Assembly (NCBI GenBank): GCA_003164035.1
Contig: PLRS01000054.1
Coordinates: forward strand, 1-64,000
Length of the DNA stretch: 64,000 nt
Reading direction: 5' to 3'
From: Bryobacterales bacterium
Lineage (GTDB): Bacteria; Acidobacteriota; Terriglobia; Bryobacterales; Bryobacteraceae
This document shows positions 1 through 64,000 of the stretch, in pieces. Positions within the stretch are counted from its first letter, which is position 1; each line of letters begins with the position of its first letter. Position numbers and translations under genes: made by a program. The notes under the pieces are model-generated. The model worked only from the letters and a program-made list of their open reading frames with translations. It had not been told where the DNA came from and did no database searches.

Positions 1-1961
1 ACCGCATTCTTGAAATCGACGGTCCGCCCCTGCCCGTCGGTGATCCGCCCATCGTCGAGCACCTGGAGCAGGACGTTGAAGACATCGTGGTGCGCTTTCT
101 CGATCTCGTCGAACAGCACCACGCTGTACGGCTTCCGCCGGACGGCTTCGGAAAGCTGGCCCCCCTCCTCGTAGCCGACGTAGCCCGGAGGCGCGCCAAT
201 GAGCCGCGCAACGCTGTGCTTCTCCATGTACTCGCTCATGTCGAGCTGCACGAGCATGTCTTCGTCGCCGAACAGAAACTCGGCCAGCGTGCGGGCGAGC
301 TCGGTCTTGCCCACGCCCGACGGCCCGAGAAAGATGAACGACCCTGCCGGCCGCTTGGGGTCTTTGAGGCCCGAACGCGAACGGCGGATGGACTTGGACA
401 CCGCGCGCACCGCGACATCCTGGCCGATCAGGCGCTTGTGGAGCTCGTCCTCCATGCGCAGGAGCTTCTTGGACTCGGCCTCGGTGAGCTTGAACACCGG
501 GATGCCAGTCCACATGCTGACGATCTCGGCGACTTCGTCTTCGCCGATGCTGGCCCGCATGCTTTCGTCGGAGGTCTTCCACTGCTCATCGAGCTCGAGC
601 TTCTTGTGGCAGAGCTTGCGCTCCTTGTCGCGCAGGTTGGCGGCCTTCTCGAACTCCTGAGCCTCGATGGCAGCCTCTTTTTCGGTGCGCACCGTGGCGA
701 TCTCGTCTTCGAGCTCGCGATAACTGGGCGGAGCGGTCATGGTGCGGATGCGCATGCGGCTGGCGGCTTCGTCGATGAGGTCGATCGCCTTGTCGGGCAG
801 GTAGCGGTCGGAGATGTAGCGGCTCGACAGGATGGCCGCCGCGTGCAGCGCGTCGTCGGTGATGCGGATGTGGTGGTGTGCTTCGTAGCGGTCGCGCAGG
901 CCCTTGAGGATCGCTTCGGTCTCCTCGAGGTCGGGCTCGTTGACCTTGATCTGCTGGAAGCGGCGCTCAAGGGCGGCGTCGCGTTCGAGGTACTTGCGAT
1001 ATTCGTCGAGCGTGGTGGCGCCGATAGTCTGCAGCTCCCCGCGCGCCAGCGCCGGCTTGAGGATGGAGGCCGCGTCGATCGCGCCCTCGGCGGCGCCGGC
1101 CCCGACCAGGTTGTGAAGCTCGTCGATGAACAGGATGATGTCGCCCTGCTCGCGGATCTCCTTCATGACCTTCTTGAGACGCTCTTCGAACTCGCCGCGA
1201 TACTTGGAACCGGCGACCAGCGCCGCGAGGTCGAGGGTGAAGACCTGCTTGCCCTTGAGGAGCTCGGGCACCTCGTTGTTGGCGATGCGCTGGGCGAAGC
1301 CTTCGACCACAGCCGTCTTGCCGACGCCCGGCTCGCCGATGAGCACGGGGTTGTTCTTGGTGCGCCGGCTCAGGACCTGCATGATGCGGCGGATTTCTTC
1401 GTCGCGGCCAATCACCGGGTCGAGCTTGCCCTGGCGGGCGGATTCGGTCAGGTCGTGGGCGTAGCGCTCCAGAGCCTGGTACTTGGTTTCGGGGTTCTGA
1501 TCGGTGACCCGCTGCGAGCCGCGCACGCCCACCAGCGCCTTCAGAATGGCGTCGTGGGTGGCGCCGGCTCGGTCGAGCAACTGGCCGGCCGGATCGTTGC
1601 GCTGTTCGGCCAGGGCCAGCAGGAGGTGCTCGGTGGAGACGAATTCATCCTTGAAGCGGGCCGCTTCGTCGAAAGCGTGTTCGATGACCTGGTTCAAGGG
1701 CTGGGAAAGATACATACCCGGCTGCTGCATGCCCGGAGTCTTGGGCAGCGTGTGGAGCACGCGCCGGGCTTCGCTGACGATGGCGTCGGGATGGACGCCG
1801 CATTTTTCCAGCACCGGCCGCACGATGCCCTCGCGCTCGTCGGCCAGAGCAATCAGCAGGTGCAGGGGAAACATGACCTGGCTTTCGCCGCTTTCGGAAA
1901 CGCCCTGAGTTTGTTGTAACGCTTCCTGTGCCTTCTGGGTGAGTCTGTCGAGACGAAACAT
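1..1961 (-). CDS. Clp/Hsp100 AAA+ ATPase, ClpB/ClpC-like, 3' end outside the window
   Basis: Hexameric AAA+ unfoldase, acting either as a disaggregase (ClpB) or as a partner of a ClpP-type protease (ClpC). About 653 residues are visible. There is an N-terminal Clp_N double repeat, NBD1 with Walker A GEPGVGKT near residue 209 and Walker B ILFIDEL, then a short middle region with a UVR-like motif ([17 protein letters not shown]), and the start of NBD2 with Walker A GPSGVGKT. The N domain and NBD1 read like ClpB ([15 protein letters not shown]), but the long ClpB coiled-coil M domain is absent and replaced by the short ClpC-type linker. The ATG has a good GGAGGG site 7-8 bases upstream. The ClpP-docking loop, which would settle the role, lies outside the window. 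Hsp20 is just upstream on the same strand. Confidence 0.9.
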
Positions 1962-1972
1962 GGATATCCCTC

Positions 1973-2009
1973 CAAAAACAAACCGGGCAGGAGGTTGAAC
2001 CTCCTGCCC
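1973..2009 (-). terminator. Hairpin plus T-tract between hsp20 and the clp gene
   Basis: A perfect 12-bp stem (GGGCAGGAGGTT / AACCTCCTGCCC, 1985-2009) is followed on the minus strand by GGTTTGTTTTTGG. This has the form of a Rho-independent terminator for hsp20 transcription. It sits directly before the ribosome-binding site of the clp gene, so it could also act as a leader attenuator. Confidence 0.6.
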
Positions 2010-2057
2010 TTCATTCTACTCGTGGTACTAGTGGCGCAAATTCAGTGCAACCGCCGC

Positions 2058-2092
2058 TGGTGGCGCAGGCGGTCCCGCCTGCGATTTGTGAT
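2058..2092. repeat. Palindromic repeat, family D
   Basis: TGGTGGCGCAGGCGGTCCC followed by GCCTGCGATTTG forms a short inverted repeat (GCAGGCGG / CCGCCTGC). A nearly identical copy lies at 38591-38627. It sits in the hsp20-clp intergenic region. This is a REP-like interspersed repeat of unknown function. Confidence 0.6.
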
Positions 2093-2109
2093 AGCGGTTG
2101 CCGCCGCCC

Positions 2110-2532
2110 TCAGTTCTTGGCTTCAATCTTGATCTGGCGCGGCTTGGCGGTTTCCTTCTTGGGGAGAGACACGGTCAGCACGCCGTTCTTGTAGGTGGCG
2201 GCGATGTGCTCGACATCGTAGACGCCGGGAACCGCGAAACTGCGCGAAAAGGCGCCGTAGCCGCGCTCGATGCGGTGGTAGCCCTTACCGCCGTCTTCCT
2301 TTTCGAACTTGCGCTCGCCGGATACGGTCAGGGTCTGGTTTTCGACGTTGACATTGATGTCTTTCAAATCGACATCGGGAACGTCGGCTTTCAGCACCAG
2401 TTCGTTTTCCGACTCATAGATATCGACCGCGGGGCTCCAGGGCCGGCTGGCGGCGGGCTCGGAGAGCAGACGGCCGAAGGCGTCTTCGAAAAGGCGGATA
2501 TTGGCTAGTGGATCGAAATGACTCAGCGACAT
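2110..2532 (-). CDS. Small heat-shock protein, Hsp20/alpha-crystallin family
   Basis: ATP-independent holdase that binds unfolding proteins and hands them to Hsp70/ClpB. It has 140 residues, the usual size. The alpha-crystallin domain runs from about residue 33 to 130 (PAVDIYESENELVLKADVP at its start; GVYDVEHIAATYKNGVLTV near its end), followed by a short Lys-rich tail. The GVLTVSLPK motif is the family's conserved G-x-L hallmark. The ATG has a GAGGAG site ten bases upstream. A consensus promoter and a leader hairpin precede it. It lies upstream of the Clp ATPase on the same strand, consistent with a heat-shock pair, though a terminator-like hairpin separates them. Confidence 0.93.
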   Translation of the reverse strand: MSLSHFDPLANIRLFEDAFGRLLSEPAASRPWSPAVDIYESENELVLKADVPDVDLKDINVNVENQTLTVSGERKFEKEDGGKGYHRIERGYGAFSRSFAVPGVYDVEHIAATYKNGVLTVSLPKKETAKPRQIKIEAKN

Positions 2533-2564
2533 AGGTTGAGAACTCCTCTTATTTTGAAATTGGG

Positions 2565-2582
2565 GAGGTGTTCTTTCACCTC
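2565..2582 (-). promoter_or_regulatory. Leader hairpin of the hsp20 mRNA, possible thermosensor
   Basis: GAGGTG and CACCTC arms (6 bp) flank an AAAGAA loop in the 5' leader, about 17 bases upstream of the GAGGAG ribosome-binding site at 2543-2548. The CCTC-containing arm could alternatively pair with the ribosome-binding site, which would give a two-state RNA thermometer of the kind known for other small heat-shock genes. The hairpin is seen directly; the role is inference. Confidence 0.35.
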
Positions 2583-2593
2583 ACCTAGTTGTA

Positions 2594-2622
2594 ATCATAA
2601 AATATGAGTGCAAACATGTCAA
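2594..2622 (-). promoter_or_regulatory. Sigma-70-type promoter of hsp20
   Basis: On the minus strand a perfect TTGACA (2617-2622) is separated by 17 bases from TATGAT (2594-2599), placing transcription start about 55 bases upstream of the hsp20 ATG. I found no CIRCE inverted repeat nearby, so HrcA control is not indicated. Confidence 0.75.
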
Positions 2623-2723
2623 GTATTATTTAGCGCCAGATAATCAGCATTACGCCAGCTTCCGCAACAAGTCCCGGTCCCACCCGTAAACTCAACATTC
2701 GAAAACCTCGTCTACACCACTGA

Positions 2724-3305
2724 ATGGAAACCGCGGTTACCATAGAGCTTCCAACAAGTCCGGCCGTGGCATCTCCTTCTGCTCTATTGGATGATTTCGA
2801 TGCGGTGGTGGCGCAATACTGGCCGCGGGTCTATCGTTACGCCTGCGCCGCCGTTCGCGATCGGGATGAAGCGCAAACCATTGCCCAGGATTGCTTTATG
2901 AAGGCATACAGGGCGCGGGGGCAGTTCCGCGGCGAATCCGGACTGGCCACCTGGCTGATTCAGATTGCGGTGAACCTGGTGCGGGACCGCGCCCGCAACC
3001 GGCGCTTGCAGTTCTGGAAATGGGCGGCCACCCGGTCGGTGGAAGCGGGCGAAGCCGGCCACTGGCTGAGCGACCACGCCCCCACGCCGGAAGCGCGGGC
3101 GAGTACCCGCCAGCAGATTGCCGAGGTGGGCAAAGCCGTGGAGTATCTTTCCGGGCGGCAGCGTACGGTTTTCCTGCTGCGTTTTGTGGAAGGCATGGAC
3201 CTGGCGGAAATCGCCAGTGCGACGGGATTGAAAGAAGGCACCGTGAAGGCGCACCTGTTTCGTGCTTTAGGTGCGGTGCGCCGGCGGGTAGGAGCGATAC
3301 GATGA
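2724..3305 (+). CDS. ECF-type RNA polymerase sigma factor
   Basis: Alternative sigma factor that directs RNA polymerase to stress-type promoters. It has 193 residues. Region 2 lies at about residues 25-95 (YWPRVYRYACAAVRDRDEA, then GLATWLIQIAVNLVRD) and region 4 at about 135-190 (LSGRQRTVFLLRFVEGMD, then the helix-turn-helix IASATGLKEGTVKAHLFRA). There is no region 3, as usual for ECF factors. The stop overlaps the ATG of the next gene (ATGA), so the two are translationally coupled. I saw no ribosome-binding site and no convincing autoregulatory ECF promoter upstream. It is transcribed away from hsp20. Confidence 0.93.
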   Translation: METAVTIELPTSPAVASPSALLDDFDAVVAQYWPRVYRYACAAVRDRDEAQTIAQDCFMKAYRARGQFRGESGLATWLIQIAVNLVRDRARNRRLQFWKWAATRSVEAGEAGHWLSDHAPTPEARASTRQQIAEVGKAVEYLSGRQRTVFLLRFVEGMDLAEIASATGLKEGTVKAHLFRALGAVRRRVGAIR

Positions 3306-3796
3306 ACCAGCACCTGACCGAACAACAGATTCTGGAGTGGGTGGCGGGCACGGCCACGGCCGAAAGCCGGCGGCATGTGGAGCAATGCGCCCGGTGCGGC
3401 GACGAAGTGGAGCACCTCGAAAGCGCCGTGCGCGGATTCGCCGGGGCGGTGCGGCAGGCAGCCGTCCGGCCGGCGCCGAGCCTGAATTGGGCGGCTGGCC
3501 GGTCACGGGCTGCTTCGAACTGGATGCCCGCCTGGCGTCCCGCCATCGCCGCACTGGCGCTCCTGGTGCTTGCCACTCCATTAATGTTTCACTTTAGTCC
3601 GTACCCTAAAGACATTGATAGTAAAGCGTATACCACCGCCAATAAGCAACAACAGCAGTTGGAACGGGAGCGCGCCGACGTGGCGTTACTCGAACAGGTG
3701 GATGCGGCGGTATCGCGTCCCGTTCCGCAACCCATCGAGCCACTGGTTCAACTGGTGGCCTGGGGATCCAAAACCAATTCAGGAGTCACCGAATGA
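3302..3796 (+). CDS. Zinc-finger type anti-sigma factor, membrane-anchored
   Basis: Predicted to hold the preceding sigma factor at the inner membrane. It has 164 residues. The N-terminal cytoplasmic part contains a ZAS-like H-x3-C-x2-C motif (HVEQCARC, residues ~23-30). A single transmembrane helix (about 80-98, AIAALALLVLATPLMF) is followed by a short periplasmic tail rich in Gln, Glu and Arg. The start ATG overlaps the sigma stop and its own stop overlaps the next start, so all three genes form one coupled unit. I chose this ATG over a longer in-frame extension inside the sigma gene because of the overlap and because the zinc motif begins right after it. Confidence 0.85.
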   Translation: MNQHLTEQQILEWVAGTATAESRRHVEQCARCGDEVEHLESAVRGFAGAVRQAAVRPAPSLNWAAGRSRAASNWMPAWRPAIAALALLVLATPLMFHFSPYPKDIDSKAYTTANKQQQQLERERADVALLEQVDAAVSRPVPQPIEPLVQLVAWGSKTNSGVTE

Positions 3797-4401
3797 AATC
3801 TCTTTGTTTACTTCCGATTCTGATTTCGCTGAGCATCGCAAGTGCTCAGCCTCCGCAACCGGCCGGCGCGCCTATGCCGCCCGGTCCCAACGCTCCTCCG
3901 GCGCCTCAAGCCAGACGTCCCCCCATGGAACGCCGCCTGGAAGGCCCTCCCCGCTGGTGGGAAAACCAGGCGATGGCCCAAAGACTCGGGCTTACGGCCG
4001 ACCAGCAGAAAAAGATGGACGACATCTTCCAGCAGAGCCGCCTGAGACTGATCGACCTGCACGCGACCTTAGAAAAGGAAGAGGCCACCATGGAGCCGCT
4101 GATGGCGGCCGACCAGCCGGACGAAACCAAATTGCTGGCGCAGATCGATAAGGTAGCGCAAGCCCGCGCCGAGCTCGAAAAAGCCAACGGCCGGATGTTG
4201 GTCGGGATGCGGCGCATACTGACCCCGGAGCAGTGGAAAAAGCTGCAGCCGGAAGGGCCGGGCGGCGGCCGCGGTCCGCAGTCGCACGGACAAGGCGGAC
4301 CGGGTGGTCCGGGCGGTTTTCCCCCTAACGGTGGCCGGGGACCCGGAGGGCCGGGCGGCGGCCCGCAGCAGCCTGAAGAGCGCCCGGAACCGGGTCAGTA
4401 G
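3793..4401 (+). CDS. Periplasmic LTXXQ (Spy/CpxP/CnrX-like) protein
   Basis: It has 202 residues with a clear signal peptide (MKSLCLLPILISLSIASA). Two LTXXQ-type motifs are visible (LTADQQKKMDDIF at about 75 and LTPEQWKKLQ at about 144), with a long charged helical segment between them. The C-terminal tail (about 155-202) is very rich in Gly and Pro. LTXXQ proteins include Spy (chaperone), CpxP and the metal sensor CnrX. Because the ATG overlaps the anti-sigma stop, this protein is likely the periplasmic sensor or a damping partner of the sigma/anti-sigma pair, analogous to the CnrYXH arrangement. The signal it senses cannot be told from sequence. Confidence 0.8.
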   Translation: MKSLCLLPILISLSIASAQPPQPAGAPMPPGPNAPPAPQARRPPMERRLEGPPRWWENQAMAQRLGLTADQQKKMDDIFQQSRLRLIDLHATLEKEEATMEPLMAADQPDETKLLAQIDKVAQARAELEKANGRMLVGMRRILTPEQWKKLQPEGPGGGRGPQSHGQGGPGGPGGFPPNGGRGPGGPGGGPQQPEERPEPGQ

Positions 4402-4423
4402 CCTCGCGGCTGCTACCGCGCCT

Positions 4424-4518
4424 GAAAAATCAAATTCAAGCCGCCGATAAACGCCGATAAATCCTTTGGTTTCTTTTATCGGTGTTCATCGGCGTTCATC
4501 GGCGGCTTGAATTTCTTC
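4424..4518. repeat. Long inverted repeat, family E
   Basis: The left arm (4424-4461, containing AATTCAAGCCGCCGATAA) is mirrored by the right arm (4476-4518, containing CATCGGCGGCTTGAATTT) around a short A/T-rich loop. The transcript would form a hairpin of more than 30 bp. It may end transcription of the sigma module. A half copy (CAAATTCAGGCCGCCGATGA) lies near 16838. Confidence 0.7.
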
Positions 4519-4602
4519 ACGCCTTCTTTCGGCATGGGATATTAACGGCTACCGACAGTTTTCGGTATTTCAGGTCCCGAACGGCGCTATGATCGAGGCA
4601 GC

Positions 4603-5793
4603 ATGAACCCAGCTTCTTCACGCCGAAACTTTCTTCGAGTGGGGCTGACCCTCCCTGCCATCGGGATCGCTGGATCTCGCCCCGGCGCCGCGTCTCCGGC
4701 GCCATCCTCCATTCCATATCGAACTTTGGGAAAGACGGGATTGAAGGTTTGTCCGGTCGGGGTGGGCGTCGGTTTCACGCCCGATCCCTCCGTCATCGCC
4801 CGGGCTTTCGACCTGGGCGTCAACTACTTCGATACCGCCAACGATTACTCCAACGGCAACAGCGAGCGCCTGCTTGCGGTCGGCCTCAAAGGCATACCTC
4901 GGGACAAGGTAGTCGTGGTCAGCAAGACCCCCGCCAAGACCCGCGGAGTCTTCATGACGGACCTCGAAGACAGCCTGAAGAACCTCGAGACCGACCGCAT
5001 CGATATCTGGCTGCTGCATGCCAAGAGCAAGCCCGAGGACGTTCCCGACGAGTTGCTCGAAGCCGGCGACGCGGCCAAGAAGCAGGGGAAGATCCGCTTC
5101 TTCGGTGTCAGCACCCACGACCTGGACCTGATGGCGGACCGCTTCGTGAAAGCCGGCAACATCGACGCCGTCACCTTCACCTATAACTTCACCATGGGCA
5201 CGGGAAGGGAAGCGGCCATCGCCAAGCTGAGCCAAGCCGGAATCGGCCTTACGGCGATGAAAGTCATGGCCGCGAACGGCGGCGTGCTGCCCGATTTTTC
5301 GGCTATGACGGCCGGCCGCGGACCGGGACGGGGCGCGAGAGGAGGCGGCTTGCCCCCGCGGCCGGCAGCCATCAAGAATCCCCTGCCCGCGCTCAAGTGG
5401 GTGGTCCGGAACCCCATGGTGGCCACCACGATTCCCGGCGTCCGGGACGTCGAGATGCTGGAGATGAACCTCAAGGCCCTCACCGAGAAGTTCACCGACG
5501 ACGATGAGAAGCTGCTTTCGGCGCGCAGCGAGGAGATTCGCCCCTACTATTGCCGCATGTGCTATAGCTGCCGTGGCCAGTGCCCCAAGGGTATGCCTGT
5601 TCCGGACCAGCTTCGCATCTTGGCCTACGCCGACTTCTACGGCGATTTTCCGCTGGCCCAGAGAAGCTTTGCCGCCCTGCCGAAGGAGGTTCGGGCGCTG
5701 CGCTGCGGCGATTGCTCGGAGTGTTCGGTCCACTGTCCCAACGGCGTGAAGGTGCCGGACCGGCTCATCCGCGCCCAGGAATTGCTGGCGTAG
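4603..5793 (+). CDS. Tat-exported aldo/keto reductase with C-terminal ferredoxin domain
   Basis: It has 396 residues. The twin-arginine signal (SRRNFLRVGLTLPAIGIAG) predicts export of a folded, cofactor-loaded enzyme. The aldo/keto reductase barrel covers about residues 40-300 with the expected Asp (FDTANDY), Lys (VVVSKT) and His (IWLLHAK). The C-terminus has two 4Fe-4S-type cysteine clusters, CRMCYSCRGQCPKG (about 317) and CGDCSECSVHCPNG (about 368). Such fusions are annotated as Fe-S aldo/keto reductases; the substrate is unknown. A Gly/Arg-rich insertion (about 240-255) interrupts the barrel. The next gene encodes a membrane polyferredoxin, so the two may exchange electrons, although a repeat element lies between them. 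The ATG follows GAGGCAGC. Confidence 0.88.
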   Translation: MNPASSRRNFLRVGLTLPAIGIAGSRPGAASPAPSSIPYRTLGKTGLKVCPVGVGVGFTPDPSVIARAFDLGVNYFDTANDYSNGNSERLLAVGLKGIPRDKVVVVSKTPAKTRGVFMTDLEDSLKNLETDRIDIWLLHAKSKPEDVPDELLEAGDAAKKQGKIRFFGVSTHDLDLMADRFVKAGNIDAVTFTYNFTMGTGREAAIAKLSQAGIGLTAMKVMAANGGVLPDFSAMTAGRGPGRGARGGGLPPRPAAIKNPLPALKWVVRNPMVATTIPGVRDVEMLEMNLKALTEKFTDDDEKLLSARSEEIRPYYCRMCYSCRGQCPKGMPVPDQLRILAYADFYGDFPLAQRSFAALPKEVRALRCGDCSECSVHCPNGVKVPDRLIRAQELLA

Positions 5794-5816
5794 AACCGGT
5801 TCTGGCTGGGGGGTTC

Positions 5817-5965
5817 TTGACCGATCTGGGGATTTCGCACTTTCGTCGGGGTGACCGCTCCCTCGCGGTCGCGGCTCGGTTAAGAGTGCCGCGTCCTTTC
5901 AGTCACCTACCGAGCCGCCACCGCGAGGGAGCGGTTGGGTGAACGGATTTCCAAGATCGGCTAAG
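5817..5965. repeat. Nested palindromic repeat, family A (complete copy A1)
   Basis: Outer arms are TTGACCGATCTGGGG (5817) and CCAAGATCGGCTAAG (to 5965). Inner arms are ACCGCTCCCTCGCGGTCG (left, from about 5853) and CCGCGAGGGAGCGGTT (right, to 5936). The same architecture recurs at 23317-23470, 48131-48260 and, reversed and interrupted, at 20371-20687. Degenerate pieces lie near 40071, 44391 and 58976. The right end overlaps the start of the next gene. Confidence 0.85.
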
Positions 5966-7987
5966 CGGTCCTGGTTGACCCTGCCCAGGCTGCGCCGGCT
6001 GTCGCAGGCTCTTTTTCTCGCGATCTTCCTGGTCCTTCTCTGCGAGACCGGGCTGCGGGGGTCTCTTCAGCCGGGCGAACTCGCCTACCCGGTGCGGGTT
6101 TTTCTCGAGACCGACCCATTCATTGCCATCGCCAATGCGCTGGCCACCCACGCTCTCTACCGCGGATTGCTATGGAGCTTGGCGATCCTCATCCCGACGC
6201 TTTTCCTGGGCCGGTTCTTCTGCGGCTGGATCTGCCCGCTTGGGACACTGAACCATCTGGCCGGCAGCATCCGGTCGGAAAAGAAATCCGGCCGGCAGCG
6301 CATCGCTTCCAACCGCTACAAATCGTGGCAAAGCTTCAAGTACTACCTGCTTTTCGCTTTGCTGGCGGCGGCTATTTTCGGTAGCGCACTGGCCGGAATT
6401 TTCGACCCGATCGCGTTTGCGGTGCGCTCGCTGGGGCTTTCGATCCTGCCGGCATGGAATTACGCGCTGGAGGCGCTGCTGGAGCATGGCCGTCACGGGG
6501 CCGTAAAGCTGGGCATACTCCTGAGCTTCAAGCAGGCGTATTTCCGCCAGGGGTTTCTGTTCGGCGTCGCCCTGCTGGTCATCCTGGCTCTGAATCTGCG
6601 CATCACCCGGTTATGGTGCCGCGCGGTGTGCCCGCTGGGTGCGCTGCTGGGCCTGGTCTCGCGGTGGTCGATTCTGGGCCTGGAGAAACACCCGGCCCAT
6701 TGCGAAGATTGCAACCGTTGCCTGCTCGATTGCCAGGGAGGGGACGATCCGATTCCCGGTGCGCGGTGGCGCAAAGCCGAATGCCATTTGTGCATGAACT
6801 GCGTGGCCGAGTGCCCGGAAGGCGGCATTCAATTCCGTTTCTTCCCGACGGCGGCCAACTCCGCAACCATGGAGGGCGCGGGCCTACGGCGGCGGAAGGT
6901 GCTGGCCGGCCTCGGAGCCGGCGCACTAGCGATTCCCCTGTTGCGCGCCAATACCGGCCTCGCCGCCGAAGCGCACGAGCGCCTGATCCGCCCTCCGGCG
7001 GCCTTGGACGAGAGGCAATTTCTGGCCCGCTGTATCCGCTGCGGCGAGTGCATGAAGGCGTGCCCGAACAACGCCTTGCAGCCGGCATTCACCGAAGCCG
7101 GATGGGAGGGCATCTGGACTCCGGTGCTGGCGCCGCGAGTCGGATACTGCGAGCCCAGTTGCACCCTCTGCGGCCAGGTCTGCCCCACCGGCGCGATTTG
7201 GGAATTCACGTCGAAGGAGAAAGGCTGGGCCGGAGCGGCGGGAGCGGGGAGCGGGCCGATTCGGCTGGGCACGGCTTTCTACGACCGGGGCCGATGCCTG
7301 CCGTGGGCCATGGCCACCGACTGCATCGTGTGCGAGGAGTGGTGCCCGACCTCGCCCAAGGCCATCTACCTGCAACCGGCCGAAGTGACCGACGCCGCCG
7401 GGAACACAACCCGGGTGCGGCAGCCGCACATCGATCCGGACCGCTGCGTGGGCTGCGGCGCCTGTGAGTTTGCCTGCCCGCTGCGGGACCGCCCGGCGGT
7501 CTACGTGACCAGCGCCGGCGAGAGCCGCTCGAAGGCCAACCAGTTCCTGCTTGGGCGAGCGCCCCAACCTGCTTCCTGGTTGCCGGAGAGCAGCGACGCG
7601 CCGGGATGGACGAAGGCGGGCGAGACCCGGCAGTTCGAAGCCGCCGACCTATGGAAATATGTGGATGGCGACGCCGAGCGGTATCTCCGGGCGGGCGTTC
7701 GCCGCACCTTCACGGCGAACTACCGCTATGGGGAGGTGCTGGAAGCCGTTGCGGACGTACACCTGATGAATGCGCCCGCGGGAGCCGCGTCGATCTTCGA
7801 ATCCGAGCCGTCCTCGGGAAGCCGGCCGGTGCCGCTCGGCGATGCGGGCAGAAGCTATGGCCAGAGCCTGACGTTTCGCAAGGGCCCTTTCTTCGTTCGC
7901 CTGACGGCTTACCAGAATACGCCGGAGACGGAGCGGGCGCTGGTGAGCTTGGGTCAGGCTATCGAGCGAAGGCTGGGGCGGGGATGA
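5939..7987 (+). CDS. Membrane polyferredoxin (NapH/NapG/MauM-like) with DUF6599-like tail
   Basis: It has 682 residues. The N-terminal part has about five membrane helices and two NapH-type motifs, CGWICPLG (about 95) and CRAVCPLG (about 227). Several 4Fe-4S clusters follow: CEDCNRC (255), CHLCMNCVAEC (282), CIRCGECMKAC (365), CEPSCTLCGQVC (403), CIVCEEWC (462) and CVGCGACEFAC (503). An internal RRRKVLAGLGAGALAIPLL at about 317 resembles a Tat signal, as if a NapH-like gene had fused to an exported NapG/MauM-like gene. The last ~115 residues (VDGDAERYLRAG onward) look like the DUF6599 family. Likely role: passing quinol electrons to periplasmic enzymes. The GTG start and its GAGGGAG ribosome-binding site lie inside repeat A1. 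Confidence 0.85.
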   Translation: MNGFPRSAKRSWLTLPRLRRLSQALFLAIFLVLLCETGLRGSLQPGELAYPVRVFLETDPFIAIANALATHALYRGLLWSLAILIPTLFLGRFFCGWICPLGTLNHLAGSIRSEKKSGRQRIASNRYKSWQSFKYYLLFALLAAAIFGSALAGIFDPIAFAVRSLGLSILPAWNYALEALLEHGRHGAVKLGILLSFKQAYFRQGFLFGVALLVILALNLRITRLWCRAVCPLGALLGLVSRWSILGLEKHPAHCEDCNRCLLDCQGGDDPIPGARWRKAECHLCMNCVAECPEGGIQFRFFPTAANSATMEGAGLRRRKVLAGLGAGALAIPLLRANTGLAAEAHERLIRPPAALDERQFLARCIRCGECMKACPNNALQPAFTEAGWEGIWTPVLAPRVGYCEPSCTLCGQVCPTGAIWEFTSKEKGWAGAAGAGSGPIRLGTAFYDRGRCLPWAMATDCIVCEEWCPTSPKAIYLQPAEVTDAAGNTTRVRQPHIDPDRCVGCGACEFACPLRDRPAVYVTSAGESRSKANQFLLGRAPQPASWLPESSDAPGWTKAGETRQFEAADLWKYVDGDAERYLRAGVRRTFTANYRYGEVLEAVADVHLMNAPAGAASIFESEPSSGSRPVPLGDAGRSYGQSLTFRKGPFFVRLTAYQNTPETERALVSLGQAIERRLGRG

Positions 7988-8084
7988 GCGGAGGGCGTCA
8001 ATACGCCGGCAATCGTCTGCCCTGCGCGTTTGCGGCACGGTAAACTGAATGAGCGGCGGCTCCCGTTCTGACTGAGAAAAACAA

Positions 8085-9245
8085 ATGGATCACTCCTCCT
8101 CACGCTTTGGCCAACTCTCGATTCAGGGCTTCCGGCGGCTGTGCGACGTTCGGCTTTCGTTGCGCCCACTGTCGGTGATGATCGGCGCGAATGGAACGGG
8201 GAAGACATCTGTGCTCGATGTGTTGTCTCTTCTGGCGTCTTCCGCGCAGGCCAGACTGAGTCCGTCGATTTCAGAGCTGTCTGGCCTTGTCAACGTACTC
8301 ACCTACGACAAGGCGGAGGAACTCGGGCTCGGAATCACGATGGAGGTTCCAGGTTATGCGCCCCTCGAATACCAGTTGTGGCTTCGTCCGCAGGGCATCT
8401 CCCACGTGATTCGCGAAGAAACGCTTAGCCAGCTAAGGAAGCCCCACCCAACTCCCTTTCTCCATATCAATTCGTACGAACAGGACGTAAAATATTACGA
8501 CCCGGAGAAGAAAAGACTGTTACCCCCGACATGGGTGCATAACCCCCTGGAGACTTCGTTGGCGCAGGTGCCAAAGATGTTCCAGGAACCGGAAGATTTT
8601 CGGCGGCGGCTGGCTTCCTCAACCTTCTATCACGTTCTGAATGTCGATCCCCGGTCACCGGTCCGCTTGCCGCAGGCGATGGGACCGGCGGAGTTGCCAG
8701 GAAGAAATGGCGAGGACTTGGTTTCGTGTCTCTTCTATCTCCGCGAGACCGACCGAAATAGGTTCGAGGCCATTGAAGATTCACTTCGGGCAGGGTTTCC
8801 CCGCTTTGAACGTCTGGATTTTCCACCGGTCGCCGCCGGTACACTTGCCTTGGCATGGCGCGAGCGGGGGTTCTCAAAGCCGCTCTACATGCACCAATTG
8901 TCGGAGGGAATTCTACGGTTCTTATGGCTGACAACCTTGCTGCAGAGCCCGGGACTTACGGCCCTCACTCTTCTCGACGAGCCGGAGGTGAGTCTGCACC
9001 CCGAACTACTCAGTCTGCTGGCCGACCAGTTGAGAGAGGCTTCCGGGCGTACTCAGATTATTGTCGCGACCCACTCGGACACCTTGATCCGATTCCTTGA
9101 GCCTGGCGAAGTCGTCGTCCTTGACTCAACCGAAGAGGGCATGACGTCACTGACCAGAGCAGACGAACTTGATCTGGACGAGTGGCTGAAAGACTATTCC
9201 CTGGATGAGCTTTGGCGTAACGGGCGCCTCGGGGCGCGGGCGTGA
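8085..9245 (+). CDS. AAA ATPase (AAA_21/OLD-like), probable defence ATPase
   Basis: It has 386 residues. It has the ABC/SMC-type fold seen in OLD, PARIS and AbiL-type ATPases: Walker A GANGTGKT (33-40), signature-like LSEGILRF (about 272), Walker B LTLLDEPEVSLHPE (about 295) and a switch His in VATHSD (about 327). A ~180-residue middle region probably forms the coiled or adaptor part. It has no membrane segments. Its TGA overlaps the GTG of the next gene, a DUF4276 protein. ATPase plus a small TOPRIM-like partner is the layout of several anti-phage abortive-infection systems. Codon use looks less GC-rich than the neighbours, which suggests horizontal transfer. The ATPase is certain; the defence role is inference. 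Confidence 0.85.
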   Translation: MDHSSSRFGQLSIQGFRRLCDVRLSLRPLSVMIGANGTGKTSVLDVLSLLASSAQARLSPSISELSGLVNVLTYDKAEELGLGITMEVPGYAPLEYQLWLRPQGISHVIREETLSQLRKPHPTPFLHINSYEQDVKYYDPEKKRLLPPTWVHNPLETSLAQVPKMFQEPEDFRRRLASSTFYHVLNVDPRSPVRLPQAMGPAELPGRNGEDLVSCLFYLRETDRNRFEAIEDSLRAGFPRFERLDFPPVAAGTLALAWRERGFSKPLYMHQLSEGILRFLWLTTLLQSPGLTALTLLDEPEVSLHPELLSLLADQLREASGRTQIIVATHSDTLIRFLEPGEVVVLDSTEEGMTSLTRADELDLDEWLKDYSLDELWRNGRLGARA

Positions 9246-9844
9246 AAATCACGATTCTGGTCGAGGGGAAGACCGAGAAAGCATTTAAACCGCATTTGCT
9301 GGAGTTCCTGAGGAAGAGGCTCGCCGGGCGCATGCCCAACATCGATCCGTTTCCCTACAATGGACGAATTTCCAAGAAAGACAAGCTCCGGAGGGAGGTC
9401 GAAACCCTACTGCGAACCGGAAGCGATGCCGTGATCGCTTTGACGGACGTGTACACGGGGACGACGCGCGAGTTTGTCGACGCCGCCGATGCAAGACGGA
9501 AGATGCAGGCATGGGTGGGGAACAACGAGAGGTTCCATCCCCACGCTGCGCAGTATGAGTTCGAAGCGTGGCTGCTCCCCTTCTGGAGCGACATTCAGGT
9601 TCGAGCCGGGCACAACAGGGGCGCGCCATCCGGACCGCCCGAAACCGTGAACCACAGTCGGCCGCCGTCGCACCACATACGGGAGATTTTCAGAATCGGA
9701 ACCTGCCGGGACGCCTACTCAAAGTCACGCGATGCGAACCGCATCCTGCGTGGCAAAGACCTTACCGAAGCGGCGAACAAGTGTCCGGAACTGAAAGCAT
9801 TCCTGAACACTATCCTCACGTTGAGTGGCGGCGAGCCGCTGTAA
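9242..9844 (+). CDS. DUF4276 family (TOPRIM-like) protein
   Basis: It has 200 residues. The N-terminus ITILVEGKTEKAF matches the TOPRIM-like opening (Glu of the EGxTE motif) and is followed by VIALTDVYTG and YEFEAWLLPFW, which are typical of DUF4276. The C-terminus (SKSRDANRILRGKDL...) is basic and helical. The GTG start overlaps the ATPase stop by four bases, so the pair is translationally coupled and likely works as a complex. DUF4276 proteins are found beside AAA_21 ATPases, for example in AbiL-like systems, where the ATPase is thought to license a nuclease or RNase effector. Whether this one cuts nucleic acid cannot be told from sequence. Confidence 0.8.
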   Translation: MKITILVEGKTEKAFKPHLLEFLRKRLAGRMPNIDPFPYNGRISKKDKLRREVETLLRTGSDAVIALTDVYTGTTREFVDAADARRKMQAWVGNNERFHPHAAQYEFEAWLLPFWSDIQVRAGHNRGAPSGPPETVNHSRPPSHHIREIFRIGTCRDAYSKSRDANRILRGKDLTEAANKCPELKAFLNTILTLSGGEPL

Positions 9845-9864
9845 GACCCCTTGAAGAGCGCTCT

Positions 9865-10881
9865 ATGAAAGCGATTGTATACACACAATGCGGGTCACCG
9901 GATGTGCTGCGGTTCCAAGAGGTGGCCACACCAGCGCCGGCGGATAATGAGGTCCTGGTAAAGCTCTGCGCGGCATCCGTAAACATCCTGGACTTGGGTG
10001 TCATCAGAGGCGTACCGCCGGTCGTCCGTCTGATTGTCAGCCTGTTGTTCAGGGTGCGCATACCCAAACCGAAAGTATTCGGCTCGGATGCCGCGGGGCG
10101 AGCGGAAAAGGTGCTCGGCTCCGATATCGCGGGCCGAGTGGAAGCGGTCGGCAAAGGCGTATCGGAGTTTCAGCCTGGCGACGAGGTGTTCGGGGGAAAC
10201 CTTTTCGCGGGAGGGGGATTTGCCGAGTATGTGTGCGCCGATGCGGATAAATTGGCGCTGAAGCCGGCCAACGTATCGTTTGAGGAGGCGGCAGCCGTGC
10301 CCATCGCGGCCATCACTGCGCTTCAGGGTCTTCGCGATAAGGGACGAATCAAGCCGGGCCAAGAGGTTCTGATTGACGGCGCGTCCGGTGGCGTGGGTAC
10401 GTTTGCCGTCCAGATTGCCAAATCGTTCGGAGCTGAAGTCACCGCCGTATGCAGCACCAGGAATGTGGACACGGCGCGCTCGATTGGCGCGGACCATGTC
10501 ATCGATTACACGCGGGAAGACTTCACCCGGAGCGGGCAGCGTTACGATCTGATCATGGCTGCGAACGCCTATCATTCGATTTTCGACTACAGGCGGGCGC
10601 TGAATCGGGACGGAATTTTTGTCTGGGCCGGAGGTAAAGTAAGTCTCCAGAGCATGCTGCTGGCGCCGTTGCTATCGATGCTGGGGAGCAAGAAAACGGG
10701 TACCTTTCTGGCGCATCTGAACAAGAAGGATCTGGTTTTCCTGAGAGATCTTCTGGCAACCGGAAAAGTCGTTCCCGTCATAGATCGACGCTACCCCTTA
10801 AGCGACGCGGCTGAAGCCCTCCGTTATCTTGGAGAGGGACACGCTCAAGGGAAAATCGTATTGACCGTTGAACCTCGGTAA
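9865..10881 (+). CDS. NAD(P)-dependent medium-chain dehydrogenase, quinone oxidoreductase-like
   Basis: It has 338 residues, normal for zinc-free medium-chain reductases. An N-terminal GroES-like domain is followed by a Rossmann domain with the cofactor loop IDGASGGVGTFAVQ (about 172-185). The family's usual VLGSDVAGRVEAVG motif is present twice in tandem (residues 70-81 and 82-93), an in-frame 36-bp duplication. The ATG is preceded by GAAGAGCG. It starts about 20 bases after the DUF4276 gene but looks functionally unrelated. The likely substrate is a small enone or quinone. Confidence 0.87.
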   Translation: MKAIVYTQCGSPDVLRFQEVATPAPADNEVLVKLCAASVNILDLGVIRGVPPVVRLIVSLLFRVRIPKPKVFGSDAAGRAEKVLGSDIAGRVEAVGKGVSEFQPGDEVFGGNLFAGGGFAEYVCADADKLALKPANVSFEEAAAVPIAAITALQGLRDKGRIKPGQEVLIDGASGGVGTFAVQIAKSFGAEVTAVCSTRNVDTARSIGADHVIDYTREDFTRSGQRYDLIMAANAYHSIFDYRRALNRDGIFVWAGGKVSLQSMLLAPLLSMLGSKKTGTFLAHLNKKDLVFLRDLLATGKVVPVIDRRYPLSDAAEALRYLGEGHAQGKIVLTVEPR

Positions 10882-10985
10882 CGGCTGCCGTCCCACCTGA
10901 GGCAACCCTTGGCCTCGCCCGTTGGCAAGTGCTATAAATGAATCGGAATACCTGAAATAACCGGGGGGCTTGCAGGGCAAGAGGC

Positions 10986-11960
10986 ATGCGCATCGGCCCA
11001 CAATACGGCATCACTCGCAGGGGTCTTCTCGAAGCCGGGCTGGCCGGCGCTTTGGGTGCCAAAGCTGCTACGCCAGAGAAGTCTAGAGTCGTGATCGCAC
11101 GCGATCCGGGCCTGGGCGCCGGACGCTCGCCCGATTCCGGCCGGGTTTTGAAGCTGCTCGATCGGGCCATGCAGTCGTTCTACGGCCTCGATTCGCCGCT
11201 CGATGCGTGGAAGAAACTGGCGCGGCCCGGTGAAGTGGTGGGGCTGAAGGTGAACTGCCTTTCCGGCCGGGGCGCCTCCACCAACCCGGTGCTGGTGGAG
11301 GCCATCTGCGAGCGCCTGCGGCAGATCGGAATCCCGGCGAAGGACATCGTTATCTGGGACCGGCTGGACTCGGATCTGGAAAGCGCCGGCTACCGCGTCT
11401 CTTCGCGCAAAGACCGAATCCGGGCGATCGGCAACGATACGGCCGGCTACGGCAACGAACTGGCGGTTTATGGAAGCGCGGGCAGCCTGGTCGCCAACAC
11501 CCTGGTTCGCACCTGCGATGCGGTGATCAACCTGCCCGTGCTCAAGGACCATGGCATCGTGGGCGTGACGCTGGCGCTCAAGAACCTGTTCGGCGCGATT
11601 CACAACCCGAATAAATACCACATCAATGCCGGCGACCCCTACGTGGCCGACGTCAATATGTTTCCGGCCATCCGGCAAAAGGTGCGGCTGACCATCTGCG
11701 ACGCCCTGACGGCGCAGTACGAAGGCGGACCTTCTTATATGCCGCAATGGTCGTGGCCCTATAACGGCCTGATGGTGGGGCGCGACCCGGTGGCGCTGGA
11801 CTACACCGGCTGGCAAATCCTGGAGCGCAAGCGGGCGGAAAAGGGGATGAAACCCCTGCGCGAACTGCGCCGCGAGCCGCTCTACATCTCGACCGCGGCC
11901 GATGCCCGGCACCGGCTTGGGACGAACGATCCGAACCGGATCGACGTCGTGGAGGTGTGA
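10986..11960 (+). CDS. DUF362 domain protein with Tat-like signal
   Basis: It has 324 residues. The N-terminus ITRRGLLEAGLAGALGAKA is a twin-arginine-type signal. The rest matches DUF362: KVNCLSGRGASTNPVLVEA, then VINLPVLKDHGIVGVTLALK and NLFGAIHNPNKYH. The molecular function of the family is not established, and no ferredoxin cysteines are present here. The next gene (AmrS-like radical SAM) starts five bases downstream, so this is probably the first gene of a four-function unit. A second DUF362 protein lies at 38692-39876. Confidence 0.85.
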   Translation: MRIGPQYGITRRGLLEAGLAGALGAKAATPEKSRVVIARDPGLGAGRSPDSGRVLKLLDRAMQSFYGLDSPLDAWKKLARPGEVVGLKVNCLSGRGASTNPVLVEAICERLRQIGIPAKDIVIWDRLDSDLESAGYRVSSRKDRIRAIGNDTAGYGNELAVYGSAGSLVANTLVRTCDAVINLPVLKDHGIVGVTLALKNLFGAIHNPNKYHINAGDPYVADVNMFPAIRQKVRLTICDALTAQYEGGPSYMPQWSWPYNGLMVGRDPVALDYTGWQILERKRAEKGMKPLRELRREPLYISTAADARHRLGTNDPNRIDVVEV

Positions 11961-11964
11961 CGCG

Positions 11965-13059
11965 ATGAAGCGCAGGGGCTTTCTTCAGGCGGTGGCGCTG
12001 CCGTGCGCAGCGGCATGCGCGGCCTCAAGCGATGCCCGCTTCACCATCGAGGCGCGATTCTACGAGAAGCTGCCTTACAAGAAGATCAAGTGCAAGTTGT
12101 GCCCGCGCGAGTGCGTGATCGACGACCGGGAACGCGGCTATTGCGGCGTGCGCGAAAACCGCGGCGGCACCTACTACTCGCTGGTGTATGCGCGCGTGTG
12201 CGCCGCCCATCCCGATCCCATCGAAAAGAAGCCGCTGTTCCATTTCCTGCCGGGCAGCATGGCGTTCTCCGTGGCCACGGCGGGCTGCAACGTCAATTGC
12301 AAATTCTGCCAGAACTGGGACATCTCCCAGGTCCGTCCCGAGCAGGTCGCTAGCAACTTCCTTCCACCCAAGGACCTGGCCGCCTTGACCCGCCAGTATC
12401 AGTGCCTCTCCATCGCCTACACCTACAGCGAACCGGTGGTCTTTTGCGAATACGTTCTGGATGCGGCGGCGGCCGGCCGCGAGGCGGGTTTGAAAAGCGT
12501 AGTCATCAGCGGCGGCCACATCCAGCAAGAGCCGCTGAAAAAGTTGTGCGGCCGCGTGGACGCCATCAAGATCGACCTCAAGGCCTTCTCCGAGAAGTAC
12601 TACAAAGAGGTCGTGAACGGGGAGCTCAAGCCGGTGCTGAACGCCCTGGCGACGATCCGCAAGCTGGGCACCTGGACCGAAGTGGTTTACCTGGTGGTGC
12701 CCACCTTGAACGATTCCGACGAGGAGTTCCGCGGGCTGGCCCGTTGGATCTTGAGCGAACTCGGCCGCGACGTCCCGCTGCATTTTTCGCGCTTCCATCC
12801 CGAGTACCTGTTGAAGGACCTTCCGCCCACTCCCTTGCCGACGCTGGAACGCGCCAAGGCCATCTGCGACGCCGAGGGTCTGGATTACGTATACATCGGT
12901 AACGTCGCTCCCGGTCACCCGGCCGAGAATACGCGCTGCCCGAAATGCCGCCGCGTCGTGGTGGAGCGCGCCGGCTTCACTATCCGGGCGCTCGCGCTCG
13001 ACGGGGGCAAGTGCCGGTTCTGTCAGCATGCCATTCCAGGCATTTGGGGCCGTATATGA
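11965..13059 (+). CDS. amrS: AmmeMemoRadiSam system radical SAM enzyme (AmrS-like)
   Basis: It has 364 residues. The radical SAM cluster motif CNVNCKFC is at about residues 109-116. It is preceded by CKLCPRECVIDDRERGYCG, the conserved N-terminal Cys motif of the AmrS/PflA-like group, and followed at the C-terminus by CPKC and CRFC zinc-type pairs. Unusually, the first ~25 residues (MKRRGFLQAVALPCAAACA) look like a twin-arginine export signal. The ATG lies five bases after the DUF362 stop and the stop overlaps the next ATG. AmrS, MEMO1 and AMMECR1 proteins co-occur widely, but their shared reaction has not been established. Confidence 0.9.
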   Translation: MKRRGFLQAVALPCAAACAASSDARFTIEARFYEKLPYKKIKCKLCPRECVIDDRERGYCGVRENRGGTYYSLVYARVCAAHPDPIEKKPLFHFLPGSMAFSVATAGCNVNCKFCQNWDISQVRPEQVASNFLPPKDLAALTRQYQCLSIAYTYSEPVVFCEYVLDAAAAGREAGLKSVVISGGHIQQEPLKKLCGRVDAIKIDLKAFSEKYYKEVVNGELKPVLNALATIRKLGTWTEVVYLVVPTLNDSDEEFRGLARWILSELGRDVPLHFSRFHPEYLLKDLPPTPLPTLERAKAICDAEGLDYVYIGNVAPGHPAENTRCPKCRRVVVERAGFTIRALALDGGKCRFCQHAIPGIWGRI

Positions 13060-14618
13060 AGACTGTACCTTTCGATATGTTCGCGTTGTGCGTGTTTGCG
13101 AGTTTCCTTCTGGTGGAAGGGACCTCCAAAGGCGGCGGACAAACGCCTAAGAGCAGGCAAACGGCGGTAGCGGGGACGTTCTATCCGGCCGACCCGGCTG
13201 AACTCGGGAAAATGATCGACGGCTACCTTGCGAAAGCCGCGCCGCCGCCACTGGATAACGTGGTGGCGCTGGTGGCGCCGCACGCGGGCTATATTTATTC
13301 CGGCCCGGTGGCGGCCTACTCCTACGCGTTGTTGAAGGGCCGGAAATTCGACCGCGTGGTGATCGTCGCGCCCTCGCATTACGAAGGCATCGGTTTCTCG
13401 TCGGTGTACGACGGTGCCGCCTACGAGACCCCGTTCGGCCAGGTTCCCGTGGACCAGGACTTCGCTCGCAAGCTCGCCAAGGCAAGCCCCTCGATCCGGC
13501 TTTCGTCGGCGGGCCACAAACCCACCGCCGACCACCCGGAGCACTCCATCGAAGTCCAACTGCCTTTTCTGCAGCGGGTGCTGGGGCAGTTCGCGCTGGT
13601 GCCGGTCATCATGGGAGATCAAAGCTACGACGCCTGCCGCGCCCTCGGCGTGGCGCTGGCCAAGCTGTCGGCGGGGACCAATACCCTGATCGTGGCCAGC
13701 TCCGACCTGTCCCACTATCACACCTACGACGAGGCGTCGAGACTCGACCATAAGACGCTGCGAGCCATCGAAGAGTACGATTACTTCGACCTGGCGCGCA
13801 ATCTCGATACGCGGGTTTGGGAAGCGTGCGGCGGAGGGCCGGTGGTGGCCACCATGATCGCCGCCGAGCGGCTGGGAGCCACCGATGCCAGGCTGCTCCA
13901 TTACGCCAATACCGGAGACGTTACCGGCGACCGCGGCCGCGTGGTGGGCTACGGCGCGGTTGCCCTGGTGAAAGCCGCCGGGGCAGGGAAGACCCGCGAG
14001 CCGGCGTTTTCCCTTAGCATGGCGGAGAAGGACGCGCTGCTGAAAATCGCCCGCAAGTCGGTCGAGACCGCAGTCCGCGAGGGCAAAACCTACGAATGCT
14101 CCACCGGCCTCGAGGCGCTGGCGCAGGAGCGTGGGGCGTTCGTCACTTTAACCGAAAACGGGCAGCTCCGCGGCTGCATCGGATACGTGGCGCCCATCAA
14201 ACCCCTGTACCTCGCCGTACGCGACGTGGCCAGGCTGGCGGCTCTCCGGGACACGCGCTTTCGCCCGGTTACCGTGAGCGAACTGGGGAACCTGCAGTAC
14301 GAAATCTCCGTCCTGTCCCCGCTGCGCCGCGTAATGGACACGCAGGAAATCCGCATCGGCCAGCACGGTCTGCTGATCCACACCAGCGACCACGAGGGCC
14401 TGTTGCTGCCGCAGGTCGCAATCGAGGGGAAGTGGGACCAGGCCACTTTCCTGGAGCAGGTTTGCTATAAGGCCGGCCTCTCGGGGCACGCCTGGCGGGA
14501 TGCCGGCGCCGATCTGTTCCGCTTCACCGCCCTGGTGTTCGGCGAGCACGGTCCGGTGGAGTCGCTCGCGCCGCCGGATCCGCTGGTGCATTGGCCTTGG
14601 TCCGCGGCGCCCAGGTAG
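13056..14618 (+). CDS. MEMO1-AMMECR1 fusion (AmrB-AmrA), probably exported
   Basis: It has 520 residues. A hydrophobic N-terminus (FDMFALCVFASFLLVEG) suggests secretion. The MEMO1-type (AmrB) domain covers about 40-310: AVAGTFYPADPAEL, LVAPHAGYIYSGPVAA, DHPEHSIEVQLPFLQ and SSDLSHYHTYDEA, holding the conserved histidines of this non-haem iron dioxygenase-like fold. The AMMECR1 (AmrA) domain covers about 325-505, with the hallmark LRGCIGY. Fusion of the two confirms that they work together with the AmrS enzyme, whose stop overlaps this ATG. The product ends four bases before a convergent aldo/keto reductase gene. Confidence 0.9.
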   Translation: MKTVPFDMFALCVFASFLLVEGTSKGGGQTPKSRQTAVAGTFYPADPAELGKMIDGYLAKAAPPPLDNVVALVAPHAGYIYSGPVAAYSYALLKGRKFDRVVIVAPSHYEGIGFSSVYDGAAYETPFGQVPVDQDFARKLAKASPSIRLSSAGHKPTADHPEHSIEVQLPFLQRVLGQFALVPVIMGDQSYDACRALGVALAKLSAGTNTLIVASSDLSHYHTYDEASRLDHKTLRAIEEYDYFDLARNLDTRVWEACGGGPVVATMIAAERLGATDARLLHYANTGDVTGDRGRVVGYGAVALVKAAGAGKTREPAFSLSMAEKDALLKIARKSVETAVREGKTYECSTGLEALAQERGAFVTLTENGQLRGCIGYVAPIKPLYLAVRDVARLAALRDTRFRPVTVSELGNLQYEISVLSPLRRVMDTQEIRIGQHGLLIHTSDHEGLLLPQVAIEGKWDQATFLEQVCYKAGLSGHAWRDAGADLFRFTALVFGEHGPVESLAPPDPLVHWPWSAAPR

Positions 14619-14621
14619 CCG

Positions 14622-15572
14622 TCACTTCGTCCGGAACGCCTCGATTTCGGCCATCTCGGCATCGGTCAGGCGAAACTCCATGGCGCCGATCACGCCATCC
14701 ACCTGGGCGGCGGAGCGCATGCCCACGATGGCCGCGGTGACGGCGGGGTTGGCCAGCGCCCAGGCAATCGCCACTTCGCCAGCCGAGCGTCCATGCCCCT
14801 CGCCGATCCCTTTCAGCAGGTCGGCCAGTGCCAGGTTGCGGGTCAGATGGGGCTCCTGATAGGCCAGCGCGCGGCGCCGGAAATCGTCGGAGGGAAACGC
14901 CGCGACCCGTTCCTTGGTCATCTTGCCGGTGAGCAGGCCGGACTTCATCGGCGCGTAGGCGAGGACGCCGATCCGGTTGGCCAGGCAGTACGGCAAAATC
15001 TCCGAAGCCACCTCCGGCGATACGGCCGAATAGGGCGGCTGCAGGGAAGCGACCGGCGCGATGGCGCGGCATCGCTCGATCTGCGTCACGTTGAAATTGG
15101 AAACGCCGATCCAGCGCACCTTGCCCTCCTGCCGCAGTTTGGCCAGGGTGGACCAGGCCTCCTCGAGGTCGGGCTCCGGATCGGGCCAGTGTACCTGGTA
15201 GAGGTCGATGACGTCCCGCTTGAGCCGGCGCAGGCTGGCTTCGCACTCGCGGCGAATCGAATCGGCCTTCAGGCAACCGGAAATCTCGCGTTTTTCATTC
15301 CAGACGCGCTCGCACTTGGTGAAAACATAGGGCTGGACGGCGCGGCCGGCGAGCGCGCGCGCCACCACCTCTTCGGAATGGCCCAAGCCATATACCGCCG
15401 CGGTGTCGATCCAGTTGACACCGAGATCCAACGCGCGATGAATCGCGGCAATCGATTCGGCGTCGTCCTGCGGACCCCACGCAAAGGCCCACCCGCCGCC
15501 TCCCATAGCCCAGGCGCCTATGCCCATGGGCGTCAATTCCAGATCGGTCGTTCCCAGAAATCGCTTTTGCAT
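14622..15572 (-). CDS. Aldo/keto reductase
   Basis: It has 316 residues, a full-length cytosolic-type barrel without signal peptide. Catalytic residues are recognisable: Asp and Tyr in WIDTAAVYGLGHSE, Lys in VFTKCERVW and His in LYQVHWPDPE. The cofactor-binding C-terminal motif is IVGMRSAAQVDG. It belongs to the AKR subgroup with general stress proteins and voltage-channel beta subunit-like reductases; the substrate is unknown. It is convergent with the MEMO1-AMMECR1 gene (three bases apart). The 1.5 kb upstream of it is repeat-rich. Confidence 0.9.
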   Translation of the reverse strand: MQKRFLGTTDLELTPMGIGAWAMGGGGWAFAWGPQDDAESIAAIHRALDLGVNWIDTAAVYGLGHSEEVVARALAGRAVQPYVFTKCERVWNEKREISGCLKADSIRRECEASLRRLKRDVIDLYQVHWPDPEPDLEEAWSTLAKLRQEGKVRWIGVSNFNVTQIERCRAIAPVASLQPPYSAVSPEVASEILPYCLANRIGVLAYAPMKSGLLTGKMTKERVAAFPSDDFRRRALAYQEPHLTRNLALADLLKGIGEGHGRSAGEVAIAWALANPAVTAAIVGMRSAAQVDGVIGAMEFRLTDAEMAEIEAFRTK

Positions 15573-15766
15573 CTTTACCAGAATAACCCGCCGCGCGGGG
15601 GTAAGAATGCTTGAGAAAACTGGGTCGGAAATACTACTGCCTTACAGCTTTCCAGTAGACGGTGGAGTGCGCCGGTTTCCGTGAGAGGCCGACTGGAGCT
15701 TCAAAACGGGAAAGCCCGGATCGGGTCCGGGCCTTCCACACGAAGCTGGAAAGGAGGATCCAGCTT
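15573..15766. other. Intergenic region with a strong hairpin
   Basis: No gene seen. GCCCGGA (15714-15720) and TCCGGGC (15726-15732), extended by GGAA/TTCC, form a stable hairpin about 35 bases upstream of a possible 27-codon reading frame. No T-tract follows, so it is not an obvious terminator. Confidence 0.4.
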
Positions 15767-15850
15767 ATGATCCTCTTGCTGGTAAAGATCCGGTCGATTG
15801 CAGGCCGGCTTACGGCGCTGATCGTTTGGACCCGTAAGGGCCGGCGCTAA
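15767..15850 (+). CDS. Possible 27-residue hydrophobic/basic small protein
   Basis: An ATG follows a strong AAGGAGGA ribosome-binding site with optimal spacing. The predicted peptide begins MILLLVKIRSIAGRL, then ALIVWTRKGRR, so it is a hydrophobic helix with a basic tail, as in small membrane peptides. The evidence is only the ribosome-binding site, the amphipathic character and a hairpin upstream. It could be a leader peptide or chance. Confidence 0.3.
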   Translation: MILLLVKIRSIAGRLTALIVWTRKGRR

Positions 15851-16188
15851 GCGTCGAGCGGGGATCGGGCAGGCCCCCGGTCCCTGCTACCAGCATCATA
15901 GCGCAGCTTCAGGGTTATTTCCACCGCTACCGTCTGACCGGGTGCGCCGCGGGATCCAGGCGGGCCATCCAGGCGGGAGGTTGGGGACTGGGGCGTCGCA
16001 GTTTTGCGAATGCGGCAACTCAGAGGGGAGATGGGGAAGCCAGGGCGGCGGAGGTGGGATGAAGTTAAGCTATTGAAAAGAGGGTGGTTGTCGGTACCGC
16101 TCCGGGGCGGAAGTCGAATTGCAAAAGCGATCCGCGTCCGCCGTTTCGGTCCGGCCGGCGGCGGATATTTTGAGCGGAGAAACAACCC
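15851..16188. other. Intergenic stretch with no recognisable gene
   Basis: I see no convincing coding frame, RNA gene or repeat. The minus-strand open frame through 15847-16365 lacks family motifs and a ribosome-binding site and looks like chance. Confidence 0.4.
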
Positions 16189-16386
16189 ATGACCAGATTC
16201 GCAACCAGTGAGAAAACCGAGGTCGGCAGTCTGATTCGCCAGATCGATACGGCCATTCAAGAACTGGAGCGTTTCATAGCCGTGCGGCAAGAGATCGCGC
16301 GGGAGCGCGGAGGGGCAGGCGCTGGCGGGGTCTCCCGGAAAGATAGAATCGGCGGCAAACCGCATGCAAACTCTAGAATCGATTGA
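16189..16386 (+). CDS. Small hypothetical protein, helical
   Basis: It has 65 residues. The first ~40 (TEVGSLIRQIDTAIQELERF then IAVRQEIARERG) form a regular amphipathic helix with heptad spacing. The tail is Gly/Arg/Lys-rich and low in information, and may run into repeat-derived DNA. The ATG has GGAGA about 12 bases upstream. The helical part looks genuinely coding. Function unknown; similar short helical proteins are often regulators or remnants. Confidence 0.4.
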   Translation: MTRFATSEKTEVGSLIRQIDTAIQELERFIAVRQEIARERGGAGAGGVSRKDRIGGKPHANSRID

Positions 16387-16460
16387 TCCTATATGCGCCC
16401 ACCCAGGACCCGGGGCGGATCCGGTGCCTCCGGGATACGCGGCTGGCGCGAAGGGACCCG

Positions 16461-16739
16461 GGTGTCGAGAGAGTCTCCCCCGCTCCTGATGTCGTGGAAT
16501 TTGCGTTGAGCCAGTTTCGGCGGCGACCGGGTGGGACAGACCATCGTTTTTCGTGGTCTGTCGGCCCCTCGCCAGGCCCTAACAGCCTGACAGACGACAA
16601 AAAACGATCGTCTGTCCCACCGCTGGGTCAGGTCATTTTCCCTTGGGCCGCTCAAAATGCCGAGGTGACATCAGGAGATCGGAGTCTCGCCACGGCACGC
16701 ACGAGCGTGCGCCACGTCCTGTTGTTTCATGACGATTCC
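16461..16739. repeat. Family-B repeat copy B2, split by element C
   Basis: The flanks of element C (GGTGTCGAGAGAGTCTC on the left; CACGGCACGCACGAG, GTGCGCCACGTC and a right end GACGATTCC at 16739) match the centre and right half of the complete family-B copy at 20407-20591. The left half is diverged or missing. A further B-type left end (CCTGTCAGGGAATAACC) begins at 16751. Confidence 0.65.
16478..16682. mobile_element. MITE-like element, family C, inserted in a family-B repeat
   Basis: A 205-bp segment is flanked by the 6-bp direct repeat AGTCTC (16472-16477 and 16683-16688). Its ends are terminal inverted repeats: CTCCTGATGTC on the left and, reverse-complemented, on the right (GACATCAGGAG). 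It contains two inverted copies of a ~36-bp palindromic motif (16530-16564 and 16585-16622; core ACAGACGA / TCGTCTGT). The intact family-B copy at 20407-20591 has the same GTGTCGAGAGAGTCTC without the insert. It encodes no protein, so it would have to be moved in trans. Confidence 0.75.
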
Positions 16740-17098
16740 TAATCTAAGGCCCTGTCAGGGAATAACCATTCCACGGTCGCGGCTCTAACTCGCGGCATGA
16801 CGCAACGAATGCTTGGATCGGAGCCGGTAGGGAAAAAACAAATTCAGGCCGCCGATGAAGAGGTTCCGCGCCTGGCGGGGCGGGGTGCTAACGTGGAAGC
16901 GAGGCTGCATTGTGGGTGGCAGGATTGGCGACCGCGGATTGGGCGCGTGGGCTCTCGCGCCGCAGTCTCCTATTTTGGCGGCCGCGATAAATAGGACCGA
17001 CACCGATACTCTTGCGGTGTCCGCCGAACCGGCCGCCTGCCGGCAAGACCGGCAAACCGGTCAGCTCCGTACGCAAACACAAGGATGAGGTGCCATTT
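16740..17098. other. Repeat fragments upstream of the enolase-superfamily gene
   Basis: It holds a family-B left end (16751-16767), a piece of family A (ACGGTCGCGGCTC near 16773) and a family-E half arm (CAAATTCAGGCCGCCGATGA, about 16838-16857). No gene is supported. Confidence 0.5.
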
Positions 17099-18562
17099 AT
17101 GAAAGCGAGTCGAATGAGGGATCTGAGCCGGCGCGCGATGCTGTATCAGGCCGCCGCCGCGAGTGGTTTGGGCGGGGTCTATACGATGTCGGCCTCGGCG
17201 CAGCAGGCAACCCCTGGCCGGGTGCCTGCCGGCGGCCCGGGAGCACCCACGCTTCCCGGACCCGGACGTGGCGCGCCGGTACACTACGGGCCGATCAACA
17301 AGTTCTCCTCGCCGAGCGACCTGAAAATTACCGACATACGGGCGCTCCGGGTTGCGGCCAATTTCGATTACCCGATCATCAAAGTCTTCACCAACCAGGA
17401 TGTCTACGGGCTGGGAGAAGTGCGCGACGCCGGCGACGAAAACCTGGCCCTCGCCATGAAACCGCTCCTGGTGGGAAGAAGCCCGCTGGACATCTCGGGG
17501 ATCCTCCAATCCGTCCGTCCCTACGCCGGGCCCGGACGCCAGGGCGGCGGATTCAGCGCCATCGATATCGCCCTCCACGACATTACGGGCAAGGTCTTCG
17601 GCGTGCCGGTCTGGCGGTTGCTGGGCGATAAGAAACGCGACCGTGTGCGCATGTATTGCGACACCACCGGAACCCGCGATCCCAAGAAGTACGGCGAACG
17701 GATGATCGCGCGCATGAAGCTGGGATTCACGTTCTTCAAGATGGACGTGACCACCAACTTCATTGGCGGCACGCCGGGAAACCTGGATACCGAGGGTATC
17801 CCGACGGACAAGGGGCTGGAGTACGGAGGCGAGTTGATCGGGGCGGTGCGCGACGCCATCGGATGGGACAAGCCGCTCGCGGTGGACGCCGCCAGCCTCC
17901 GGTGCGGTACCGTCACCGACGGCATTCGCGCCGCTAAAGCGTTTGAGAAGTACCGTCTCTCCTGGCTGGAGGACCTTTTTTATACGGGCGGTTTCTGGCG
18001 ATGGAAGGACTTCAAGGAGATCAAGGCCCACACCAGCACCAAGCTGCTCACCGGCGAGGACGGTTTCGGGCTGGAGGAAGGCTTCCAGGAACTGATCGAC
18101 AACCGCGCCGTGGATATCATCCACCTCGATCACGGTACTTCCGGCGGATGCCGCGAGACGAAACGCATTGCCGATTACGCTTACAACCGGGAGCGGATCC
18201 AGACGGCGATTCACATGGCGGGCTCGCCATTGGCCACCATCGCCGCCGTACATACGGCGGCCACGCTGGACGATTTCGTGGCCATGGAATGCCACGCGGT
18301 AGATTTCATTTCCTGGTGGCAGCAATTGATCACGGGGTTGCCGCAGCCGCTGATCGACCGGGGCTATATCGCGGTTCCGGACGCTCCGGGTCTGGGCGTG
18401 GAATTGAACGAAGCTGTGGTGAAGGAACACCTGCGGCAGCCGGGCTACTTCGAACCGGGCACCAGGTGGGACGAAAGCTTCGTCGGCCGATTCCGGGGCG
18501 GACCGTGGCCGCACTTCAACGTGGACGGGGTTTGGGTAAACGAGCGGACCGAGGACTACTGA
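17099..18562 (+). CDS. Enolase-superfamily (mandelate racemase/muconate lactonizing) enzyme, Tat-exported
   Basis: It has 487 residues. A Tat-like signal (SRRAMLYQAAAASGLGG) is followed by a Gly/Pro-rich linker. Superfamily residues visible are Lys in FFKMDV, metal ligands in LAVDAAS, WLEDLF and LTGEDGF, Asp in IIHLDHG and His in TAIHMAGSP. This His/Asp pair fits the mandelate racemase or sugar-acid dehydratase subgroups. The neighbouring mutarotase and KDPG-type aldolase suggest a sugar-acid dehydratase feeding 2-keto-3-deoxy acids to the aldolase, but the export signals separate this enzyme from the cytosolic aldolase. The ATG follows GATGAGG. Confidence 0.88.
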   Translation: MKASRMRDLSRRAMLYQAAAASGLGGVYTMSASAQQATPGRVPAGGPGAPTLPGPGRGAPVHYGPINKFSSPSDLKITDIRALRVAANFDYPIIKVFTNQDVYGLGEVRDAGDENLALAMKPLLVGRSPLDISGILQSVRPYAGPGRQGGGFSAIDIALHDITGKVFGVPVWRLLGDKKRDRVRMYCDTTGTRDPKKYGERMIARMKLGFTFFKMDVTTNFIGGTPGNLDTEGIPTDKGLEYGGELIGAVRDAIGWDKPLAVDAASLRCGTVTDGIRAAKAFEKYRLSWLEDLFYTGGFWRWKDFKEIKAHTSTKLLTGEDGFGLEEGFQELIDNRAVDIIHLDHGTSGGCRETKRIADYAYNRERIQTAIHMAGSPLATIAAVHTAATLDDFVAMECHAVDFISWWQQLITGLPQPLIDRGYIAVPDAPGLGVELNEAVVKEHLRQPGYFEPGTRWDESFVGRFRGGPWPHFNVDGVWVNERTEDY

Positions 18563-18586
18563 TCCCGAGTACGTACAGGAGATAAA

Positions 18587-19621
18587 GTGAAAACCGCGGC
18601 GTGGTTCTTTGTGGGTGCATTGCCCGCACTGGGGCAGTACTCGGTGGAGCGGAATGGAGATGTGGTTAGGCTGCTGGATGGCAAGAGCCAGACGGTGGTT
18701 TCGGTGATGCCATCGCACGGCAACGGCGCCTTCGATATGACGGTTCGGGGGAAGAAGGTGCTGTATAACCCGTACGCAACGCCGGAAGAATACAAGAAGT
18801 CGAGAGGGATAACGGGGATTCCGTTCCTGGCGCCATGGGCCAACCGGCTGGACACTACGGCGTTTTATGCCAACGGGAAGAAGTATAATTTCAACCTGGA
18901 ATTAGGGACGGTGCGGCGCACCCCGGACAATCACCCGTCGCACGGTTTTCTGATGAGTACCAGCGCGTGGGAAGTGGTCGAAGCCAAGGCGGACGAAACC
19001 GCGGCGTGGGTGACGAGCCGGCTGGAATTCTACCGGCACCCGGACTGGATGGCGCAGTTCCCGTTCGCGCACACCATCGAGATGACGTACCGGCTGAAGG
19101 ACGGGACGCTGGAGGTTCAGACCAAATTGAACAATCTGAGCGTGGACCCGATGCCGGTGGCGATCGGATTCCACCCGTTCTACCAGGTGAACGACGCGCC
19201 CAGGGACGAGTGGACGTTCGGGCTGGGGGCACGCACCCAGTGGATGCTGGCCCCCGACAAGATTCCGACCGGAGAGACGCGGCCGATCGAGCAGTTCCTC
19301 CCCGATCCGCAACACAGCGTGCTGAAAGGGCTGGACCTGGACCACGTATTCGGCGACCTGATCCGGGATGGCTCGGGAAAAGCCACCATGTGGGTACAGG
19401 GGAAGGCCGAGCGGGTGGAGGTGGCGTTCGGGCCGAATTACCACGCGGTAGTGGTCTGGGCGCCGGCCGGACCACACCGCGATTTCATCTGCTTCGAGCC
19501 GATGGCGGCGATTACCGATGGGCTCAACCTGGCCGAACGCGGACTCTATAAAGAGCTCCAGTACATTCCGCCCGGAAAGACGTGGCAGGAGAGTTTTTGG
19601 GTCACCCCGAGCGGGTTTTAG
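18587..19621 (+). CDS. Aldose 1-epimerase (mutarotase) family, secreted
   Basis: It has 344 residues beginning with a short signal peptide (MKTAAWFFVGALPALG). Galactose mutarotase-like fold: FLAPWANRLD is the conserved sugar-binding stretch, with SHGFLMSTSAW holding the first catalytic His, and VAIGFHPFYQVN the second. The acid Glu is expected in ICFEPMAAITDGLN. The GTG lies 24 bases after the dehydratase stop, so the two form a likely operon. It would interconvert anomers of sugars in the periplasm. Its stop overlaps the stop of the convergent aldolase gene. Confidence 0.88.
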   Translation: MKTAAWFFVGALPALGQYSVERNGDVVRLLDGKSQTVVSVMPSHGNGAFDMTVRGKKVLYNPYATPEEYKKSRGITGIPFLAPWANRLDTTAFYANGKKYNFNLELGTVRRTPDNHPSHGFLMSTSAWEVVEAKADETAAWVTSRLEFYRHPDWMAQFPFAHTIEMTYRLKDGTLEVQTKLNNLSVDPMPVAIGFHPFYQVNDAPRDEWTFGLGARTQWMLAPDKIPTGETRPIEQFLPDPQHSVLKGLDLDHVFGDLIRDGSGKATMWVQGKAERVEVAFGPNYHAVVVWAPAGPHRDFICFEPMAAITDGLNLAERGLYKELQYIPPGKTWQESFWVTPSGF

Positions 19622-20262
19622 GCTGGCTGGCGCGCAGCCGCCACCGCGGCCAGGTATTGGCGGGCGCGGTCTTCGATGACGTCGAAGCGCCCTTGCGCCA
19701 CGGTTGCCCCATCGACCAGCTCCGAACCCACCGCGACCGCGCAGGCGCCGGCTTTGAGGAACTCGCCGACGGTAGCCAGGTTCACGCCGCCGGTCGGGAC
19801 CATCTGAATTTCCGGGAACGGCCCTTTGAGAGCCTTGATGTACTTCGGCCCGCCCACGGCGCTGCAGGGGAATATTTTAACGGCGTCGGCGCCGGCCTGC
19901 CATGCCGCTAACACTTCGGTGGGCGTCAGTGCGCCGGGGAAGATGACTTTGGAGTAGCGCTTGACGATCTCGATGGTGGCCAGGTTCAAGGCTGGGGTCA
20001 CGAAGAACTGCGCGCCGGCCAGCATGCACGCGCGGGCCGTCTCGGGATCGAGCACGGTACCGGCGCCGAGGATCATTTCGTCGCCGAGCCGGTCCGCCAG
20101 TTTCTCCAGTACCCGAACGGCGCCGGGTACGGTCATGGTAACTTCTGCCGCGCGAACGCCGCCGCGGTGAATCGCCTCAATGGCCTGGAGTGCGCTGTCC
20201 GCACTGGCAACGCGAACGATCGGGACGAACCCGATTTCAATGATGGAATTGAAAATCTGCAT
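19618..20262 (-). CDS. KDPG/KHG-type aldolase
   Basis: Class I aldolase that cleaves 2-keto-3-deoxy-6-phosphogluconate (or 4-hydroxy-2-oxoglutarate) to pyruvate and an aldehyde. It has 214 residues, typical. Visible hallmarks are AAEVTMTVPGAV, ILGAGTVLDPETA, FFVTPALN, FPGALTPTEVLAAWQ and the Schiff-base Lys in AVKIFPCSA. It is cytosolic. It lies convergent to the mutarotase gene with a four-base overlap of stop codons. With the adjacent dehydratase it suggests an Entner-Doudoroff-like branch for sugar acids. Confidence 0.93.
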   Translation of the reverse strand: MQIFNSIIEIGFVPIVRVASADSALQAIEAIHRGGVRAAEVTMTVPGAVRVLEKLADRLGDEMILGAGTVLDPETARACMLAGAQFFVTPALNLATIEIVKRYSKVIFPGALTPTEVLAAWQAGADAVKIFPCSAVGGPKYIKALKGPFPEIQMVPTGGVNLATVGEFLKAGACAVAVGSELVDGATVAQGRFDVIEDRARQYLAAVAAARQPA

Positions 20263-20370
20263 CTAGCCTCAGAATAACTCCCCGACGGAGGGGCGGTTCA
20301 GGGCTAGCGCCGCAAGTGAAAAATCAAATTCCCTGGTACACCGCTTTGGAAGTTCGATAACGTATTTGCG

Positions 20371-20687
20371 TGCAACCGCTCCCTTACGGTCGCGGCTCGG
20401 TAAGTGCCTGTCAGGAAATAACCATGCCAACCCGACGTGGCGCACGCACTCCTGCGTGCCGCGTTGGCATTTTTGCCGACGCTCGGCGCACCATACGCGA
20501 GCGGGTGTCGAGAGAGTCTCGACACGGCACGCACGAGTGCGTGCGCCACGTCGGGCTCCAGGATTCGGCATGGTTATTTCATTACGATTCCTAAGTGACT
20601 GCAAACACGCGGTGTTCGTAACCGAGCCGCGACCGGTAAGGGAGCGGTTGCCGCGCCTAAGCTGCGAAATCCCCAGATCGGTTAAGC
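20371..20687. repeat. Family-A repeat copy A2, reversed and interrupted by a family-B element
   Basis: The left inner arm CAACCGCTCCCTTACGG (from about 20372) and right parts (ACCGAGCCGCGACC at 20620, then ATCCCCAGATCGGTTAAGC to 20687) match copy A3 at 23317-23470 in reverse orientation. The 190 bases between are an inserted element plus a duplicated TAAGTG. Removing them restores the continuous A3-like sequence GGTAAGTGACTGCAAAC. No gene is seen in 20263-20808. Confidence 0.8.
20407..20591. mobile_element. MITE-like element, family B (complete copy B1)
   Basis: A 185-bp element flanked by the 6-bp direct repeat TAAGTG (20401-20406 and 20592-20597). Near-terminal inverted repeats share AAATAACCATGCC; within them lie further inverted arms (CGACGTGGCGCACGCACTC / GAGTGCGTGCGCCACGTCG). 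It has no coding capacity. It sits inside family-A copy A2, so A2 is older than this insertion. A related copy is at 16461-16739. Confidence 0.8.
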
Positions 20688-20808
20688 AGCCATCCCCAGC
20701 CCTCGCCGGGCGAGCGGGGTATAGAATGGAATAAGATCGCTGTAAGATTACCGCGAAGACCGGAGTATCTCAGTTGTAACCCGTCCGCAGGCTTAGCCCG
20801 AGGGTCTA

Positions 20809-23310
20809 TTGTCGAAGAATCGCAAACCGCACCGAACGGCGAAGAGCCAGGACCCGAGTCACGACGCGGTTGGGGACGTACGAGCCACCTTCGACGACGC
20901 CCTGCGGCATCACCAGGCGGGACGGCAGGCCGAAGCGGAGCGGCTTTTCAAGCTGATCGTGACGGCCGAGCCCCGGCACGCCGACAGCCAGTACTTTCTC
21001 GGTCTCATCGCCCATGAGAGCGGCCGTTACGACGTAGCCGTGGACCGGATCGGCCGGGCGATCCGGATCAAGGAAGGCATTCCTTTTTATCATTACACCC
21101 TGGGTAACGCCCTCAGGTCCCAGGGCAAGACCGCGGCCGCGGTGGCTCAATTCGAGCGTGCCCTTGCGCTGAAGCCGGATTACGTCGAGGCGCACAACAA
21201 CCTGGGCGTCATTCTAAGTCAGCAAGGCAAGCGCGACGAGGCGATAGGGCATTACCGGAGCGCCCTGGCGATCGGGCCGGATTCGGCCAATGCTCACAGC
21301 AACCTGGGCACGGCGCTGGGAATGCAGGGCAAGGTTGCGGAGGCGATGACCCACCTGGAGCGCGCCGTCGCGCTCGACCCCGGGCACGCCAATGCACACA
21401 ACAATCTGGGTCTCGCACTGGTGGCGCAAGGCAGGATGGCGGACGCGATCGCCCACTACGAACGCGCCCTGGAGCTGAACCCCGGCTACGCGGATGCGCA
21501 CAACAATCTGGGCACCGCGCTGGCCGGGCAGGGCAGGGTGGCGGACGCGATCGTTCACTACGAACGCGCCCTGGAGCTGAATCCGCGCCACGCGAGCGCC
21601 CACAACAATCTGGGGCTCGCGCTGGGAGCGCAAGGCAGGTTTGCGGACGCGATCGCGCATTACGAACGCGCCCTGGCTCTGAATCCGGACCGCCCCGATG
21701 CGCACAGCAATCTGGGTCTCGCACTGGCGGCGCAAGGCAGGATGGCGGACGCAATCGCCCACTACGAACGCGCCCTTGAGTTGAACCCCCGCCATGTAAA
21801 CGCCCACAACAACCTGGGCACGGCGCTGATGGCGCAAGGCAGGACCGGGGACGCGATTGCCCACCTCGAACGGGCCCTGGCGGTGAACCCGGACCATGCC
21901 GACCTGCACAACAATCTGGGAGTTGCGCTGATCGGGCAAGGCAGAATCGGGGAGGCGATTGCCCATTACGAACGCGTCCTCGTGCTGCGGCCGAACGATG
22001 CCAATGCCCACAGCAACCTGGGTACGGCGCTGGCGGAACAAGGCAGGATTGCGGACGCGATGAGCCACCTCGAACGGGCCCTGGCGGTGAACCCGGACCA
22101 TGCGGATGCCCACAACAGCCTGGGAAACATCTTCAAGGACGAGGGCAAGCTGGACGATGCCATGGCGCACTACGCGCGGGCCATCGCCATCCGGCCGGAC
22201 TTCGGAGAGGCTCACCTGAACCGCGCCGACATCAAGTCCTACCGTCCCGGCGATGCCGATCTGCCGGTGCTGGAAGCGCTGGCCGGCAGGCAGGATTTGC
22301 CCGCCAACACGGCGATGCGTATCCATTTCGCCCTGGGGAAAGCGTTCGAAGACACGGGAGATTACGCCCGTGCCTGGGAGCATCTGCGCCAGGGCAACGG
22401 TCTGAAACGCAGGCAAATCGATTACGACGAAGCCAGGGTTCTCAACCTTTTCGGCCGGGTTTCGACCGTGTTCGACACCGGGCTGCTCGATCGCTTCCAG
22501 GGCAAGGGCGAAGCTTCGCCGGTTCCGGTTTTTGTCCTCGGCATGCCGCGTTCCGGCAGCAGTCTGATCGAGCAGATACTCGCCAGCCATCCGCAAATCC
22601 ATGGCGCCGGCGAACTGACGGATTTCGAGGCGGCGGCCAGCGGCGTGTTCCGTGCCGGCGGCCGAGTGGCGGAATATCCGGAGTGCGCTGGCGCGGTCGA
22701 CGGCGCCGGCTTGCGGCGCATCGGCCAGTCCTATCTGGCACGCCTGCCGTCCGTGGCGGAGGGTAAGGTGCGGATCGTCGATAAGCTGCCCGGCAACTTC
22801 CTCAATATCGGCCTGATCCATCTGGTGCTGCCAAACGCCAGGATCATCCATACCATGCGTCACCCGATGGATACCTGTGTGTCCTGTTATTCCAAGTTAT
22901 TCACATTCGGTCATCACTATACCTACGATCTGGCGGAGTTAGGGCGCTTTTACCGCTATTACGACGAGCTCATGACTCACTGGCGGCGCGTGCTTCCGCC
23001 GGGCGCAATCTTAGATGTCTCTTACGAGGACGTGGTCGACGACCTGGAAGGCCAGGCCCGGCGGATGATCGAGTATTGCGGCCTGCCCTGGGACGATGGC
23101 TGCATCGGCTTCCATAAAACCCGCCGGCCGGTCAAGACCGCCAGTTCCGTTCAGGTGCGCAAGCCGCTATTCCGTAGTTCGCTCCAGCGTTGGCGCAGGT
23201 ACGAAAGCGGAGTAACCCCGCTGCTCGACGAGTTAGGGAAGATCCTGCCCGATCTCGCGCCGCTGCTGTCCGGTGCAATGGCAGCCGCGGACGGCACACA
23301 CAAAGCTTGA
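20809..23310 (+). CDS. TPR-repeat sulfotransferase
   Basis: It has 833 residues. About 13 tandem tetratricopeptide repeats of 34 residues (about 25-470; typical unit AHNNLGTALAGQGRVADAI) precede a sulfotransferase domain (about 570-820). The domain has the 5'-phosphosulfate-binding loop FVLGMPRSGSSLIEQIL at about 573 and a 3'-phosphate-binding stretch near HTMRHPMDTCVSCYSKLF. It would transfer sulfate from PAPS to a protein, peptide or glycan docked on the TPR scaffold. The repeats are also conserved at DNA level with a 102-bp period, suggesting recent expansion. It starts at a TTG without a clear ribosome-binding site. No signal peptide. Family-A repeats flank both ends. Confidence 0.85.
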   Translation: MSKNRKPHRTAKSQDPSHDAVGDVRATFDDALRHHQAGRQAEAERLFKLIVTAEPRHADSQYFLGLIAHESGRYDVAVDRIGRAIRIKEGIPFYHYTLGNALRSQGKTAAAVAQFERALALKPDYVEAHNNLGVILSQQGKRDEAIGHYRSALAIGPDSANAHSNLGTALGMQGKVAEAMTHLERAVALDPGHANAHNNLGLALVAQGRMADAIAHYERALELNPGYADAHNNLGTALAGQGRVADAIVHYERALELNPRHASAHNNLGLALGAQGRFADAIAHYERALALNPDRPDAHSNLGLALAAQGRMADAIAHYERALELNPRHVNAHNNLGTALMAQGRTGDAIAHLERALAVNPDHADLHNNLGVALIGQGRIGEAIAHYERVLVLRPNDANAHSNLGTALAEQGRIADAMSHLERALAVNPDHADAHNSLGNIFKDEGKLDDAMAHYARAIAIRPDFGEAHLNRADIKSYRPGDADLPVLEALAGRQDLPANTAMRIHFALGKAFEDTGDYARAWEHLRQGNGLKRRQIDYDEARVLNLFGRVSTVFDTGLLDRFQGKGEASPVPVFVLGMPRSGSSLIEQILASHPQIHGAGELTDFEAAASGVFRAGGRVAEYPECAGAVDGAGLRRIGQSYLARLPSVAEGKVRIVDKLPGNFLNIGLIHLVLPNARIIHTMRHPMDTCVSCYSKLFTFGHHYTYDLAELGRFYRYYDELMTHWRRVLPPGAILDVSYEDVVDDLEGQARRMIEYCGLPWDDGCIGFHKTRRPVKTASSVQVRKPLFRSSLQRWRRYESGVTPLLDELGKILPDLAPLLSGAMAAADGTHKA

Positions 23311-23316
23311 TCGGGC

Positions 23317-23470
23317 GCTTAACCGATCTGGGGATTTCGCAGTTGCGGCCCGGCAACCGCTCCCTTACGGTCGCGGCTCGGTTACGGACACCGCGCGTTT
23401 GCAGTCACTTACCGAGCCGCGACCGCAAGGGAGCGGTTGCCGGGAACTAACTCCCCCAAATCGGTTAAGC
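23317..23470. repeat. Nested palindromic repeat, family A (complete copy A3)
   Basis: Perfect outer inverted ends GCTTAACCGAT / ATCGGTTAAGC and inner arms AACCGCTCCCTTACGGTCG / ACCGCAAGGGAGCGGTT are the clearest of all copies. A 9-bp direct repeat GCTTGATCG flanks it (23305-23313 and 23476-23484) and overlaps the sulfotransferase stop codon. The remaining 200 bases up to the next gene hold nothing recognisable. Confidence 0.85.
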
Positions 23471-23698
23471 ACCCCGCTTGATCGCGGCAGATCGGAGACT
23501 GGCAGCCCTTGCATCATCGTATTTGCGCGTGTTTGAATGCGCCGTCCACTTTTCATTGCGGCGTGTGAAGGTCTCGCATCCATTCGCCCAAAGCCAATTG
23601 CGCTGTGACTTTTGCCGAACCACATTGGCCGAAGCACCGCTTGCTTCCGCAACGGGCTTGCCATAGAATCGGCGCTGAGGCTTTAAGGAGGACTGTTT

Positions 23699-24166
23699 AT
23701 GGGCAAAGTGAACTGGCAACGGATCGTTCTCGGCGGGCTACTGGCCGGGGTGATCATCGACGTCTTCGAATGGGTTACGAACGGCGTGGTATTCGCGGGC
23801 GATTGGGCGGACGCGATGAAACACCTGGGTGCGACCACCAACTTCAGCGTGAAACAGATTGCGGCCCTGAACGCGTGGGGATTGCTGACGGGCATTGTGA
23901 TGGTCTGGCTCTATGCCGCGATCCGGCCGCGTTTCGGCGCGGGGCCAAGAACGGCGGTTCTGGCCGGGTTCGCCACGTGGTTTCTGGCCTACGCGCTCGG
24001 CGGTGCGTTTCCGGTGTTCACACACTTGTTCCCGCTCCGTCTTGCCGCCGTCACCACGCTGATCGGATTGGTCGAGGCGGTGGTTGGCGCGGTGGCTGGC
24101 GCGTGGCTTTACCAGGAAGCCAGCCAACCGGAGACGAAGCCGCTCAGCCGGGCGGCGGGCGCCTGA
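23699..24166 (+). CDS. Four-helix membrane protein of unknown function
   Basis: It has 155 residues and a strong AAGGAGGA ribosome-binding site. Hydrophobic segments lie at about 9-30 (IVLGGLLAGVIIDVFEW), 60-75 (LLTGIVMVWLYAAI), 83-105 and 115-138 (LAAVTTLIGLVEAVVGAVAG). The C-terminal tail is polar. The first helix carries Asp, Glu and Trp, which is unusual inside a membrane span and may matter for function. It stands alone between a family-A repeat and a convergent cytochrome gene. I do not recognise the family beyond its being an integral membrane protein. Confidence 0.75.
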   Translation: MGKVNWQRIVLGGLLAGVIIDVFEWVTNGVVFAGDWADAMKHLGATTNFSVKQIAALNAWGLLTGIVMVWLYAAIRPRFGAGPRTAVLAGFATWFLAYALGGAFPVFTHLFPLRLAAVTTLIGLVEAVVGAVAGAWLYQEASQPETKPLSRAAGA

Positions 24167-24241
24167 CGGGCGGGAAGATTGATATCGATCGGCCGGCGCG
24201 AGCCTACTCCGAGGTTCCCTGCTCCCTGCCGGCCCGCGCCC

Positions 24242-25957
24242 TCAAATGGTTTTCAGATACTCGAGCAACGCCGCCTTCTGGTCCTCGGTCAGGTTGGTGC
24301 CATACTTGTCGCCGGCGTGCCCGATATTACTGTTTCCCGGCTGTGAAGTGTCGAAGGTCCAGCCGCTTCCGCCGGTTGAGTAACCGAGCCTCGCCGGATC
24401 GTATTCCCGATTTCCGACAATGAACTTCGTGGGGCGCTGGGTGGGGTGCAACAGGTGCCAAAGCGTCGGCACCGACCCATTGTGCAGGTACGGCGCCGTA
24501 GCCCAGACGCCGGTCAAAGGCCGCGCCAAATATTGACCGGTGGCGCGCCAGATCGCCGGGTTGGCATCCATGGCCGCCTGGTCGGCGGTGGAGACTCCGT
24601 CGTCGGAGAAAGCGCGCGCCTTGAGGCCGTCGAGGATCGGCTTCACCGCGGCGGGAAACGGCACCGCTCCGGCGACGGGCTGGCCGAAGCTGTTGGCCCG
24701 CTGGGGATCGGTTCCGGCGTCGGTCAGCGCGTACAGGCGATTCTGGTGGCAGTCGCGGCAGGTGTCGTTGAAGATCTGTTCACCGGCCGCGGCCTTTGCT
24801 TGGTCGATCGGCCCCAGAATGTCGGCGGGCCATTTCGGGGGCTGGAGTTTGTGGGTCAGCACTTCGAGCCGGTGCAGGTTCGCGATCCGCAGGGTCGATT
24901 CATAGGTTTTGGGATCGAACACCGCGCCCATCCCCAGGGCCTGTCCGATGTTGCGCTCGAGGATGGAGTTGGTGTTGCCGTCGTAGTGGATCCAAACCGC
25001 GTCGGTGCCGGCGCGCTGTTGGGTTGTATCGGGAACGTCCCAAATGAACGGAAAGCTGACAGGGGACTGCATCCGGAGGGCGTTGGCCGGGAACAGAAGG
25101 TTGCGGGCCGCGCCAAAGGCATCGATGCGGCCGGGTCCGGGCTCGGTACCATCCAGCAGGAGTTTACCGCTTTTGAGGTAGGCGAGCCTGGCCTTCGCCA
25201 GCGTGAGGGCGCGATGCCAACTGGCCGAAACAGTCTGGCCCCGCAGAGCGGCGGCGGAGTCGGTGGCGTCGGCGGCCTGAGAGGAGGCGCTGTGAAAGTT
25301 CCTGTCCGCCGTTGAGGCAGGCGCAACTTCACCGGCGGTTTTCGCGGCGGGATCGGAAGCGTAGGTGGAAGAGTCGGCGGACGACGGGCTGGCAGTGCCC
25401 TGTGAATCGCGGACCATGGCCAGCACCAGCGCGACAGCCTTCGCGGGGTCGCGCAGTGTGGCGTCGAGCGAGTCCTTCAGTTCCACTTGATAACTCTCGA
25501 GATCCACCAGCGAAGGCGCGCCGTCGATCCGCACTCTTTTCCCCCGATAGGTCACCTCACCGACATGGCAGGCGGCGCAGTTGAAGCCGACCATTTCGAG
25601 ACCGATGTGGCTCTTGTCGCGCGAGTGGACCGTGGTGATGCCAACGGGCAAGCCGTGAGGATTGGCGGCGCTGGTGGCATCGGGGATGAAGCCGAAGCGT
25701 TCCATACCCTCGAGGAACGGCTTACCGGTCTTCACGCTCACGATATTGGCGAGCAGCGCGTACGGCATAAGCTCGCTGCCTTCGGCGAGATGGTGATACT
25801 CGGCGCGCTCGGCGTCGGACCATCCGTTCTGGCTCCAAACCACGGTTTCGGCGGAGTTGGAAGAGGATGGCTGGGGAGTGGATGGCTTGGTGGCGCATCC
25901 CGCCAGGAGCAATGATCCGGCCACCGAGATCGGGAACGCAAGGGGGCTGAGTCGCAT
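24242..25957 (-). CDS. Dihaem cytochrome c lipoprotein, peroxidase/RoxA-like
   Basis: It has 571 residues. The signal ends in a lipobox (LLLAGCA), so it is likely anchored to a membrane facing the periplasm. Two haem c motifs are present, CAACH (about 126) and CRDCH (about 399). The segments around them (GPGRIDAFGAARN, IWDVPDTTQ, YLHNGSVPTLWHLL) resemble the MauG/cytochrome c peroxidase and RoxA-like dihaem group. A Ser/Ala/Thr-rich low-complexity insert (about 190-240) separates the two parts. Likely activity: peroxide- or oxygen-dependent oxidation, substrate unknown. It stands alone, with weak start signals. Confidence 0.82.
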   Translation of the reverse strand: MRLSPLAFPISVAGSLLLAGCATKPSTPQPSSSNSAETVVWSQNGWSDAERAEYHHLAEGSELMPYALLANIVSVKTGKPFLEGMERFGFIPDATSAANPHGLPVGITTVHSRDKSHIGLEMVGFNCAACHVGEVTYRGKRVRIDGAPSLVDLESYQVELKDSLDATLRDPAKAVALVLAMVRDSQGTASPSSADSSTYASDPAAKTAGEVAPASTADRNFHSASSQAADATDSAAALRGQTVSASWHRALTLAKARLAYLKSGKLLLDGTEPGPGRIDAFGAARNLLFPANALRMQSPVSFPFIWDVPDTTQQRAGTDAVWIHYDGNTNSILERNIGQALGMGAVFDPKTYESTLRIANLHRLEVLTHKLQPPKWPADILGPIDQAKAAAGEQIFNDTCRDCHQNRLYALTDAGTDPQRANSFGQPVAGAVPFPAAVKPILDGLKARAFSDDGVSTADQAAMDANPAIWRATGQYLARPLTGVWATAPYLHNGSVPTLWHLLHPTQRPTKFIVGNREYDPARLGYSTGGSGWTFDTSQPGNSNIGHAGDKYGTNLTEDQKAALLEYLKTI

Positions 25958-26012
25958 TGGTCAATTATACGTGGAATGAGCCTCGGCCCAACCGGGGGTA
26001 GATACCCCACAA

Positions 26013-27539
26013 TTATTCGATCCATTCCCGCAGCCGCCCGATATCCAGATGCTGCTTCAGGTGCCCGGCCCAGCGATCGATGCGCGCATTTCTTTCCGCG
26101 GTTACATTGACCGTTACAGTTACCGGGTCGAGGCCGATTTCAGTGCGGCATCGCGTAAGGAACGCGTGGCGGAAGCCATCGTCGTCGAACAGCCCATGCA
26201 CGTAAGTGCCCCAGACTCGGCCGTTTTCGGCTACCGCGCCATCGGGCAGGGAACGGGTATCCGGCTCGCGGACGATCTCGGCGAAAGGCTGGCAGCCGGA
26301 GCGGTAGCGCGTCTCTCCCATGTGGATTTCATAACCATGAAAGGGCGCGCCGTCCCAGGCGAGCACGCGTCCGGCGGCGCGGCGCACGGTTTTTTCCGTG
26401 CCCAGAACGGTGCCGAACCGCAGCAGGCCGAGGCCGGCAACGGATCGGGATTCGCCGCCGCTTTCCACGCCATCGGGATCTTCGATGCCGAGGCCCAGCA
26501 TCTGAAATCCGCCGCAGATGCCGATGAGCGGACCGCGATGGGAGTTCAGGCACGCGGCGAAACCGCGGGCCCGCAGCCAGGCGAGGTCGTCGAGGGTCTG
26601 CTTGCTGCCGGGCAGGATCAGCACGTCGGCCGCGGCAGCTTGCACGGGGTCTTCGAGAAACGCCAGCGCGACGGAGGGCTCCATGGCCAGGGCGTCGAAA
26701 TCGGTGAAATTGGCCATGCACGGAAGCGCGATTACGCCCACGCGCAACGGCCGGCTCGGGGAATGGGGCGGGGAAGTGGGGCACCAAACACGTTCGGGCG
26801 TACGCCGGTCTTCGAGCGCGACGCCGTCCTCTTCTTCCAGGCCCAATCGATCGAGGAACGGAATTACGCCCACGCAGGGGATGCCGATTCGCCGCTCGAT
26901 CATTTCGACGCCCGGAGTGAGCAGCGCCAGGTCGCCGCGAAACTTATTGATGGAGAAGCCGCGGATGCGGGCGCGGTCCTGGGCGTCGAGCAGTTCCAGC
27001 GTGCCCAGCAGGGAAGCGAACACGCCGCCGCGATCGATATCGCCCACCAGGAGGCATTGCGCCTCGGCGGCATGGGCCATGCGCATGTTGACGATGTCGT
27101 GCTGGCGAAGATTGATTTCGGCCGGCGATCCGGCGCCTTCGAGCACCACCAGATCGTAGGCTTCGGCCAGCTTGCGGTAGCTTTCGAGCACCTGGGGGAA
27201 GAGGTCTTCCACGCGGCGCTCATGATAGTCGAAGGCGGTGACTTGTCCCCAGACGCGGCCCAGCAAAACGATTTGCGAGGAGCAATCGCCGCTCGGTTTG
27301 ATCAGCACCGGGTTCATTTCAGCGCACGGAACGACTCGGCAGGCTTCCGCCTGCAGGGCCTGGGCGCGGCCGATCTCGCGGCCGTCGGGCGTGGCGGCGG
27401 AATTGAGCGACATGTTCTGGGCCTTGAAAGGGGCGACGCGCAGGCCGGCGTCGGAGAAGATACGGCCCAGCCCGGCGGCGACCAGCGACTTGCCCACGTG
27501 CGAGCCGGTGCCCAGAACCATTAGGGCGCGCGCGCTCAC
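26013..27539 (-). CDS. cobQ: Cobyric acid synthase
   Basis: Amidates the b, d, e and g side chains of adenosylcobyrinic acid a,c-diamide in B12 synthesis (CobQ/CbiP). It has 508 residues, as expected. The N-terminal dethiobiotin synthetase-like P-loop domain has GTGSHVGKS and FKAQNMSLNS. The C-terminal class I amidotransferase domain has the nucleophile Cys in LIGICGGFQMLG and the His in GTYVHGLFDD. The GTG start overlaps the bluB stop (GTGA), marking translational coupling. An ATG 18 bases further in would remove the start of the first strand and is less likely. Confidence 0.94.
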   Translation of the reverse strand: MSARALMVLGTGSHVGKSLVAAGLGRIFSDAGLRVAPFKAQNMSLNSAATPDGREIGRAQALQAEACRVVPCAEMNPVLIKPSGDCSSQIVLLGRVWGQVTAFDYHERRVEDLFPQVLESYRKLAEAYDLVVLEGAGSPAEINLRQHDIVNMRMAHAAEAQCLLVGDIDRGGVFASLLGTLELLDAQDRARIRGFSINKFRGDLALLTPGVEMIERRIGIPCVGVIPFLDRLGLEEEDGVALEDRRTPERVWCPTSPPHSPSRPLRVGVIALPCMANFTDFDALAMEPSVALAFLEDPVQAAAADVLILPGSKQTLDDLAWLRARGFAACLNSHRGPLIGICGGFQMLGLGIEDPDGVESGGESRSVAGLGLLRFGTVLGTEKTVRRAAGRVLAWDGAPFHGYEIHMGETRYRSGCQPFAEIVREPDTRSLPDGAVAENGRVWGTYVHGLFDDDGFRHAFLTRCRTEIGLDPVTVTVNVTAERNARIDRWAGHLKQHLDIGRLREWIE

Positions 27540-28342
27540 TCGGCGGCCCCGGTATCGGCGGCCGAAGGGAACAGGGCGGCCAGCCGGGCGGGGTCGTGCC
27601 GGCCCCAGCCATCGAAATGGAGCAGGGAAGCGAGCGGCTGGCGACGTTCCCATCCGTGTTCCTCCAGGTCCGGCTTGGGACGAAACTCGGAAACGAAGCC
27701 GAGACAGAGGTACGCAATCACGGTATGGCCGGCGGGAATCGCGAGCAAGCTCTTCAACGCATCCAGATCGAGAATGCTGACCCAGCCCACGCCCACGGAT
27801 TCGGCGCGCGCCGCCAGCCACAGGTTCTGAACCGCGCAGGCGGAGGAGTAGAGAACCGTGGCCGGATCGGTCTGGCGGCCGAGTTGGTGGCCGCGGGCGC
27901 ACTCCGGGTCGCAGGTGACGCAAAGGTTGACCGGGGCATCCAGTATGCCTTCGAGTTTCAGACTGTCGTAGAGTTCCAGACGCGGGCCGGTGTAAAGGGC
28001 GGCGGCGCGGCGGTTGGCCGCGGCGAAGTTGCCGTGCACCTGGCGGCGCAGGGCGGCGTCCTGGATGAGGATAAAGTCCCACGGCTGCATGAAACCCACC
28101 GAGGGCGCATGATGGGCGGCGTCGAGAATGCGGCCCAGAACCGGCGGCGGCAGCGGCTCGGGAAGGAACTGGCCGCGCACGTCGCGGCGTTCGTAGATGG
28201 CGCGGTAGACGCCGCGTTTTTCCTCTACCGAAAAATCGCTACCCGCGCTTCCTTCATTCCTGCTTCCGGCTGCTGAGATCGGGCGCGGCGTTTCAGTTCT
28301 CCGTCGGGGCCTTTTCCAAATGGTCCACGGTGATGGTCTCAA
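27536..28342 (-). CDS. bluB: 5,6-dimethylbenzimidazole synthase (BluB)
   Basis: Flavin-destroying enzyme that turns reduced FMN into the lower ligand of B12. Nitroreductase fold with the BluB signature: YRAIYERRDVRGQFLPEPLP, HHAPSVGFMQPWDF and ARAESVGVGWVSILD. It has 268 residues from the TTG at 28342; family members are usually about 220-240. The N-terminal ~35 residues are Arg/Pro-rich and overlap the end of the upstream gene by 50 bases. No other in-frame ATG, GTG or TTG exists before the conserved part, so the start is uncertain. It is coupled to cobQ. No cobalamin riboswitch was seen. Confidence 0.88.
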   Translation of the reverse strand: MRPSPWTIWKRPRRRTETPRPISAAGSRNEGSAGSDFSVEEKRGVYRAIYERRDVRGQFLPEPLPPPVLGRILDAAHHAPSVGFMQPWDFILIQDAALRRQVHGNFAAANRRAAALYTGPRLELYDSLKLEGILDAPVNLCVTCDPECARGHQLGRQTDPATVLYSSACAVQNLWLAARAESVGVGWVSILDLDALKSLLAIPAGHTVIAYLCLGFVSEFRPKPDLEEHGWERRQPLASLLHFDGWGRHDPARLAALFPSAADTGAAE

Positions 28343-29276
28343 GCGGCTCTTTGCGCGCGTCCAGTTTCAGGCCGAATGCCTGAATGGCGGCCCAGATCGA
28401 GGAACTGGAGGGATCGGAAGCCGCATCGGCGGGCCCTCCGCCACCGCCCCCGGGACCCATCATCATGCCGCCGCCCATTCCGGCCGCGCGCGCGGCGTTG
28501 CGCATGTCGTCCATGGAAAGATCGAGAGCGATATCGTACTTTCCTTTAAGTTCAGTCCGGTCCATCACCGGCCGGTCCAGGAAGCCGGAGAGCAAATCGG
28601 CCAGCCCGGCCATGGTGAGACCCAATCTCTCCATGTGCATGCTGGTGCCGTTCATGGTCATCTTGGTGGTGCCACCCAACCCGCCGCCCATGCCGAAGTC
28701 GCCTCTCACTGTTACCGTATTGCCGCTCATCTTGATCTGCGGAGACTGATTGTCATGGGAGCCCGCTGCGGGGTCGCCCGGTTTGGCGTCCGGATCGGGC
28801 TTCGGTGCCTCCGGATCGGGCGCCGATTCCTTCAGCTTGACACCGCCCTTCGCCACCACCAGATCGTAAACGGCGTGCTCCTTGCTGTCGTGATGAACCG
28901 TCAGCTTGAAACGCTCCGCCAGCAGCGCCTGAAGCATCTCGGGGACCTGGTCTTTGTTCGATCCCTCGGGCATTTTGGCAAGAATATCGAAGCGCTGGGC
29001 GCCCATCCAATCCGGGCCGGATAGTTGGTAGGGCTTGATCTTATAGGCGGTGCGAATCAGGTCGGCCAGCGACATGAAGCCGATGTCGACGCGGGCGCCG
29101 TCGACTTTCATCCCGACGTGCAGCTTGCCGGCCATCACGTCGGCCGGGTTGGGTGGAACGGCGACCTTGATGGAAGCCACTTCGAAGGCCGGCGCGGCCG
29201 CCGGAGCCTGCGCCCATGCCGAAACCGCCGCCAGCATAGCAACCAAGCCGGTCCGCGGTGCCAATTTGCGTGTCAT
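28293..29276 (-). CDS. TIGR03435-type exported protein
   Basis: It has 327 residues with a signal peptide (LVAMLAAVSAWAQA). It shows the features of the family expanded in Solibacter-like Acidobacteria: FEVASIKVA after the signal, DLIRTAYKIKPYQLSGPDW, ERFKLTVHHDSKEHAVYDL, and a C-terminal domain with LDRPVMDRTELKGKYDI and DARKEPLETITVDHLEKA. A Met/Gly-rich low-complexity stretch lies at about 265-285. The function is unknown; the family is often found beside regulators and permeases. Its 3' end overlaps bluB. It supports the acidobacterial assignment. Confidence 0.88.
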   Translation of the reverse strand: MTRKLAPRTGLVAMLAAVSAWAQAPAAAPAFEVASIKVAVPPNPADVMAGKLHVGMKVDGARVDIGFMSLADLIRTAYKIKPYQLSGPDWMGAQRFDILAKMPEGSNKDQVPEMLQALLAERFKLTVHHDSKEHAVYDLVVAKGGVKLKESAPDPEAPKPDPDAKPGDPAAGSHDNQSPQIKMSGNTVTVRGDFGMGGGLGGTTKMTMNGTSMHMERLGLTMAGLADLLSGFLDRPVMDRTELKGKYDIALDLSMDDMRNAARAAGMGGGMMMGPGGGGGGPADAASDPSSSSIWAAIQAFGLKLDARKEPLETITVDHLEKAPTEN

Positions 29277-29452
29277 ACCTGCTCTCCCAATCAGGATAAC
29301 TGTTTTGGCTGCCGGCTGCCGTCCCGCTTCTTCCGGACGCCCTTGTCCGCCAGCCTGGAATAAGGGACGGGCGGAGGGCGGCGGAATTACGCCGAGACGA
29401 GTTTGTTGAGAGGATTCGGCGCTTCGGGCGACTCACTATCGAGGGCATTTGT

Positions 29453-31210
29453 GTGGTCCATTACTGGTTGGTTGGGTGCCTGATCCCGCTGGCGCTGTGG
29501 ACATTAGTGAGCGGGCTGGACGACCTGTTCATCCTGTTCGTGTGGAGTCTCCCTTGGCGCAAGCGGCATCTGCCCACCAGCGCCGAACTGGCGCGCATTC
29601 CGGAACGGCGGATGGCCATCTTTGTGCCTCTCTGGCACGAAGATCGCGTGATCGGGCAGATGCTGCAACGCACGCTTTCCACCGTAAGCTACGAGAGGTA
29701 CGACATATTCGCGGGTGTCTATCCCAACGACGAAGCGACCGTCAACGCCGTGCGGGAAGTGGCCGCGCGCTGGCCGCGGCTCCACGTCGCCCTGGTTCCA
29801 CACGATGGGCCGACTTCGAAGGGCGACTGCCTGAACGCCATCTATGACGATATGACCGCCTGGGAGGCGGCCCGGAACGTGCGGTTCGAGGTGATCCTGA
29901 CACACGACGCCGAGGACCTGGTGTATGCCGACTCGCTGCGCCTGATTAACTGGTTCTCCCGCGACCACGAAATGGTGCAGATACCGGTACTGCCGCTCCA
30001 GACGCCTTTCCGCGAATTCACCCACGGAGTATACTGCGACGAGTTTGCGGAGTTTCAACTGAAAGACTTGGTGGTTCGCTGTTTGCTGGGTGGCTTTCTG
30101 CCGGCCAACGGAGTGGGCACGGGGTTCGAACGCGACGCTTTGGAGGCGCTCGCGGCCACTCGCGGAGGGACTGTGTTCGACCCTTCATGCCTCACCGAAG
30201 ATTATGAAACCGGATACCGGTTGCATCAGTTCGGATACAGGCAATTGTTCCTGCCGATCGAGACCGACGGCACGGGTTTTGCGGCCACGCGCGAGTACTT
30301 TCCGCGGGACTGGAAGGCGGCGGTCAGGCAGCGTAGCCGGTGGATCACGGGAATCGCGCTGCAGGGCTGGCAGCACCATGGCTGGCGCGGCCCGGCGTGG
30401 CGGCGGTACTGGTTCTGGCGGGACCGGAAGGGGATTGTAGGCAATTTCTTGTCGCCGTTATCGAACCTGCTGTTTCTGGCGGGCTTGTGGTTCTGGCGGG
30501 AACTGGCTAAGGCGCCGCCGGCGGTTGCCGGCCTGTGCTTTATCACGGTGTTGGTCGCGGTGGCTCACGTTCTGATTCGCGGTCGCGCTACCGCCATGAT
30601 TTACGGCTGGAAGTTCGCGCTGGGAGTTCCGCTTCGCATGTTCTGGGGCAACTTGGTGAATTTGGCTGCAACCTGCATGGCACTGCGCGGCTACTTAGCC
30701 TCGATTGCCGGGTTGCGGAAGCTTACCTGGGCCAAGACCGAGCATGTGTATGCGGCGGCCGGAGCGGGAACGAACCAGCGTTTGGGCGAAGTGCTGGTGC
30801 GCCTGCGTTGCCTTTCGGCGGAGCAGATTCAGGCTGCTGTAGCGTCCCAACCGAAGGGTGTGCGGCTGGGCGAGTATTTGATGCAATCGGAACGGCTTAC
30901 CGAAGAGAATCTGTATCGGGCGTTGAGCTTGCAGGCGGGGTTGGAACTGGGATTGCCGCAGGCGGCCGAAGTCTCGGCGCCGGCCACGCACGCGCTTCCG
31001 GCCGATACCTCCCGGCGCTGGAAGGTACTACCGTACCGGGTGTGCGCTGGACAGATGCATTTGCTCACTCCTGAGATTCCAACCAGCGACATGTTGCACC
31101 ACCTCGAAGAGGTGGCGACGCTGGAGTTGCGCTTCCGCCTGGTGCAACCCCGGGACTACGAGCGGATTGCGGACCGGTACCTGGGGCCTGAACCAGTGGC
31201 CGAACGCTGA
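29453..31210 (+). CDS. NfrB-like membrane glycosyltransferase with MshEN-type c-di-GMP domain
   Basis: It has 585 residues. One N-terminal membrane helix is followed by a family-2 glycosyltransferase domain (catalytic motifs DAED about 153, TED about 249, QRSRW about 293) and then further helices (about 335-430). The C-terminal part carries a tandem MshEN-type motif, RLGEVLVRLRCLSAEQIQ and RLGEYLMQSERLTEENLY (about 442-490). This layout matches E. coli NfrB, a c-di-GMP-activated exopolysaccharide synthase that phage N4 needs for infection. Predicted role: polymer synthesis switched on by c-di-GMP. The GTG start has GAGGGC six bases upstream. No NfrA-like partner is visible nearby. Confidence 0.85.
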   Translation: MVHYWLVGCLIPLALWTLVSGLDDLFILFVWSLPWRKRHLPTSAELARIPERRMAIFVPLWHEDRVIGQMLQRTLSTVSYERYDIFAGVYPNDEATVNAVREVAARWPRLHVALVPHDGPTSKGDCLNAIYDDMTAWEAARNVRFEVILTHDAEDLVYADSLRLINWFSRDHEMVQIPVLPLQTPFREFTHGVYCDEFAEFQLKDLVVRCLLGGFLPANGVGTGFERDALEALAATRGGTVFDPSCLTEDYETGYRLHQFGYRQLFLPIETDGTGFAATREYFPRDWKAAVRQRSRWITGIALQGWQHHGWRGPAWRRYWFWRDRKGIVGNFLSPLSNLLFLAGLWFWRELAKAPPAVAGLCFITVLVAVAHVLIRGRATAMIYGWKFALGVPLRMFWGNLVNLAATCMALRGYLASIAGLRKLTWAKTEHVYAAAGAGTNQRLGEVLVRLRCLSAEQIQAAVASQPKGVRLGEYLMQSERLTEENLYRALSLQAGLELGLPQAAEVSAPATHALPADTSRRWKVLPYRVCAGQMHLLTPEIPTSDMLHHLEEVATLELRFRLVQPRDYERIADRYLGPEPVAER

Positions 31211-31279
31211 CACGACGCCATTTACACCGCCTGGTCGATGCTGTCGATCTTCCGGTGGTCATTTCTAGCACCGGTGGCC

Positions 31280-31537
31280 TTATTTCTGGCCCATCATCTC
31301 GTAGACTTTGCCGGTCAGGAGCTTGATGTCGGCGCGGATTTCGTGGATGTCCTCGCGGATGGCCGCGATCTGGGCGCGCGTATCTTCGCGCGCGGTGGCC
31401 AGTTGGGCGCGGGTTTCAGCGCGGATTTCGCGGATGTCTTCGCGGATGGCGGATATCTGGATCAGGCTGACGGTGAGGCTGGCCAGCACGGCGATGGTGG
31501 GTAGGCCGATGGCGACGTAGAGCTGGATGTCGTTCAT
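31280..31537 (-). CDS. Small membrane-anchored coiled-coil protein
   Basis: It has 85 residues. An N-terminal membrane helix (about 7-28, VAIGLPTIAVLASLTVSLI) is followed by a continuous coiled coil with repeated units (IREDIREIRAETRAQL, then IREDIHEIRADIKLL). The repeat unit is also visible in the DNA, indicating internal duplication. GGAG lies upstream of the ATG at a somewhat long spacing. Such proteins are common and of unknown function, possibly scaffolds. Confidence 0.7.
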   Translation of the reverse strand: MNDIQLYVAIGLPTIAVLASLTVSLIQISAIREDIREIRAETRAQLATAREDTRAQIAAIREDIHEIRADIKLLTGKVYEMMGQK

Positions 31538-31814
31538 GGGAGGTGGCGTCTCCTTTTCGATTGTCTCATGTAGGGGTTTGGCTGCGGAGGCCCGCTGCGG
31601 AATCTCCGCGTGGCGCGCCTGTCAGTTCTTGGTGGCAGCGGTACGCAGCCTTGGCGGCGACGGCGATCTCAGGCGTTAGAGCCCGCCCTCTGCGCTGGGG
31701 CATTGCGATGGCTTGCGTTCCGTCGCCTCGGCGGTGGCAGCGATGGCGGTGAGTTTGCGAAAGGCCTGCGCGTTACTTCCGATAATGGATATTATGTTAA
31801 ATTTTGTGCCGGGA
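31538..31814. other. Intergenic region with no recognisable feature
   Basis: Short open frames on the plus strand (31543-31840) are Arg/Trp-rich without motifs or ribosome-binding sites. I see no repeat or RNA gene here. Confidence 0.4.
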
Positions 31815-31853
31815 TCAAAAATCGGCCCGGTCCCCGCTGAATGAGACCGGGCC
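31815..31853 (-). terminator. Rho-independent terminator of the FecR-domain gene
   Basis: A 9-bp perfect stem GGCCCGGTC / GACCGGGCC with a 12-base loop, followed on the minus strand by GATTTTTGATCC. It lies about 40 bases after the stop of the FecR-domain gene. Confidence 0.75.
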
Positions 31854-31890
31854 TATGGGAAGAAACCAATGGCAAATTGGGAAACTTGTT

Positions 31891-33762
31891 CTAACGGTGC
31901 CCGCCTCCGTGGCCGCCGCTGGCGTGAGCGCCACCACCGCCGCCGGAAACGTGTCCACCACTGCCGCTCGCACCGCTGGAACTACGAGGTGCGCTCTCGC
32001 CAGAAGAAGAACCGTAGTGTGGTTGCGACGTGCCATAGCTCGGCGCCGAACCCCGCTGCGGTTCGCTATAAGACGGTCTGCTATAGCGGGTTTCCGGCAA
32101 GCTGGAACCACTCCCACCGCTTGACCGCTCGCGAACCACGGGCGGTGCCACTCGATGGCCCGCCCCGGCGCTCTCGCCGGGGCGGTCGTTGCCCGCTCCA
32201 GACGGCGCGGAGCGAAGGCTGTTGGCGCTCTGCCCGGACGGTTCGCCGAAGCGGCGCCAACCACCGGTCGAACTCGCGCCCGCACCCGCGCCTCCGTTGG
32301 CCGCACCTCGCGCAGCGCCTGCTTCACCCGTGCGTCCGGAAGCCGCGGCGGTCGACCCGCCAGCCTGGCGCCCGAACGGCACCCGTGCCACGCTCGCCGG
32401 ATTCTGATGGGTAAAGAACGACTGTGTCGCCGCCGACCGTGGCGTGAAAGCGCTGGTCCTTTCGCTATAACGCAGGTTTGCGCTAGTCGGCGACATGGGT
32501 ACCTGGCCCCGAATTAGCCCGGCACTGCGAATCTGGTCCACCGACGCGTGCCCGACACTATTGAATCTGCCACCGCGAAAATCGGCTACGCTGAGCGAAG
32601 ACACACCGTTCGCGATTCGCGCGTTTCTGTAAGTACCGTATATATTTGCGTTGCTAATATTAAAGCCGCGGTTGAATCCCGCGCCGTAGTACGCACGCCC
32701 CCACCAGGGATGGAACATTTCATAAGGCGCCAGCGGCACCCACCCGAGGTTTCCGAAACCAAAACCGACCCCAAATCCTCCGCCGCCGAATCCGAAAAAA
32801 GCCACCAGGCCGGGTGCCCAGTAGTGCCTGACCCCCATTACGCCGGGATACCATAGCCAGCCATAGTTGGCGCCCCAAAACCAACGCCCATAGTGGAATG
32901 GCGCCCAGCCCCACGCCGAACAATCCACCCATGTCCACCCGTACCAATCTTCCCAAACCCACCGCCCACACGAATAAGGGGACCACCCCGCAACCACTGT
33001 CGGCCGCCACACCGAACCATAGTCGGGAACGTTCACCCAGGTACCGTAACCGTCCATATCCTCGGCCCCATACACACCTTGAGGCACATGTTGCGCGCTG
33101 GTGGATTCCATCAAGACATGATCGCGCGATTCGTTCCAGCGATCCCAATCGTCAAGGGCTGGGGCCCCTGCGATCCGAAACTCGGGATCGGGGGCAGAGC
33201 CGCGCGCCATCAAGGCTTGCCCGGCGTTCACCCATTGCGAGCCTTTGGGGCTGAACACCTCCACGTCGCCCGACCTCACGGTGACATGGGACTCGCCGTT
33301 GTCGGTCACTGATATCCGGTAAACTCCAACCTTTGATGGCCTTACGGAAACATTCGGAGTATCGACTTCAATATTTGCATTGGAAGCGCGCAGGACATTG
33401 AAGGTTAGCGTCCCCCGCGCCATTTCCAATTGATAGCGGTCGGCTTCAAGGGTGGTGAGGTGGATCTCACCCAAGCCTCCCAAACGCAATAGGTTAGAGC
33501 TGTCAAACTGAACTTCCGCGCGAGAATTGGGGCCGGTCGAAATGTAATCGCCCGCCATCAGCGGCGCATTCACCACACCCGCCACCCAGTCTCCGGAATC
33601 GCCGCGCCGCACTGAGACGTCGCCATCCATCACGCTGATCCGACCCACCCCGCGCTGAAGGTCGTCGGGGCTCTGGGCACGCACGGGTGCGGTTCCAAAG
33701 GCGGCGGCCAGCAACACGCCGCAGGCTACAGCACGAACTCGGAGACGTCGCATAGCGCTCAT
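31891..33762 (-). CDS. Exported FecR-domain / DUF6600-like protein
   Basis: It has 623 residues with a signal peptide (VACGVLLAAAFGTAPVRA). The FecR-like domain (about 40-160: GRISVMDGDVSVRRGDSGDW, DTPNVSVRPSKVGVYRISV, VRSGDVEVFSPKG) is followed by a Trp/Tyr/Gly-rich region (about 225-370) with repeated W-x-P-Y motifs like DUF6600. The C-terminal 180 residues are Ser/Gly/Ala/Arg low-complexity, ending in a His/Gly-rich tail. There is no membrane helix, unlike sigma regulators of the FecR type. It is likely a cell-envelope or surface protein; its function is unknown. A clear terminator follows. Confidence 0.82.
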   Translation of the reverse strand: MSAMRRLRVRAVACGVLLAAAFGTAPVRAQSPDDLQRGVGRISVMDGDVSVRRGDSGDWVAGVVNAPLMAGDYISTGPNSRAEVQFDSSNLLRLGGLGEIHLTTLEADRYQLEMARGTLTFNVLRASNANIEVDTPNVSVRPSKVGVYRISVTDNGESHVTVRSGDVEVFSPKGSQWVNAGQALMARGSAPDPEFRIAGAPALDDWDRWNESRDHVLMESTSAQHVPQGVYGAEDMDGYGTWVNVPDYGSVWRPTVVAGWSPYSCGRWVWEDWYGWTWVDCSAWGWAPFHYGRWFWGANYGWLWYPGVMGVRHYWAPGLVAFFGFGGGGFGVGFGFGNLGWVPLAPYEMFHPWWGRAYYGAGFNRGFNISNANIYGTYRNARIANGVSSLSVADFRGGRFNSVGHASVDQIRSAGLIRGQVPMSPTSANLRYSERTSAFTPRSAATQSFFTHQNPASVARVPFGRQAGGSTAAASGRTGEAGAARGAANGGAGAGASSTGGWRRFGEPSGQSANSLRSAPSGAGNDRPGESAGAGHRVAPPVVRERSSGGSGSSLPETRYSRPSYSEPQRGSAPSYGTSQPHYGSSSGESAPRSSSGASGSGGHVSGGGGGAHASGGHGGGHR

Positions 33763-33952
33763 TTCTCTGCCGCCCTCTCATGCACGGCCTATACCAAATC
33801 GTAAATAATTGAAAATAATCGACCAATCTCCAAGCTAGCGAATTCGCGAATGGCCGAAAACCACCACTGCTGGCTGGGTTGAAGCAGGCTGGGAGGGTCC
33901 TAGCCGGGCTAACCGCCGGTTCCAACGCCTGGATGTTATACTCTGTGGCACG

Positions 33953-36388
33953 ATGGGCCTCTTAGGTGACCTGGCATACGGTTTCCGGTCCTTCCGAAGG
34001 AATCGCGCCTTTGCCTTTGTTGCCACGATATCCTTAGCACTCGGAATCGGCGTCAACACCACCATTTTTACCTTGGTGAACTCGGTGCTGCTGGCGCCGC
34101 TTCCAGTCAATCGACCGGGAGAACTGGCCGAAGTGTACACGGTAGACAGCCACGTACCCGGCACGTGGCTGGTTTCCTATCCCAACTATAAAGACTATCG
34201 CGACCGCAACGCCGTTTTTTCCGAGTTGATGCTTTCCGGCGCGGTGGGAATCAACCTGACCGGCCGGGGCGAGCCCCAGCTCCTGGTAGCTCAGTTGGTG
34301 TCGGGCAATTACTTTGAAGGTTTGGGAGTCCGGGCCTTGGCCGGGCGCGTGCTAGGGCCCCAGGACGACCTGGAAGGTTCCAGCCCGGTGGCCGTGATCG
34401 GCTACGGTTTGTGGGGGCGGCTTTTCGGCCGCGATCCCCAAGTCATGCAGCACGGCCTGGAACTGAATGGCCTTTCCTACCGTATTGTGGGAGTGGCGCC
34501 GAAGGAATTTCGCGGGCTGGACCTGCTTTACGGCGCGGACGTGTGGCTGCCTATGGCCGCCTACCCGCGCGCTTTTCCCATTCCGGCGTGGGTCAACCAA
34601 CGGCGCGTGCAGGCGTTCGCGGTGACCGGGAGGCTGAAACCCGGCGTCAGTCTCCACCACGCGGAAGCTTCCCTGAACGCACTCGCCAGCGAACTGGAGC
34701 GCGAGTATCCGCGAGAGAATGACGGCAAGCGAATCCGGCTCGAAGGCATTTCCCAGGCGCTGGTCGGACCCGCGCTGCGTCCCAGAATCGCCAGCGCCGG
34801 TTCCGTGCTGCTGGTCGTCTCGGGCCTGGTGCTGTTGATTGCCTGCGCCAACGTGGCGAACCTGATGCTGGCGCGGGCGGCCGGCCGCACGCGCGAAATT
34901 GGCATTCGCCTGGCCCTGGGAGCCAGCCGGTTCCGTCTCATCCGCCAGTTACTCACCGAGAGCGTGTTGCTGGCCGTGGGGGGTGGTTTGCTGGCGTTGC
35001 TGCTGGCCTGGTGGGCCGGCGGCGCCCTTTGGGCGTGGCGTCCGGAACCATGGAAATACGCCATCGCCTTGCCGCGGCTCGACCGCCGCGTACTGGGTTA
35101 CAACCTGGCCATTTCGCTGGCCACCGGCCTTCTGTTTGGCCTCTTCCCTGCCCTGCGCGCCTCGCGCGGCGACCTCGCCACCGATCTGAAAGAACGTACC
35201 GGCCAGCCCCCAGCCGTCGGCAAACGCTGGAGCCCGCGCTCGCTATTAGTGATGGTGCAGGTCGCGCTTTCCCTCATCGCTCTGATCGGAGCCGGCTTGT
35301 TCGTCCGCAGCGTCTGGGATGGTGACCAAATGAATCCCGGCTTCGACGCGGCCCACCTGGGGACGATCGCCTTTAACCTTGGAGATCAAGCCTACACGGA
35401 AGACCGGGGGCGCCAATACCAGCAGCGGGCGCTGGACGTTGCCCGCCGCGCGCCGGGAGTGGATTCCGCCGCGTTGGCCAAGGATGCCCCCTTTGCGCTG
35501 ACCTCGCGCAACGTGCTCCTGGCCGGACGCGAAACCTCGCGGCCCGGCGTGGGCTGGCCCACGTATGTGCGAGTCGTCGGGCCCGGTTATTTCGCCGCGC
35601 TGCGAATCCCCATCGTCTCGGGAAGGGATTTCAGCCCGTTCGACCTGAAGTCGGCGCCGCGGGTGGCCATCGTCAACCAAGCCGCGGCCACTCATTTCTG
35701 GCCTGGCCGCAATGCCGTGGGGCAAGTGATTTCGTTCGCCGGGGAGAATTTGCCGGTCCAGGTTGTCGCCGTGGTGCGCAACGCCACTTACCTAACCCTG
35801 GGCGAAGCACCGCAGCCGTTGATTTATCTTTCGCTGATACAGTATTACTTTCCGACCACCATGTTGTACCTGCACACGCCGGGCGACCCCGCCCCGGCGG
35901 CGGCGGCCGTGCGCCGCCAACTGCAGCCGCTTGACCGCAACCTCCTCCTGCGCGACGAGAGCCTGCGCGATTTCATCCACGAAGTGCTTTGGCCGCAGCG
36001 CGTCGCCGCCAGCCTCCTCTCCGCCTTCGGTACCCTGGCGTTGCTGCTGGCGACGATCGGCATTTATGGCGTGATTTCCTACTCGGTGGCGCAGCGCGTG
36101 CGCGAAATCGGCCTGCGCATGGCTCTGGGCGCGGAGGCCTCGGCGGTGGAACGCATGATCGTGCTCGAAGGGGTTCGCATGGTGGCGATCGGAGCCATCG
36201 TCGGGCTGCTGGCGGCGCTGGCGGTTTCCCGCTCGGTCGCCGGCCTTTTGGTGGTGACCAATCCCCGCGACGCCATGACCTTCGTGCTGGTGCCCACCAT
36301 CCTGATCCTGGTGGGAGTGATCGCCTGCTGGCTCCCCGCCCGCCGCGCCACCCGTATCGACCCCGCCAAAGCCTTGCGCGAAGAGTAG
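33953..36388 (+). CDS. ADOP-type FtsX/MacB-like ABC permease (intact)
   Basis: It has 811 residues: two tandem FtsX/MacB permease units. The first has DLAYGFRSFRRNRAFAF and the helix ATISLALGIGVNTTIF, a large periplasmic domain (about 50-270), and helices at about 280-410 including CANVANLMLARAAGRTREI. The second unit follows (about 415-811) with helices near 425, 690, 745 and 785 and the ending RRATRIDPAKALREE. This is the acidobacterial duplicated orphan permease family; no ATPase gene is adjacent, as the name implies. It serves here as the full-length reference for the shortened homologue at 48366-51293. No clear ribosome-binding site. Confidence 0.92.
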   Translation: MGLLGDLAYGFRSFRRNRAFAFVATISLALGIGVNTTIFTLVNSVLLAPLPVNRPGELAEVYTVDSHVPGTWLVSYPNYKDYRDRNAVFSELMLSGAVGINLTGRGEPQLLVAQLVSGNYFEGLGVRALAGRVLGPQDDLEGSSPVAVIGYGLWGRLFGRDPQVMQHGLELNGLSYRIVGVAPKEFRGLDLLYGADVWLPMAAYPRAFPIPAWVNQRRVQAFAVTGRLKPGVSLHHAEASLNALASELEREYPRENDGKRIRLEGISQALVGPALRPRIASAGSVLLVVSGLVLLIACANVANLMLARAAGRTREIGIRLALGASRFRLIRQLLTESVLLAVGGGLLALLLAWWAGGALWAWRPEPWKYAIALPRLDRRVLGYNLAISLATGLLFGLFPALRASRGDLATDLKERTGQPPAVGKRWSPRSLLVMVQVALSLIALIGAGLFVRSVWDGDQMNPGFDAAHLGTIAFNLGDQAYTEDRGRQYQQRALDVARRAPGVDSAALAKDAPFALTSRNVLLAGRETSRPGVGWPTYVRVVGPGYFAALRIPIVSGRDFSPFDLKSAPRVAIVNQAAATHFWPGRNAVGQVISFAGENLPVQVVAVVRNATYLTLGEAPQPLIYLSLIQYYFPTTMLYLHTPGDPAPAAAAVRRQLQPLDRNLLLRDESLRDFIHEVLWPQRVAASLLSAFGTLALLLATIGIYGVISYSVAQRVREIGLRMALGAEASAVERMIVLEGVRMVAIGAIVGLLAALAVSRSVAGLLVVTNPRDAMTFVLVPTILILVGVIACWLPARRATRIDPAKALREE

Positions 36389-36476
36389 CCGTAAAGGATG
36401 TCTTTATCTTTGACAGCAAGCGACCTGCTTCATAACCGATAATCGAGGTACGTTAGTCAACTTCGAAACCGTGTAC

Positions 36477-37295
36477 TTAGCCGACTCGCCTTCGCCGGAA
36501 CAGCCAGGCGTCCTGGCAAGGGTTGCCCCGCGCTCCTTCCGGAATGAAATCGACCACCTCGAAGTCTCCGCTTAGGCGATTGCGAACATAAGCTTCGGGA
36601 TGGAAGACGTTGCACAGATTGGTGCCCGCGCTGTAGTCGTATCTCGTCACCAGATCTCCCGCCAGGAATTGGCGCCGCTCCGGTTCGTTCAGCCGCGAAA
36701 TGTAGTGTGCGCCATGCAAACTGAGCAGGAGCAAACCTCCCGGGCGTAGAATCCGGTGAAACTCGCTCATCCAGGCCATCTGGGCACTCTCCGGCAGGTG
36801 CGTGAAGACGGAAAGGGCATAAACCAGGTCGAATCGGGAGGCGGGATAGCTCGTCGGAGGCGCCAGTTGGTTGGTCCCGATCCGAGCGAAAGACAAGTGC
36901 CGCGCGCACCATGTGGTTAGTTCGGGATTGTAATCGGTCCCGTGCAGTTCCGTGCCCGCCAGGTCTTTCCAGAACCGCAGTACGCGTCCGCAGCCGCAAC
37001 CGAAGTCGAGAATGGCCCTGAGGTCTCCCATCTCGATCTGGTTCCGCTGCAAGATATCGCGTATGCTCCGCGCCGCCAGTTGGCCGCCGTCGAGGTACAC
37101 GGCAATCTCCGCCGAGCCGGCAACGGCCATCAGAAGACGCCCCGGTGGCATGGCGATCCCGTCCGGTGAAGGCCGATAAGGCCGGTTTCTGAAGTATACG
37201 CGGGGGTCGAGGCGGCCGACCCATTGATAGACACGAAATCCGAACGCCAGCAGGCCGAGTCGTTCGAGGACGGGCCCCAACCGATCGATCAGCAC
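36477..37295 (-). CDS. Class I SAM-dependent methyltransferase
   Basis: It has 272 residues. SAM-binding motif I is ILDFGCGCGRVLRFW (about 100), with the acidic residue in HGTDYNPEL and post-motifs FDLVYALSVFTHLPES and ILRPGGLLLLSLHG. This is a Methyltransf_11/25-type fold; the substrate is unknown. The ~75 N-terminal residues are basic and may bind a partner. The GTG start lies three bases after the stop of the upstream exported isomerase gene, so the two are probably cotranscribed, although one product is exported and the other cytosolic. Confidence 0.87.
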   Translation of the reverse strand: MLIDRLGPVLERLGLLAFGFRVYQWVGRLDPRVYFRNRPYRPSPDGIAMPPGRLLMAVAGSAEIAVYLDGGQLAARSIRDILQRNQIEMGDLRAILDFGCGCGRVLRFWKDLAGTELHGTDYNPELTTWCARHLSFARIGTNQLAPPTSYPASRFDLVYALSVFTHLPESAQMAWMSEFHRILRPGGLLLLSLHGAHYISRLNEPERRQFLAGDLVTRYDYSAGTNLCNVFHPEAYVRNRLSGDFEVVDFIPEGARGNPCQDAWLFRRRRVG

Positions 37296-37298
37296 CCG

Positions 37299-38399
37299 CT
37301 ATGCCTGCGCGCTGGCGCGGTTCAGCAGTGCCTTCATATAGGCGAACCCGTAGGCGGTTTGGGCGTAGTTCTCACCCACCATCGCGGGTGAATGGTCCAG
37401 GATGACGATACCGTCGAATTTCACGTCGTGGAGCGCCTTCATGATCTTGTACATGTCGTAGTAACCGTTGTCCATGAAGGTTTCGACGAAGTGCGGCAGC
37501 GGCGCGGTGACGTTGCGAAAGTGAATCTTCCAGATCTTGGCGGCACCGAAATACCGGATCGTCTCTTCCGGGTCTTTACCGGTCAGAGCCTTGCCACCCT
37601 CCAGCCACGTCCCGCAGCACAGGCAGATTCCCACGTTGGGGCTGGCGGCAATCTCCAGCGCCCGTTTGTAGCCTTCGAAATTGCCGAAAATGCACCGCGG
37701 TACGCCCGCCAGCACCGGCACCGGCGGATCGTCCGGGTGGATGCCGATGCGCACGCTGTTTTCCTCCGCCACCGGCGCCACCTGCTTGATGAAGTAGGTG
37801 AAGTTCTCCCAAATCTCTTCCTTGGTGAACTCGCGCCCGTGCGAGAGCGGCTCGGCCCAGGTTTTTCCGTCCCACACGCCGCGCTTGTCCGGGCTTGCCA
37901 TATCGAACTCGCGCGTCGAGCAACCGCGTGTCTTGGCCCGGCCGCTCGACCAGATGCCGTTGCCCATGTGCGCGTAAGTCGTGTAGTAGATCCCCGCCTT
38001 GCCCAGGTTGCGGATGTACTGCTTGTATTCCTCGATTTTCCGGTCCCGCCCCGGCAGGTTCAGCGTCACTTCCTGCATGTTGTGTACGCTGGTGTTGCCA
38101 ATATTCCAAACCGTGATGCCGGCATCGGCGTACCGTTTCTTGATGGCCAGAAAGCCCTCGGCCGTGCGCATCTCCGTAGGCGCTCCGACGCTGACGTATT
38201 CGGCACCGATCTGTTTCAGAAACAGCAACTGGTCGTCTGTCGGGGTGGCACCCGACTGCGCGCACAGCTTGATGCCGGGCGCATTCGCGTGCACCGCCGC
38301 CTTGGATTCCTCGGCCGCGAGAAGCGCTCCCAGCGCCCCTCCCAAAGCCATTTTGCCGAAATCTCTCCGCCCCGGCTGGAACGTCTCTTGCCTGCCCAT
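37299..38399 (-). CDS. Tat-exported sugar isomerase/epimerase-like TIM-barrel protein
   Basis: It has 366 residues. The Tat-like signal GRRDFGKMALGGALGALLAA is followed by an AP endonuclease 2/xylose isomerase-like barrel. Metal-type acidic and His residues appear in RIGIHPDDPP, NVGICLCCGTWLEGG, KIHFRNV and GIVILDHSPA. This resembles mannonate dehydratase/UxuA-like or hydroxypyruvate isomerase-like sugar enzymes, but the exact reaction is unclear. The ATG at 38399 has an ideal GAGGTG ribosome-binding site; an ATG 18 bases upstream lies before that site and is rejected. Confidence 0.85.
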   Translation of the reverse strand: MGRQETFQPGRRDFGKMALGGALGALLAAEESKAAVHANAPGIKLCAQSGATPTDDQLLFLKQIGAEYVSVGAPTEMRTAEGFLAIKKRYADAGITVWNIGNTSVHNMQEVTLNLPGRDRKIEEYKQYIRNLGKAGIYYTTYAHMGNGIWSSGRAKTRGCSTREFDMASPDKRGVWDGKTWAEPLSHGREFTKEEIWENFTYFIKQVAPVAEENSVRIGIHPDDPPVPVLAGVPRCIFGNFEGYKRALEIAASPNVGICLCCGTWLEGGKALTGKDPEETIRYFGAAKIWKIHFRNVTAPLPHFVETFMDNGYYDMYKIMKALHDVKFDGIVILDHSPAMVGENYAQTAYGFAYMKALLNRASAQA

Positions 38400-38531
38400 A
38401 ATCACCTCACCAGTCAATCATAACCCCACATATGTGCGACCGCTCCCAGAAGGCGGTCATGGCTCCTTTCGATGCCGTTTCATAGCCGCGAGCCCTGGAA
38501 GCTATGAAAAAAATCCCGCCGAGAACGCGCT

Positions 38532-38627
38532 GGGCAGGCGGAACCACCGGCGGAACCACCTGCCCCACCATTGAAAACAATGCACCTGCTTTGGTGGCGC
38601 AGGCGGTTCCGCCTGCGACTTGCGATT
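38532..38627. repeat. Palindromic repeat cluster, family D
   Basis: Two hairpin units: GGGCAGGCGGAACCACC facing GGCGGAACCACCTGCCCC (38532-38567), and TTGGTGGCGCAGGCGG with CCGCCTGCGA (38591-38620). The second matches the copy at 2058-2092 with one base changed in the loop. A minus-strand frame through this DNA is repeat-derived and not called a gene. Confidence 0.65.
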
Positions 38628-38691
38628 TCTTCGCAGCTCCCTGGGGAAGGTTGGCACCGGAAAACGTCACCGTAATTCCGAACGCGAGTGC

Positions 38692-39876
38692 TTAGAAGCG
38701 CGCGTGTCGCCGCTGCCGGCGCAACTCGGCGAAACTGAACAGGGCTCCCTGAATGGGCGTACCCACCACTTCGATGCGCTTGAGATCGCGCGTCCCTATT
38801 CCGACACCCTCCGCCAGCCGCAGCGTGCTGTCGCAGCTCTCAAACGGCGGCGTACCGCGGTCGGCCATCGGGTCGAATCCCATGGTTGCCATCGAGACCG
38901 CGTCCACGTTCACCGGATTCGTACCGGCCACGATCACGCCCGGCGCCACGGCTTTGCAGCCGGGGATCCACGGACCTTCGCCCCCGGCCATGGTGCGAAT
39001 GCCTTCCACCACCGCCAGGTCGATCGGCCGCGCCGAGATCAGGTCCACCACCGTCCGCGGCACGCGGTATCCGCCATCGCGCGGCGATTTCGGATCCTTC
39101 TCCGGCGGCGCAATCTTCGAAGGCTGGCGGTGGCCGGCGTGAACCATATCGCGCCCACCCGTGGGGAGGATGGTCGGCTCGTCCACGCCCGCGCCCGTTC
39201 CGTAGATCGTGCAAGGCGTCAGCCCGAAGCAGTTCTTCATCGAAAGCGTGATGCCCGCCGTGGCGTGCTCCTTCATCTTGGCCAGGCTCACAAACACGTC
39301 GCAATCCCGGTACGAGTGGTTCAGCTCGAAGCCCGGGTACATCAGCCCGCCCTGCGGCACCATCATGCGCGCGTATTGCTTTCCCCGCCCCAGGAAGTTG
39401 GTGTTTTCAAACTCCACGTTGGGCGCCGCGCTCAAAATGTCGCGCGGCTCCCAGCTCGACTCCAAAATCACCTGTTCGATCGGGTCCGCGGTGGACCACG
39501 GGCTCTCCAGCAAGCGGATGCGCCGCGCCCCGGCCTTCCCCATCAGGTGGACGGTGGCCGCAATCACGTGCGGATGGGTATAGTGGGTGTCCTCGGCGGG
39601 CAGGTAACCAAGCCGATAACTGGCCGCGCCGGTCAAGTTGATCTTGATGGCCACGGTCTTACCTTTGACAAGCCGGCCTAAGCCGCCCAACTGGTCGAAC
39701 ATCTTGTCCAGCGTGGGCAGCAGCTCGCCGCTATCGTAGGTCTTGCATTTTGCCACGGCCACCCGCGAGGCCGGCGCCGTTGCCGCTTGGACCGGCGGTT
39801 TCTCCCACAGACAAGCGCCCGCCACGGTCGACCCGGCCATACGCAACCAGTTTCTACGTGAATATTGACAGTACAT
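38692..39876 (-). CDS. DUF362 domain protein, Tat-exported
   Basis: It has 394 residues. The signal is SRRNWLRMAGSTVAGACLW. DUF362 landmarks are AIKINLTGAASYRLGY, HPHVIAATVHLMGKAGARRI, LLESPW, FVSLAKMKEHATAGITLS and KNCFGLTPCTIYG. It is a longer paralogue of the protein at 10986-11960, and is not linked to AmmeMemoRadiSam genes. The ATG at 39876 is chosen because GGGAGGGG lies just upstream; the upstream TTG contains that site. The biochemical role of the family is not known. Confidence 0.85.
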   Translation of the reverse strand: MYCQYSRRNWLRMAGSTVAGACLWEKPPVQAATAPASRVAVAKCKTYDSGELLPTLDKMFDQLGGLGRLVKGKTVAIKINLTGAASYRLGYLPAEDTHYTHPHVIAATVHLMGKAGARRIRLLESPWSTADPIEQVILESSWEPRDILSAAPNVEFENTNFLGRGKQYARMMVPQGGLMYPGFELNHSYRDCDVFVSLAKMKEHATAGITLSMKNCFGLTPCTIYGTGAGVDEPTILPTGGRDMVHAGHRQPSKIAPPEKDPKSPRDGGYRVPRTVVDLISARPIDLAVVEGIRTMAGGEGPWIPGCKAVAPGVIVAGTNPVNVDAVSMATMGFDPMADRGTPPFESCDSTLRLAEGVGIGTRDLKRIEVVGTPIQGALFSFAELRRQRRHARF

Positions 39877-40070
39877 ATTCCCCTCCCTCAAACCTCGGGC
39901 GCGGCGCCACGAACCGGCGCTTACCGCGCTCAGCGATCAGTGCGAAGATCGTCCGGTTCCGCTTTGCCGATTGCCCGCATGTCCTTGCTCGGCAAGCTCA
40001 TATTGTATCGCGAATGCACCCGCTGGCCGCTGCTGAAGGATGATCGGCCGATGCGGTGAAGTCCGTTCCC

Positions 40071-40106
40071 GGCAATCGCTGCCAGGCGGTCGCGGCTCGG
40101 TAAGTG
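40071..40106. repeat. Partial family-A repeat
   Basis: GCGGTCGCGGCTCGGTAAGTG matches one inner arm of family A up to the family-B insertion site seen in copy A2. It ends just before the stop codon of the EAL-HDOD gene. Confidence 0.5.
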
Positions 40107-40110
40107 TGCC

Positions 40111-41358
40111 TCAGTTGCCTGCAACATGCAACATCTGGCTGGCCCAGAGCGTCGCTCCCAGATAGGCGTCCCGGACCGCCGACGCTTCGAAACCGTACGC
40201 CTGGGTGAGAGTTTCCACCTGGTCCCAATCGCCGCGCTCGTAACCCCGGCTGAGCCGGTAGGTCCGCGACAACGTGCTCTCGTCGGACGCAGTCCCGAGC
40301 AAAGCGTTGGTGATCTCCGGCCCCACACCCACCGAACGAAGCGCCTCGTCGAGCGGCCGGTCGACCAGCGCGTCCAGCAGCGAGAACATCCCCATCAGAA
40401 AGGCCTCGTCGGCCAGCGAAATCCCCGCCAGCTTGATCAAGCTCTCGCAAAAGCGTGCCCGCACGATGGCCAGAGTCGCCAGCTCGCCCGGCTTGTCCAC
40501 GGCTAACCTGGGCAACGTAGCCAGGCCCGCCCACCGGCGAATGTTATCGGTGCCCAGGATCACCAAGGCACGCTCGATCGACTGAACGTGGCCGTCCCGG
40601 CCGAACAGCGCGGAGTTCACGTAACGCAGCAGTTTGTACGTCAACGCCACGTCGCCTCGAATCACGTCGTCCAGTCTCTTGACATCCGGCTCCGGCTTTT
40701 GCACCTCGCTCAGCAGAAGCAGGCACGTCAGCTTTTGCGCCGGCACCTCTTTGCGGTGAATCATGCTCGGCCGCGCGAAGAAATAGCCCTGGAAGTAGTC
40801 GTAGCCGGCGGCCAATACCCTCTCGAATTCTTCGTAGGTTTCCACCTTCTCGGCGAGCAGTTGGATGCCCCGCGGCTTGTAGGTGTGCAGCAGGCGTTCC
40901 TGTTCGGGCACCGAAGTGCTTCGGATGTCCACCTTAATCAATTGAGCCAGTTCGGTGAGCGGCTCGAACTGCGGTGTGGAAACAAAATCGTCGAGCGCGA
41001 TCATGTAACCCTGTTCACGGACGGCGCGGCACAGCGCGATCAGGTCGGCGGTCGGGGCCACCGATTCCAGAATCTCAATCACCGCGGCCTGCGGCGGAAG
41101 ATTCAGGTAGATCCCTTCGCTGAGCAGGCGTTGATCGAAGTTTACAAAGGCTTTCTTGTCGCCGAGAATGTTCTCCAGCCCGATGGACATCACCGTGTTC
41201 GAGATTACCTGTTTGGTGGCGAAGGCCGATTCAGTACCGTCGAACTCGTTGTGTGCCCGATCGGAGCGGTACAACAGTTCATAGCCATAGACCTGGCGAT
41301 TGCGATCGAATATCGGCTGCCGGGCGATGAGAGCTTCCACAATCCGTCTTATCGACAC
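40111..41358 (-). CDS. EAL-HDOD signalling protein
   Basis: It has 415 residues. The N-terminal EAL domain (about 3-200) has ALIARQPIFDR, VYGYELLYRS as the EAL motif, FVNFDQRLL, IEILESV and MIALDDF. The C-terminal HDOD domain (about 205-400) has LDDVIRGDVALTYKLLRYVN and WAGLATLPRL. This is the YuxH/CdgJ layout; such proteins bind or degrade c-di-GMP or act as adaptors controlling motility and surface growth. The EAL site seems partly degenerate, so catalysis is uncertain. The GTG at 41358 begins the conserved domain; longer starts would overlap the divergent gene's control region. Confidence 0.88.
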   Translation of the reverse strand: MSIRRIVEALIARQPIFDRNRQVYGYELLYRSDRAHNEFDGTESAFATKQVISNTVMSIGLENILGDKKAFVNFDQRLLSEGIYLNLPPQAAVIEILESVAPTADLIALCRAVREQGYMIALDDFVSTPQFEPLTELAQLIKVDIRSTSVPEQERLLHTYKPRGIQLLAEKVETYEEFERVLAAGYDYFQGYFFARPSMIHRKEVPAQKLTCLLLLSEVQKPEPDVKRLDDVIRGDVALTYKLLRYVNSALFGRDGHVQSIERALVILGTDNIRRWAGLATLPRLAVDKPGELATLAIVRARFCESLIKLAGISLADEAFLMGMFSLLDALVDRPLDEALRSVGVGPEITNALLGTASDESTLSRTYRLSRGYERGDWDQVETLTQAYGFEASAVRDAYLGATLWASQMLHVAGN

Positions 41359-41447
41359 ATGATTGCGAAAGCATGAGCCGTTTCCGAGCCGCCACCCCGG
41401 GCGAGCCGTTGCTATAGTGGCATTTGGATAAGAAGAGGAGGTCATCG

Positions 41448-42665
41448 ATGTCCGGGATGAAGGCATCGCGCCGGGATTTCCTGGGCGCCGCCGCGCCCGC
41501 GTTGGCAACAGTGGCTCTGGCCGATCCGGGCCGTGCCGCCGCTCAGGCGGCCGGTATCAAACCCGGCGACCTGCCGGATCTGACCATCAAGCAAGTCAAG
41601 GTCTGGGTGTTGAAGGCGGAGGACGGCCGCGCCGGAGAGAAGTACGCCGCCATCGTCACCCAGAGCGGCATCGAGGGCAATTACGTCCTCGAGGATCGCT
41701 ACTACCACACCAATTGGAGCAACCTGGGATGGCTCGAGTATGCCAAAGCCGCGCTCCCGGGAAAGAGCGTCCTCGACCTCCCTGCCCTCACCTCGCAATG
41801 GCGCCCCAGCCTGCGCCGCTACGGCCAGCTTTCCTACGCCGCCGCCATCGATAACTGCTGCTGGGACATCCTCGGCAAAGCCGTCGGTCTGCCGGTCTAT
41901 CGCATCCTGGGGGCGCACCGAGACCGCGTTCGCGCCTACGCCAGTTCCCAGCACCTGCGCACCGTCGAGGATTTCGTGGCCGACGTCAAACACGCCGTGT
42001 CGGACGGTTTTACGGCATACAAGATCCACCCGCCCGGAGGCTCCGGCTGGCACGATTACAAGCTCGATATGGAGGTGATCAAAGCCGTCCGTCAGACCGC
42101 CGGCGACGGCATGCCCTTGCTGTACGACCCGGTCGGCGTGCTCACCCGCGAGGAAGCCATGAAGGTGGGTCGCCTGCTCGACCAACTGCACTACGTTTCT
42201 TTCGAGGACGCCTTACCCACCAAGGATATCGACGGCCTGGTGGAACTGGCCGCCGCCCTGGACGTACCGGTGACCATGGGCGAATTCATCCCGTCGCTCT
42301 ACGATTACGTCCCCTATATTCTCCGCGGCGCGCTCGACGAAGTCCGCTTCATCGTCGATAACATCGGCGGCATCACCAGCGGCATGAAAGTCGCCCGCAT
42401 GGCCGAGTGCTTCAATATGATGTGCCAGCCCCACAACTGGGGCACCACCCTCGATCACGCCGTTCATTTCCACTGCGAGCTGGCCATGCCCAATAACGTC
42501 TGGTTCGAAATGACGCAACCCATGGGCATCACCGACCGCCCCTATTTCAAGGACAAGCTCCGCCTCGATAAGGAAGGTTACGTCCCCGCGCCGGTCAAAC
42601 CGGGCCTGGGTTACGAGCTCGACCGCGGCGTGTTCGAAAACATGATGCTCCGGGTGGAAAGCTAA
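41448..42665 (+). CDS. Enolase-superfamily enzyme, Tat-exported (tandem paralogue 1)
   Basis: It has 405 residues. Tat-like signal ASRRDFLGAAAPALATVALA. Superfamily residues: Lys in AYKIHPP, metal ligands in LLYDPVG, VSFEDAL and MGEFIPS, Asp in RFIVDNIGG and His in CQPHNWG. These fit the mandelate racemase-like subgroup, which removes a proton next to a carboxylate. AGAGGAGG gives an ideal ribosome-binding site. The next gene encodes a close paralogue 11 bases downstream. Substrate unknown, probably a sugar acid. Confidence 0.9.
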   Translation: MSGMKASRRDFLGAAAPALATVALADPGRAAAQAAGIKPGDLPDLTIKQVKVWVLKAEDGRAGEKYAAIVTQSGIEGNYVLEDRYYHTNWSNLGWLEYAKAALPGKSVLDLPALTSQWRPSLRRYGQLSYAAAIDNCCWDILGKAVGLPVYRILGAHRDRVRAYASSQHLRTVEDFVADVKHAVSDGFTAYKIHPPGGSGWHDYKLDMEVIKAVRQTAGDGMPLLYDPVGVLTREEAMKVGRLLDQLHYVSFEDALPTKDIDGLVELAAALDVPVTMGEFIPSLYDYVPYILRGALDEVRFIVDNIGGITSGMKVARMAECFNMMCQPHNWGTTLDHAVHFHCELAMPNNVWFEMTQPMGITDRPYFKDKLRLDKEGYVPAPVKPGLGYELDRGVFENMMLRVES

Positions 42666-42676
42666 AGGAAACTGCC

Positions 42677-43894
42677 ATGTCGGAACCCAATCCATCGCGA
42701 CGCAAGTTCTTTGGCGCCACCGCCGCGGGCACGCTCACCGCGCTTTCCACCGTATCCGGCCCCGGCCGCGCCGCCGCCCAGTCGGCCGGCATCAAACCTG
42801 CCGACCTCGACCTCACCATCAAGGAAGTCAAGGTCTATGTGCTGAAGCCGGAGGAGACCCCGGGCCGCGGCGAACAGTATGCCTCCGTCGTGACCGCCAG
42901 CGGCATCGAGGGCAACTATGTCCTCACCGGCCGCTATGGCCACTCCAACTGGAGCAACCTGGGATGGCTGGCCTACGCCAAGCGCGAACTGGTGGGCAAG
43001 AACGTTCTCGACCTGCCCGAGTTCACCAACCAGTTCCACAGCAACGTCGGGCAGCTCTCCTACGCCTCCGCCATGAATAATTGTCTCTGGGACATTCTTG
43101 GCAAGGCGGTGAACCTGCCGGTGTACCGCATCCTCGGCGCGTATCGCGACCGGGTGCGGGCCTACGCCAGCTCGCAACACCTGCGTACGGTGGAGGAGTT
43201 CGTCGCCGACGTCCGGCACGCCAAATCGCAAGGTTTCACCGCTTACAAGATCCATCCGCCATGGCTCGCGGCGAGCGAAGTGGATTACAAGCTGGATATC
43301 GAAGTGGCCAAAGCCGTCCGCAAGGCCGGCGGCGACGATATGGAGCTGCTCTTCGATCGCGTCGGCGCCTACACCCGCCTGGAGGCCATGAAAGTGGGCC
43401 GCGCCCTCGACGAGCTGAACTACGTATCCTTCGAGGATTGTCTACCCACCGACGACCTGGAGGGCCTCGCCGAGTTGGCCAAGGCGCTGGACGTCCCCAT
43501 TACCATCGGCGAGTTCATTCTCTCGCCCTACGATTACGCCAAGTACATCCGCTACGGCGCCCTCGACGAAGTCCGCTTCATCGTCGACAACCTGGGCGGC
43601 ATCACCGGAGGCATGAAAGTCGCCCAACTGGCGGAGTGCTTCGGCATGCTTTGCCAGCCGCACAATTGGGGAAACCTGCTGGACCATGCCGTTCACTTCC
43701 ATTGCGAGCTGGCCATGCCCAATAACGTCTGGTTCGAAATGACGCAGCCCATGGGCAGTACCGACCGCCCCTATTTCACCGACCCGCTCCGCATCGACAA
43801 GGACGGCTACGTGCCCGCGCCCCGCAAGCCCGGCCTGGGCTACGAGTTCAACTACCACGCGCTCCACGACATGCTCGATCGCATCGAAACTTAG
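42677..43894 (+). CDS. Enolase-superfamily enzyme, exported (tandem paralogue 2)
   Basis: It has 405 residues, the same length as the preceding paralogue, with long shared stretches (for example HCELAMPNNVWFEMTQPMG). Metal ligands (LLFDRVG, VSFEDCL, IGEFILS), the Asp (RFIVDNLGG) and the His (CQPHNWG) are all kept. The loop after the Lys motif differs (HPPWLAASEVD against HPPGGSGWHD), which could change substrate choice. The signal reads PSRRKFFGATAAGTLTALS. It is likely cotranscribed with its neighbour; duplication looks fairly recent. Confidence 0.9.
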   Translation: MSEPNPSRRKFFGATAAGTLTALSTVSGPGRAAAQSAGIKPADLDLTIKEVKVYVLKPEETPGRGEQYASVVTASGIEGNYVLTGRYGHSNWSNLGWLAYAKRELVGKNVLDLPEFTNQFHSNVGQLSYASAMNNCLWDILGKAVNLPVYRILGAYRDRVRAYASSQHLRTVEEFVADVRHAKSQGFTAYKIHPPWLAASEVDYKLDIEVAKAVRKAGGDDMELLFDRVGAYTRLEAMKVGRALDELNYVSFEDCLPTDDLEGLAELAKALDVPITIGEFILSPYDYAKYIRYGALDEVRFIVDNLGGITGGMKVAQLAECFGMLCQPHNWGNLLDHAVHFHCELAMPNNVWFEMTQPMGSTDRPYFTDPLRIDKDGYVPAPRKPGLGYEFNYHALHDMLDRIET

Positions 43895-43997
43895 ACGCTC
43901 CGGCTTTTTGCGCCCCGTTGCCTCGGTTATCCTTTGTGGATACGAAATTCGCAAACGGGTTAACGTCATCCGGAGGTATGATAAAAACGAGGGCGAG

Positions 43998-44369
43998 ATG
44001 AAGCTTACCCAGTCGTTACAATCCGATGTCACCTACGTCAAAGACCTGATTGGAGCCGGATGGGCCGGAATCGATTCCGGACGGAGAGAATCCGGCGAGC
44101 GGGTCATGACGCCCGCCTTCAAGCGCACGGTGTGGGTGCCGATTGTGATCGGCACGGCGCTCGGTGTCCTGGCCGCGTGCTCGAAAAGAAGCCGCAAGGT
44201 CCATCACGCCGTTCTTGGCGGTCTGGTCGGCAGCGTAGTCGGATTCGGGGGCGGCGTCGCCTGGGCTTCCCGCGGCGTCACCGGTGCCGCTGCCCGCGGC
44301 GCGGTCGACAAAGTGAACACCGTTCGCGACGCCCGCTGGCTCCGGAAAAATCCCATCGCCTACGCCTAG
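43998..44369 (+). CDS. Small membrane protein of unknown function
   Basis: It has 123 residues. Two hydrophobic segments (about 46-62, WVPIVIGTALGVLAA, and about 75-96, AVLGGLVGSVVGFGGGVAW) with Gly-zipper spacing. The N-terminal part is polar and amphipathic, the tail basic. The ATG follows GAGGGCGAG. It stands alone between the enolase paralogues and a degenerate family-A repeat. The family is not recognised; the form recalls small envelope-stress or DUF883-like membrane proteins. Confidence 0.65.
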   Translation: MKLTQSLQSDVTYVKDLIGAGWAGIDSGRRESGERVMTPAFKRTVWVPIVIGTALGVLAACSKRSRKVHHAVLGGLVGSVVGFGGGVAWASRGVTGAAARGAVDKVNTVRDARWLRKNPIAYA

Positions 44370-44390
44370 TACCATGACCGGGAGACCGCT

Positions 44391-44440
44391 TGCTGACGCG
44401 CGCGGCTCGGTTACGAGCCACGACCTAAGGGAGTGGTTTC
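44391..44440. repeat. Degenerate family-A repeat
   Basis: GCGCGGCTCGGTTACGAGCC and CCTAAGGGAGTGGTTT keep the order of the family-A inner arms but have lost most of the spacer. Confidence 0.5.
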
Positions 44441-44447
44441 ACGCTAG

Positions 44448-44864
44448 CGCACAAAATCATGCGGTCAGAGACCTAGCCGCGATTTCGGCCGTCTCCGCAC
44501 AAGTTGTGTAGTTCTCACCGACCCCAAATCCTCCCCCTCCACCCGCCTCCGCGCCGCCCTCTTCATCATCGACAAAGTCTCCACCCCGCCCAAGTTCGAA
44601 AAGGAAGAACCCGCCAGCCTTGACGACATGGTCGCCGCCATCGAGGAAGCCGCCGAAGCCGCTTCTGCCCAGCAACCGCCCGCCGATGCACAAAATTGCA
44701 CAACCGTGCCCAACGAATCCGTCTCCCAGATGCACAATTTTGCACAAAAGCCCGAACCCTACCGCCGTCCCGAACCCAAAACCGGCCGCAACGACCCCTG
44801 CCCCTGTGCCAGCGGCAAGAAATACAAACACTGCTGCCTCGGTAAGTCCTCAGCCGCCGCCTGA
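44448..44864 (+). pseudogene. Remnant of a SEC-C motif protein
   Basis: The frame is open from just after a TAG at 44445 to the stop at 44862-44864 but lacks a start in its first half. The upstream part ([20 protein letters not shown]) reads like the C-terminal helical part of a longer DNA-binding-type protein, and the end is a SEC-C zinc motif ([19 protein letters not shown]). An ATG at 44626-44628 region could give a 78-residue product. The missing N-terminus and the adjoining repeat suggest a truncated gene. Confidence 0.45.
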
Positions 44865-45060
44865 CCGCCGTGGAGCGGACTCTTAGTCTGCCACGCCGGG
44901 ACTCATCCCGGCGCTGTTGGTTCCCGCTACGCCGCTTTGTGTGGGCTGCCAATTCTGGCTGGAGCCGGGCCTTTCCCGTCGCGCGCTTTTCCATTCCACG
45001 GACCGTTTCCCGCCGCTGGCCTACCGGAAATCGGCTCTGAATGATGATAGCCTTCCAGAT
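44865..45060. other. Intergenic region with no recognisable feature
   Basis: In-frame codons upstream of the GTG at 45061 remain open, but they precede the signal peptide and carry no motif. Confidence 0.4.
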
Positions 45061-48000
45061 GTGATTCGCCGCTGGCTATGCATCGTACTTTTTCTTTCGA
45101 CCGCTGGCGCCTACAGCCCCGCCGTCGATTCGGCCGGTTCTCTCACCATTCGCATCCTGGACCCCACCCTTGGTAGTTACGGAGCCGGCGGCGCGGTAAC
45201 GCTGAACCGTGCCGGAGCGCCCTTCGCCCTTGCGGTTTCGCTCGAAAACCGCGGTGCCGCGCCGCTCGAAGGACTCCTTCGAATCGCCGTCATCGACCGC
45301 TGGACCGCCCAACCCTCCGGCCCCGTGCCTTTCCATTTAAACGCGCACGCCACCACGCAAGTGGAGTTCACCGTCACCGTCGGAGAGGGCTCGTATAACG
45401 CCAATTACCCGATCCACGCTTACGCCGAATTCGACCAGAGCGGGCATCGCCTGGTGGCGCACGCGGTCATGGTATTGCCGGTCGCTCTGCCGAATCCCCC
45501 GCGCGCCCAACTGCCCTTGCCGCGGCAGCCGGTCGCCGTTCCGGCCGGCGGCGCCATGGGGCTCGCGCGGCTCCCGGTGAATCGCGTCTCGGCCACGATA
45601 TCGGCTGCCGACCCTCCCATCGTTCCCACGCCGGGCGAAAACTTTGGCGTCGCCGCACCGGTACGGATTTCGGGTGATTCCATCCTCATGTCGCTCGGCC
45701 CGCGCGCTCCCTCCTTCCGCGAACGGGTGGACGCCGCGGCGGTAGAGTATCCGCTCGCCCTGCCCGATACCAAGCCCATCCGCCTCACATTTTCGGCCGC
45801 CGGGCCGGGCACGACGCTCCGGGTCCGCGTGGACGACGCGGTGGTGTTCGAGAAACCAGGCAGCAACGGCCCGGAAACCTCATCCGTCGATCTGAGCCGC
45901 TACGCCGGGCGCGTCATCCGGCTGGCTCTGGCCGCGCAGACGGCCGAACCCGGCCCGCGCCAAGCCACTTGGGCCGAACCATACCTCCTCGCGGGCGCGG
46001 AACTGGCAAAAGGCGCCCTCCCCGCCGAGACCTTGAGAGCCGGCAATTTCGCCGTGCGCATTCAGCCGGGGCCGCGCGGCATGCTGGACGGGAACATGGA
46101 GTTCTCTGGCTTAGGCAGGACGCTCAAAATCTCCGGATTCCGGATACGCGTCCTGGGCGATGCGCTTGAAGCCGCGCGTTCCACCAACCAACTGGTCGAA
46201 GTGCGGAGCGAGCCGGCGAATGGCCGCATCCGCTTCCGGCATCGTTTCCAAGGCTGGGCCGGCAGCTTCGACCTGGTTTGTGAGATATGGCCGAATGGCG
46301 ACGCCCTTGACGCTCGCTGGAAGCTGGAAAACCAGCCGCCGCCGAAACCCTGGCTCCCGGTGTATTTGGAAGGGGTGGCCGCCGGCCCATGGAGCGATTC
46401 CGTGCGGCGTGTCTACGCCGGACCGGGAAGCGCGATCGAGAAGCCCGGCCCGTTTCAATTGGGCTTCGATGGACACCACCTGGCGACTTCGTTCGTCGGC
46501 TTCGAATTCGAGAACGGTATTTCCATGGTGCAAGGCGTGGATACTCCGCCCGACTACCTGGATGTCGAGCCCGCCACGCGGACTTACACCCTGGTGACGC
46601 CCCACGAACAAACGCTCACGTTCATCCCCACCGCCAACGTCTGGGCTGGGGTGAAAGTCTGGCGCGGCCTGTCCGGCTTCAGCCGCTCGGGCGGAGTAGA
46701 GAAACTGGCCGGCCGCTTTGTCTTCGACTTGTGGGACGGGCGGTATGGCCAGAGCGCCACCGACTTGGCCAGGGCTTTTCGCTACGGCCTGACCGATGCG
46801 GTGGTTGTCTGGCACAACTGGCAGCGCTGGGGCTACGACTATCGCCTTCCCGATGTCTACCCGCCCAATCCGCAATTCGGCACTGCGGAAGATTTCGCCG
46901 CGCTGGCGCGCCTGTGCAAAGACCACGGCGTGCTATTTGCGCCGCACGACAACTACATCGATTTCTACCCCGACGCCGAAGGCTTCAGTTACGGCAACAT
47001 CGCCTTCGATCGCGACGGGCAGCCGCGGAAAGCCTGGTATCACGCCGACCGCCAGGCGCAGTCCTACCGCGCGCGCGCCGACCGGCTGCGGCCGTTTCTC
47101 GAACGAAATATCAAAACCATCGCCGCCGGATTTGCGCCGGACGCCTATTTCATCGATGTCTGGTCCTCCATGGGCCCCTACGATTACTGGAGCGCGAGCG
47201 GGGAGTTCTTCCCGCGCACCGTGACCCGCCAGGCCTGGCGCGACGCCTTCGCCTGGATTCGCGATTACCTGGGTGGCGCGCCGCAGATTTCCGAAGCCGG
47301 CCACGATCAACTGATCGGCTGGCTGGACGGCGGCCAAGCTAATCTCCTGCGCGTCGAAGCGCCGCCCGCCACCGGGTTCGTGTGGCCCATCGCCCACGCC
47401 GACGCCGAGCGCATCCCGTGGTTCGATGCCGCCTATCACGACCGGTTCGCGTCCCACGGCGCCGGCTACGAGGATCGTTATGCGGCGGGGCTCGACCTGA
47501 AGCAACACGGCATGTACAGCCGAGACTACATCTCCACCGAAGTCCTGACCGGGCATCCCGCCATGGTTCGCCAGGCTTTCAGCCGCGAGGCCGTCCGCAA
47601 GTATTGGCTGCTGCACGACCTGATGCGCGCGCTGGCGCTGCGGAAAATCGAAGGGGTGGAGTTCGGCGGCGGCAGCCTGCACCGCCAGCACGTTTCCTGG
47701 GAAGGCGGCGGCGAGGTATGGGTGAACCGCGGTGCGGGCGAGTGGAGCGTCGCCGGCCACACCCTGCCGCAATATGGCTACTACGCGCGAGTTCCGGTCG
47801 GCGGGGGCGTGGTGGAAAGTTCCATCGAAACGCGTTCGGGAACCGTGGTCGAGTGGTCGCGTTCGCCTGAAGCTTTCTACCAGGGCGAGTACCGGGTCGC
47901 GCGCGGCGCCGGCGGTATCGACGTGACCCCGCTTCCGTTCGGATCGCCATTCGAAGCGCGAATCGATACCCGCGATCTGCCGTGGAAGATCGGCGAACCG

Positions 48001-48120
48001 AAGACGGCGGACGTGGTGGATGAAGCCGGACGCGTGCTGCGTTCCGAGCCCGTCGCGCTGGAGGGCGGAGTGGTGACGGTGCGTTTCGATGGCGCGGCCT
48101 TTGGCTGGCGCCTTCGCTGA
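45061..48120 (+). CDS. Large secreted glycoside hydrolase-like protein
   Basis: It has 1019 residues with a signal peptide (IRRWLCIVLFLSTAGAYS). The N-terminal half is beta-rich: an Ig-like region (about 20-150) and a carbohydrate-binding/galactose-mutarotase-like sandwich (about 300-530). A TIM-barrel-like domain follows (about 540-860), with acidic motifs VVVWHNWQRWGYDY, FAPHDNYIDFYPD, YFIDVWSSMGPYDYW and PQISEAGHDQ that could hold the catalytic acids. The C-terminal part is again beta-rich. It resembles GH101-like or DUF5696-type enzymes, but I cannot assign a family with confidence. Probable role: attack on complex glycans outside the cell. The GTG was chosen because it opens the signal peptide. 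Confidence 0.75.
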   Translation: MIRRWLCIVLFLSTAGAYSPAVDSAGSLTIRILDPTLGSYGAGGAVTLNRAGAPFALAVSLENRGAAPLEGLLRIAVIDRWTAQPSGPVPFHLNAHATTQVEFTVTVGEGSYNANYPIHAYAEFDQSGHRLVAHAVMVLPVALPNPPRAQLPLPRQPVAVPAGGAMGLARLPVNRVSATISAADPPIVPTPGENFGVAAPVRISGDSILMSLGPRAPSFRERVDAAAVEYPLALPDTKPIRLTFSAAGPGTTLRVRVDDAVVFEKPGSNGPETSSVDLSRYAGRVIRLALAAQTAEPGPRQATWAEPYLLAGAELAKGALPAETLRAGNFAVRIQPGPRGMLDGNMEFSGLGRTLKISGFRIRVLGDALEAARSTNQLVEVRSEPANGRIRFRHRFQGWAGSFDLVCEIWPNGDALDARWKLENQPPPKPWLPVYLEGVAAGPWSDSVRRVYAGPGSAIEKPGPFQLGFDGHHLATSFVGFEFENGISMVQGVDTPPDYLDVEPATRTYTLVTPHEQTLTFIPTANVWAGVKVWRGLSGFSRSGGVEKLAGRFVFDLWDGRYGQSATDLARAFRYGLTDAVVVWHNWQRWGYDYRLPDVYPPNPQFGTAEDFAALARLCKDHGVLFAPHDNYIDFYPDAEGFSYGNIAFDRDGQPRKAWYHADRQAQSYRARADRLRPFLERNIKTIAAGFAPDAYFIDVWSSMGPYDYWSASGEFFPRTVTRQAWRDAFAWIRDYLGGAPQISEAGHDQLIGWLDGGQANLLRVEAPPATGFVWPIAHADAERIPWFDAAYHDRFASHGAGYEDRYAAGLDLKQHGMYSRDYISTEVLTGHPAMVRQAFSREAVRKYWLLHDLMRALALRKIEGVEFGGGSLHRQHVSWEGGGEVWVNRGAGEWSVAGHTLPQYGYYARVPVGGGVVESSIETRSGTVVEWSRSPEAFYQGEYRVARGAGGIDVTPLPFGSPFEARIDTRDLPWKIGEPKTADVVDEAGRVLRSEPVALEGGVVTVRFDGAAFGWRLR

Positions 48121-48130
48121 GGCTTCGTGG

Positions 48131-48260
48131 GTGCCTAACCGATCTGGGGACTTCGCAATTTCGGCGCGGCAACCGCTCCCTCACGGTCGCGGCTCGGTTA
48201 CGGGCACCGCGTGTTTGCAGTCACTTACCGAGCCGCGACCGTAAGGGAGCGGTTAGCGAA
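48131..48260. repeat. Family-A repeat (copy A5, right outer end missing)
   Basis: Outer left end CCTAACCGATCTGGGG and both inner arms (CAACCGCTCCCTCACGG; ACCGTAAGGGAGCGGTT) are present. The right outer end is lost. An A/T-rich stretch (48278-48315, containing TTAATATATATATAAAC) and a weak inverted pair (CCGCATG / CATATGCGG) follow it and may hold the promoter of the ABC gene. Confidence 0.75.
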
Positions 48261-48365
48261 ATTCCGCATGTCCACCATTTTAGTATACGTTAATATATAT
48301 ATAAACTTAGCATATGCGGGAACAATGCCGGTCGCTCCGGTCTCTAACCACCACGGAGTCCTGAA

Positions 48366-51293
48366 ATGCTGGAAGCGCGGTCCCTCACCAAGTATTACAA
48401 CCACACGCCTGCCGTCCGCCAGGTCAGCTTTACAATCAGTCCAGGCGAGATCCTCGGGTATTTAGGCCCCAATGGCGCCGGCAAGAGCACCACGGTCAAG
48501 ATGTTGGTGGGTCTGATCGAGCCTTCCGAAGGGCAAATCTTCTATCGAGGCCGAAGTGTGTACGAGGATTTCACCGCCTTCGAACGGCGCATCGGCTACG
48601 TGCCGGAGGAGCCGCATCTTTACCCGCACCTCACCGGCCGGGAGTATCTGCGCCTGGCCGGCAGGTTGCGGGGAATGCCGCGCCGGGTCCTCGAGCCCAA
48701 ATTGGACGAATTCCTCCGCGTCTTCGGCCTTTGGAGCGACAGCCACACGCCCCTGTCTTCCTATTCCAAGGGCATGCGCCAGAAAATCCTCTTGTCGGCG
48801 GCTCTGCTCCACGACCCGGATATCCTCATCTTGGACGAGCCGTTCTCGGGCCTGGATGTGACCTCCGCCATGATGCTGCGGAGTCTGCTACGGGCGCTGG
48901 CGGACCGGGGAAAGATCATTCTGTACAGTTCTCACGTTCTGGAGGTGGTCGAGAAGATCTGTTCCAAAGTCGTAATCCTCCGGCGAGGCGAAGTGGTGGC
49001 ATACGATTCGATCGAGCGGCTGCGGGAGTTGATGAGCCAGCCTTCGCTCGAAGGCGTGTTCGCCCAGTTGGCGGAGGTGGCGAATGGCGACGAGATGGCG
49101 AATCGCATTGTGGACGCGATGAGTTACCCGCGGCCGGCGGCATCGGCGGCAGGAGGCCTGACAGACGATAAAAGACGATTGTCTGTCCCACCGACGGAAG
49201 AACCGGAGCGCCCGGTCGAACTCGGCCCGCCTGTGTATCGCGGCATCGCCAGCGCATTTCCGGATGAGTTCCAAAACGTGTATGGCGGCGAGTTGCTCCA
49301 AACGGCCGAAGATACCATTGCGCTCGTCTGGCGGCAACATGGCTGGTTTGGACTGGCGCGCGTGCTGCTCGATGTCGCTATCCGCGTGCCGCTCGAGCAC
49401 GCAGCCGAGCTTGGGCAGAATTTGCGCTATGCCCTGCGGATGCTTCTCGGCTCGCCGGGCTTCACCGCGGTGGCGCTGATTTCGCTCTGCCTGGGGATTT
49501 CGATCGCCGCCTGCGCCTACAGCGAGATGAACGGCCTGTTGCGCGATTTGCCCGGAGTGCCGAAGCCCGCCGAGTTGGTGGCGTTGCAGGCGCCCTCGTC
49601 CTATCCCGCCTACAAGCGATATCGCGACTTGAACGATCTGTTCAGTTCCACGTTCGCCTATATCGCGCCGGTGCCGTTCGCGGTTTCGCTCGGCGGGCAC
49701 ACGGAGCGAACTTGGGGACACCTGGTCACGCCTTCGTATTTCCACACGCTGGGCGTGCAGCCATCGTTGGGCCGCTTCTTCGATGCGACAGACGAGCGGC
49801 CGGGGCGGGCGCCGGTGGTGGTGGTGAGCTACCGATTCTGGGAAGATCATCTGGGCTCGAACCCTTCGGTAATCGGCAGCGCGATTCGCATCAATGGGTA
49901 TCCCAGCACGATTGTCGGCGTGGGGCGAAAGGAGTTTCTGGGCGCTTCGCCGGCGCTGCAGGCTACGCGCACGGATCTGGTTTCAGCACTCAAGGAAGGC
50001 GGCAGCGTGGGCCTGCGCAAATACCGGTGGCTGAGTTTGCGCAACGTGCTCGTGCTCTGCCAAATGGCAGGTTCCCTGATGCTGCTGCTGATCATCGGCT
50101 ACATGGGCCTGGGCATCCAGGGCACGCTGGGGGCCCAGGAGGGGTTCAACCCCAGGAATCTCTACCTGGTCTCCCTCGATCCGGTGCGCGACGGGTATTC
50201 GGCGGTGCGCGCGGAGGCCTTCTTTGAAAAACTGCTGGAGCGCGTCAGGACGCTTCCCGGCATCGCCGCCGCGTGCCTGACCGATACGCTGCCGGTTTCA
50301 TTCGACGGCAACTCCGGCGTGCGGCTTTCCGACGCCGGCCGGCAAGCCAATGCGCCTCCCAACGGGTACTGGGCGCGTAAGCACATCGTGGGCCGCGACT
50401 ATTTCGAAACGGCGGGCATCCGCATCCTGACTGGGCGCGGCTTTCGAAGAGAAGACGAGGCAAATGGCGCGACGGCGATTGTCGTCAGCCAGGAAGCGGT
50501 GCGGCAGATCTGGAACGGCGAAGATCCGGTGGGACGCCGCATCGAGATCGGCAATTGGGAGGCGGCCGGGGCCTCCGCGGCGTGGATCGGCACGATCGAC
50601 CACCGCGCTTCGGCGCTGGCGAGGGAACCCCAGACGTTCGAGGTGGTCGGGGTGGTTCACGATGTGTCGGAAGATGTGATTGCGAGCAAGAAGCATGCGG
50701 CGGTGTACTTTCCGCTGCATCCGGCCGATTACGGACATCCTTCTTTGCGCGGGGTGACGCTGATGGTGCGCACGGCCCCGGGAGTGGAATCTATCGGCGC
50801 GGTGCGGCGCCAGATTGCCGCGATCGATGCGAACATCGCGCCCTTCAACGCCGGCAGCATGAGCGAACACATCGCGCAGTATATGTCCGCGCTCCAGGGG
50901 GCTTCCTGGACATACGGCTTCATGGGGGTGTTCGGGCTGGTTCTGGCATCGGTGGGGCTGGCCGGAGTGACAGGTTATTCGGTATCGACGCGCGGCCACG
51001 AGATCGGCATCCGCATGGCGCTGGGGGCGCAGAAGTGCGACGTGCTGACGCTGGTAATGAAGGAGGGAGCAATCCTGGTATTGGTGGGCACGGTGGCAGG
51101 CCTGGCGCTTGCCTGGGCCGGAATCCGCGCCGTCTCCGCCATGTTCTTCACCGTGGCCAGCGTGCGAAGCTCCGACCCCGTGCTGCTGGTGGGCGCCCCG
51201 CTGCTGCTGGCCGGACTGGCCCTGCTCGCCTGCTACTTGCCAGCTCGCCGATCGGCGCGCATCGATCCCGTGGTGGCCTTGCGCCAGGAGTGA
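48366..51293 (+). CDS. Chimeric ABC ATPase / shortened ADOP permease
   Basis: It has 975 residues. Residues 1-245 are a complete ABC ATPase: Walker A GPNGAGKST, signature SYSKGMRQK, Walker B ILILDEPFSGLD and switch SSHVLEV. Residues about 264-277 (GLTDDKRRLSVPP) are encoded by a family-C repeat fragment. From about 285 an ADOP-type permease begins (FPDEFQNVYGGEL, LRYALRMLLGSPGFT). At about 529 the sequence jumps from GVGRKEFLGASP to ALQATRTDLVSALKEGG. Compared with the intact ADOP at 33953-36388, some 200 residues (end of the first periplasmic domain and the helices after it) are missing, in frame. The rest of the second unit looks intact to RIDPVVALRQE. The ATPase probably serves the ABC-2-like membrane protein encoded next; whether the ADOP half works is doubtful. 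Confidence 0.88.
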   Translation: MLEARSLTKYYNHTPAVRQVSFTISPGEILGYLGPNGAGKSTTVKMLVGLIEPSEGQIFYRGRSVYEDFTAFERRIGYVPEEPHLYPHLTGREYLRLAGRLRGMPRRVLEPKLDEFLRVFGLWSDSHTPLSSYSKGMRQKILLSAALLHDPDILILDEPFSGLDVTSAMMLRSLLRALADRGKIILYSSHVLEVVEKICSKVVILRRGEVVAYDSIERLRELMSQPSLEGVFAQLAEVANGDEMANRIVDAMSYPRPAASAAGGLTDDKRRLSVPPTEEPERPVELGPPVYRGIASAFPDEFQNVYGGELLQTAEDTIALVWRQHGWFGLARVLLDVAIRVPLEHAAELGQNLRYALRMLLGSPGFTAVALISLCLGISIAACAYSEMNGLLRDLPGVPKPAELVALQAPSSYPAYKRYRDLNDLFSSTFAYIAPVPFAVSLGGHTERTWGHLVTPSYFHTLGVQPSLGRFFDATDERPGRAPVVVVSYRFWEDHLGSNPSVIGSAIRINGYPSTIVGVGRKEFLGASPALQATRTDLVSALKEGGSVGLRKYRWLSLRNVLVLCQMAGSLMLLLIIGYMGLGIQGTLGAQEGFNPRNLYLVSLDPVRDGYSAVRAEAFFEKLLERVRTLPGIAAACLTDTLPVSFDGNSGVRLSDAGRQANAPPNGYWARKHIVGRDYFETAGIRILTGRGFRREDEANGATAIVVSQEAVRQIWNGEDPVGRRIEIGNWEAAGASAAWIGTIDHRASALAREPQTFEVVGVVHDVSEDVIASKKHAAVYFPLHPADYGHPSLRGVTLMVRTAPGVESIGAVRRQIAAIDANIAPFNAGSMSEHIAQYMSALQGASWTYGFMGVFGLVLASVGLAGVTGYSVSTRGHEIGIRMALGAQKCDVLTLVMKEGAILVLVGTVAGLALAWAGIRAVSAMFFTVASVRSSDPVLLVGAPLLLAGLALLACYLPARRSARIDPVVALRQE
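49156..49193. repeat. Family-C repeat fragment inside the chimeric ABC gene
   Basis: 38 bases match 16585-16622 of element C at 35 positions, including the palindromic arms ACAGACGA / GTCTGT. It lies in frame between the ATPase and ADOP parts. Confidence 0.8.
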
Positions 51294-51303
51294 AAATCGC
51301 ATC

Positions 51304-52998
51304 ATGAAAGAATGGCTTCGCGAAACCCGCGGACCGGTATTCGAGCTCTTTCGCCATTTCCTGCTGAGTTTCTTCGCCAGCGAACTGGTTACGGCCACCG
51401 GCCAGACGGCATCCACATTGTTCGGCGTGTTTGCTTGTCTGCTGCCCTGCGGCATGATGTTCGTGCAGCCGCTCAAGCTCAAGTACGAGTATCTTTCGAG
51501 CCTGCCCGTTCCGGGGCCCTATCGCGAAGCCGTCCGGGCCGACGAACTCTGGCTGATCGTCCTTGTCATGTCCGCAATGGGAGTCCTGACCGCGATCAAG
51601 TGGCAATCTCTGTTTCCGGGACTGCGGGATTATCGCGCCCTGGCATCGCTGCCGCTTCGGCCCGCGCAGGTTTTCGCGGGCAAATTCCTGGCTCTGGTTG
51701 CGGTCGCCACAGTTGCGGTTTTCACTCTGAGCTCACTCACCGCATGCACGTTTGCTCCTGTTTCCACCAGCCGCTGGGCAATGAATCCATCCCTGGGACC
51801 GCGAATTCTGGCGCATACCGCCGCATCCAGCGCCGCCGGCTATTTCTTCTTCTTCGCGGTGGTTACCCTCCAGGGCCTGCTACTGAATGTGATGCGGCCG
51901 CGCCTGTTCGAGCGGGTCACCGGATACTTACAGGGATTTCTTGTGGCGGCCATGCTGATCCTGCTGGTGATGAGCTTCTCTATCCAGCCGGAATTCACCC
52001 GCGCGGCCATCCGGCCGGAATTGGCGCGCTGGCTTCCGCCAGTGTGGTTCCTGGGCCTTTACCAGGCGATCTCGGGGGATTTGGATCCGGGAATGCAGGC
52101 GCTCGCTCACACGGCAAGGGCGGCACTCGCGATCTCCGCCGGGTTGGCCGTATTCACCTACCTGATCGGCTATGGCCGCCATCGCGCCCTGGTGGTGGAG
52201 GGCGTGGCCCTGCCCGCCAAAACTCGGCCGTGGGCAGCCGCCTTGCTCGACTGGTTCGTTCCCGATCCTCGCCAGCAGGCCATCCTCGTCTTCATGATGA
52301 GAACCATGGCGGGCAGCGGCCAGCACCGCATGATCCTGATGGGATACGGTGGTTTCGGCTTGGCCATCCTGTTAAGCGGTATGATCGGCATGCGGGAAAT
52401 GGTCGCGCCCGCCAGGTTAGTCCCGGCGTGCTTCGTCTACGCCCATGTGATTCTGCTGGTCTTTCTGCTGCTCGGTGTGCGCCACCTGTTTTCCATTCCA
52501 ACCGAGCTGGGGGCGAATTGGATGTTTCGGATCGCGGAACGGGAAGGGCGCCGCCACTGGATGCGCGCGGTCGACCGTTTGATTCTCTTTTCGGGTGCCG
52601 TGTTCATGCTGGCGATTCCCTTCCCCGCCGAGGTCAAGTTTCTCGCCTGGCGCGCGCTGGCCGAGTCAGCTTTATTCGCGGTTTTCGGCCTGCTCTGTTA
52701 CGAATGGGCCTTCTCTTCCTGGGAGAAACTACCGTTCACCTGCTCGTATCTTCCCGGAAAGACGCCGGCGTGGATCGTGGCATTGAAACTCCTCGGAATT
52801 CTCACTCTGCTGCCCATTGTGAGCGGGATTATGCTTGCCTGTTTGTACAACCCTGTAGCGTACCTCGCGGCGATGGCCATTCTGCTGGCGGCTTGGGCCC
52901 GCGCCTGCGCCATCCGAAAAGAGACCTGGGGAGAGGTACGCTTGAGGTACGAGGAATTGCCCGAGCCGGCGATTCACGGGCTGAACCTGCTCCAATAG
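51304..52998 (+). CDS. ABC-type multi-span membrane protein
   Basis: It has 564 residues with about 12 hydrophobic segments (for example LFGVFACLLPCGMMFV, FFFFAVVTLQGLLLNV, LILFSGAVFMLAIPF and LLGILTLLPIVSGIML). It reads like an ABC-2 exporter membrane subunit; SLPLRPAQVFAGKFLALV is the conserved cytoplasmic loop with a typical small-residue/Pro motif. It begins 11 bases after the chimeric ATPase gene and is its likely partner. Exported substrate unknown. An alternative frame over this gene is open but carries no motifs. Confidence 0.8.
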   Translation: MKEWLRETRGPVFELFRHFLLSFFASELVTATGQTASTLFGVFACLLPCGMMFVQPLKLKYEYLSSLPVPGPYREAVRADELWLIVLVMSAMGVLTAIKWQSLFPGLRDYRALASLPLRPAQVFAGKFLALVAVATVAVFTLSSLTACTFAPVSTSRWAMNPSLGPRILAHTAASSAAGYFFFFAVVTLQGLLLNVMRPRLFERVTGYLQGFLVAAMLILLVMSFSIQPEFTRAAIRPELARWLPPVWFLGLYQAISGDLDPGMQALAHTARAALAISAGLAVFTYLIGYGRHRALVVEGVALPAKTRPWAAALLDWFVPDPRQQAILVFMMRTMAGSGQHRMILMGYGGFGLAILLSGMIGMREMVAPARLVPACFVYAHVILLVFLLLGVRHLFSIPTELGANWMFRIAEREGRRHWMRAVDRLILFSGAVFMLAIPFPAEVKFLAWRALAESALFAVFGLLCYEWAFSSWEKLPFTCSYLPGKTPAWIVALKLLGILTLLPIVSGIMLACLYNPVAYLAAMAILLAAWARACAIRKETWGEVRLRYEELPEPAIHGLNLLQ

Positions 52999-53009
52999 GG
53001 TCCCTACAC

Positions 53010-55130
53010 ATGAAAACAATCTGCCTTGTCGCGATTTGCCTTGCCTTGGCCCCGCACGTTCGAGCCGCGGGCTTCGAGACCGCCCGCGTGAAAGTCACCA
53101 TCGCGGGAGCCGAAGCGCCGTTCTGGATCCTGCAATCGAAAACCGGGCCGGCCGCGCTCGACGTCTCGCCGCCGGTCTTTTCCATCGATGGTGCGCGCCA
53201 CACCGCCGTGCTGGTGGACGTTCGTGAAATCGCCGCGCCGGTGACGCTCCCGAACGGCACGGTGGAATACCGCTACCAGGGGCGATTTCGAGACGATCCG
53301 TCGCTGTCGCTCGAGCTCGACTTCCGGGCCGCTGCCGACAACCCCGTCGTCCGGTTCGCCTACAAGCTGAAAAGTTCGCGGGAAAGGCGGTTGACGAAAC
53401 CGGTGGGCTCGGACGATCTGACGTATCTCGCCGCGTCTCTCAAGCCGTTTCCGAGAGTCACCGAGGTGCGCTTGTCCGAGTTCCTGGCGCAGGTCCACAG
53501 CTACACCCTCCAGGAGTACCCGCTCGCACCGCGGGAGTTCGATAACGGGCTTGCGCCGATGGGGCCGATTCTGGCCGCGTCCGACGGGCGACGCTCGGTG
53601 CTGATCGCATACGAACATGGTTCGCAGGTTCCCGACGCGTTCCTGCAATTCCGGCTGGCTCCCGATCACATGGTGCGCCTGGCAGCCGCCAAAGCCAACT
53701 ACCTTACCGGCCAGACACTCGGCCCGGGACACGACTACGAAACCATATGGTTCGATGCCGCGGCGGTGGAGGGAGATGAAACCGCGCTGCGGGCCGCGTT
53801 CCGCGATTTCGTTCTGCGCCGCCTCGCGCTTCACAATGAAAGCCGCAAGCCGTACATCTATTACAACACCTGGAATTTCCAGGAGCGCAACAAGCACTGG
53901 AACGGCAAACCGTACCTGGAATCGATGAACGAAGTGCGAATGCTCGCCGAAATCGATGTGGCCCACCGGATGGGTATCGACGTTTTCGTGCTCGACACCG
54001 GATGGTACGAGAAGACCGGCGACTGGCGCGTCAGCTCGTCGCGGTTCCCTCGGGGGCTGGGGCCGATCAAGAGGAAGCTGGATGGCTACGGCATGAAGCT
54101 CGGGCTCTGGTTCGACCCGACCGCCGCCGCCCAATCGAGCGCGGCGTACCGCGACCACCCCGGCGACGTCATGTCCTGGCGCGGCCACCGCTCGGATCCC
54201 AAACCGATTTGGGAAACCGAGCCCAGCTACCGGATGTGCCTGGTCAGCGGCCACGCCGACGTCTTCGCCGATGAGCTGATCCGCGCGTATCGCGAGCTGG
54301 GCGTCACCTACTTCAAGTGGGACGCCGTCGCCCAGTACGGCTGCGATAGCGCCGATCACGGCCATGGCGACGCGGCGGTTACCGCGGAGGAGCGCGCCCA
54401 GTCCTACGCATTTCAACTTCCCCGCCAGATGGCGCGCATTGCGGAGAAACTCGAGGCGGCCTGTCCGGAAGCGATCGTCGATTTCGACGTCACCGAGAGC
54501 GGGCGGGCCTTCGGCCTCGGCTTTCTCTCGGCCGGCAAGTATTTCCTCATCAACAACGGACCGTACTATCAGAATTACGATGTCCCGATCGACCCGGACA
54601 AAGACAACTGGAACCTATTCTTCCACAAAGGTCCGGCGCGGACCTGGATCGCCCGTACGCCGCTCGACTACGACAACTGGATTCCTTCGTCGCTGTTCCT
54701 TACCCATTACCTGCCCGACGATCCCTACGACTCGCAGATCGTGAATATCGCGTCGCTGATTCTGGGGCAGAACGGGATCTGGGGCGATCTGCCGCGCGTC
54801 TCGAGCGAAGGGGTCGAACTGTTCGGGCACCTGCTGGGCCTCTACAAGCAGGTGCGCGACGACATGACGGCGAGTTCTCCGGTGACGTCGGGCGCGGTCT
54901 CTGGCGCGTCCGAGGTACACGAAAAGATCGCAACCGGTTCCGGCCGGGGCGCCATCGTTTTGTTTTCGACCGCGGCTGGGCCGGTCACATATGTGAGCGC
55001 CGGCCGCCCGAACCAGGCGTTTACGGCAACCCAGGGCGTGACCGTGAAGTTCGACGCTTCCGGCCGCGCCGTTCTCCGCGCCGCTTTCGACAAGCCCGGC
55101 GCCGCCATCGTGTTCTTCGGCGCGAAGTGA
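53010..55130 (+). CDS. Secreted alpha-galactosidase-like glycoside hydrolase (clan GH-D)
   Basis: It has 706 residues with a signal peptide (ICLVAICLALAPHVRA). The N-terminal beta-sandwich (about 20-280) is followed by a TIM barrel (about 285-600). Clan GH-D features are visible: YYNTWNF, IDVFVLDTGWYEKTGDW, MKLGLWFDP, the nucleophile Asp in TYFKWDAVAQYG (about 437) and the acid/base Asp in VDFDVTESGR (about 491). A C-terminal beta domain ends the protein. It resembles GH36/GH27 melibiases; GH97 was considered and rejected for lack of its Glu motifs. The ATG lies 11 bases after the ABC membrane gene, so a transport link is possible. Confidence 0.85.
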   Translation: MKTICLVAICLALAPHVRAAGFETARVKVTIAGAEAPFWILQSKTGPAALDVSPPVFSIDGARHTAVLVDVREIAAPVTLPNGTVEYRYQGRFRDDPSLSLELDFRAAADNPVVRFAYKLKSSRERRLTKPVGSDDLTYLAASLKPFPRVTEVRLSEFLAQVHSYTLQEYPLAPREFDNGLAPMGPILAASDGRRSVLIAYEHGSQVPDAFLQFRLAPDHMVRLAAAKANYLTGQTLGPGHDYETIWFDAAAVEGDETALRAAFRDFVLRRLALHNESRKPYIYYNTWNFQERNKHWNGKPYLESMNEVRMLAEIDVAHRMGIDVFVLDTGWYEKTGDWRVSSSRFPRGLGPIKRKLDGYGMKLGLWFDPTAAAQSSAAYRDHPGDVMSWRGHRSDPKPIWETEPSYRMCLVSGHADVFADELIRAYRELGVTYFKWDAVAQYGCDSADHGHGDAAVTAEERAQSYAFQLPRQMARIAEKLEAACPEAIVDFDVTESGRAFGLGFLSAGKYFLINNGPYYQNYDVPIDPDKDNWNLFFHKGPARTWIARTPLDYDNWIPSSLFLTHYLPDDPYDSQIVNIASLILGQNGIWGDLPRVSSEGVELFGHLLGLYKQVRDDMTASSPVTSGAVSGASEVHEKIATGSGRGAIVLFSTAAGPVTYVSAGRPNQAFTATQGVTVKFDASGRAVLRAAFDKPGAAIVFFGAK

Positions 55131-55215
55131 CTTCGAAAAGTGCATAATGGGAATTCCGGACGCCCAAATCCCGCGAGGCGGCATTTGGGGGCAATTTTTC
55201 CAACAGGAGCAACTC

Positions 55216-56532
55216 ATGGCTAATTGGACGCGAAGAGGATTTCTCGGATCGCTCTCGGGGGTAGCGGCCGCAACGTCGCTTGCGGCTCAGCAGAGGGGCA
55301 GCCTGTCTCTCCCTGAAAAGCGAACCGGGCATGGACCTATCAAAATCACGGACCTCCGGTGCGCTATCATCGGCCAAAACCCGGTAATTCGAATCGTCAC
55401 CGATCAGGGCGTCTCGGGATACGGCCAGGCCGAGTCCACCAAGCCGTATCTCAAGCCGATGGTGCTTTTTTATAAGAACTACATTCTGGGCGAAGACCCA
55501 ACCGACGTCGACCGCGTGATGCTGAAGATCCGCCGCATTGGCGGGTTCAAACCCTGGGGTTCGGCAGTCAGCGCCATCGAGATTGCTCTCTGGGATATCG
55601 CCGGGCAGGTGGCCGGAGTGCCGGTATATAAACTCCTGGGCGGGAAGATCCGGGACCGCGTGCGCGCCTACAACGGCGGCGTGCGTTTCCCCATGACCGG
55701 CCAAACGCCGCAGGACTACGCCGAGAACATGGCGAAGATGAAGGAAGCCAAAGAGGGTTTCACCCTGATCAAACAGGCGGTCGGGTTTCACAATCCGGCC
55801 ATGATGCGCGCCATACCCGGCGGCTGGTACGACGAGCCGCGCACGGGCGCCTCGCACCCCGATCGCGGTCTCATGACCGAACGCGGCATGGCATATGTCA
55901 TCGCCTGCGTCGAAGCCATGAAGAAAGTCCTGGGCGACGAAATCGGCCTCGCGCTCGACTGCGGACCGGGCTGGACCGTAAAGGATGCCATCACGTTCGC
56001 GCGAGCGCTCGAACCGCTCCACATCGCATGGCTCGAAGACATCATCACCGGCGACTACATGCCATACCCCAACGCCGAAGTCTTTCGCGAGGTAACCCAG
56101 GCCACGTCCCTTCCGATTCACACCGGAGAAGAGATCTACCTCCGCGAAAACTTCAAGGACCTTATCGAAAAGCAGGCGGTCAATGTCGTCGGCCCGGATC
56201 CTGAGGATGTCGGCGGGTTGGCGGAGATGAAGTGGATCGCCGAATACGCCGATCTTCACGGCATCCTCATCGCGCCCCACGGGATTTTCGACGGGCTGAT
56301 AGGGCTGGCCGCGCATGTTCACTTGGCCGCCGCCTTGCCGCAAAACTACATCGGCTTCGAATATCCGGTCGGCCAGCCTGAGTGGTGGTATGACATTGTC
56401 GACGGCTTGCCGGACCCCATCATGAAACGCGGCTTCATCGATGTTTGGGACCGCCCGGGCCTCGGTGTCACCTTCAAGGTCCCGGCAGCCAAGGCGCACC
56501 TGTCGGAAGAGGATCGTAACTTCTTCGACTGA
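55216..56532 (+). CDS. Enolase-superfamily (galactonate dehydratase-like) enzyme, Tat-exported
   Basis: It has 438 residues. Tat-like signal TRRGFLGSLSGVAAATSLA. Superfamily features: Lys in TLIKQAVGF, metal ligands in LALDCGPGW, WLEDIITG and HTGEEIYL, Asp in VVGPDPEDVGG and His in IAPHGIFDG. The sequence GFEYPVGQPEWWYDIV is typical of the sugar-acid dehydratase branch. It differs clearly from the three other enolase homologues in the window. AACAGGAGC precedes the ATG. Downstream of an alpha-galactosidase-like gene it may act on an oxidised hexose. Confidence 0.9.
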   Translation: MANWTRRGFLGSLSGVAAATSLAAQQRGSLSLPEKRTGHGPIKITDLRCAIIGQNPVIRIVTDQGVSGYGQAESTKPYLKPMVLFYKNYILGEDPTDVDRVMLKIRRIGGFKPWGSAVSAIEIALWDIAGQVAGVPVYKLLGGKIRDRVRAYNGGVRFPMTGQTPQDYAENMAKMKEAKEGFTLIKQAVGFHNPAMMRAIPGGWYDEPRTGASHPDRGLMTERGMAYVIACVEAMKKVLGDEIGLALDCGPGWTVKDAITFARALEPLHIAWLEDIITGDYMPYPNAEVFREVTQATSLPIHTGEEIYLRENFKDLIEKQAVNVVGPDPEDVGGLAEMKWIAEYADLHGILIAPHGIFDGLIGLAAHVHLAAALPQNYIGFEYPVGQPEWWYDIVDGLPDPIMKRGFIDVWDRPGLGVTFKVPAAKAHLSEEDRNFFD

Positions 56533-56562
56533 GCTGTCCGCTGTTGTATACTCGCTTTCCAT

Positions 56563-57570
56563 ATGCACCGCGTCACCATCGCGCTCGCTTTTCTTCTGCC
56601 GGCGATGCTGGGCGCTCAACCCCAGCCCATCGTTGCCGACACCTACTACCGCACCTTCTCGCACACCAACCCCGTCCTGCGCCGCATTAAGCCGGGCCAG
56701 GAGGTGGCGACCAAAACGGTCGATTCGAGCGGCCGCGACTTTCACGGCGACGTGCGCCATCCCGAATCCGGCAATCCTCTCACCGGCCCCTTTTTCATTG
56801 AAGGCGCCGAACCCGGTGACGCCATCCTGGTGCATCTGCGCCGCGTGCGGTTGAACCGCGACTGGGGCTATTCCGGCTACCGGCTGGGCGTCTACGCGCT
56901 TCTGCCCGAGTTCATCGAGAGCCTCTACTCCGCCAACTACAAACCCGACCTCGCCATCCCCGGCCGTTCCAACCTGGTCCGCTGGGATATCGATCTGGCG
57001 CACGATACCGTTCGCCTGCGCGACCCCGTCAGTACCGTCGTCAAAATGGAGTTCCCCGCGATCCCCATGCTCGGCTGCATCGGCGTTGCCGCCCCCGGCG
57101 ATTTCGCCCCCACCTCCGGGCCGGCCGGTTCCTACGGCGGCAACATGGATTACAACCGGGTGCGCGAAGGCGCCACCGTCATTCTGCCCGTCTATCATCC
57201 CGGAGCACTGCTCTACCTCGGCGACGGCCACGCTTTGATGGGCGATGGCGAACCCACCGGCAATGGCATCGAGACCTCCATGGACGTGGAGTTCTCCGTG
57301 GACATTGCGGCCAAAATGAGCCTCGACGGCCCGCGCCTCGAAAACGCGGAGTCCATCGTCAGCATCGGCTCCCAGCCCGAATTCGTCAGCAGCCTCAACC
57401 GCGCGCTCGCCATGGCCACCACCGACATGGTCAAGTGGCTCGCCGGCGAATATAAGCTGGAACCCTGGGCCGCCCACCTTCTGGTCGCCTTCCAGGGTCA
57501 ATACGATATCGTGACTGTCTCCGGTTCCATGGCTCTGCGTATCCCCAAGCGGTATCTGCCGGCCAAGTGA
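56563..57570 (+). CDS. Acetamidase/formamidase family, secreted
   Basis: It has 335 residues with a signal peptide (VTIALAFLLPAMLGA). FmdA/AmdA family landmarks: GDVRHPESGNPLTGPFFIEG, GDAILVHLRRVRLN, MLGCIGVAAPG, GGNMDYNRVREGATVILPVY and HALMGDGEPTGNGIE. Members hydrolyse formamide or acetamide to the acid and ammonia. Secretion is seen in many acidobacterial members; the physiological substrate is unknown. It follows the enolase-type gene by 30 bases on the same strand. Confidence 0.9.
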   Translation: MHRVTIALAFLLPAMLGAQPQPIVADTYYRTFSHTNPVLRRIKPGQEVATKTVDSSGRDFHGDVRHPESGNPLTGPFFIEGAEPGDAILVHLRRVRLNRDWGYSGYRLGVYALLPEFIESLYSANYKPDLAIPGRSNLVRWDIDLAHDTVRLRDPVSTVVKMEFPAIPMLGCIGVAAPGDFAPTSGPAGSYGGNMDYNRVREGATVILPVYHPGALLYLGDGHALMGDGEPTGNGIETSMDVEFSVDIAAKMSLDGPRLENAESIVSIGSQPEFVSSLNRALAMATTDMVKWLAGEYKLEPWAAHLLVAFQGQYDIVTVSGSMALRIPKRYLPAK

Positions 57571-57679
57571 CTTGGACCGTACCCCCGCAAAAGTGGGTGG
57601 GCATCACCGCAAAGATCTGCTGTCAAAACCTCACCGGGCTGCGATACTTTCTCTCTAGGACGCGCCTGGAGGTTTTGAA

Positions 57680-57916
57680 GTGAAACTCTATCGCAGTACG
57701 AATTATCCAACTCGCTGGTACGCGTTTGGCCCGGAAATCGGCTGGGTAATGTTCCCCGCGGAAGCCGGGGGATGGGAAAAGCGCCAGCCGGCCCGCGCTT
57801 TGGATCCGCTGGATGTGCGTGAGGTCCCGCTTCGCCTCGCATTCAACACCGGTATCCTCGACACTCACACGCCGGCGGAGGCAGCTTTAGATGTTCCGTT
57901 CCCGGAGGCGGCGTGA
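57680..57916 (+). CDS. Small conserved hypothetical protein
   Basis: It has 78 residues. GGAGG lies seven bases before the GTG. The peptide is rich in Trp, Tyr and Pro (YRSTNYPTRWYAFGPEIGW, then ARALDPLDVREVPLRLAFN) with no membrane segment or signal, suggesting a compact cytosolic domain. I recall similar short proteins in Solibacter-type genomes but know no function. Its TGA overlaps the ATG of the next short gene. Confidence 0.65.
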   Translation: MKLYRSTNYPTRWYAFGPEIGWVMFPAEAGGWEKRQPARALDPLDVREVPLRLAFNTGILDTHTPAEAALDVPFPEAA

Positions 57917-58059
57917 TGCTTCCGGTCATTTCGGGCCGCCTCCCGGAGGCGAAGCCGAAGAAGGGTAAGATCACCTGCCTCACCTGCAATTTAAAGGGAT
58001 GCGTGGGTCGCTGCCGCTTTCAGTCGGTGGAATGTTCCCAACCGAGGAAAGCGGCGTAG
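57916..58059 (+). CDS. 47-residue Cys-rich protein, possible zinc-binding
   Basis: The ATG overlaps the preceding stop (TGATG) and has its own GGAGG seven bases upstream, both marks of real coupled translation. The product holds a C-x2-C-x4-C-x3-C motif (CLTCNLKGCVGRC) and a further Cys, with a Lys-rich N-terminal part (RLPEAKPKKGKI). This fits a small zinc-ribbon-like nucleic acid- or protein-binding domain. The function is unknown; the two-gene layout suggests that they act together. Confidence 0.6.
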   Translation: MLPVISGRLPEAKPKKGKITCLTCNLKGCVGRCRFQSVECSQPRKAA

Positions 58060-58085
58060 CGGCGTTTGCGCGTGCGTCCGCTAAC

Positions 58086-58331
58086 CTATCCGGCGCCAGC
58101 CGGCGTTTCGGCTGCCGGAGGGCGCCGCGGCGCGGTCCGGCCGACGGCCTCCAGCAGATGGCTGCTCGACTGCGCGATCTCCTTCACCGCGTGGTCGAAC
58201 GACGCCTGGTTGGCTCTGGAGGGCTGGCGCATGCCGCTGATCTTACGCACGAACTGCAACGCGGCGGCGTGAATCTCTTCGTCGGTGGCGGGTTGGCCGG
58301 ATTGACGCAGGACTTTAATACTTCGGCACAT
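58086..58331 (-). CDS. DUF2277 family protein
   Basis: It has 81 residues. It begins MCRSIKVLRQ and continues ATDEEIHAAALQFVRKISG and RANQASFDHAVKEIA, the family's conserved pattern. It is a small helical protein of unknown function. GGGAG lies upstream of the ATG. It is convergent with the Cys-rich small gene. Confidence 0.88.
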   Translation of the reverse strand: MCRSIKVLRQSGQPATDEEIHAAALQFVRKISGMRQPSRANQASFDHAVKEIAQSSSHLLEAVGRTAPRRPPAAETPAGAG

Positions 58332-58394
58332 GGCGGGCAGCTCCCGTGGATCAGGCTCTCGGTCCGACTCTCAGTCTGCCACACCGGGACCGCT

Positions 58395-58919
58395 CTAATT
58401 CAACCTCCACCCTGTTACCTGGCCGGTGCTGTCTATCCGCGCGGCAATACGGTACACGCTCGTGCGGAGCCGCGGCCAAGGATAGCTGCGATAGGTAAGC
58501 GTCAGTTTGTATTCAGCCGCCTTGAGCGGAGCATTCACGACGTAGGCGGATTCGCAACGCGCTGCGATCGCCCGTCGGCCCGGAATCTTTCGAATGGCTC
58601 CCCGGACGAGGATCTTCGCATTCCTGACCGCGGAGCCGTTCGCCAGCGTCAGCTTCGAAATCTCACAACCGTATTCGACATTCGTGAGCGGCGTCACGTT
58701 CTGGTTTGAAATCTGGACCGCCATCGAAAACGGGCTCCCAAATTGCACCTCGGCGGGCACTTCGATTCTGGGATCGAAAACGATAGGGAAGATGAATACG
58801 ACAGTCACGAAAGCCACCGCTACAATCGCCAATACCCGGTAAGGTCCGCGGAAGCGGGACCTCGAAGCCGGGTCTTTCGGCGGTTGGAACTCGGGTTCGA
58901 TACCTCCAGATCTCCACAT
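58395..58919 (-). CDS. Single-span membrane protein with exposed beta-type domain
   Basis: It has 174 residues from the ATG at 58919, which has AAGGCGAG upstream; an ATG 30 bases earlier lacks such a site. One membrane helix (about 24-45, VLAIVAVAFVTVVFIFPIVF) is followed by a ~125-residue beta-rich domain (VQFGSPFSMAVQISNQNVT, LTNVEYGCEISKL) that resembles an Ig-like or CARDB-like fold. Function unknown. Its upstream region holds a family-A fragment. Confidence 0.6.
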   Translation of the reverse strand: MWRSGGIEPEFQPPKDPASRSRFRGPYRVLAIVAVAFVTVVFIFPIVFDPRIEVPAEVQFGSPFSMAVQISNQNVTPLTNVEYGCEISKLTLANGSAVRNAKILVRGAIRKIPGRRAIAARCESAYVVNAPLKAAEYKLTLTYRSYPWPRLRTSVYRIAARIDSTGQVTGWRLN

Positions 58920-58975
58920 TGTTGGCTCGCCTTGAACTTTAGCAAACATTGCCGACGAGCGTCCGATACCGGCCG

Positions 58976-58997
58976 GGACCGCAAGGGAGCGGTTGCC
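58976..58997. repeat. Family-A repeat fragment
   Basis: ACCGCAAGGGAGCGGTTGCC is identical to the right inner arm of copy A3. No partner arm remains here. Confidence 0.5.
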
Positions 58998-59070
58998 GCC
59001 CTGGCCGGTCCGGGACAAGCGCGCGTGAACCGGGCGCCCGTTTGCCCCGAACCGTGAGACACGTCGGGCG

Positions 59071-60075
59071 CTATTTCCCGACTACGATGATGTGAAAGCT
59101 GTCCGGCAGGATCGGCGGGCGGGCTCTCTTGCCGGGCTGCGCTTCCGGAGCGGGCCCGTATTCGGCGGCCAACAGGTACACGCGGTGGTTCTTCGAATCC
59201 ACCGTCATGGTTCGGGCGCCGCGCTCGGTGGCGACGTTGTCGACGGTTTCATACTTGCCGTTGACTTGCTTGACGATACTTAGCGTTCCATCGCCGCCGT
59301 TGGAACTGAATGCAAGGCCAAGGCCTGGATCGAATCCCGCACCGTCCGGCCCCGCCCCAATCGGCGGAGTAGCAACTACCTTGAACGTGGCGATGTCGGT
59401 CACCGCCATCATCTTGTTATCGCAGACTGAGAAGAGTTTCCTGTTCTTTATGTCGATCGCGAGACCGGAGGGCGATTCGCAGGGAGCCAGCGACGCATGC
59501 CGGAGTACGGCCGGATTGGTTGCGTCGATTTCAATGATCTCGCTCGAGTCTTCCAGGTTGGCATAGATTTTGCCGGTCCCGTCGGCGGCGCATTCTTCCG
59601 GTTTTCCGCCCAAGGGGAAAGTCTTGATCACTTCATTGGTCTTGGGGTCGATTGCCGTGGAATCGCTCGAACGGCCGTTGAAGGTGAAGATGCGCTTGGT
59701 TTTCGGCTCGAAGCAGACCGAATCCGGATTCTGGCCGGTTTGCGGTTCTCCGACCTTGGCCAGTGTCCTCAGGTCGAATATGGTCACGCTGTTGGATTGG
59801 CCATTGGTGATGAAACCCTTCCCGAACTCGGACGCCACGGCGATACCGTGAACGCCATGGAGTTGGGTAATCTGTCCGATTACCTTGCCCGCCGCGGTGT
59901 CGACTACCTCCACCAGGGTTCCGTGCGATGCATAGACGCGGCCGGATGCCGGATCCGCGGCCAGATAGTCCCAACCGCCGGTTCCGCCGATCTTGATCTT
60001 GCCAGTTACTTTGAAGCCTTCGGCGGCAAACGCGGCACCTATCACCAGGATTGCCGCACACATTCGTTTCGTCAT
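59071..60075 (-). CDS. Exported YncE-like beta-propeller protein
   Basis: It has 334 residues with a short signal (MCAAILVIGAAFAAEG). Seven-bladed propeller features: repeated VYASHGTLVEVVDTAAGKVI-, FITNGQSNSVTIFDL- and IFTFNGRSSDSTAID-type strands typical of the YncE/NHL-like family. AAGGAG lies seven bases before the ATG. It lies 18 bases after the RND pump gene and is probably the last gene of that operon; a propeller at this position could bind a pump component or a substrate. Function unknown. Confidence 0.85.
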   Translation of the reverse strand: MTKRMCAAILVIGAAFAAEGFKVTGKIKIGGTGGWDYLAADPASGRVYASHGTLVEVVDTAAGKVIGQITQLHGVHGIAVASEFGKGFITNGQSNSVTIFDLRTLAKVGEPQTGQNPDSVCFEPKTKRIFTFNGRSSDSTAIDPKTNEVIKTFPLGGKPEECAADGTGKIYANLEDSSEIIEIDATNPAVLRHASLAPCESPSGLAIDIKNRKLFSVCDNKMMAVTDIATFKVVATPPIGAGPDGAGFDPGLGLAFSSNGGDGTLSIVKQVNGKYETVDNVATERGARTMTVDSKNHRVYLLAAEYGPAPEAQPGKRARPPILPDSFHIIVVGK

Positions 60076-60093
60076 TGACTTACTCCTTTCGAT

Positions 60094-63000
60094 TCAGCTT
60101 CGCCGCCCCACATAGAAGCGGACGGCCGGTGTGACCACCAGAGACAGAACCATCGAGGCCAGAATGCCGCCGATCACCGCGATTGCCAGCGGTTGCAGCA
60201 TTTGCGAACCCGCCCCCACGGCGAAAGCCAGCGGCAGCATGCCCGCCACCGTCGCCAGCGCCGTCATCATAATCGGGCGCAGCCTGCGCTCACCCGCGCG
60301 AATCATGCTTGCTTCGGGTGGAACTCCCTCGGCGCGGAATTTCTGGTCCGCGTCCAGCAACAGAATTCCGTTCTTGGCGACGATGCCAACCACCATAATC
60401 AACCCCATGAAGGAAGCCAGGTTGAATGTGGTCCCGGTAATGAGCAGCGCGAGGAAAACCCCACACGTCGACAGAAGCGCGGACGAGAGTACCGCCATCG
60501 GCGCGGCGAACTCCCCGAATTCAAACAGCAGGACCAGGAAGACAAGCACAATCGCCAGCACCAGCACGAATACCAGGTCGCGAAAGGACTTTTGCTGCTC
60601 GGCATATTGGCCGCCATACTGCACCCGTACGCTGGGAGGCAGATTCGACTCGGCGACAGCCTTCCGCACCTTGGCCATGCCCTCACCCAGGCTGATGCCC
60701 TCGAAACGCGCGGTAACCTCTACCGCGCGCTGCAGGTTCTCGCGGATAATTTCGGTCTGTCCGGGGATCTCGGTCATGGTGGCGAGCGAGCCGATCGTGG
60801 CGGTCTTGCCGGATCCCGAAACCAGCAGCGTCCTCCGCATGCTGTCCAGGTCTTTCCGCGTCGACGGCGGGAACTGCACGCGGATCGTGTAGGACCGGGC
60901 GTTGAGAACCACCGGGTTCGAAGCCGGTTCTCCCTGCAACATGGCGCTCGCATCCAGTTCCACTTCCTGCGGCGTGAAGCCGGCGCGCGCCGTTACCATG
61001 GGATCGACGTCGAAGCTCACCGCCGTGCCGCTGGTGGTGTTGTCGATGCCGTCTTCCACGTCAACCACGCCGGGAACCTTCTTGATGGCGCTTGCCTCCA
61101 CCGGCGCCCAGTGGCGCAATAGGTCGCCGTCTTCGGAATAGAGCTTGATCACCACCGGCTGCGGCGCACTGGTCAGATCGCCGATCATATCCTGAAGCAG
61201 TTGGGGGAATTCGACATCCAGGACGGGCTCGGCCTCCGTAATCTTGGCGCGCACGTCGGCGATCACCTGCTCGCCGCTTCTCGTTCGCTCGCTCGCGCCG
61301 GCCATGCCCAACCACCTCGACCAGAACGGCGCCATCGGCTTCAGCTTGACGCTGATATCGCCCTGGTTTGCTTCGGTGACGGCCGCCAGGCCAAGCTGAA
61401 GACCCGTCCGGCGCGCGGTGCTGGCGACTTCCGGCGTCTGGCGCAGGATGGCTTCCACGTGACTGATGACGCGGTTGGTCTCCCGCAAAGAGGAGCCCGG
61501 GGGCATCACGTAGTCGACGATGAACCCACCCTCGTCCATCGCGGGAAGCAGGTCCGACCCCGTGTGCGTATAGCAGAAATAGGCGCCGGCGATCAACAGA
61601 ATCGAGAAGCCGGCCAGCGCCAGGGGATGCTCCAGCGTAAACCGCAGCGTACGCTCATAGGTCCGCATCAGCCAGGGTGAGACACTCTCATTCCTGGCGG
61701 CCTGGGACAATTCGGTTTTCCGGTCGCGCAGGAAATAGTGGCTCAGCGTCGGAGTCCAGGTGAGCGCCAATCCGAGAGACGTGAGCAGGGCCACGCCGAC
61801 CGTGATCGCCAGTGCGCGGAAGAACACGCCCGTGACTCCCGTAATGGAGATGAGCGGCAGGAAGACAACGATGGGCGTGATCGTGGAGCCGACCAGGGGA
61901 ACCCGGATTTCCCGGATGGCGCTCCGAATGGCCTCCGCGCGCGATTGGCCCTGGTCGCGATGCATCACGATGTTCTCGACCACCACGATGGCATCGTCGA
62001 TCACCAGCCCGACCGCCGCAGCGAGACCGCCCAGGGTCATCAGGTTGAAGCTCTGGCCCATGATATGAAGGGCGATGAACGTGACGCCGATCGTGGCGGG
62101 AATCACCAGGCCGGCCACCAGCGACGTGCCGAAATCGCGTAAGAAAAGAACCATGATAAAGGAAGCAAGGATCAGTCCCAGCAGAATCGCGTCGCGAACG
62201 CTCGCGATCGACTCGTTTACCAGTTCCGATTGATCGTAGAAGGGACGAATGTCGATGCCGGGAGGCAGGTTCTTACTAAGATCGGCGATTTCGCGATGAA
62301 CCGCGTTGGCAACGTCGACCGTATTACTGGCCGGCTGGCGATAGATATTGAGCAAGACCGCCGGCTTGCCGTTGGCGGTCACCACCGTATAGACCGGCAT
62401 CACCGAATTGTCCACGGAGCCGATGTCGTGGATGTGTACGGGAGCGCCGGCGGGCGTGGTCTTGATGACAATATTCCCTATGTCGGCGATGCTCTTGGCC
62501 TGCCCGCTCATCAAAGTCAGTACTAACTGGTGGTTGGTTTCAATCAGGCCCGGCGAGTCGATCATATTGCTTCGAGTGACCGCGTCCAGGATGTTCGGAA
62601 CGGTCACTCCGTTCTGGATCAACTTGGCGGGATCCGGCTGAATGCGAAACTCCGGTACCTGGCCGCCCTGCACCACTACCGACGACACACCCGTGGCTCG
62701 GTTGAGCCGCGGTTTGATGGTGTAATTAGCCAATTCCCATAGCGCGGTTTGAGGAATTCGCTCAGACGTCATACTGTAACCCAGCATCGGAAACGCAGCG
62801 AAAGTCAGGCGGTTTGCGATCACTTTGGCGTTTGGAGGCAGCGTCGGCTGGATCCTCGCCAACGCCGCGTTTACCAATTCCAGGGTCTGGTACATGTCGA
62901 CGTGCCAATCGAAAAACAGGTCGATCTCCGCGCTGCCACGGCTGGTGATCGAAGTGACGTGATCTAAGCCGGGGACCGTATTGACAGCCTCTTCCAGCGG

Positions 63001-63234
63001 CTGCGTGACCGTCACCAGCATCTGGTCGATCGGATAAACACCGACGTCGGCGCCAACCACGATGCGCGGGAAATCGGTATTCGGGAAAACCGCCACCGGA
63101 ATCGAAATCGCCAGGTAGGCGCCCACCGCGACCAGGGTGAGGATGGCGAAGATAATCGGCTTACCGTGGCGCGCGGTCCAGTGTGGCCGTTCCGCCTCCA
63201 CGGCGCCGGCCGGGAGTGTGGACGTGTCGCTCAT
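60094..63234 (-). CDS. RND efflux pump, inner-membrane transporter
   Basis: Proton-driven transporter of the AcrB/MexB (HAE1-like) type. It has 1046 residues, full length. The first helix (IIFAILTLVAVGAYLAI) is followed by large periplasmic loops, the proton-relay Asp pair in AAAVGLVIDDAIVVVENI (about 405), and a second half with the usual duplicated fold (VGIVAKNGILLLDADQ near 965). The ATG overlaps the stop of the adaptor gene (ATGA). No outer-membrane channel gene is seen in the window. Substrates are likely drugs or toxic organics rather than metals, judging from the lack of CzcA metal motifs, but this is uncertain. Confidence 0.95.
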   Translation of the reverse strand: MSDTSTLPAGAVEAERPHWTARHGKPIIFAILTLVAVGAYLAISIPVAVFPNTDFPRIVVGADVGVYPIDQMLVTVTQPLEEAVNTVPGLDHVTSITSRGSAEIDLFFDWHVDMYQTLELVNAALARIQPTLPPNAKVIANRLTFAAFPMLGYSMTSERIPQTALWELANYTIKPRLNRATGVSSVVVQGGQVPEFRIQPDPAKLIQNGVTVPNILDAVTRSNMIDSPGLIETNHQLVLTLMSGQAKSIADIGNIVIKTTPAGAPVHIHDIGSVDNSVMPVYTVVTANGKPAVLLNIYRQPASNTVDVANAVHREIADLSKNLPPGIDIRPFYDQSELVNESIASVRDAILLGLILASFIMVLFLRDFGTSLVAGLVIPATIGVTFIALHIMGQSFNLMTLGGLAAAVGLVIDDAIVVVENIVMHRDQGQSRAEAIRSAIREIRVPLVGSTITPIVVFLPLISITGVTGVFFRALAITVGVALLTSLGLALTWTPTLSHYFLRDRKTELSQAARNESVSPWLMRTYERTLRFTLEHPLALAGFSILLIAGAYFCYTHTGSDLLPAMDEGGFIVDYVMPPGSSLRETNRVISHVEAILRQTPEVASTARRTGLQLGLAAVTEANQGDISVKLKPMAPFWSRWLGMAGASERTRSGEQVIADVRAKITEAEPVLDVEFPQLLQDMIGDLTSAPQPVVIKLYSEDGDLLRHWAPVEASAIKKVPGVVDVEDGIDNTTSGTAVSFDVDPMVTARAGFTPQEVELDASAMLQGEPASNPVVLNARSYTIRVQFPPSTRKDLDSMRRTLLVSGSGKTATIGSLATMTEIPGQTEIIRENLQRAVEVTARFEGISLGEGMAKVRKAVAESNLPPSVRVQYGGQYAEQQKSFRDLVFVLVLAIVLVFLVLLFEFGEFAAPMAVLSSALLSTCGVFLALLITGTTFNLASFMGLIMVVGIVAKNGILLLDADQKFRAEGVPPEASMIRAGERRLRPIMMTALATVAGMLPLAFAVGAGSQMLQPLAIAVIGGILASMVLSLVVTPAVRFYVGRRS

Positions 63235-64000
63235 TTCCCCTCCGGCTTCGCCCCTTCCTTCTTCTGGGCGCCTTTCTGGTCCTTGCCTGGGGCCGGTGCT
63301 TCGGGCCCGTTTTCGTCCTCGTCCTCGTCGGTTTCCTCTACCGCCGTCGTCACCACTTTCACCTTGGTCTTGTCGTCGAGGCCCATGCCGCCCACCACCA
63401 CCACCTCTTCACCGGGATTCGCGCCGCTCAGGATTTGCACCTGGTTGCCTTCACGCACACCGAGTTTCACGGCCCGCTGGTGTACCACCGAATCGGAGGA
63501 CACCGTGAGGACGGCTGTACCTCCTTCGTCGCCCGGCAGAATCGCCGCGACAGGCACGACGGTAGCGGCTTTGTAGACTTCGGTCGCGATGGCGGCGTGT
63601 ATCGCCGTCCCGGGTTTGAGCCGTTCGCCGGGGTTGTCGATTTGAATCCAGACTTGCACCGTCGTGGTGCTGGGGTCGGCCGCCGGGCTTACCACGGTGA
63701 CTCTGCCTTCCACCTGTTCGGTGCTGTCGGGCTGGGTGAGAGTCGCCGCCTGGCCCAATTTCACGAAACCCGCTTCGGCCTGCGGCACGTTGACGCGCGC
63801 CACTACGCGCGAGATATCCATCACCGTAATCACCGGCGAACCCTGAGCGGGCATTTCTCCGGCATTAACGGGCCGGTCGGCGACGATGCCCGACAGCGGG
63901 CTGACGATGCGCGTATAGACGACCTGCTGCTCCTGCGATTGCAGGTGCGCCTTGGCGGATTGAACCTGCGCGGCGGCTGTCTTGATCTGTTCTTCCCGCG
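63231..64000 (-). CDS. RND efflux periplasmic adaptor subunit, 5' end outside the window
   Basis: About 256 C-terminal residues are visible. It holds the end of a coiled-coil hairpin (KTAAAQVQSAKAHLQSQEQQ), a lipoyl-like half motif (VVYTRIVSPLSGIVADRPV), a beta-barrel domain (VARVNVPQAEAGFVKLGQ) and the membrane-proximal domain (NQVQILSGANPGEEVVVVGG). The tail is an acidic and Lys-rich stretch (DEDEDENGPEAP...). It links the RND transporter to an outer-membrane channel. It is translationally coupled to the transporter. Confidence 0.93.
   Translation of the reverse strand, partial: REEQIKTAAAQVQSAKAHLQSQEQQVVYTRIVSPLSGIVADRPVNAGEMPAQGSPVITVMDISRVVARVNVPQAEAGFVKLGQAATLTQPDSTEQVEGRVTVVSPAADPSTTTVQVWIQIDNPGERLKPGTAIHAAIATEVYKAATVVPVAAILPGDEGGTAVLTVSSDSVVHQRAVKLGVREGNQVQILSGANPGEEVVVVGGMGLDDKTKVKVVTTAVEETDEDEDENGPEAPAPGKDQKGAQKKEGAKPEGK

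Follow-up and report, generated by a model that had tools for sequence, protein, structure and literature searches.

A palindromic MITE with ISAzo13-type ends nested in a second MITE family of a Bryobacterales genome

A 188-bp, gene-less palindromic element (family B; positions 20404–20591, plus strand) was found inserted in the loop of an older palindrome of a second family, family A. Judged by its ends, B is very probably a MITE that an ISAzo13 transposase mobilised in trans. The element lies in the window, that is, the whole 64,000-nt stretch of contig PLRS01000054.1 that was analysed, within an 8.0-Mb genome of 169 contigs (G000; below, G numbers denote genomes and L numbers retrieved loci). 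An earlier note on this DNA had suggested a DDE-type transposase acting in trans; this is still the best explanation, and the transposase family can now be named.

The insertion splits a family-A palindrome at 20373–20691, read on the minus strand, and its neighbours are a KDPG/KHG aldolase gene (19618–20262, minus strand) and a TPR-sulfotransferase gene (20809–23310, plus strand). Within the latter gene, at 21085–22200, a 300-nt stretch recurred in nine in-register copies at a spacing of 102 bp. The terminal inverted repeats of B occupy 20404–20429 (plus strand) and 20566–20591 (minus strand) and are bordered by TAA at 20401–20403 on the left and at 20592–20594 on the right. Outside these lie a core arm of the A palindrome on the left (20373–20400, minus strand) and the remainder of the A copy, including one A end, on the right (20595–20691, minus strand). 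Excision of B together with one TAA left a sequence whose junction aligned gaplessly with three A copies (at 23313, 48129 and 5811) read as reverse complements; the first of these is a complete copy of 162 bp (23313–23474, plus strand) with a 9-bp target duplication containing one mismatch. Nesting of B within A is thus real, with a clean empty site, and the claim that B arrived later than A at 20371–20687 is supported. Besides the duplication (below), two details differ from the earlier note. B starts at 20404 and not at 20407, and the A copy restored by excision is gapless at the junction but incomplete: only its core and right end (20373–20400 and 20595–20691) are A, while the outer left flank joined to the core (20336–20372, plus strand) is of another repeat type, which L253 and L105 likewise show next to an A-like core.

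Family B is a repeat family of many copies. In the genome, 83 stretches on both strands, partly overlapping, matched the 20404–20591 copy, and the core of the B ends had 76 matches at three or fewer mismatches versus one for a reversed control pattern. Each end spans 26 nt. A profile built from 61 end sites of this genome reads C-TWA (where TWA is TAA or TTA) followed by GGGCYYGTCANGAAATAACCRTGCCA, and the ends, written as TWA followed by GGGCCTGTCAGGAAATAACC, are of the ISAzo13 type. B has no transposase gene, and complete B-type copies measured 62–506 bp; the shortest (62–63 bp; L094 on contig C77 of G000, and L153 and L155 of G049) contained little beyond two ends. B is almost fully palindromic (fold z of −14), and an Rfam scan of positions 14000–50000 of the window returned no RNA family. 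B has the properties of a MITE: it is short and gene-less, with terminal inverted repeats, a target duplication and an empty site, and it has ends in common with an autonomous element, in this case ISAzo13 elements of relatives and not of this assembly.

The strict B end pattern was carried by 23 of 237 Bryobacteraceae genomes, and the relatives with B-type ends bear public names of Bryobacteraceae, Solibacteraceae or other Acidobacteria. The B-type copies of G021 were nearly identical, and this genome contains an ISAzo13 gene whose own ends were unreadable. Just short of the contig ends, three near-identical G021 elements (L145:3042–3118, L147:13–89 and L148:13–89) gave way to a group II intron (45.8 bits, Rfam RF00029); such an intron seems to have entered several of the B-type copies of this genome. 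In the window, at 16733–16773, the end of a degraded B copy stood two bases from another B-type end, with TAA-TC-TAA between them, as if one B-type element had landed beside the other.

Matches to the ISAzo13 transposase family (PF07592) were present in 33 of 101 genomes, including G000 (three matches), G021, G030 and G049. The closest correspondence with B was in the sister genome G003, where a B-type end immediately adjoins an ISAzo13 gene and scores 39 bits on the B profile, as high as the B copies themselves. At 19 loci the surroundings of ISAzo13 genes were searched for inverted repeats, blind to the B profile. This recovered clear terminal repeats after TWA in five (L224, L225, L226, L227 and L230); those of L228 and L237 were weaker, and the remaining loci gave no convincing repeat pair. 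The ends of L224, L225 and L230 fit the B profile with scores reached by zero or one of 5000 shuffles, those of L226 and L227 had an intermediate fit, and that of L237, for which the register in the test was one base off, did not fit. Altogether, 11 distinct ISAzo13 copies had an end scoring above 12 bits, and these ends lay 35–47 bp from the C-terminal end of the transposase wherever that end was present. Three of the proteins were assigned to the ISAzo13 transposase family NF033519 of NCBIfam (E-values 2.8e-146 to 2.4e-152), and Pfam concurred.

Both ends could be read in nine ISAzo13 elements, and TWA agreed in seven of them (L227, L230, L260, L270, L300, L301 and L302) and disagreed in two (L225 and L237), a count that sets aside the rearranged L243 and in which L260, L270 and L300–L302 were found by an end-like pattern and not by the blind search. 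ISAzo13 elements on three IMG/VR contigs had similar ends, with matching TWA in all three. B and the ISAzo13 elements of relatives thus have their ends, the register and a CTWAG-like target in common, and ISAzo13 elements do occur within the bacterial family to which this genome belongs. A further 29 loci with the strict B end pattern (L271–L299) contained no ISAzo13 gene within the stretches retrieved.

ISAzo13 in the genome's own assembly consisted of one copy in two frames (L234) and two fragments at contig ends (L253 and L254). Their ends, GCGCGAGAATTAT and GCGCAAGAATTAC, have the same CTWAG-like target as B and differ from it in the inner end. A transposase tree was built from 13 ISAzo13 proteins of 21 loci tried, the other eight being without the motifs by which the frame was chosen; in this tree the own-genome copy with the end GCGCGAGAATTAT fell in a different clade from the copies whose ends carry GT....AAATAAC. 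The assembly yielded no full-length ISAzo13 element whose ends came within two to three mismatches of those of B. In the search for autonomous partners, as called for in the earlier note, the best-matching element was that of G003; the only ISAzo13 group in the own assembly is divergent. Because the own copies differ in inner end and clade, the source of B was either lost or left out of the assembly, a common fate of multi-copy elements. The gene of L234 (710–2430, contig C43) comprised two overlapping frames meeting at a run of seven A, with similar runs in L235 and L238; this may reflect programmed frameshifting or a broken gene.

The sequence TAAGTG occurs at both 20401–20406 and 20592–20597, and the earlier note took all six bases as target-derived, the work of a DDE transposase of unspecified family within a one-way succession of A, B and C. 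The test set comprised 39 complete elements of up to 700 bp with both end cores, from all loci retrieved, with TAA or TTA scored when it stood at most one base from its expected position. TWA was present on both sides in 23 (16 from the own genome and seven from G021, G036 and G049) and was lacking on one or both sides in 16. Where present on both sides it was identical in 21 of 23 (binomial p of 3e-5), the exceptions being L014 and L094. Bases 5 and 6 agreed in two of the 21 TWA-sharing copies, about the number expected by chance: the 20404–20591 copy (TG/TG) and L007 (CT/CT), in which six bases are equal. In most left ends base 4 is G, the first base of B, and the CTWAG-like target puts a G there in many right flanks too; left and right bases differed in eight of 21 copies (e.g., L009, L026, L030, L142 and L155). 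The left GTG is the end of B itself, GTGCCT also starting L002 and L063 at other places, and the right GTG (20595–20597) belongs to A. The target-derived duplication is TAA only. B termini do not as a rule abut 6-bp direct repeats, and the alternative origin that the earlier note had allowed for, with TAAGTG belonging to the B consensus at both ends, applies to the GTG half at the left end only. With an A copy also lying inside a C element (L059), which runs against the one-way order, the 6-bp version is highly improbable.

A palindrome of this kind might instead be REP- or BIME-like, spread by a single-strand transposase (Y1, RAYT) or by replication slippage and flanked by TAA through chance. 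The nearly complete palindromy of B and the 62–63 bp copies that are mostly two ends agree with such an origin; terminal repeats in a fixed register with matching TWA, a clean empty site and ends like those of DDE insertion sequences would be unexpected under it. Already disfavoured by the match of the W base in 21 of 23 copies, it is extremely unlikely. Mobilisation by an IS5-type transposase (the IS1031 group or a PIF-like enzyme), which also makes 3-bp TNA or TWA duplications, is a further alternative. Owing to the 3-bp A+T duplication, IS5-type partners were the first choice, and all three candidate families failed. PF13340 had no match in the own genome and PF13359 had none in seven of seven genomes; PF01609 was present in all seven genomes searched, and none of the 30 loci read had B-type ends around the gene. 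The single match above 12 bits at these 30 loci was at a known B-type site. Pairs of B ends 0.5–5 kb apart were absent from the loci retrieved by then, except for two unrelated ends in the window. The TWA duplication and CTWAG-like target are of the kind known for the IS1031/PIF group, and an IS5-type source is nonetheless very unlikely given these searches. The preferred reading is ISAzo13.

According to this reading, a full-length ISAzo13 element would supply its DDE transposase in trans. The enzyme is predicted to bind the ends common to B and ISAzo13 and would move B into a staggered cut at TWA, in most cases one lying in CTWAG; the joining would thereby duplicate TAA or TTA. For the 20404–20591 copy the target would have been the TAA in the loop of the older A palindrome. 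We infer that the source element resembled that of G003 and is absent from this assembly.

Family A is a separate, independent MITE of 161–168 bp with ends GGGTGCTTAACCGATCTGGGG. Thirty copies were examined, of which seven were without an end; among the 23 with both ends, 12 had 9-bp duplications with zero or one mismatch. Duplications of 9 bp in A and 3 bp in B imply two different transposases. A 20-nt core of A had 569 matches (291 forward and 278 reverse) at three or fewer mismatches across the whole own genome, compared with 18 for the reversed control. These cores stand in elements with different outer ends, and one core seems to be common to several MITE families.

The families were nested in several directions. 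B lay in A in the window and at L012 (where the right flank is not A), and both insertions used the same loop TTA; the two B elements occupying it in two A loops (L001 and L012) were of different subfamilies. C was found inside B, always at one particular internal site, in L026, L030 and the degraded B copy of the window (16461–16745, plus strand). A lay in C at L059, with a 9-bp duplication containing one mismatch. The three-layer succession from A through B to C, drawn from the window, consequently fails genome-wide: the order is local at best, and the activity periods of the families overlapped. L026 and L030 lie in different places, and because each has its own outer TTA duplication and C occupies an identical internal position in both, B carrying C probably moved as one unit; the alternative is that C landed independently at one hot spot. 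In G049, an A-type core was found within a B-ended element (L151) that occurs without the core at L153 and L155.

An A core was present within 80 bp outside seven of 22 complete own-genome B-type elements; the corresponding figures were zero of 30 for A copies and 1.7% for random points in the window. This proximity possibly reflects no more than gene-poor spacers, an explanation against which the control A copies speak. Tentatively, several MITE families of these Acidobacteria, with different transposases, may form a network of mutual nesting, with insertion favoured at palindrome loops and nested pairs moving together; we regard this as a possibility that is rather less likely than its negation.

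Nested MITEs as such are of a known kind, and the finding is well supported and mostly ordinary. For a repeat recurring in Bryobacteraceae it provides a likely parent family, and it indicates MITEs with ISAzo13 ends, which, with their mutual nesting, are of specialist interest. Nested copies provide relative dates for repeats that are otherwise undatable, and here a simple one-way layering misleads. The available excerpts of the literature on ISAzo13 contained no description of an ISAzo13-derived MITE. Overall, B resembles members of the ISAzo13 family (PF07592/NF033519) in its GG-starting ends with GT.....AAATAAC, the same register, the duplication of TWA and a CTWAG-like target; it differs in having no transposase gene, and the two have only their ends in common and nothing of the interior. 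Duplications of 3 bp are given for both ISAzo13 and Zator, its eukaryotic relatives, in an excerpt of PMC10045372, and the likeness of B to Zator is one of described duplication length. With bacterial MITEs in general, B has in common that it is short, gene-less and palindromic, with terminal repeats, a target duplication and many copies, and it differs from them in its likely parent, ISAzo13, and in the nesting of its copies among those of two or three further MITE families.

Follow-up and report, generated by a model that had tools for sequence, protein, structure and literature searches.

An ATPase-ADOP fusion gene of a Bryobacterales bacterium with a REP-type repeat at its domain seam and an in-frame loss of three transmembrane helices

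The window analyzed here, a stretch of 64,000 nucleotides from a Bryobacterales genome assembly, carries on its plus strand a single open frame (48366 to 51293, ATG to TGA) that joins an ABC ATPase to an ADOP (acidobacterial duplicated orphan permease) in one protein of 975 amino acids. A preliminary description of this DNA had recognized a complete ATPase and an ADOP in one frame, and matches to Pfam and to TIGR03434 are in good agreement with this. Pfam placed ABC_tran at residues 18 to 160, MacB_PCD at 367 to 528 and FtsX at 852 to 968. The ADOP model TIGR03434 matched in two stretches with 518.4 bits, which is below its curated cutoff of 622.3 because 212 residues are missing from the protein. 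The protein differs from an ADOP in the strict sense, which has two MacB_PCD/FtsX halves with 8 transmembrane helices (TM) and no ATPase in the chain.

The ATPase (48366 to 49127, plus strand, residues 1 to 254) is complete and DrrA/ABCA-like, with 108.6 bits for ABC_tran and 78 to 87% identity to its counterparts in other fusions. Its closest NCBIfam models are DrrA/GldA and its closest PDB chains are ABCA. The DrrA subfamily model scored 212 bits (cutoff 312) with the ABC_tran domain present, and the MacB equivalog model scored 137 bits against a cutoff of 966; the ATPase is not of the MacB/LolD type. It is followed on the same strand by a linker (49128 to 49193) that contains a repeat, as seen from alignment with the repeat-free linkers of the relatives G052 and G096, and by the N-terminal cytoplasmic prefix of the ADOP (TEEPERPV..., 49194 to 49415), which is homologous to a stand-alone ADOP from residue 2. 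Hydropathy places TM1 of the ADOP at 49461 to 49517. The first MacB-like periplasmic core domain (49518 to 49952) is truncated, covers profile positions 1 to 161 of 207 and ends with KEFLGASP. The junction of a 636-bp in-frame deletion (49945 to 49960) leads into the second ADOP half (49953 to 51290), made of TM5, a second periplasmic domain and TM6 to TM8 (FtsX) according to Pfam and a TM scan. Its best solved relative is MacB (E 8e-15), and all solved relatives of the permease part in the PDB are of the MacB type. AlphaFold models of the 975-residue protein and of the G052 fusion were both poor, with a mean pLDDT of 57 each and low values in the membrane parts.

Starting 10 bp past the stop codon of the fusion, the next gene (51304 to 52998, plus strand) encodes a polytopic permease of 564 amino acids with about 12 TM. 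This product had no match in Pfam, NCBIfam or the PDB, and from its position beside a DrrA-type ATPase we infer that it is ABC-2-like. ATPase and ABC-2-like genes were adjacent in nearly all mapped relatives whose contig reaches that far. Furthermore, G065, G113, G111 and G101 carry only this ATPase gene and the ABC-2-like gene, without an ADOP, and there the ends of the two genes overlap by a few bases, which supports their pairing as a cassette. In the window, the cassette is flanked by genes for a large DUF5696-like protein (44917 to 48120) and a melibiase-like glycosidase (53031 to 55130), neither of which is common to the related cassettes. A second stand-alone ADOP of the window, at 33953 to 36388, is intact and 811 amino acids long. 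A scan of genome contigs gave one distant relative only. The same genome (G000) also holds a paralogous cassette on contig C54 (L024:6842-9378), in which an ADOP split over two frames lies upstream of the ATPase and ABC-2-like genes. Frame changes were likewise seen in the ADOP of related cassettes (L022:4978-6124 and L023:4710-7189, G003; L059:2532-2602, G195), reflecting either decay or sequencing error.

The fusion itself is not restricted to the window. Searching 237 genomes of the family, we found ATPase-ADOP fusions in at least four other genomes, which belong to three other genera. In G052:C197 (1168 amino acids from the ATG) and G096:C124 (1179 amino acids), a single frame encodes the ATPase, the prefix and the complete ADOP, and the gene behind it is the same ABC-2-like one. 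In G071:C245 and G179:C1060 the fusion can be followed as far as the contig end; their linker region is shorter and has no prefix. The contig G195:C96 starts inside the ADOP. Extending the search to 399 genomes drawn from the class gave no further fused copy at E 1e-118. The linkers of G052, G096, G071 and G179 are free of the repeat, and the 212-residue middle is kept in these fusions. The preliminary description had treated the fusion as a product of the repeat and had held repeat-free fusions in relatives to speak against this. In its general form, a unique fusion made by the repeat is indeed ruled out by these four genomes, but the ADOP of the window is of another lineage than theirs, and the repeat may have had a part in the window's own seam.

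Additionally, a second kind of fusion was found, in which an ADOP forms the C terminus of the ABC-2-like permease in one ORF of about 1360 to 1755 codons. There are at least 27 such loci in the family (L022, L026, L067-L069, L072, L074 and L162-L181), counted as 20, one of them with only the ADOP middle scored, plus 7; one lies in the genome of the window (G000:C74). In nearly all of them, the ORF is located downstream of a DrrA-like ATPase gene. That two kinds of fusion involve the same partners suggests that the ADOPs concerned work with the exporter. We found no papers on ADOP fusions in the collection searched, where literature on ADOPs is sparse.

The repeat in the linker (49156 to 49193, plus strand) is read in frame as (G)LTDDKRRLSVPP and is identical to positions 16585 to 16622 of the window at 35 of 38 bases; other offsets tried scored at most 17. 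The 35/38 identity and the open frame had been correctly noted in the preliminary description. What it called a fragment is, however, one complete unit, since the conserved unit of the family measures 37 bp and is present as a whole at the seam. Elsewhere in the window (16533 to 16618) the same repeat occurs as an inverted pair, and for 23 of 30 copies a partner in inverted orientation lies no more than 90 bp away. The 8.0-Mb genome contains 64 strict copies (none with the reversed-pattern control), and no match to the hairpin pattern was obtained in 100 shuffles of the window. Folding of the repeat RNA gave a hairpin of -16.6 kcal/mol (z = -3.3). The family thus has the features of REPs, namely a short palindrome in many dispersed copies, often as inverted pairs. 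A candidate mobilizer is a Y1_Tnp (RAYT-like) gene at G000:C158:159223-159456 (L111), with at least four related hairpins around it; its flanks hold a close variant, GGCAGACCA...TGGTCTGCC, and not the identical repeat.

REPs are usually extragenic, and of 30 other copies examined here none falls within a long ORF, so that the seam is an unusual position for this family. The passage of the reading frame is unremarkable, because the consensus, read directly, has a stop codon in only one of its six frames. Over eight stem positions, the seam copy carries two changes and the 59 other copies carry none (55 copies) or one (4 copies); having the most diverged stem of its family, it is no young copy. 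The end of the repeat abuts ADOP codon 2 exactly, as seen from TEEPERPV in the window and MTEPSNRPV in the stand-alone ADOP of L023, and an AGGAGG stretch lies directly upstream of the repeat. It had been stated that the ADOP lacks its first residues; the initiator methionine is demonstrably gone, and the match to L023 runs from residue 2, which limits the demonstrable loss to that residue.

We analyzed the ancestry of the two parts of the fusion separately. In the tree of the ATPase and ABC-2-like genes, those of the window fall with the fused loci (support 93/93), and an AU test also allows these host genes a position outside that group of loci (p 0.35). The ADOP body of the window falls among the stand-alone ADOPs of G049:C201, G156 and G128 (support 100/99), and uniting it with the fused ADOPs was rejected (AU p 3e-58). 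A first tree, built without the stand-alone genes, had given a hint that this ADOP is different (p 0.014), and a one-residue gap near residue 392 (EMNGL-LRDLPG) is common to the window ADOP and the stand-alone ones. Inheritance of the relatives' fused ADOP body is ruled out by the tree and the AU test. The window gene is thus a chimera in its own right.

Two histories would account for this ancestry: an ADOP body was swapped into an inherited fusion, or a stand-alone ADOP joined the ATPase at this point in a new fusion. With its 85 columns, the prefix fits replacement and new fusion alike (AU 0.46 and 0.46). One form of a new fusion would involve the repeat. An ADOP gene of the stand-alone kind, carrying a REP on its 5' side, would have landed behind the ATPase gene, and this REP together with the loss of the stop and start codons would have joined the frames. 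The stand-alone lineage of the ADOP body, the coincidence of the repeat's end with the start of codon 2, the AGGAGG stretch just before it, the absence of the other 30 copies from long ORFs and the AU result for the host genes would all fit such an event. Yet all loci with which the host operon groups are fused at the same point, which makes a second independent fusion less parsimonious, and long linkers exist without any repeat (G096, G071). We therefore regard this course of events as rather unlikely, though worth keeping in view.

Compared with the three orthologues G052, G096 and G195, the window gene lacks exactly 212 codons (636 bp) after KEFLGASP, which bears out the in-frame deletion of about 200 residues claimed before. 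Slippage between short repeats is possible as its cause, because CGCCG flanks the deleted stretch at both ends in G096. The deletion junction is unique to the window among the matches listed for the 237 genomes. TM scan and hydropathy gave 8 TM in the orthologues and 5 in the window, with TM2, TM3 and TM4 lost; the deleted part is indeed the end of the first periplasmic domain and the helices that follow it. A misassembly could have produced the deletion or the ADOP replacement, given a metagenome-type assembly of 169 contigs with a contamination estimate of 4.3% and about 60 or more ADOP-type middles in the genome as possible sources of a misjoin. This is very unlikely in our view, since the frame is exactly preserved in both changes, homologous positions of one protein are cleanly joined at the deletion, and the missing segment is found elsewhere in the genome at 47% identity at best.

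Because an odd number of helices was removed (TM2 to TM4 of 8), the end of the periplasmic fragment meets the cytoplasmic start of TM5 without a membrane crossing. This is a topological conflict, and the ADOP remnant is probably no working permease. The 449 codons after the deletion are nevertheless intact. The branch of the remnant measures 0.22, with 0.18 to 0.40 in the nearest intact stand-alone relatives, and its second half violates 7 of 109 invariant sites, with 5/107, 7/109, 9/111 and 11/112 as examples from intact homologues. This lack of visible decay may mean that the remnant is still used or that the deletion is very recent. The preliminary description had proposed either that selection kept a new fusion protein or that the event was very recent. 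Its alternatives may hold for the deletion, but the architecture is not new, and the diverged stem of the repeat argues against a very recent seam.

If the remnant were under selection, the part with 5 TM would work as a tethered module in the periplasm, for instance as an adaptor domain there. The frame that stays open through repeat and deletion, and the rate of change, which is not clearly accelerated, could be read in this way. We consider it improbable: the odd loss of helices conflicts with the positive-inside flanks of TM5 (four K/R before it and none after it), the first periplasmic domain is cut to 161 of 207 profile positions, and no second example exists among the matches listed for the 237 genomes.

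Taking these data together, we favor, at evenly balanced confidence, a history in which an inherited cassette received a REP in its linker, had its ADOP body exchanged or newly fused and suffered the 636-bp deletion, leaving a crippled ADOP beside a working exporter. The locus would be a member of an old family cassette consisting of the ATPase-ADOP fusion and the ABC-2-like permease. Its ATPase most likely drives the permease encoded directly behind it, and the ADOP would be tethered to the ATPase via a flexible linker. In the lineage of the window, a single REP hairpin would have arrived in this linker and been tolerated, the frame being kept in a disordered stretch. A stand-alone ADOP body would have been exchanged in, or a stand-alone ADOP fused anew into the same slot. 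The deletion, possibly between the 5-bp repeats, would have taken TM2 to TM4 and half of the first periplasmic domain. The second half of the ADOP is probably non-functional or misinserted after this loss, and an exporter made of the ATPase and the ABC-2-like permease should remain in working order. The open frame would mainly serve to keep the ATPase and the permease gene 10 bp further on translated.

We tentatively propose, with slightly less than even confidence, that at least some ADOP subgroups of this family are not orphans but belong, together with a DrrA-like ATPase and a 12-TM permease of the ABC-2-like kind, to a hybrid exporter, fused either as ATPase-ADOP (5 loci including the window) or as ABC2-ADOP (at least 27 loci), the window being a case in which the ADOP was swapped and then disabled. 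By linking ADOPs to the same ATPase/ABC-2-like exporter, the two kinds of fusion make the question of what powers ADOP permeases testable. These permeases can number about a hundred in an acidobacterial genome, with 102 in one MAG (PMC10564751). The window additionally illustrates a fusion that tolerates the insertion of a repeat, an exchange of the permease body and the loss of three helices in frame.

Compared with known systems, the window gene is closest to the fused relatives (G052:C197, G096:C124, G071:C245 and G179:C1060), with which it shares the ATPase subfamily (78 to 87% identity), the fusion point and, where the contig reaches, the next ABC-2-like gene. It differs from them in the linker repeat, in the loss of the 212-residue middle and in the lineage of its ADOP. 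With ADOPs (TIGR03434) it has in common the prefix, TM1, the first periplasmic domain and the second half with FtsX; however, an ADOP is normally a separate gene without an ATPase, and that of the window is fused and devoid of TM2 to TM4. MacB, an ATPase with a 4-TM permease and a periplasmic core domain, likewise combines an N-terminal ATPase and a MacB_PCD/FtsX-type permease in one chain, but here the ATPase is DrrA/ABCA-like and the permease is a duplicated ADOP with a broken topology. The Y1_Tnp gene with flanking close variants of the repeat may represent an arrangement as in REP/RAYT systems. In-frame REP/RPE palindromes inside ORFs are known from Rickettsia conorii and others (PMC3733652); there too a small hairpin repeat is read in frame, probably as a linker, whereas the repeat of the window belongs to another sequence family and is located at a domain seam.
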